Shown piece after piece: positions 1 through 22,158 of a stretch of DNA of 22,158 bases (its first letter is position 1; each line of letters begins with the position of its first letter). The stretch spans positions 1 to 22,158 of the IMG/VR virus record IMGVR_UViG_3300042890_000172. One strand, 5' to 3'. The DNA comes from a virus. A program made the translations under genes and the position numbers. Below the pieces are notes generated by a model that was not told the DNA's origin, searched no databases, and saw only the letters and a list, made by a program, of their open reading frames with translations.

Positions 1-931
1 GAGTCACCTCATCATACTTTAATACCACGCACATAATCTTTAGCTTTGCTAAACGATCACTGTCCATAAGTTGCTTTGTAGTAGTGACACGATGCACTGG
101 ACCAAATATACCTTCAAGAACAAGACGGTGTATCTTTTTATTGTCCAACGTTCCAGTGGTTCCAACTCTGTATCTTACTGTGTCTAATTTTTCCATGACA
201 GTAGTAAGAGACTTTGCTTTAAACTGATGTGCTTCATCTCCAAAGATTACATCGAAGTTTTTAAACCAAGATTTTGGCTGCAGGTATATTGACTGCCATG
301 TAGTAATCAATACATCTTTGGTAAAGTCTTTAGTGAAACCAGAGTAGAGTTTTTGACAGTAAGAGCTAGTCTTCCATCCATTGGCACTAGAGTAATCTTC
401 AAAATCAGCATACAGTTGCTCAACAAGAGATGTTGTTGGAACTATAATGATACATTTTCTATTGTGTTGAAGATGCCACCTTAACGTTGTATAGATTATG
501 AACGACTTACCTGAAGCTGTTGGTGACAACAGCAATGTACGTTCTTTATCTAATGCAGTCTTAACTGCTTCAACTTGGTAATCACGAATCTCAATAGGGT
601 TACCACGACCCATTGGTTTTAACCACTCTGCAAACTCTTGAACTATCTCATGCGTTATACCTGCGCTTATATTTAAGTTTGTGGTGTATGTTACATTATA
701 TCCATTGCGCTTGGCAAATTCTTCTACGTATGGAGCTAGACCAAGATATAAAGTTTTTCTTAGTTGATCATACAGACGAACTTTACCATCCCATAGTCTT
801 GCTTTAAATTTTGGAGTAAATTTTGCGCCTGGATATTCATACGTAAAGAAGTCGCATATCTCTTGTTCAATCGATGGGTCAGAGAAAACTCGAACATATA
901 CTTCATCCAATTTTTCTATTGTTATATTCAT
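1..931 (-). CDS. uvsW: UvsW-like DNA/RNA helicase (3' part cut by window edge)
   Basis: The reading frame opens with ATG at 931 and stays open for 310 codons to the window edge, so only the N-terminal part is seen (T4 UvsW has about 500 residues). Visible motifs are those of a superfamily 2 helicase: Walker A SPTASGKS at residues 136-143, the DEAH box in FGDEAHQF at 230-237, and the motif III-like TTGT at 258-261. An N-terminal region of about 110 residues precedes the RecA-like core, as in UvsW. In T4, UvsW unwinds R-loops and branched recombination intermediates and shuts off origin-dependent replication late in infection. The uvsY stop codon lies 3 bp upstream, so the two are surely co-transcribed. 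A GGAA inside the last uvsY codons can serve as ribosome binding site. The family call is strong; the missing C-terminal helicase domain cannot be judged. Confidence 0.93.
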   Translation of the reverse strand, partial: MNITIEKLDEVYVRVFSDPSIEQEICDFFTYEYPGAKFTPKFKARLWDGKVRLYDQLRKTLYLGLAPYVEEFAKRNGYNVTYTTNLNISAGITHEIVQEFAEWLKPMGRGNPIEIRDYQVEAVKTALDKERTLLLSPTASGKSFIIYTTLRWHLQHNRKCIIIVPTTSLVEQLYADFEDYSSANGWKTSSYCQKLYSGFTKDFTKDVLITTWQSIYLQPKSWFKNFDVIFGDEAHQFKAKSLTTVMEKLDTVRYRVGTTGTLDNKKIHRLVLEGIFGPVHRVTTTKQLMDSDRLAKLKIMCVVLKYDEVT

Positions 932-934
932 CTA

Positions 935-1372
935 TTAATTTCCAGCCAAGAACTTCTTCCATTCGATGCCATTTTTAATCTGCCACTCACGTGACTTGAT
1001 TTGTTGCATTATAGATTCAAGCATATAAACCATCGTGTTTAAATACTCAACACGTAGTTGTAGTTTGTTTAACTCATCATCACCAGTAAGAAATTCATCC
1101 ATCTCATTTTTAAGTGGCTTGATACCTTGCCATTGATCCCACTCAAGAGATTCTAATTCAGTACGTGAGAGTTCCCCACGGTAGTAACGAAACTTGTTCT
1201 TACGTAGGATGTTGTACTCAGATTGCATTTTTATCTGCATGAGTTTTTTGTTGATCAATATCTTTATATATTTTGCGTGTAACTTTGGAGTAGTTGTTGA
1301 TGCTTCTCCAAGGTAATTGTCGTCTATTGCAGAATCGACATCCCACATATCTTGTAGCTCTTCAATATTCAT
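935..1372 (-). CDS. uvsY: UvsY-like recombination mediator
   Basis: This 145-residue protein is close in size to T4 UvsY (137 residues). It is highly charged and mostly helical, with the pattern of the family: an N-terminal acidic stretch (IEELQDMWDVD), a middle basic segment (residues about 35-65, INKKLMQIKMQ, RKNKFRYYRGE), and a C-terminal MQQIKSREWQIKNGIEWKKF helix matching the IKSRGFAIKH-type end of UvsY. UvsY loads the UvsX recombinase onto gp32-coated single-stranded DNA. It lies directly in front of uvsW, as in cyanophage T4-likes. The start has a GAGG ribosome binding site about 5 bp upstream. A late-promoter-like box lies 25 bp before the start, which suggests late expression independent of the upstream gene. 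Confidence 0.88.
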   Translation of the reverse strand: MNIEELQDMWDVDSAIDDNYLGEASTTTPKLHAKYIKILINKKLMQIKMQSEYNILRKNKFRYYRGELSRTELESLEWDQWQGIKPLKNEMDEFLTGDDELNKLQLRVEYLNTMVYMLESIMQQIKSREWQIKNGIEWKKFLAGN

Positions 1373-1397
1373 AATAACCTCACAGGGAATAATAATC

Positions 1398-1405
1398 TAT
1401 TTATT
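1398..1405 (-). promoter_or_regulatory. T4-type late promoter box before uvsY
   Basis: On the minus strand the bases read AATAAATA, one base from the T4 late promoter TATAAATA and matching the NATAAATA form used by cyanophages. The box overlaps the TAA stop codon of the upstream tail-tube-like gene and ends 25 bp before the uvsY ATG. The role is inferred from motif and position only. Confidence 0.55.
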
Positions 1406-1934
1406 CGAATTTATAGTACCCGTATCTAAAAGTAGCATTACCGATAAGATACTGCACATCGTTGTTGTCTGATTGAAACACCAATGAGTCAATAGTGACT
1501 GGAAACATATCTATAAACCTAATTGTCTTGATTACATTATTGCTAGATCCTAGAATAGATAGCGTTGCGTCAGAATAGTTTGCTGCCAATTCACTAACAA
1601 CAACTCTTTGGTCGTCATTAAAGTATGTAATATACTGGTCGTATGTTTGTGGAAATCCAAGAGCAACGATCCAGTTATAGATCGACTGATAGTTTTCCAT
1701 TGCTTCGTCTACCATAAACTTAACATTCAACGTATCATATACTAGTGTTTCACCAGGAATAGGTTGTAAGTTAAATGGGTTTGCGAATTCTGGGGCACCA
1801 AGTGTGATGCCAGGTAGATTAGCTTCTTGACAAAAGAATGTTATAGAAGGTAATTTCTGGATGGTGAACATGAACCCATTTGGAGACAATGGATTGATGT
1901 TTGCTGGGATGGGACATGAAAGTGTATTTGCCAT
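1401..1934 (-). CDS. gp19-like tail-tube-domain virion protein downstream of gp23
   Basis: The 177-residue product looks like a tail-tube-fold protein. It begins with an NPLSPNGFMFTIQKLP segment, then a QEANLPGITL strand, an IPGETLVYDTLNVKFMVDE segment, the helix YQSIYNWIVALGFP and a C-terminal FRYGYYKFE strand. This is the layout of the gp19/gp54-type tube family, and it has the NGFxF, LPG and NW landmarks of small virion proteins found next to gp23 in marine T4-likes. It is not the main tube protein, which is encoded at 7751-8338. It could cap or start the tube (gp3- or gp54-like role) or be a minor structural protein; T4 gp3 has a similar length (176 residues) but I cannot show homology. 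It follows the gp23 terminator. No clear Shine-Dalgarno sequence precedes the ATG. Confidence 0.72.
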   Translation of the reverse strand: MANTLSCPIPANINPLSPNGFMFTIQKLPSITFFCQEANLPGITLGAPEFANPFNLQPIPGETLVYDTLNVKFMVDEAMENYQSIYNWIVALGFPQTYDQYITYFNDDQRVVVSELAANYSDATLSILGSSNNVIKTIRFIDMFPVTIDSLVFQSDNNDVQYLIGNATFRYGYYKFE

Positions 1935-1956
1935 ACTATTATTTAGTAAAATAAAA

Positions 1957-1978
1957 AAAGGGATCCGAAGATCCCTTT
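1957..1978 (-). terminator. Intrinsic terminator after gp23
   Basis: On the minus strand a perfect 9-bp stem (AAAGGGATC pairing with GATCCCTTT) closes a TTCG tetraloop, and the stem runs on into TTTTATTTTA. This is a textbook rho-independent terminator with the extra-stable UUCG loop. It lies 40 bp past the major capsid gene stop codons (TAA TAG in tandem). A smaller hairpin, GAAG(5-nt loop)CTTC at 1979-1991, stands just upstream of it in the transcript. Confidence 0.9.
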
Positions 1979-2017
1979 GAAGTACCGCTTCTTGCGTCGG
2001 TTTACTTACCTTGACTA

Positions 2018-3328
2018 TTACATCAAGTTAGTAACCTTAACTCTACGGTAGTAGTAGTTTTCGTTAGCAGTCAAGCCACCAGAACCATCCAATGAAACGA
2101 ATGGGTTAGCAACCATGCCGTAACGAGTCTTGAAACCAATCTTAGGCTGGAAAGACTCTGGGTCAACAGCACGAACTAGTTGCAATGGAACGTATGGGCA
2201 GTAGAACAAGCCAGCGTCAAAAGCAGAAGTGCCTTTGTATCCGCAAACAAAGTACTGAGATGCAGACACGTTTGCAGTGTATGGATCAACATAAACTTTG
2301 TACTTGCCGTTTAGAATACCAGCGAAAGTAGTAGAAGTGTCATCTACGTTCAAACCGTTATTGCCAGCCAAAGCAGGAGTGTAGTCAAGAACACCAGCCA
2401 TCGCTAGAGCAGACGCAACGTCAGCTGAAGTGATGATGAAGTTACCACGACCACGACGTGTTTGCTGACCAATAGCATTGGCTTCACGTTCGATTTGGAA
2501 CATCAAGCCTTTGAACTTTTCAACAGACCAACGACCGTTAGCATCAACGTCCAAGTCGAAAGTACCAGCAGTAGCAGTACCAACAACAGCACCTGCCTTA
2601 GCAGTAGCGTATACAGTACGAACAACTTCACGGTTAATTTCTGCCAAAATTTCTGTAGACAGAATGTTAGACAGTTCGCCTTCAGCGTCTAGACCATGCA
2701 CAGAGCGCAGATCTTGAGCCAATTCAACAGAGTATTCTGCCTTCAAAGCACGAGTCTTTGCAGTTACAGAAGTCTTTTCGATAGAGAAAGCCATTTGACC
2801 GAAAGCACCGTCACCAGAACCGCCTTGACCTAGACGTTCTGCAGCAGCAGTAGTCAGACCATTACCAGTAGTGAACGTGCCATCAACTGGGTTAGAACCA
2901 GCGTGAGCAGGAGATGCAGCACCAGAGAAATCAGTATCTGCTTCGTTGAACAACGCTTCAGTACCATTTTGGTTGGTGTAACGGCTCTTCATCGCGAAGA
3001 TCAAGCCAGTAGGCTGGGTCATTGGCTGAACGCCAGCGATGTCATAAGCGATAAGTTGTGGCATAGAGCGACGTACTAAGCTGATCAGAACTGGGTCATA
3101 GCCAGCCATTTGAGCATTAGAACCTGCACCACCTAGAGCAACACCAGTACCACCGAAGTTGGTAGGAGCAGCTTCAAACAATGCCTGAGCTTGCTTGCTC
3201 ATTTCGCGTTCTTGGTTTTCCAAAAGAATCGCAGTTACTTCTTTACGGTAGTGATCCTTGATAGGAGTGCTACTTTCGTGCTCCAGAATCGGAGCCCATT
3301 TCTTTAATAGATCTTGACGATTAGTCAT
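2018..3328 (-). CDS. gp23: Major capsid protein gp23
   Basis: This 436-residue protein has the T4 gp23 layout: a charged helical N-terminal prosegment (residues 1-52), then the HK97-fold shell domain with landmarks such as YDPVLISLVRRSMPQLIAYD (about 76-95), the MTQPTG loop and a C-terminal KTRYGMVANPF segment. A likely gp21 maturation site is LFE|AAP after Glu52, matching the (L/I)xE consensus of T4 prohead cleavage. T4 gp23 has 521 residues, so this is a short version without part of the insertion domain, as is usual in marine T4-likes. It follows gp22 by 13 bp with an AAGGA ribosome binding site, and ends with two tandem stops before a strong terminator. The identification is secure. Confidence 0.97.
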   Translation of the reverse strand: MTNRQDLLKKWAPILEHESSTPIKDHYRKEVTAILLENQEREMSKQAQALFEAAPTNFGGTGVALGGAGSNAQMAGYDPVLISLVRRSMPQLIAYDIAGVQPMTQPTGLIFAMKSRYTNQNGTEALFNEADTDFSGAASPAHAGSNPVDGTFTTGNGLTTAAAERLGQGGSGDGAFGQMAFSIEKTSVTAKTRALKAEYSVELAQDLRSVHGLDAEGELSNILSTEILAEINREVVRTVYATAKAGAVVGTATAGTFDLDVDANGRWSVEKFKGLMFQIEREANAIGQQTRRGRGNFIITSADVASALAMAGVLDYTPALAGNNGLNVDDTSTTFAGILNGKYKVYVDPYTANVSASQYFVCGYKGTSAFDAGLFYCPYVPLQLVRAVDPESFQPKIGFKTRYGMVANPFVSLDGSGGLTANENYYYRRVKVTNLM

Positions 3329-3341
3329 TTTATTTTCCTTT

Positions 3342-4325
3342 TTATTTACGGTTGAGCATGTTCAGATAAGCATTCATCTTAGCGTCAACAACTTTGTCTT
3401 CGCTTAGCATTTCTACTGGGCTATCTGTTACAACAGATTTAACATCTGCATTTACCTTGGTTGTGAAGTAGTTTTCACGAATTGTCTGAACTTTATTTTC
3501 GAAAGTAGATTCGTCTTCGTATGATAGTTCTTCAACAAGTCCAGTGAACTTTTCTACTTCAGTATCAGTCAAACCTTCGCTAATAGTAGCAATGATTTGT
3601 TGACGCTTCATAATAGAAACAGTCTTAGCCAATTCAATATTGGATGCGACTTGTTCATTCAACTTTGTTTCCAAAGTTTCAACTTGCTCTTCTAAAGAAC
3701 CAAGAACATCGAACTTCTCTTCAGGAACTTCAATGTAGTGTTCTTCAAATAAACTCTTCATACCAGAAACAAAACTTTCTAGAATATCAGACTTCATACC
3801 ACGTTCAAGGGCGATCTCATTCTGTTCCATCCACTGCTCAACTACGTAGTTGAGATATCCATCAACTTGTTCAACTAGACCCTCAATATTCTGCGCCGCA
3901 GCTTCTTCTAGCTTGGCTTCGAATTCTTCTTCTAAGCGTGCAACTTCAGAGTTGACACGGCTCATTACAGCAGCTTCAAAAATGGTAGCAGCTTTTGTTC
4001 TGAATTCTTCAGACAATTGCTCTTCACCATTCATAAGTGCATCAATATCTTCTTTCATTCTGCCAGCTGCTTCTGGAGCAGATGCATTAGCAGTAACTTT
4101 GTTTGGCTTCTTTGAAGTTCCACCCTCTGCTTCCTTTTCATTATCCACGTTGTTACGTGCATTATCTGGGTTTGGAGTTTCAGGTGCTGGCTTTACAGCT
4201 TCTTCTTCTATCTCGTCTTCTTCAAGTACTTCTTCAGCAACTAGATCATCAGCGTTAGCTTGTTCAGCTAATTTTGCTTTTCTAGATTCTGCTAGAAGTT
4301 CAGCGATTTTTTGTTCGATTGACAT
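3342..4325 (-). CDS. gp22: Prohead core scaffold protein gp22
   Basis: The 327-residue product is very acidic and almost wholly helical, with long Glu/Lys-rich coiled-coil stretches (about residues 105-150 and 205-240), as expected for the internal scaffold on which gp23 assembles. The N-terminal third (about 28-90) is a low-complexity acidic Pro/Asn linker rich in EE pairs. Several (L/I)xE or IFE/LFE motifs (for example TIFEAAV near residue 113 and SLFEEHY near 191) are candidate gp21 cleavage sites; in T4 the scaffold is chopped to peptides before packaging. T4 gp22 has 269 residues. The gene lies between gp21 and gp23 as in T4. A strong AAGGAG ribosome binding site precedes it, and two overlapping late-promoter boxes lie in the gap upstream. 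Confidence 0.93.
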   Translation of the reverse strand: MSIEQKIAELLAESRKAKLAEQANADDLVAEEVLEEDEIEEEAVKPAPETPNPDNARNNVDNEKEAEGGTSKKPNKVTANASAPEAAGRMKEDIDALMNGEEQLSEEFRTKAATIFEAAVMSRVNSEVARLEEEFEAKLEEAAAQNIEGLVEQVDGYLNYVVEQWMEQNEIALERGMKSDILESFVSGMKSLFEEHYIEVPEEKFDVLGSLEEQVETLETKLNEQVASNIELAKTVSIMKRQQIIATISEGLTDTEVEKFTGLVEELSYEDESTFENKVQTIRENYFTTKVNADVKSVVTDSPVEMLSEDKVVDAKMNAYLNMLNRK

Positions 4326-4358
4326 CGTTGTATCTCCTTAACTGGATTAGTTCTGTAT

Positions 4359-4373
4359 TATTTATTATTTATC
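4359..4373 (-). promoter_or_regulatory. Two overlapping late promoter boxes before gp22-gp23
   Basis: The minus strand reads GATAAATA (4373-4366) overlapping AATAAATA (4366-4359). Both fit the T4-like late consensus NATAAATA. The first contains the TAA stop codon of gp21. The nearer box ends 33 bp before the gp22 start. They would drive the most highly needed head genes, gp22 and gp23, down to the terminator at 1957-1978. Inferred from motif and position. Confidence 0.6.
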
Positions 4374-5022
4374 TGATTTTACTCAGGAAATTCTGGAAAG
4401 CACGTAACTTTGCTTCCTGTAAATTTTTAGAAGAAGTTCTACGAATTTCACGTTGTTGTTCTTCTATATCTCTTTGCACGTACTTTCCATCAACAAATGC
4501 CCACTCGCAACTTTCCATAATGCCTCTTACGAAAGCATCAGGAGCAGATGGGTCAGCAACGATATCTGCTGCGGTTGACAGCATGAAATCGTCTTGAACA
4601 ATTTGAACACCTTCTCTGTTTAACTTCAGAGAGCCCAAGGCTCTGCTTGAAACGCCGAGATTAGCTCCTCCATCAAGAAGCCCTCTTGCGATATTACCCA
4701 TAGGTGTTTCCATGATTTTTGCTTTGCCAACATAATTGGTGCCTTCTTTACGTAGGTCAACAATCATGTGGGATACTCTATCTAAATTAATAGATGGACT
4801 ATCTGGGTGTCCTAGTTCGCCATATGCTCTGTTTAATTTAACAGACTCTTTGATATAGCGAGTAACTTCGTTATCCATAACAGACTCTGGGTACATGCGT
4901 CCATTACGGTTCTTTATATCGGATTGAAGAAAGATTCCTTCAATGTAATAGTCTTTCTTTTTGCCGTCTTTTGATTCAACGACAAAGCTGACTGACTCTG
5001 TTACTTCTTTGATTAGTTTCAT
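4369..5022 (-). CDS. gp21: Prohead core protease gp21
   Basis: The 217-residue product (T4 gp21 has 212) carries the marks of the T4-type prohead protease (S78/U9-type serine protease of herpesvirus-assemblin fold): the catalytic histidine motif YGELGHP with His72, and the serine motif NLGVSSRALG with Ser125/Ser126. The segment LQSDIKNRNGRMYP (about residues 32-45) is typical of phage prohead proteases. It cleaves gp22, gp23 and other head proteins after assembly and then itself. The charged C-terminal tail (about 180-217) holds NLQEAKL, a plausible self-cleavage region. It follows the 143-aa gene by 1 bp with a TAGGAAG ribosome binding site and ends in a late-promoter box. Secure identification. 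Confidence 0.96.
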   Translation of the reverse strand: MKLIKEVTESVSFVVESKDGKKKDYYIEGIFLQSDIKNRNGRMYPESVMDNEVTRYIKESVKLNRAYGELGHPDSPSINLDRVSHMIVDLRKEGTNYVGKAKIMETPMGNIARGLLDGGANLGVSSRALGSLKLNREGVQIVQDDFMLSTAADIVADPSAPDAFVRGIMESCEWAFVDGKYVQRDIEEQQREIRRTSSKNLQEAKLRAFQNFLSKIR

Positions 5023-5023
5023 T

Positions 5024-5455
5024 TTAGCTTCCTACTACAGATTCGTTATCTTTAGATCCAAATTGTGCAGTCTCAACCTTAGGTGCGTAACCAGAAACCT
5101 TGCGTAACTTTAAATACATTTCTACGTTACCGCTGCCTGTTTGAGTTACAACAATATCATGAGTAGCGTTGACATTTTCTGGAGGCATTTCTTGTCCGTC
5201 AAACAACATAGTATCAGATGCATCTGTCGGTAGGGTTAAAATTCTAACAGCATTTCTGTCGATAGCTAGAACGTTTGTTAACTCGCCACCCCAACGAACT
5301 GCAGTAATAGTAACAGTTTGAGTTGCGCCATCAAGTGCTTGGTTTGTATCTAGCAAGTCAGTCTGCAGATCAATAGTGCTTGTGCCAGCAGCACCAGAAA
5401 CTTTTACTACAGTTTCAGTTTCTGTCATTCTTATAATTGTTTTCGTTAGTGCCAT
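5024..5455 (-). CDS. Conserved-type virion protein of unknown function (143 aa)
   Basis: I do not recognise a characterised family. The protein is small, mostly beta-predicted, rich in Thr and Val, and without signal peptide or membrane segment; for example TVTITAVRWGGEL, AVRILTLP and DIVVTQTGSGNVEMYLKLRKVSG alternate in strand-like fashion. It is packed between the gp68-position gene and gp21, with 1-bp gaps on both sides and a GAGGAA ribosome binding site, so it is a real late head-operon gene. A beta-rich protein in this position could decorate or stabilise the capsid, but that is inference from place and composition only. In T4 no gene stands between 68 and 21. Confidence 0.85.
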   Translation of the reverse strand: MALTKTIIRMTETETVVKVSGAAGTSTIDLQTDLLDTNQALDGATQTVTITAVRWGGELTNVLAIDRNAVRILTLPTDASDTMLFDGQEMPPENVNATHDIVVTQTGSGNVEMYLKLRKVSGYAPKVETAQFGSKDNESVVGS

Positions 5456-5456
5456 T

Positions 5457-6002
5457 TTATTCCTCTAGCTGTTCAAGAACATGCAGAAAATTCTCTTTTG
5501 ATTCTCTCATGTATTCTACTATTTCTTTTTGATTAGACAACAAGTTATTTAGTCTTATTTGCGTAGCTTCATTTATAGCAACTACAGAGTTGTCGCTTAA
5601 TTTATAATGTATTTTGTTCTCAATGATAGTATCTACTTTGTTAAGTTTACGTATCTCATAGACAACTGGGTCTACGTTGAATAGGTTAGAAGAAGCAAGT
5701 TCAATGTATGATTCAATTAATGTGTCAGTAACTTTGATATCGTAGTATTCTTTTATTATTTCTGCTATCTTATTTTCTGATAAGGATTCGTATATTTCGT
5801 CTGTTACTTCTTGTGCTATATTTTCTGATGTAATTTTAGATTTTATATATTTTCTTGCTTCTTCTAAATTCTTGAACTCAGTTTTAAGAGAATTGATAGC
5901 TACAGTACCATCTTCTAATTTTTCAAGTGTGTTACCATAAGACCTAATCGTCTCAGCGACATTAGGTCTAGTGATACTCTTAATAAACTGATTGTATTGC
6001 AT
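5457..6002 (-). CDS. gp68: Prohead core component, gp68 position
   Basis: This 181-residue protein is helical, charged and Glu/Lys/Asn/Ile-rich, with no enzyme motif. The order portal (gp20), gp67, this gene, then gp21 is that of T4, where gene 68 encodes a 141-residue prohead core protein. It begins MQYNQFIKSI and holds long amphipathic helices at about 40-110 and 140-180, which suits a scaffold core part. The match to T4 gp68 is by position and character, not by clear motif. The start codon overlaps the gp67 stop in a TAATG junction, so the two are probably translationally coupled. Confidence 0.68.
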   Translation of the reverse strand: MQYNQFIKSITRPNVAETIRSYGNTLEKLEDGTVAINSLKTEFKNLEEARKYIKSKITSENIAQEVTDEIYESLSENKIAEIIKEYYDIKVTDTLIESYIELASSNLFNVDPVVYEIRKLNKVDTIIENKIHYKLSDNSVVAINEATQIRLNNLLSNQKEIVEYMRESKENFLHVLEQLEE

Positions 6003-6178
6003 TACTCGTCAGAAGTATCTTCTGGTGTATCTTGCGGGCTAAACATAGTTGATGCTACCTCGATGCGCTTGTCTGCAAGGCGTGCATAAATTTTATCACC
6101 CATTGCAGCATTAAATGCTGCTTCAGTTTCCATAGCATCACCCTTTGCGATAGCTACGATTAAATCTTGTACACTCAT
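6002..6178 (-). CDS. gp67: Short prohead core protein gp67 (PIP)
   Basis: A 58-residue reading frame starts MSVQDLIVAIAKGDAM and ends in an acidic tail (FSPQDTPEDTSDE). T4 gp67 (80 residues) likewise starts with a short helix of the type LIEAIKxxD, has an AFxxAMxxK-like stretch (here FNAAMGDKIYARLADKR) and ends in an acidic tail. It is the internal core protein precursor made in quantity for the prohead scaffold. The start overlaps the gp20 stop (ATGA, 6178-6175) and the stop overlaps the next start (TAATG), so it fills the whole gap between portal and gp68 genes. It is small enough to be missed by length-filtered gene calling. Confidence 0.88.
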   Translation of the reverse strand: MSVQDLIVAIAKGDAMETEAAFNAAMGDKIYARLADKRIEVASTMFSPQDTPEDTSDE

Positions 6179-7734
6179 TGTTTAGCTCCTGTATTATCTT
6201 GTTGTGGCTCTGGAAGTTGATCCTGCATAGCAGCTTGTCTAGTTCCGTCCATAGTTCCCATGTGATCAGAGTAGTCTATTTGCATAGGCTTTTCTGCTTG
6301 GATTTCTTTATCAATTTCTTCCTGCTGTTCTTCAGGAATACGCAGAACATTTTTAGTGATCCACGCTTGAGAGTAGTACTTACCAATGTAAGGATCCATC
6401 TGTTGCAGCATCTGAATACGCTGTAAAAGAATTTCGTTATCTTTCAATTCGCTAAAGTAGTTGTCCTTCTGGAAGTCATAGCGTACATATTGACGCATTT
6501 CATCCCATTCTTCTGGACGTACAATACCTTTAGCAACTAACTGAACACGCATTGCGTCAGTGAATAGGTTTGCAAATTTCTTACGAACACGTGTAACAAA
6601 CTTATTGAACTTAAGTTCTTCACGAGTAATCTCAGTAGAACGACCTAAGTTAAAACCACTAGTCTGTTGTAAACGTCCAATAGGAACGTTCAATGCTTGA
6701 TATAGTTTTTGTTGGAAGTATTGAATGTCTTGGATCTCACCAAGATTCTGACCACCTGGTAAGGTAGTAATCTCAGTACCTTTACCACCTTCACGGCGAG
6801 GCATCCAAAAGTCTTCCATCATGGACAAGTGTTTACGATCATCTCTGGTTTCGCCAGTAGTTGCGTCATAAACGATCTTGTTACGAAACTTATTCATAAT
6901 GTCATTAACGTATTGCTCAGCTTTGAGCTTTGGTAAGTTACCTACGTCAATGTAGAAAATTCTGCGCTCTGGTGCGCGAGAGATACGATAGATAACAACT
7001 GCATCTTCGATCATCTTTAATTGGTTAACTGGCTTAATTGCTTTGTGCAGATGACTCATCATCATGCCAGTGTTTGCATCCATCAATCCCGATGGGCAAT
7101 AGATTACAGAATCAATGGACAACTTAACACCCTGTGCTGTTTGTTCTGTAATACCTTTATCATTGTAGATATAATATTCTTCAATGTCTTTAATTACATC
7201 AACACCAGCTTGAGTTCGTTCTTTCTTGATCGTTTTAATCTTGCGGATTTTACGTGGATCAATGAAACGAAGTTCTTGGATGCCAGACTTGACATTGTTT
7301 GTATCTAACAAAATGTTATAATATAATCTACCGTCAATGTACCATGATCTAAAGATCTCATGACCTTTTTCTTCAAACTTAAGTAGACGCATAATGGTCT
7401 GGAATTCATCACGAATTTTTTTCTTGATAGGATCTGATACTTTAAGATCGTCAAGGTTAATTTGTATAGGTTGATCATCGTCAGATGTTATTGACTCATT
7501 GACGATGTCTTCAATTGCTGCGTCACAATCAGCGTATTGTGCTACTTCACGATATCTGCGAATAAGATCGTTTTCGTTCTTAATGATACCTTCGATATCC
7601 ATCACCATCCCATAATAGGATGATGATGAACTCGTGAAGATAGCCGTGCCGTCATCAGAGGTAGGTGTTACTACATTACCTATCTCTGAGTCGTTCTTCT
7701 TTTTACGCTGGATCTCAAATCCAAAAATTTGCAT
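6175..7734 (-). CDS. gp20: Portal vertex protein gp20
   Basis: At 519 residues this matches T4 gp20 (524). It has portal landmarks of the T4 family: the EIGNVVTPTSDDGT start, YADCDAAIEDIVNE (about 67-80), the QELRFIDPRKIRKI segment, the IYRISRAPERRIFYIDVGNLP segment, and the NVPIGRLQQTSGFNLGRSTE segment before the long crown helices. It forms the dodecameric ring through which gp17 pumps DNA and on which the prohead starts. The C-terminus is Gln-rich. A GAAGG ribosome binding site lies 6 bp before the ATG, and gp19 ends 16 bp upstream. gp67 starts inside its last codons. Secure identification. Confidence 0.97.
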   Translation of the reverse strand: MQIFGFEIQRKKKNDSEIGNVVTPTSDDGTAIFTSSSSSYYGMVMDIEGIIKNENDLIRRYREVAQYADCDAAIEDIVNESITSDDDQPIQINLDDLKVSDPIKKKIRDEFQTIMRLLKFEEKGHEIFRSWYIDGRLYYNILLDTNNVKSGIQELRFIDPRKIRKIKTIKKERTQAGVDVIKDIEEYYIYNDKGITEQTAQGVKLSIDSVIYCPSGLMDANTGMMMSHLHKAIKPVNQLKMIEDAVVIYRISRAPERRIFYIDVGNLPKLKAEQYVNDIMNKFRNKIVYDATTGETRDDRKHLSMMEDFWMPRREGGKGTEITTLPGGQNLGEIQDIQYFQQKLYQALNVPIGRLQQTSGFNLGRSTEITREELKFNKFVTRVRKKFANLFTDAMRVQLVAKGIVRPEEWDEMRQYVRYDFQKDNYFSELKDNEILLQRIQMLQQMDPYIGKYYSQAWITKNVLRIPEEQQEEIDKEIQAEKPMQIDYSDHMGTMDGTRQAAMQDQLPEPQQDNTGAKQ

Positions 7735-7750
7735 TATAAACCTTCAATTA

Positions 7751-8338
7751 TTAAAGAATTGGAATATTACCGATTGGAGTTCCAATGTTAATACCAACTT
7801 GGTTAGAGGCACTAGCAGCAGAAGTGACCCAGTAGTTGTATGTGAATGTAACAGTGAATGTTTCAATCGCATTACCATTCTCATAGTCAAGTTCGATAGT
7901 ACCAACTTCTGTTGGATATGCATCGATAAAGCTATAAGACTTGATAACAGCGCCAGAACGATCCAACTGGTGTACGTTCATTTGTGCTTGATAGTCGTTA
8001 GGGTTAACAATACCGTTTGTACCGCTGACGTTTTGGATACCGTTAGACCATGTTTCCATAGCATTGCGGATTGCAAAATCAGTGTCGTTATAAACAGTAA
8101 TTGTCCATGGAGCGAATGTACGCTCACCAGCAAAATTTACTGGACGACCACGATATTGTACAGCGATGTTTTCAATAGTTGCAGCTGGCAATTGAGCAGC
8201 CTTACATAAAAACATAGCCTTTGTTCCAACGATAGCACCAGTATTAACGAATGCTGGGAACCCTAGTTCAACTCTGAATTGGTTGGCGCGAGCACCACCA
8301 CCAATCATCATTGATTTGAATTCAGAAATGTTTGCCAT
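7751..8338 (-). CDS. gp19: Tail tube protein gp19
   Basis: This 195-residue protein (T4 gp19 has 163) has the main tail tube features: an ANQFRVELGFP strand near residue 18, then CKAAQLPAATI, the FAGERTFAPWTITVYNDTDFAIRNAMETWSN-type region (about 69-100) and the C-terminal IELDYENGNAIETFTVTFTYNYW strands. The sequence runs about 30 residues longer than T4 gp19, partly in the Asn/Gly/Ile-rich C-terminus (QVGINIGTPIGNIPIL). Many copies stack into the inner tube inside the gp18 sheath. It lies between sheath and portal genes as in T4. Its leader holds an AATAAATA late box and an AAGGAG ribosome binding site, so it can be transcribed independently after the gp18 terminator. Confidence 0.95.
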   Translation of the reverse strand: MANISEFKSMMIGGGARANQFRVELGFPAFVNTGAIVGTKAMFLCKAAQLPAATIENIAVQYRGRPVNFAGERTFAPWTITVYNDTDFAIRNAMETWSNGIQNVSGTNGIVNPNDYQAQMNVHQLDRSGAVIKSYSFIDAYPTEVGTIELDYENGNAIETFTVTFTYNYWVTSAASASNQVGINIGTPIGNIPIL

Positions 8339-8358
8339 TTAATTTATCTCCTTGAGTA

Positions 8359-8366
8359 TATTTATT
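8359..8366 (-). promoter_or_regulatory. Late promoter box before gp19
   Basis: The minus strand reads AATAAATA (in AATAAATATACTC), 20 bp before the gp19 ATG and 10 bp past the gp18 terminator stem. The terminator-promoter pair in the same 63-bp gap separates sheath from tube transcription. Inferred from motif and position. Confidence 0.6.
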
Positions 8367-8376
8367 GCTATTAAAA

Positions 8377-8396
8377 GAGGGGGAATTAACCCCCTC
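8377..8396 (-). terminator. Intrinsic terminator after gp18
   Basis: On the minus strand a perfect 7-bp GC-rich stem (GAGGGGG with CCCCCTC) closes a 6-nt loop (TTAATT) and is followed by TTTTAATAG. It lies 5 bp past the gp18 stop codon. The U-tract is short, so some read-through into gp19 is likely. Confidence 0.83.
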
Positions 8397-8401
8397 CTGT
8401 T

Positions 8402-11400
8402 TTATAGCCCAACAGTCTCAAAACTTACGCCAGTCTTAGTAGCAATAAAGTTCAAAGTGATGTAATTGATAGAACGGTTTGGCTTGATATAGATATCAGC
8501 GATAAACTCGTTTGCATCAATTACTGCAGGTGTGTTGTTTGTAGTGTCACACTTAACACGGAAGTCCACAATACCACGACGACCTTGAACATCACGCAGG
8601 AATGGCTCAACTAGGTTCTTGAATTGTGCACGAGTAAAGTCATCGTTGAATTCAAACAACTGATACTTAGCAGCGTTGGCAACAGCTTTCTCAAGAACGA
8701 TAAACAAGCGACGAACGTTGATACGATCGAACGCAGAGGATTTCTTCTGCATTGTCTTGTCACCGTAAAGGATAGTTCCTTCACCTGGGAATGTAACGAC
8801 TGGGTTGATACCACCAACGTACAGCAAGTCACGTTGTGCTTGTGTAGGGTTAAATGCCAACTTAGTTACATTCTTGATTTGACCACGATTGAAACCGCCT
8901 GGAGAGAACCATGCATCAGATACATTATCTGTATAAGCACATAGACCAGCAACGTCACCGTTCAATGGGATCCAACGGAACACATCGTTGTAACGATCGT
9001 ACTGATATTTCCAACCAGAATCCATTACACCGTAAGAAGCAAGTGCATCACCAACGTCAATAGAGTCACGGTATTGAACCATCTCAGTAGCAATATCAGA
9101 AGCAGTTCCGATTAGCAGAGGAGCAGAAACGAATGCAACTACGTCCTTACGAAGAGCAGCTACGTTCTCGATGATCCATGCTGCAGTATTAGCAGAAACA
9201 TTACCTGTAGGCATCAATGAGATGTCGAATGCAGATGCATCGCTAAACATTTCGTATGCGTCCATGATGTTTGCTTCAGTTAAAGCATCACCATCATCAC
9301 CACCAGCTAATGTTACGTCTGGGTTATTTGCCAGCGCATCAAAGTTGTTGTTCTTAGCAACAGAACCCCAGTTTGCACGACCAAGAATGTCTGCAGTGTC
9401 TGGAGCATCTAACCACCAGATCCAACCAGAATTATTGATCAGATTCTTATAGTATGAAGAAGTTCCATTACTTGACTTAGCATCTGCTGCTTTAGAAGCA
9501 CCTTCCCATTTCTGGATAACAGTACCAGCAGCACCAGTAATTAAACCACTAGTATCAATCAACAGCATATGGACTTCATCGTTTTGTCCACCAACGTTAG
9601 CTGCAAAGGCAGACGTACCTGGAGCACGAGTAAATTCTTTACTGTATCTCCACTCACGATCGCAAACAGCGTTAAGTGCTTCTGCTTTGTTGTTTCCAAC
9701 CATGTTTAAAACTTCAGTCTTTTCAACACGGCGAATAGCACCAACGTTAGCAACAGTACGCACAGAACCGCTACCAGTCAATGCTTTTGTAGCAGTGAAT
9801 GTAGTTCCTGGGTTGTTGTTTGCAGCACCAGCTAGTGTAAAGTTTGTAGTTCCAGCAACGTTGATAGTGTAGCTATAACCTGCAACCAACTGGTTTGCAG
9901 TAACGATTCCATTAGCAATTTGTGTGATACTTAACGCATCAGTACCAGTTGTAGATAGAGTTAATGCAGCACCTGCTGTGTTAAGTTTGATATAGAAACT
10001 TTGAGTGTCAATGACAAAATCATCAACTCTAGTGTCCCAAACTTTAGCATAACCATCAAAGGTTCCGATTACAGTTGCAGCCAAACCAGTACGGTTCAAC
10101 ACAACGTTTGCATTTGCCAGTACAGGAGTAACGAATGGAGTGTTTGGAACACCCTTTAAGTATGGATTAACTTTAGCTAATGTAACTTTAATAAAAGTAC
10201 CAGCTTCTACTGAACGAACTAATCCTAACTCAATGTTAGCATAAGATTGATTACCACCAGCGGCACCAGATTCTCTTGTGTTAGAAGCAGAAGTTCTTAC
10301 AACTTTACCAACAAAGGTAGAAGAAGCTGCAGTGAACGTAGATGTTGCTGAAGAACCAGGGAATGCCGCTGTGATCACTCTACGTACTCTAGAGATTTCT
10401 GTATTAGATTCAAAACGCTCAACACGAGTTCTTGCAAAGAAACGACCATCAACAGTAGTGTCATAAGTGGCACTATCTGCCATTGCAAACAGCAATGAGT
10501 TACCCAATGAACCTGCATACTTTGCCGCTACTGGACCAAAGTTACCTTGTCCGTCAATATAGGTTTGCTCATAGTGATTCTTGTTACGAATCTTAATACC
10601 AACTGGTAAAATAACAGCTGTACCTGTTGCTTGCGTAGAACCACCGCCACCAGTAATAGTAACAGTTGGAACGCTAGTGTAACCAGAACCTTCAACAGTT
10701 ACGTTGATTGATTTTAGAACAGATGTTCCAACTGGAATTGGGTCGTGCGTGAATGTGTTAATATTAACAGTAGATCCGTCTGGATTGGTAATACCAATTA
10801 CAGTAGCTGGAGCTGTATAACCAGCACCAATGTTGGTAATTTTAATTTTTGCAATACCAGTACCAACGGTAAGTTCTGCAACTTCACCTAGAGCTGTAAT
10901 TACTTGTTGTGTAACAACACCGTTATCATCAGTAACGTCTATGGTTTGCTGTGGTGCGCTGAACAAAACCTTCATACCAACAGTGAAACCAGTACCAGCA
11001 GCAGTGATTAAGCTGACTGGTAAATAGTTTGAACCGCCAGCGGCTTCGACCAGAACGCCAGCACCTTGACGCACTGCAACTGCAATTGCTTGTTGTCCGT
11101 CAAATGTATCTGGTGCGCTTATCTGTACTGTTGGATTGCTAGTATAACCAGCACCAGCAGTTACAAGAGTGATACTCTCAACACTAGATGATGGTTTTGC
11201 AACTGCATTCTTTAGGTTAGCAGAGTCTGCACGGTTAACGTACATACTATTAGAGTATTGCAGAAAGTTTGCTGCGGTAAAGAAAGACTCGTATGTGTCA
11301 TTGTTTGGTTTACCGAATACGGTTACCAACTCAGGTTCATTAGACACCAACTGTGGATCCAGTACTGGTCCCCAGTTAAATCTTCCAGAGTATGCTCCAC

Positions 11401-11479
11401 GTGAAGTAGAAACTTTAGGAACGATCTGAGTTAGATCCTTCTCTATTACTTGCACGCCTGGACTTAATAAATTAGCCAT
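8402..11479 (-). CDS. gp18: Tail sheath protein gp18, enlarged by inserted domains
   Basis: The ends are clear gp18: the N-terminus MANLLSPGVQVIEKDLTQIV with the FNWGPVLDPQLV segment (about residues 35-46), and a C-terminal half (about 590-1025) with the core found in T4-like sheaths, for example WIIENVAALRKDVVAFVSAP, FSPGGFNRGQIKNV and NVRRLFIVLEKAVANAA followed by the VKCDTTNNTP end. T4 gp18 has 659 residues, whereas this has 1025. The extra length sits between residues about 97 and 580: three GxGYTxxPTV-type beta repeats (97-290) and a small Thr/Gly-rich module (521-578). Insertions at the outer surface are tolerated by sheath proteins, because only the inner domain contacts the tube; that placement is inference. 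An AAGGAG site precedes the ATG and a terminator follows the gene. Confidence 0.95.
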   Translation of the reverse strand: MANLLSPGVQVIEKDLTQIVPKVSTSRGAYSGRFNWGPVLDPQLVSNEPELVTVFGKPNNDTYESFFTAANFLQYSNSMYVNRADSANLKNAVAKPSSSVESITLVTAGAGYTSNPTVQISAPDTFDGQQAIAVAVRQGAGVLVEAAGGSNYLPVSLITAAGTGFTVGMKVLFSAPQQTIDVTDDNGVVTQQVITALGEVAELTVGTGIAKIKITNIGAGYTAPATVIGITNPDGSTVNINTFTHDPIPVGTSVLKSINVTVEGSGYTSVPTVTITGGGGSTQATGTAVILPVGIKIRNKNHYEQTYIDGQGNFGPVAAKYAGSLGNSLLFAMADSATYDTTVDGRFFARTRVERFESNTEISRVRRVITAAFPGSSATSTFTAASSTFVGKVVRTSASNTRESGAAGGNQSYANIELGLVRSVEAGTFIKVTLAKVNPYLKGVPNTPFVTPVLANANVVLNRTGLAATVIGTFDGYAKVWDTRVDDFVIDTQSFYIKLNTAGAALTLSTTGTDALSITQIANGIVTANQLVAGYSYTINVAGTTNFTLAGAANNNPGTTFTATKALTGSGSVRTVANVGAIRRVEKTEVLNMVGNNKAEALNAVCDREWRYSKEFTRAPGTSAFAANVGGQNDEVHMLLIDTSGLITGAAGTVIQKWEGASKAADAKSSNGTSSYYKNLINNSGWIWWLDAPDTADILGRANWGSVAKNNNFDALANNPDVTLAGGDDGDALTEANIMDAYEMFSDASAFDISLMPTGNVSANTAAWIIENVAALRKDVVAFVSAPLLIGTASDIATEMVQYRDSIDVGDALASYGVMDSGWKYQYDRYNDVFRWIPLNGDVAGLCAYTDNVSDAWFSPGGFNRGQIKNVTKLAFNPTQAQRDLLYVGGINPVVTFPGEGTILYGDKTMQKKSSAFDRINVRRLFIVLEKAVANAAKYQLFEFNDDFTRAQFKNLVEPFLRDVQGRRGIVDFRVKCDTTNNTPAVIDANEFIADIYIKPNRSINYITLNFIATKTGVSFETVGL
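9746..9919 (-). repeat. Inserted phage beta module in gp18 (residues about 521-578)
   Basis: The encoded segment contains LVAGYSYTIN, then AGTTNFTLAGAANN, then PGTTFTATKALTGSGSV. This is the pattern of a small module seen in many phage tail and adhesin proteins (xxGxxYTIxxxGTTDFTxxGAxxNxxGTxFTATxxGxGTG). It is not part of the T4 gp18 core. Recognition rests on the motif order; the boundaries are approximate. Confidence 0.65.
10610..11191 (-). repeat. Three GxGYTxxPTV-type repeats inserted in gp18 (residues about 97-290)
   Basis: The repeat cores are GAGYTSNPTVQI (109-120), GAGYTAPATVIGI (218-230) and GSGYTSVPTVTITGGGG (264-280), each preceded by a short strand such as ITLVTA or INVTVE. The same type of repeat occurs in gp14 of this phage. 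The copies are diverged and unevenly spaced, so they are protein-level repeats and not recent DNA duplications. Confidence 0.75.
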
Positions 11480-11536
11480 GTATTTTCTCCTTGCCTTGTT
11501 TTATCATTATGCGCTTTTAGGCGCCAGCCTACAACT

Positions 11537-11544
11537 TATTTATC
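11537..11544 (-). promoter_or_regulatory. Late promoter box before gp18
   Basis: The minus strand reads GATAAATA in the 77-bp gap between gp17 and gp18, 57 bp before the gp18 ATG. A GCGC/GCGC hairpin with a 6-nt loop (11511-11524) lies between box and ribosome binding site, and might shape the leader of this abundant transcript. Inferred from motif and position. Confidence 0.5.
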
Positions 11545-11556
11545 TATTTTCAGATT

Positions 11557-13137
11557 TTAAAAATTGTAGAGAGTTTCTGTATCATTGCCGTCGTTATAAA
11601 ATCCAAACGGCGTCAACTGTTCTTCTATAGCTTTAATTTTCTCATCGTACATTAATTGCCTTAGATTAATATTATTTAGGTCTTTAAAATACGCATTCGA
11701 AGTTAACCAGCTGAATAAAACTAAACACATGACTAAGTCATCGTGGTATCCGTCATCCGCTTCGTAGCTATTCTTCGTCTCGATAAATGTCGATATCTCA
11801 GAGATGATATCAGCATCCATAATAAGTAGTTTATTCTCTTCTACAAGAGACTTAAAGTTATGACATCCAACTCGTTTAACCTTTTTGTCAGTCACAACTC
11901 CATATTGTAAAGTAGAGCCAGCGAATCCACCAGATACATGCTGGGATCCACCTGCTCTAGAAACAAACAGCATGTTTTCATACTCTAATTCTTGATAGAG
12001 GATGTGTGCCACTTGTTCAGATATATTGGTTTCTAGTAAAACATAAGCGTTGTTATATTCTTTTGCAACTTTGTAGATTACGTTAGGGTACAACAATGGA
12101 CTGATGTTATTGTTTCTATATTTAGCTATAACTTCATAGGGTGCTGCAGTAATATCAACTACACAGAATGCTGAATAGTCGCCACCTACACCCTTTGCTA
12201 CGTCTGCCACAATCACATATGTATGATCTCTGGTTGGTTTCTTATAAACGTCCAAACCTTCATTACTAAAGATTGCGTTATTGTAAGACAGTCGTGCAAT
12301 AACGTCTGCGTTAATTAGAGTTAGTGCAGAACCAAGGAACTTACATAGAACCTCTTGATTATACTTGAGATCACCAAGCTGACGTTTCTGTTCAAGTGCC
12401 CACTTTTCGTCACGCCCAGGAATTTTCCAATAGGGAATAAACATAGACTTAAAGTCATTTCGACCATTCTCAGCATCGTTCCAGAACTTCCAAAAGTGGT
12501 TATAACCAAGTGGAGTAGAAGTGATAAGAATCTTAGAAGTAGTACCCGCAGAAATAGTAGGGTAAACAGATGTAAAGAATTGCTCAGCCACTGTGTTTGG
12601 AATGATCGCAGCTTCGTCGATGTATAGTAAGTTAACAGACTTAGAACGAATACCAGCTGCAGTTGTAGCAGCAGTAAATACTTTAGATCCATTTTCTAGT
12701 TCAATGTCACCTTTGTTCCATGTCTTGATACCTTGCTGCATCCAGATTGGTAGATTCTCATACATAAGCTGGTAACGTGAAAGAATTTCACGAGAAGTTG
12801 ATGCTTTGTTTGCCAGAATCGCTACGTTCTTTGATTCATTAAAGATCGTATACCAAAGAATATATGCAGCAGATGTAGTAGTTTTGCCTTGCTGACGACC
12901 CTCCATAAGAATAGTCTTACGGTTGGAGTGTATAAACTCAACCTTTTCTTTCTGACAGTCGTATAGCTTGAATGGTTGAAGACCGTGGTCAATCGTTACG
13001 ATGTAGCAGTAGTTATCAATAAAATATACAGGATCTTGAGAACACTTATAGTATTCTTGTACCTGTTCCTCATCGAACTGTATCGATACACCGATGGGTT
13101 TTAAATTGGGATTAGCGTTATAGCCAGTTTCAGCCAT
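11557..13137 (-). CDS. gp17: Terminase large subunit gp17 (packaging ATPase-nuclease)
   Basis: The 526-residue product (T4 gp17 has 610) carries both halves of the packaging motor. In the ATPase domain the Walker A is MEGRQQGKTT (78-87), close to the T4 SRQLGKTT form; the Walker B is LLYIDEAA (170-177), followed by the coupling motif ITSTP (205-209). In the C-terminal RNase-H-fold nuclease the acidic residues expected are Asp312 in IVADVAKG, Glu369 in LLETN and Asp466/467 in GYHDDLVM. It docks on the gp20 portal, cuts concatemeric DNA and pumps it into the prohead. The start codon overlaps the gp15 stop (TAATG) and no Shine-Dalgarno is seen, so translation probably depends on reinitiation. 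The T4 small terminase gene 16 is absent from its usual place. Confidence 0.97.
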   Translation of the reverse strand: MAETGYNANPNLKPIGVSIQFDEEQVQEYYKCSQDPVYFIDNYCYIVTIDHGLQPFKLYDCQKEKVEFIHSNRKTILMEGRQQGKTTTSAAYILWYTIFNESKNVAILANKASTSREILSRYQLMYENLPIWMQQGIKTWNKGDIELENGSKVFTAATTAAGIRSKSVNLLYIDEAAIIPNTVAEQFFTSVYPTISAGTTSKILITSTPLGYNHFWKFWNDAENGRNDFKSMFIPYWKIPGRDEKWALEQKRQLGDLKYNQEVLCKFLGSALTLINADVIARLSYNNAIFSNEGLDVYKKPTRDHTYVIVADVAKGVGGDYSAFCVVDITAAPYEVIAKYRNNNISPLLYPNVIYKVAKEYNNAYVLLETNISEQVAHILYQELEYENMLFVSRAGGSQHVSGGFAGSTLQYGVVTDKKVKRVGCHNFKSLVEENKLLIMDADIISEISTFIETKNSYEADDGYHDDLVMCLVLFSWLTSNAYFKDLNNINLRQLMYDEKIKAIEEQLTPFGFYNDGNDTETLYNF

Positions 13138-13883
13138 TAGAAATTATCAATCCAGCTTTCATTCGTAACTGTAGATGTGCTAGAGTTACCAGTTGCATTA
13201 TATGTTTTATAAGGCGAAGACCCATCTGGATTTTCTGACAAATTGACTCCTGCTTCTGCAATAACTTTATTATTTTCAACAGCACCATACAGATTAGTCT
13301 TCAGTGTAAAGTTCAAAGTATGTGTAACGAATCTACGAGTTTGAAAATCACCATCATAATCATCTTGAACACTAACTGAATTTAATATAACAGGAACATC
13401 TTGAATGATGTTCATTTCAGGTAACACTTTTACAGAAAGAGTGTATTCTGGAGTAAAGGTTGGAAGTATTTGCTCGATGATTTGTAAGCCATCTTCTTGA
13501 GTCTTTGTTAGAATATACAAGGATATTTCAATATTATATGGTGATGGAGAATATACAAAATTCATACTGTCTACGCCATTACCACAAACTATCTTTTGCA
13601 TTCTGTTTGTTTTGCGGGATGCGTCATATGTATAGCCAAGAATTTCAAAGGACATTCTTGGTAAAGATGCATACACATTACCAGATAGATCTGGATCTTG
13701 TTCTAAACGAATCAGCCACTTTTCTTTGGGAGCATAAGCCAGCGGCACTTGTAATCGCTGAACAGTAGTTCCTGCCACAGAGTCGCCTTCTTTTCGATCA
13801 ATATAAATCGAACTGAATAGAGATCCGAAAACTACAATAGTTTTTCGAATTATTCCGTGATAGAATACGTTATTGTTTAGCAT
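13137..13883 (-). CDS. gp15: Tail sheath stabiliser / tail terminator gp15
   Basis: The 248-residue product (T4 gp15 has 272) has the family landmarks in order: an N-terminal FYHGIIRKTIVVFGSLFSSI segment, VPLAYAPKEKWL (T4: VPITYASKEHF), LPRMSFEILGYTYDASRKTN (about 74-93), YSPSPYNIEISLYILTKTQEDGLQIIEQILPTFTPEY (matched in T4 by PSPIKMIYELSIFTRYEDDMFQIVEQILPYF) and DGDFQTRRFVTHTLNFTL. It forms the hexameric ring at the head-proximal end of the tail that joins to gp13/gp14. The C-terminal 45 residues are Ser/Asn/Thr-rich and likely flexible. The start overlaps the stop of the preceding small gene and the stop overlaps the gp17 start, both as TAATG. Confidence 0.94.
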   Translation of the reverse strand: MLNNNVFYHGIIRKTIVVFGSLFSSIYIDRKEGDSVAGTTVQRLQVPLAYAPKEKWLIRLEQDPDLSGNVYASLPRMSFEILGYTYDASRKTNRMQKIVCGNGVDSMNFVYSPSPYNIEISLYILTKTQEDGLQIIEQILPTFTPEYTLSVKVLPEMNIIQDVPVILNSVSVQDDYDGDFQTRRFVTHTLNFTLKTNLYGAVENNKVIAEAGVNLSENPDGSSPYKTYNATGNSSTSTVTNESWIDNF

Positions 13884-14269
13884 TATAGAGCAGCAATTCT
13901 AGTTTTAAAATTAGCAAAATCGGTTGAAGCAGCAACAACAGTTTTTAATGATGACAGACTTATATAACCACTTGGGTTAGTTGCATTATATGGAGTGAAT
14001 CCTAATGCAGTAGTGACATTACCTGAAGTTATACCAGTCAAATAAGTGCTAGTATCAAGTGCCCATGTATTTGCTGCTGATTTCTTTAGGAAACCAGTAG
14101 TACCAGCTAGTGCAGCGATTGCAGTTAAGTCGGCATCCGCAGCTTGTTTCGTTGCAACAGAATCATACAACTCTGTAAAGTTTGCATTAGTCTTAGTAAA
14201 CGCTGTTCTTAGTGGATCACCAGTTCCATCATTAACTGCTAAACCAATTCCTATTACTTGTTTAGGCAT
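13883..14269 (-). CDS. Small tail-fibre-like virion protein between gp14 and gp15
   Basis: The 128-residue product is built from phage fibre motifs: GLAVNDGTGDPLRTAFTKTN then ANFTELYD (residues 9-35), common at the start of T4-like structural proteins; a helical link (DADLTAIAALAGTTGFLKK); the NVTTALGFTPYNATNPSGY motif (84-102), common in phage fibre shafts; and a C-terminal KTVVAASTDFANFKTRIAAL segment. The ALGFTP motif also appears in the S74 fibre at the right edge of the window. T4 has no gene here. It may be a whisker, neck appendage or a truncated fibre; the role is not known. The start has an AAGGA site 6 bp upstream, and its end is coupled to gp15, so it is expressed in the neck operon. 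Confidence 0.83.
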   Translation of the reverse strand: MPKQVIGIGLAVNDGTGDPLRTAFTKTNANFTELYDSVATKQAADADLTAIAALAGTTGFLKKSAANTWALDTSTYLTGITSGNVTTALGFTPYNATNPSGYISLSSLKTVVAASTDFANFKTRIAAL

Positions 14270-14278
14270 TTTTTATCC

Positions 14279-15277
14279 TTATCCTGCATCTGCTGTTATT
14301 GATCGATCTGCAGTATATGCTATTGAATCTGCAGTTGTTAAGTATACTGGGGCTGGTGTGACACTCGGCATGATATAATTTGAAACATCACCAAATGGGT
14401 TTGACTCATTCAAAATATAGTTAGAGCCTTCTTGCTTGAATGAGTTATTATCACCAAACGAGTCTACGTTATCAATAATAGTACCTACAACTGCAACTGC
14501 TTTTGCATTACCTGCAATAGTAACAGTTGGTAAAGTTTCATAACCAGCACCGCCATTTGTTACAACAACAGAAACTACCTTATTTGCATTGACGCCAGTT
14601 CCAAGAACTGCCTGTGCAGTAGCACCTGTTCCACCACCTCCAGAAATTGTAACTGTTGGAGTTGTTGTATAATCACTTCCACGAGATGTTACATTTATAG
14701 AAAGAACTTCACCATATTGAGATCGTGTAGTATCTGTTGTAAAAGTCTTCAAAGTCTCAAACGCATCAATTTCTTCTACGCCAGTATCGATACGTTCTGA
14801 AGAGTATTGGAACAATTCAACTTGCAACTTATATACATACAGCTTGCCTAGCTGATAGAATGGATCTTGATGCTGAACAAACTTAATCTCAAACAATCCT
14901 TTTGAGAGTGGAAAGTATAGCAAGTCCCCTTCGCATGGACGGTTTGGTAAAATCGTTTGACCCCAACGTCCAACTAACTGTTCCCAACGACGTCTAGCCA
15001 TTGTTAGTGTTGCTGTCTGTTCAACCATTAAGCCGAACTTTTGCATAAATGCACCTTGACCCTCGAATCCATCAGAATTTTCTAAATACATTTCAATTGG
15101 ATACGCTGTCTTAAATTCACTTAAGCGATCTTCTCCAAGAATGTTATCTTTAGAAACAAGTGTTCTTGGAATGTAGTAAAAGTCTTGCCCATAAATGGCA
15201 AGTGATTCAACGATAATATCCTCTATAAGGAACTGTTCGTTTTTAGTTCCATGAGAGAAGTAGACATTTCTTGCCAT
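14279..15277 (-). CDS. gp14: Neck protein gp14 with inserted beta repeats
   Basis: The N-terminal part (1-170) fits the T4 gp14 neck protein: MARNVYFSHGTKNEQFLIED, ESLAIYGQDFYYIPRTLVSKDNILGED, ARRRWEQLVGR and FPLSKGLFEIKFV, HQDPFYQLGKLYVYKLQ. The C-terminal NVDSFGDNNSF and ESNPFGD segments also fit. T4 gp14 has 256 residues, this one 332. Most of the difference is an insert at residues about 191-266 with two GxxYxxxPTVTI repeats of the kind also found in gp18. A further Ala/Thr-rich tail follows (about 303-332). gp14 with gp13 closes the filled head and binds the gp15-capped tail. It starts just after gp13 (1-bp gap, TAGGATAAT before the ATG). Confidence 0.93.
   Translation of the reverse strand: MARNVYFSHGTKNEQFLIEDIIVESLAIYGQDFYYIPRTLVSKDNILGEDRLSEFKTAYPIEMYLENSDGFEGQGAFMQKFGLMVEQTATLTMARRRWEQLVGRWGQTILPNRPCEGDLLYFPLSKGLFEIKFVQHQDPFYQLGKLYVYKLQVELFQYSSERIDTGVEEIDAFETLKTFTTDTTRSQYGEVLSINVTSRGSDYTTTPTVTISGGGGTGATAQAVLGTGVNANKVVSVVVTNGGAGYETLPTVTIAGNAKAVAVVGTIIDNVDSFGDNNSFKQEGSNYILNESNPFGDVSNYIMPSVTPAPVYLTTADSIAYTADRSITADAG
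14480..14707 (-). repeat. Two GxxYxxxPTVTI repeats inserted in gp14
   Basis: The repeat cores are SDYTTTPTVTISGGGGTGAT (201-220) and GAGYETLPTVTIAGNA (243-258), separated by about 40 residues and each preceded by an alternating Val/Ser strand (VLSINVTS, VVSVVVTN). They lie between the conserved gp14 core and its conserved C-terminal SFGDN motif, so this is an insertion and not an end extension. They match the repeats in gp18. Confidence 0.75.
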
Positions 15278-15278
15278 A

Positions 15279-16016
15279 TTATCCTAGGAAGAAATCCAAA
15301 GGTGCAGACTTAGTCATTAAGTCATTCTCTAAGTCATCAATTTCTTTAGTGGCTTCGTCATACAAACCATTACCATCCAGTGTAACACCACCTGGCAACT
15401 GTAGACCTTGAAACTTTTTAAGGTTTACAGCCCACTGCTTTTTAAATAGTGCTGTCACATAGTGCTTTAGCCAGGATTCATTCCAAACTTTGCTATATTC
15501 AGCTGGATCAAGAGCACGATATGCTTCTACTACTACGAATTCATTTACAATGATATCACTTTCCCAGTTGATATCTAAGTATAACCTATTCTGTCTACGG
15601 TTGAATCTAAACATAGTCGCCCCGTTCAACTCTAAATCTAGTAGAGCCAAGTGACTCATTACAGTTTTGTAATAGATTAGTGAAGTTGATGTTAGATCAT
15701 ATAAGTCGTTTAGTCTAAGTTGATATTGCAGATCAAATAGATTCTTAGATGAGGATCCTTGATTGTATGGAATCACACGAATGATACCATACACTAGATC
15801 TGGGAATTCTATGTACTTATTTGTTATATTTTGCGCAGTAACTTGGTGTTTTAAATAAACTTTCTCAACACCATCTGGGTGATATTGTCTCCAATATTCT
15901 AATGCTTCTTCGATGCGATCTTCTAGTTGTTCGTCATCTACGTTAATTTCAAGCACAGGTGCACCCAATGCACGCAGGCAATATTCTTTTAGTTGTTCTT
16001 TAGTGGTAACTGGCAT
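15279..16016 (-). CDS. gp13: Neck protein gp13 (head completion)
   Basis: The 245-residue product is shorter than T4 gp13 (309) but has the family shape: an N-terminal helix TTKEQLKEYCLRALGAPVLEINV, then DDEQLEDRIEEALEYWRQYHPDGVEK (about 27-52), the middle IIRVIPYNQ and QYQLRLNDLYDL segments, and the C-terminal YRALDPAEYSKVWNESWLKHYVTALFKKQWAVNLKKF helix (about 168-204) with QLPGGVTLDG. It forms the ring below the portal together with gp14. The first base of the operon is probably set by the perfect late promoter 27 bp upstream; an AAGGT ribosome binding site precedes the ATG. Confidence 0.94.
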   Translation of the reverse strand: MPVTTKEQLKEYCLRALGAPVLEINVDDEQLEDRIEEALEYWRQYHPDGVEKVYLKHQVTAQNITNKYIEFPDLVYGIIRVIPYNQGSSSKNLFDLQYQLRLNDLYDLTSTSLIYYKTVMSHLALLDLELNGATMFRFNRRQNRLYLDINWESDIIVNEFVVVEAYRALDPAEYSKVWNESWLKHYVTALFKKQWAVNLKKFQGLQLPGGVTLDGNGLYDEATKEIDDLENDLMTKSAPLDFFLG

Positions 16017-16043
16017 TATTTACCTTAGGTAGATTCTTTGTTA

Positions 16044-16051
16044 TATTTATA
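16044..16051 (-). promoter_or_regulatory. Perfect T4 late promoter before gp13
   Basis: The minus strand reads TATAAATA, identical to the T4 late promoter consensus recognised by the gp55 sigma with gp33/gp45. It lies in the 42-bp gap between the glycine-rich adhesin gene and gp13, 27 bp before the gp13 ATG. It is the best promoter match in the window and should drive the neck, terminase and sheath genes. The sigma and co-activator genes are outside the window. Confidence 0.75.
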
Positions 16052-16058
16052 GTTTCTA

Positions 16059-18485
16059 TTATATGCCATATCGACTTCTTAATGATTGAAAGTTTCTTGT
16101 AAGATCACTTGCACTAAGTGCTTGATTGTGTACTCGTACTACAGATATTCTTCCACCCCATCGTTCACCGTCACCAGAACTATGTCCACCAATTCTCATA
16201 AAATCCCAATCTGTTGGATCTTCAAATGTGCCACCAATAAATTGTTGATCTCCGTTAACTTGATATAATATTCCTGATCCATATGTATGAGATGCTGCAA
16301 CATAAACCCACTGATTGCGTGGAACAGTTAATGTCGATTGTGTCGATGGCCACCATTGAAGATAATTAGATGGATTAACATATAATGCATCATCTCCAGC
16401 CACATTATTTTGTACTATCGATCTATAGTTAGTATCAGAACTTGAGTCAAAGACCCATGCTTCAATAGTACAATTAGTGATTGTTGTTGCATTAAAAGGT
16501 ATAACATCAATATAATCATCTACATTATCAAAAGAAAAAGATCCACTATCACTTGAATTATATACTGCCCCAAACGGTATACCAGTTATATCATTGCTAG
16601 CAGTGTCGCCCCAATTTAAAAACCCTGTTGGTGTGAAAGTTCCAGAGCTAGTAAACGTATGAATTGTATATCCACCAGAAGATGTTATAGTTCCACCAGT
16701 TGCTCTTTGTGAACCGTAGTATCTAACTATAACGATACCAGATCCTCCATTTCCTCCATCACTATCCCAATGCGATCCGCCACCACCTCCACCGCCAGTG
16801 TTTGCGCCAGCATTACCACCAGTCCCGTTATTTTGACCAACTCCATTGGCACCAGCATTGAGTGCACTTCCTCCACCAGATCCAGGCGTGTAACCGCCAT
16901 ATGCAGAACCACCACCGCCACCACCCAAGCCTCCATCACCACCTCTAATAGTGTGACCACCACCGCCACCGCCTCCACCCCAGTAAAGAGATGTACCGTT
17001 TATATCAGATAAGAAACCTTGACCACCCTTACCACCATAGCTATCGCTACCGCCTCCACCTCGTTGACCAGCACCGCCACCGCCTCCAGCTGAATATTGA
17101 CCAAACCAACTTTGACCACCACCTTTATAACCTTGACCAGCTATACCAGATCCACCACCGCCTCGTCTTCCATATCCATGTTGTGTAGCATCTCCACCAC
17201 CAGATCCACCTGATTGACCTTGACCACCTAATACTGTAAAATAATGTCCACTACCACCGCCTCCACCACCAACTGCTCTAAGATTGCCAAAAATACTATC
17301 AGCACCAGATGATCCAGCTGCCTGACCACCACCATATGGTCCAAGTGATCCAGCACCTCCAGCACCAACTGTAACTACAATAGGCACATTGATTGGAGCA
17401 GAATAATTCTTCTTATAGATTACTCCTCCTGCACCACCGCCACCACCCATGTCCATACCACCCCCAGCGCCACCAGCGACTACTAAAACCTCAACCGAAC
17501 TAGACTTTGGGTTACCAGCGTCTATTGAAAGAATTAGAGAACTTAACGGTGTTACACCAGTATTGTTAAATGTAGACAACCCTTGTGTTTTTAAGTAACG
17601 AATAACAACAAGCCCTGAACCACCATTACCACCACGATTATTTCTCATGTAGTGAGAACCACCGCCTCCACCACCACCAGTGTTAGCACCACCATGACCA
17701 CCTTCGCATTGAGCCCATGTACCTGGTAGCCCACCGCCACCTGGTTCACCAGAGTTAAGAGCAGATCCACCGCCTGGTTGATACCCTATTGCACCACCAC
17801 CTCCACCACCGATTCCGCCATCTCCACCTCGATCTGAATAACCAGATCCACCACCGCCTCCACCCCAATAGTAGTTCACGCCCAGTATACTATTTAATAC
17901 ACCAGCACCACCGTTTGGTTCATTAGGTCCATCACCACCAGCTCCTCCAGCACCACCGCCACCACCAGAGTAATATGATCCACCTCCGCTATTTCCACCA
18001 CGGTTACCCTGTCCTGAAATACCAGTTCCACCAGAAACTGTGGCGCCTGCAGTATATCCTGTTGCACCTCCTCCACTACCACCATTACCACCAACGCCAG
18101 TTAGAGTATAACCATAATAACTACTACCTCCAAAACCACCACCTGTGGCAGTTATGGATCCAAATACAGAATTTCCACCTTGAGTAGCATTCACACCAAA
18201 TTGATGTGCGTCAGCTTGCCCCTGAGTACCACCTTCAGGTGCACCATTTCCTCCTGCGCCTACCAATACTGTATATGATGCTCCTGCAGTAACAGCTAGT
18301 ACTCCAGATAAAACACCACCGCCTCCTCCTCCTCCACCCATATCCATACCACCACCACCGCCTCCAGCGACTACAAGATAATCAACGTTACCATTAAAGT
18401 TAGGAACGAATGTGCCAGAAGTAGTGCAAACATGATAGTTATAGAGAGCACTATTAACACTGCTTGGTCCTGATGAAACACCCAT
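16059..18485 (-). CDS. Glycine-rich adhesin with two Gly-rich domains and a split LamG domain
   Basis: The 808-residue product is probably a virion-surface adhesin. Two related glycine-rich domains stand at about 35-298 and 331-592. Each opens LVVAGG then a GGMDMGGGG stretch, each has a YWGGGGGG block and each closes with GGNGGSG(L/I)V(V/I)(I/V)RY. Such domains resemble the polyglycine sandwich receptor-binding tips of T4-like adhesins, though I cannot show homology. The C-terminus (about 621-808) is a LamG/concanavalin-type domain (SFSFDNVDDYIDV, IEAWVFD, WVYVAASHT, RWGGRISVVRVHNQALS) ending NFQSLRSRYGI, as in the two LamG proteins encoded upstream. The usual LamG start motif, LILSIDAGNPKS, lies at 317-328, before the second Gly-rich domain. 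The start has a GGAGAA site. It may bind host surface sugars. Confidence 0.87.
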   Translation of the reverse strand: MGVSSGPSSVNSALYNYHVCTTSGTFVPNFNGNVDYLVVAGGGGGGMDMGGGGGGGGVLSGVLAVTAGASYTVLVGAGGNGAPEGGTQGQADAHQFGVNATQGGNSVFGSITATGGGFGGSSYYGYTLTGVGGNGGSGGGATGYTAGATVSGGTGISGQGNRGGNSGGGSYYSGGGGGAGGAGGDGPNEPNGGAGVLNSILGVNYYWGGGGGGSGYSDRGGDGGIGGGGGGAIGYQPGGGSALNSGEPGGGGLPGTWAQCEGGHGGANTGGGGGGGSHYMRNNRGGNGGSGLVVIRYLKTQGLSTFNNTGVTPLSSLILSIDAGNPKSSSVEVLVVAGGAGGGMDMGGGGGAGGVIYKKNYSAPINVPIVVTVGAGGAGSLGPYGGGQAAGSSGADSIFGNLRAVGGGGGGSGHYFTVLGGQGQSGGSGGGDATQHGYGRRGGGGSGIAGQGYKGGGQSWFGQYSAGGGGGAGQRGGGGSDSYGGKGGQGFLSDINGTSLYWGGGGGGGGHTIRGGDGGLGGGGGGSAYGGYTPGSGGGSALNAGANGVGQNNGTGGNAGANTGGGGGGGSHWDSDGGNGGSGIVIVRYYGSQRATGGTITSSGGYTIHTFTSSGTFTPTGFLNWGDTASNDITGIPFGAVYNSSDSGSFSFDNVDDYIDVIPFNATTITNCTIEAWVFDSSSDTNYRSIVQNNVAGDDALYVNPSNYLQWWPSTQSTLTVPRNQWVYVAASHTYGSGILYQVNGDQQFIGGTFEDPTDWDFMRIGGHSSGDGERWGGRISVVRVHNQALSASDLTRNFQSLRSRYGI
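16710..17495 (-). repeat. Glycine-rich domain, second copy
   Basis: Residues about 331-592 of the adhesin. It shares block order with the first copy (MDMGGGG, SxFG, SGIAGQGxKGG, YWGGGGGG, RGGDGG(I/L)GGGGGG, GSALN, GANTGGGGGGGSH, GGNGGSG). It is inserted between the first strand and the body of the LamG domain. The plus strand shows dense CCACCN triplet runs. Confidence 0.85.
17592..18383 (-). repeat. Glycine-rich domain, first copy
   Basis: Residues about 35-298 of the adhesin. It is preceded by the header TSGTFVPNFNGN and has the same block order as the second copy. The copies differ in the spacer residues, so the duplication is not recent. Confidence 0.85.
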
Positions 18486-18487
18486 TG

Positions 18488-18874
18488 TTATTCTCCAGAA
18501 GGAAGAACTGATGAAGATTGAATCACAGATATCGAGTCCTCACCAGAAGGAAGCACTGATGCAGATTCAATCCAAGATAGAGATTCCTCGTTCCAAATGT
18601 AATTTTTATCACCATCTGGTTTTTGTGTAGGTGCATCCCATTTACCATTGACTTCATCTAAGATCCATGACTCAAAAGTTTTTGGTGGTACAAACATATC
18701 AAGATCTGGAAAATACACATATCCAATACCAGCGTAATTTTCACGAATGGTTGAGTTATAAGAAGTTTGCACCCACGTTGTTGGGTCTCCAGCTGCACCA
18801 GATTCGATAAAATCTTGTTCTGCTACAATCACATTTGTGACTATGTTATTTTCTATTTTTGCGTAATGTGCCAT
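18488..18874 (-). CDS. Small conserved phage protein of unknown function (128 aa)
   Basis: The product begins MAHYAKIENNIVTNVIVAEQDFIESGAAG and goes on with YNSTIRENYAGIGYVYF, FVPPKTFESWILDE and KWDAPTQKPD. This order is that of a small protein common in marine T4-like phages near fibre and structural genes; its function is not known to me. The C-terminus carries a 16-residue repeat (IESASVLPSGEDSISV followed by IQSSSVLPSGE) that looks like a recent addition. It sits between two adhesin genes with 1-2 bp gaps, so a fibre-associated or assembly-helper role is plausible but unproven. A GGAA lies 8 bp before the ATG. Confidence 0.85.
   Translation of the reverse strand: MAHYAKIENNIVTNVIVAEQDFIESGAAGDPTTWVQTSYNSTIRENYAGIGYVYFPDLDMFVPPKTFESWILDEVNGKWDAPTQKPDGDKNYIWNEESLSWIESASVLPSGEDSISVIQSSSVLPSGE
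18491..18571 (-). repeat. 48-bp tandem repeat at the end of the 128-aa gene
   Basis: The plus strand shows CCAGAAGGAAG(A/C)ACTGATG at 18495 and again at 18543, an offset of 48 bp (16 codons). The copies differ at few bases in the matching part. The second protein copy is cut short by the stop codon after PSGE. Confidence 0.85.
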
Positions 18875-18875
18875 A

Positions 18876-20015
18876 TTATATTCCGTACCTTCCTCTTAAT
18901 GCTTGAAAGTTTTGCTGGACTTCTGCTGCTGATAGAGATCTAGTATATCTCGACACTGTTGCAATAGAACCAGGAAAATATCCTGCCCATGATCTACCAA
19001 TAACATCAACAGGATTATTATTGCCAGAAGTTGAGTTTGCAACATTGACGTCCAGTATACCATCAACATACATGTCCATGGTGTTGTTACTGTAATTCAC
19101 CCAAGTTAACATGTGCCAATTGTTATCATTTACTGTTCTTACTCCAAGTTTTTGGACCCATCCACCTTGATAAGTCCAATAAACAATTTTTCCACTATTA
19201 ACACCTAACATCGAGTAAACTGGACCACCACTAATATTTGAAAGTATTGAACCACCACCTAAATCATTTGTGGTAGTTGTAGTTTTCATCCAACAACTAA
19301 CTGTCCATTCAACGTTTCCATTCCCTAATGTAGTGTTTGGTATAGAGAGATAATTAGAACTACCATTAAAACTAAACGTACCATCAATTGCGTATGTTAA
19401 ACTGGTTGCTGTGATTGTGTTGTTGTTCGTGAGGTCTCTGATTGCTTGGGTGTTACTTCTAGATCCATTGACGAATGGAGTTACATAACTACTTGCTTCA
19501 ATTTGTGGCATTGTAACTTCCCAACTAGAATTATCAGCATTATTTGTACCACCCCAACATATTAAATAAAATGTCATTGACGTTGTAGTGCAATTTAGAG
19601 TAATACTAATGCGCTGCCATTGTCCAGGTAGTGTTCTATTAGTAGCACTTGCACTATCTCCTCCACCCCATCCTGAGATATAAACAGCACCACCAGTTAC
19701 ATTACTAGAACCACCAATCCATTTAATCCATGCAGAGAATGTATAAGTGCCAGTAGATGGAACCGTAACTGATTTGTACACTCCGTTCCAAGATCCCACA
19801 TTATCCATACGATAACCAGTAGTACCAAACTGAGTTACGAATTGTGCTGGTGTTCCATTAGCAGTATTAGAATAGTTATTCCAACCAGCCATCGTGTCTG
19901 CGTTTGCGACGTAATTCGTGGTAGGTTGACCTTTCCAAGACTTCTGTGTATTGGACATGTCTGTGTATAGCACTAGACCATTAGTGACTACTGAGGGTGA
20001 ATGAATTAAACTCAT
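18876..20015 (-). CDS. LamG/concanavalin-type phage adhesin (379 aa)
   Basis: Two beta-sandwich parts can be seen. The N-terminal one (about 30-190) has carbohydrate-binding-module character (TGTYTFSAWIKWIGGSS, WQRISITLN, WEVTMPQIEASSYVTPFV). The C-terminal one is a LamG domain (about 200-379) with GTFSFNGSSNYLSI, WTVSCWMKT, WHMLTWVNY, MDMYVDGIL and the IATVSRYTRSLSAAEVQQNF end. It opens SPSVVTNGLVLYTDMSN and closes NFQALRGRYGI, as do its neighbours. I place the start at ATG 20015, because AAGGA is 9 bp upstream of it; the TTG six bases earlier would sit too close to that site. A sugar-binding, receptor-contact role is likely from fold type; no target can be named. Confidence 0.87.
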   Translation of the reverse strand: MSLIHSPSVVTNGLVLYTDMSNTQKSWKGQPTTNYVANADTMAGWNNYSNTANGTPAQFVTQFGTTGYRMDNVGSWNGVYKSVTVPSTGTYTFSAWIKWIGGSSNVTGGAVYISGWGGGDSASATNRTLPGQWQRISITLNCTTTSMTFYLICWGGTNNADNSSWEVTMPQIEASSYVTPFVNGSRSNTQAIRDLTNNNTITATSLTYAIDGTFSFNGSSNYLSIPNTTLGNGNVEWTVSCWMKTTTTTNDLGGGSILSNISGGPVYSMLGVNSGKIVYWTYQGGWVQKLGVRTVNDNNWHMLTWVNYSNNTMDMYVDGILDVNVANSTSGNNNPVDVIGRSWAGYFPGSIATVSRYTRSLSAAEVQQNFQALRGRYGI

Positions 20016-20037
20016 TACCAAAGTTCCTTAGGACCTG

Positions 20038-20751
20038 TCATATACTAAATCTTCCACGCACTGCATTAAAATTTTGTAAGATCTCAGAACTTGATAAGAC
20101 TCTATTATATAAACTATAGCACGGCATAGCTCCAACAAAGGCGTAATTGCCATTAGAATATCCTCCTACACTAACTCCATTGGTTGTATTTTGTCCTGCA
20201 ATAAAATTATTGTCACTCAATATTTCAACACCATTAAAGTATAATTTTCTAGTGTCTCCATTGTGCGTAGCGACTATATTAGACCAAGCATTTACGTATG
20301 ATGTACTACTATATGAAGACGTACCATCACTACCGCCTGTTCCTTGTGTCCTAAACACTAATGGAGAACAGTAATAAATTTCCCAAGAACCATCCCATTT
20401 TGTCATTGCAGTACACACAGCGCTGCTTATTCTTAACCACATTGACATAGTCATACCGTTTTGACATAAACAATCTTTTAAAGTAGCACTGTTTGCTATA
20501 TTAACAACATTGTTTGATGCTCCATCAGATCCTCCTAAATGTCTATCAAACATCATCCATTTTGTGTTTGTGTCATATCCACTTACAGATCCTGCTGAAG
20601 GACCTGTAAAATTGCTCATAGTACCATGATTATTATTTCCGCTTATATCAAACCAAGTATTTCCAGTTCCTGGATAACTTTTAGAATTCATCGAATCTAA
20701 TAATACCGTAAGTCCATTAGTAACAATTCCAGGACTATAATTAACTGCCAT
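20038..20751 (-). CDS. LamG/concanavalin-type phage protein (237 aa)
   Basis: The product opens MAVNYSPGIVTNGLTVLLDSMNSKSYPG and continues TGNTWFDISGNNNHGTM, a start seen in many LamG-type phage adhesins. The body is one LamG domain (about 80-225): GMTMSMWLRISS, WSNIVATHNG, KLYFNGVEILSD and the ILQNFNAVRGRFSI end. Two ATG codons stand in tandem at 20754 and 20751; GGAG spacing (5 bp versus 2 bp) favours 20751. The ATG overlaps the TGA stop of the S74 fibre gene, so translation is coupled. Probably a host-surface-binding virion protein working with the fibre before it. Several Cys residues (about 94, 96, 113, 130) are unusual for this family, but no disulphide role can be shown. Confidence 0.86.
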   Translation of the reverse strand: MAVNYSPGIVTNGLTVLLDSMNSKSYPGTGNTWFDISGNNNHGTMSNFTGPSAGSVSGYDTNTKWMMFDRHLGGSDGASNNVVNIANSATLKDCLCQNGMTMSMWLRISSAVCTAMTKWDGSWEIYYCSPLVFRTQGTGGSDGTSSYSSTSYVNAWSNIVATHNGDTRKLYFNGVEILSDNNFIAGQNTTNGVSVGGYSNGNYAFVGAMPCYSLYNRVLSSSEILQNFNAVRGRFSI

Positions 20752-22158
20752 CATTTCTCCAATAATTTATTTAAAACACTCTCAAGGTTTGCTATGCGTT
20801 CTTCCAATGAAGCGATCTTAGCATCTTGACTCACTACTCTCTTAGCCAATTCAATGGCAGAAACTAAAGCAGCATTACCATAAGCTAAAGCTAGAGTACC
20901 GTCAGCGTTATCGCTAGTGACAACAACTTCTGGAAGTAGTTTTTGCCAATCTTGCGCACTCGCACCAGCTTGTCGAACATTAGTATCTATACGAGTATAA
21001 GTACCAGATTTAACGTTAGCTAAATCTTCAACAAAAGTTTCTGGTAATGTATTCCAATCAGTTTTTAATCTTTCGTCTGAGAAAGCTGTGACGTTACCCG
21101 CAGCAGTGAGGTTACCTGTGCTTGGTTGGAATGATATTTTTGTAGTAGATATTATAGTACCATCATTACCAGAAGTAGCATCATGCATCGAAATATAATG
21201 CGTTGAAGTGCTTGTAGTATTGTCTGTTAACCCTACGTTGATTGCGTTGACGGCGGTGCTGGCGGTGGTGGCGTTGGTGGCGGTACCAGCGGTAGCAGAA
21301 GATCCACTTACGTTGCCTGTTACGTTGCCTGTTAGTGGTCCATTAAAACCAGCAGCAAATACTGTGCCGCTGACACCAACACCACCAGTTACTCTTAAAG
21401 TTCCTGTTGTGGTGCTGGTGGATGTGATGTTTGCACGAGCAAATACTTGACCAAGACTATCTATTTCAAGCCTAGATGTGTGCGTCTGTAATCCAGCCCC
21501 TGAGGTTGTTACACCAGATGTATAGAATCTCATTGTGCCGCCAACACCAGTGCCAGTACCTCGACCAGCAAAAAGCATTAAATCGGCACCAGCTATGTTA
21601 GTGCCCTTTGAATCGCCACTATAAAGTCTAGCTTGACCACCATCACCAAAAGCAGCAGTGCCTCCTGGTAGTGACAAACTAGCACCAAAACCACCTGATG
21701 CAGAAGTATTATTACCACCAGAGATTGTTACAGCACCACCATTCTTGCCAGCTGTTGTAGAAGCTGAAGTTCCTCCAGTAACTGTTACAGCACCGCCAAA
21801 GCCGCTAGAAGAACTATTACCGCCTCTAAAAGAAATAGCACCAGCATCACCAGTGGCATCTGTACCAGTAGATGCAGCTGGTGTAAATCCAAGAGCAGTT
21901 GTTACTTGACCAGATGTCAGAGTGAGTGTGCCACCTAAGGTAAGGTTGCCTGATCCAGTGACCGTACCAGTTAGTGTTAAACCGCTAACTGTTCCTGTGC
22001 CACCTACGCTAGTTACAGTACCTGTGTTGGTTGTGTAACCACTAGGGTTTGTTGCAGCATAGGCACCAATCTCAGCTAGTGTCCAAGAGACATCAGCGCT
22101 GTGGTCAACTGCCTTTCCAGTATTACCAATTGTTAATGTTCTAGAAGTAACAGTACTT
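20751..22158 (-). CDS. Tail fibre with C-terminal S74 intramolecular chaperone (5' end outside window)
   Basis: The frame stays open to the right window edge, giving the last 468 residues. The visible shaft is Gly/Thr/Ser-rich with fibre motifs (TNPSGYTTNTGTVTSVGGTG, VTTALGFTP) and beta-repeat blocks (GGAVTVTGGTS, GGAVTISGGNN). The C-terminal 110 residues are a peptidase S74 (endosialidase-type) chaperone: SDERLKTDW begins at residue 360 of the visible part, followed by the helical end AIELAKRVVSQDAKIASLEE with a heptad Leu pattern to LLEK. In this family the fibre trimerises, then cuts itself before the Asp of the SD pair (here Ser360-Asp361, bases 21080-21075). A TTG at 21677 can be mistaken for a start, but the reading frame clearly continues upstream. 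Probably a receptor-binding side or short tail fibre. Confidence 0.92.
   Translation of the reverse strand, partial: STVTSRTLTIGNTGKAVDHSADVSWTLAEIGAYAATNPSGYTTNTGTVTSVGGTGTVSGLTLTGTVTGSGNLTLGGTLTLTSGQVTTALGFTPAASTGTDATGDAGAISFRGGNSSSSGFGGAVTVTGGTSASTTAGKNGGAVTISGGNNTSASGGFGASLSLPGGTAAFGDGGQARLYSGDSKGTNIAGADLMLFAGRGTGTGVGGTMRFYTSGVTTSGAGLQTHTSRLEIDSLGQVFARANITSTSTTTGTLRVTGGVGVSGTVFAAGFNGPLTGNVTGNVSGSSATAGTATNATTASTAVNAINVGLTDNTTSTSTHYISMHDATSGNDGTIISTTKISFQPSTGNLTAAGNVTAFSDERLKTDWNTLPETFVEDLANVKSGTYTRIDTNVRQAGASAQDWQKLLPEVVVTSDNADGTLALAYGNAALVSAIELAKRVVSQDAKIASLEERIANLESVLNKLLEK

Follow-up and report, generated by a model that had tools for sequence, protein, structure and literature searches.

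A LamG domain divided by a glycine-rich domain in a putative adhesin of an environmental T4-like phage

The locus and its gene product

The window, that is, the whole stretch of 22,158 nucleotides analysed here (IMG/VR record IMGVR_UViG_3300042890_000172), derives from an environmental T4-like phage. The list of open reading frames places on its minus strand a LamG protein gene (16059-18485) encoding 808 amino acids, whereas the plus-strand frame at the same positions is full of stops. The gene lies within a run of fibre and LamG genes that includes a gp9/10-like gene and adjoins the neck genes. Upstream, the run contains the gene of a tail-fibre protein of 1852 residues that bears an S74 chaperone, as well as two LamG genes; neck and head-completion, terminase and tail genes are found downstream. 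The equivalent place in T4 is held by gp10-12 and fibritin.

Several other genes of the window present features of their own. A 128-residue gene (13883-14269, minus strand) carries the T4_gp9_10 N-terminal domain and is much shorter than its PHROG relatives. Another 128-residue protein (18488-18874, minus strand; phrog_7759) has the phrase ASVLPSGE repeated at its end. Repeats of the GxGYTxxPTVxI type occur both in a large ORF (8402-11479, minus strand) and in the C-terminal half of a Hc2-like head-closure protein (14279-15277, minus strand), which PHROGs place near the repeats of many virion proteins.

With regard to copies of the gene, identical ones are present in three other IMG/VR records, namely L002 (a 168-kb contig), L003 (a 7-kb contig) and L004 (cut by the contig end), and diverged ones of about 60% identity occur in L006/L090/L091 and in L007/L095-L097. 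The recurrence of the split gene in these records rules out an artefact of assembly. The psbA gene, which would hint at a cyanobacterial host, is absent from the 168-kb contig. With the full-length protein as query, tblastn against the phage record collection gave no match, probably because low-complexity masking hides the glycine-rich part; the LamG part alone as query retrieved weak cyanophage matches. The same masking probably explains why no relatives could be confirmed when the MDMGGGG region was used for a profile scan. Sequence searches of the PDB returned nothing useful, and a search of a literature collection for LamG plus glycine-rich domains in phages found no papers.

Table 1. Features of the LamG protein gene and of its two LamG neighbours in the window
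Feature	Position	Strand	Basis
Whole gene: LamG protein split by two glycine-rich units	16059..18485	-	ORF list, Pfam; identical in L002, L003 and partly L004
LamG leader peptide (putative), residues 1-12, MGVSSGPSSVNS (MGVSSGPNLVRD in relatives including L007)	18450..18485	-	Leader PSSM
Glycine-rich unit U1, header-first, residues 15-297	17595..18443	-	PF21722; body HMM; clade with L244/L245 units (starred branch, support 98)
LamG first strand, residues 315-328, SSLILSIDAGNPKS	17502..17543	-	HMM; strand E317-322 predicted with low confidence
Glycine-rich unit U2, header-last, in the LamG loop, residues 329-619	16629..17501	-	PF21722; phrog_2295 at 328-630; AF2; Foldseek
C-terminal 'header' hairpin of U2, GGTITSSGGYTIHTFTSSGTFTP, residues 597-619	16629..16697	-	Same motif ends many standalone proteins; strands lie inside the U2 model
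Remainder of the LamG domain, residues 620-808	16062..16628	-	Laminin_G_3 E 1.8e-12; HMM 46-222; Foldseek to lectin-like jelly rolls
Neighbouring LamG gene with a non-glycine insert in the same loop	18876..20021	-	Split HMM match; sister to uninserted LamG (starred branch, support 100)
Neighbouring LamG gene with an empty loop	20038..20754	-	Contiguous HMM match 1-222

A LamG domain in two collinear pieces

In the 808-residue protein, Pfam recognises Gly_rich_2 (PF21722) in three stretches, at 74.2 bits against a cut-off of 24.3, the best being U1 at residues 21-297. Laminin_G_3 (PF13385), at 48.1 bits against a curated cut-off of 27.6, is detected only from residue 655. For a LamG HMM, 16 uninserted LamG proteins were taken from the window and from related contigs. 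The resulting profile matches the protein in two collinear pieces, HMM positions 13-26 at residues 315-328 and positions 46-222 at residues 636-808. The C-terminal part alone scores 94.9 bits, and joining residues 300-330 in front of it raises the score to 110.6 bits, a value reached by none of 1000 shuffles of the joined segment (maximum 97.1). When the 588 possible 31-residue windows were each joined in this manner, the score rose to a comparable extent only for those covering residues 315-328, and the 542 others gave at most 96.6 bits. At the level of sequence, it is therefore confirmed that the complete glycine-rich domain U2 (329-619) splits the first LamG strand (315-328) from the remainder of the domain (from about 620 to 808).

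The split collinear match and the shuffles bear out an earlier note on this DNA, which had placed a glycine-rich domain inside the LamG domain, after its first strand. Its residue numbers are also correct, with the strand at 317-328 (LILSIDAGNPKS), a second glycine-rich unit at 329-619 and LamG sequence again from about residue 620. Strand 315-328 would be expected to pair with the LamG sheet. In a full-length AF2 model (pLDDT 54) the LamG part is confident and the glycine-rich part poor, and residues 317-322 form a strand at low confidence. The LamG part is predicted to adopt a concanavalin A-like jelly roll, matching in Foldseek the lectin-like jelly rolls of sialidases and others with a probability of 1.00.

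In the diverged copies, the first strand of L006 and L007 is too diverged for significance against the general LamG HMM and stands out only against the profile of its own clade. With this clade-specific HMM, scores as high were obtained by 0 of 1000 shuffles for L006, 2 for the window, 6 for L007 and 34 for L095. A second split appears to lie further upstream. A leader PSSM gave 15.2 bits for the start of the window protein, a level reached by 4 of 2766 other ORF starts, and 20.1 bits for L007/L095 (reached by 2/2766); the L006 leader was not significant, and for the window protein the joined HMM score was no higher when the leader was included. Given these leader-like residues, U1 probably separates the LamG leader (1-12) from the first strand, in the same way as U2 separates the strand from the rest.

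No fewer than five other phage genes, distinct from one another, also have a glycine-rich unit nested in a LamG domain. Besides the window type, the carriers comprise the L006 type, the L007 and L095 types, two different genes of L244, L245 and L327. The cleanest case is the L327 gene at 6462-7934, which encodes 491 residues and in which HMM positions 2-24 match residues 5-27 (E 1.6e-8), a glycine-rich unit follows, and positions 34-222 match residues 311-491 (E 4e-41). Single nesting is seen in L327, L245 2010, L244 9929 and L244 6252; in L244 9929 and L245 2010 the leader, the strand and the glycine-rich unit are in direct succession. The units nested in L244 6252 and L327 belong to different glycine-rich subfamilies. 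Relatives with and without the insert, for which the earlier note had proposed a search, were both found; the strand comes first in them, and LamG sequence does not always begin after the glycine-rich part.

The LamG domains (PF13385) of T4-like phages share with the window protein a leader, a first strand, a W-D-N region and a C-terminal end of the form NF-(x)-LR-R-(Y/F)-G-I. They differ in that most are uninterrupted, whereas the domain considered here is broken after the first strand.

Header position and fold of the glycine-rich units

The two units carry their header at opposite ends. A position-neutral motif scan located 86 headers, 51 of which precede the LVVAGG strand, while 21 lie at the protein C-terminus, 4 between two units and 10 elsewhere. 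An RY strand was recognised just before 17 of the 21 C-terminal headers, and many header-last domains end the protein with the same GGYTIHTFTSSGTFTA motif. Among 289 pooled bodies, a set enriched for header-last domains by the query used, the single-unit proteins had the header at the end in 116 cases, at the start in 87 and at both ends in one, with none recognised by the pattern in 18. Judging by these counts, a glycine-rich domain almost invariably has a single header, placed at either its start or its end. On this motif evidence, the header-last form is one of two established topologies of the family, the header-first form being the commoner.

The position of the header seems to have changed repeatedly. 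In a quick tree of 62 glycine-rich rows, the header-first U1 units of three lineages group with the header-last L244/L245 units (starred branch, support 98), and thus header position changed within one subfamily; the U2 units form a clade of their own (starred branch, support 99). In a wider FastTree the starred branches force at least five header switches, most inner branches of these trees being weak. U1 and U2 share stretches of 50-78 bp at 77-86% DNA identity. To judge from the two well-supported clades common to three phage lineages, they are old paralogues.

Modelled alone, U2 (329-619; 55 header-last relatives) is predicted by AF2 with a pLDDT of 93.5 and a pTM of 0.92, as one compact, complete domain whose three header strands are integral to the fold. 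Its PDB matches in Foldseek are weak and include, among those listed, the Bxb1 tail tip (E 4.5e-3), the Pam3 fibre (0.05) and the TG domains of LTK and ALK; most of the listed matches (Pam3, LTK, ALK) are of the TNF-like plus polyglycine type, with E values of 0.05 or worse. Many glycine-rich phage proteins, some annotated as concanavalin A-like, are matched among predicted viral structures, with E values down to 4e-27. The likeness to polyglycine-type adhesin tips that the earlier note had suggested is in keeping with these PDB matches, weak as they are.

In cyanophage Pam3 gp24 (PDB 7ypx; PMC9608196), the second-best PDB match of the U2 model, glycine-rich loops emerge from a beta-sandwich base, an arrangement that U2 may share. 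However, the match is weak (E 0.05), and the Pam3 domain forms the end of a fibre whose shaft is alpha-helical, whereas U2 is nested inside LamG. The glycine-rich tip of gp24 is the part that recognises the receptor, as its authors propose (PMC9608196). Salmonella phage S16 gp38 and T4-like gp38 also use a polyglycine tip for host recognition (PMC9608196), but these adhesins have a three-layer lattice on a different base, and no gp38 appears among the listed U2 matches. For the PF21722 family, the profile cut-off is passed here and many predicted phage structures match U2; the family name does not distinguish the two header topologies, and the nested LamG position is the difference in the present case.

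The earlier interpretation of the header order needs to be revised. The statement that the header normally precedes the LVVAGG strand holds for the majority of headers, although the share at the C-terminus shows that it is not a strict rule. U2 had been taken for an abnormal, circularly permuted unit, yet the header-last form is widespread in standalone proteins and U2 alone folds compactly in the prediction. For the same reasons, a circular permutation private to this gene was ruled out: many standalone relatives are header-last. What survives of the permutation idea is that header position switches within the family and even within a lineage, as U1 and its L244/L245 sisters illustrate; a scrambling of U2 upon insertion is not needed.

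The occupied loop and the role of the protein

The loop after the first strand also varies in sister genes, where it is empty or filled with a non-glycine domain or another LamG, and the first two states are found in adjacent genes of the window. The non-glycine inserts, of about 160-230 residues, are located at the same point in the neighbouring window gene (18876-20021) and in genes of L248-L255; Pfam gives no confident name to the insert. In two L244 genes (4164-6233 and 7877-9925), a whole LamG domain is placed inside LamG at this point (HMM 1-29, 11-211 and 33-220). Both of these genes continue, after the nested LamG, with further tandem LamG. An empty gene (L098) and a filled one (L099) share a stretch of 548 bp at 89% DNA identity, which begins precisely at the insertion point. 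In a tree of the LamG remainders, a clade on a starred branch (support 99) intermixes four glycine-occupied genes with six that have another occupant. The starred branches require the 'other insert' label to have changed at least seven times; the tree is quick and has some long branches, and thus the exact count is soft.

Filled loops are uncommon on the sites sampled, about 96-100 of 104 canonical first-strand sites being uninterrupted: a script classed 100 of them as such, about four of these appearing filled when inspected, one as glycine-rich, one as other and two as truncated. Sampling relied on a DNA pattern for the canonical first strand, a LamG leader/strand alignment being too variable to scan with, and because this pattern favours canonical strands, diverged occupied genes are undercounted. 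One contig (L005) has about ten LamG ORFs in tandem, most with an empty loop, a possible recombination pool.

Related phages either lack an occupant in the loop or carry other domains there, so that the loop resembles a socket that can be reused to alter what the phage binds. Whether it is a dedicated site for exchanging whole binding domains, which glycine-rich units enter only in the header-last one of the two permuted folds, is in our judgement an evenly balanced question. All seven nested glycine-rich units seen are header-last, which is suggestive only, as they represent about four independent origins.

The preferred explanation, considered probable, is that the protein is a receptor-binding adhesin of the phage surface, with a LamG (concanavalin A-like) lectin sandwich as its scaffold and, following the first strand of this sandwich, a loop that serves as an insertion socket. 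Here the socket would hold a complete header-last glycine-rich domain, which would combine a TNF-like base with a polyglycine lattice like that of the Pam3 fibre, and a second, header-first unit would separate the first strand from the LamG leader. Anchoring, and perhaps glycan binding, would be the task of the LamG domain, and the glycine-rich tip would present variable loops to the receptor. Recombination would swap the occupant (none, a non-glycine domain, a glycine-rich domain or another LamG), changing binding without the rest of the protein being rebuilt. The gene comparisons document the nesting, its recurrence and the swapping of occupants, and structure prediction points to an autonomous fold of U2. 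The protein would be located on the virion and bind a receptor; a binding role fits the genomic context and the likeness to Pam3 gp24.

The arrangement could instead be a plain string of domains, in which U1 is followed by a linker resembling a LamG strand by chance, then by U2 and by a LamG domain that is complete without the strand. The strand match taken in isolation is indeed worth 3.6 bits, the full-length model gives the strand low confidence, and Laminin_G_3 begins late. This is improbable, however, since neither the shuffles nor the 542 other windows reach the joined score, unrelated inserts use the same split point, and the L327, L244 and L245 proteins begin with an unmistakable LamG leader and first strand, directly followed by the glycine-rich unit. 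Very improbable is the earlier proposal of a single accident, whereby tandem glycine-rich units recombined into a permuted, aberrant unit that landed by chance in a LamG gene. The stretches shared by U1 and U2 and the header switches within a lineage would agree with it, but U2 is a header-last domain of a widespread standalone form, predicted to be complete; its paralogy with U1 is old, and the nesting recurs with other glycine-rich subfamilies and other insert types, every nested glycine-rich unit being header-last.

A further alternative accepts the nesting and concerns the function of the protein, which might decorate the capsid or neck and hold virions close to glycans instead of acting as an adhesin for a host receptor. 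LamG PHROGs are labelled as virion structural, head and packaging (phrog_8510), and the gene adjoins head-completion genes. This alternative deserves some weight but seems rather unlikely, as the gene belongs to one run with the S74-chaperone tail-fibre gene and the gp9/10-like gene, and its glycine-rich domain resembles fibre tips.

The usual description of phage adhesins is one of domain strings that are exchanged end to end. A fixed socket inside a lectin domain that accepts different binding domains, and that occurs both empty and filled in neighbouring genes of one genome, would let host recognition diversify in a compact manner, and it would be directly testable in laboratory phages. In addition, the glycine-rich domain with its two permuted topologies would offer a simple case of a fold that tolerates the movement of an edge hairpin between its ends.
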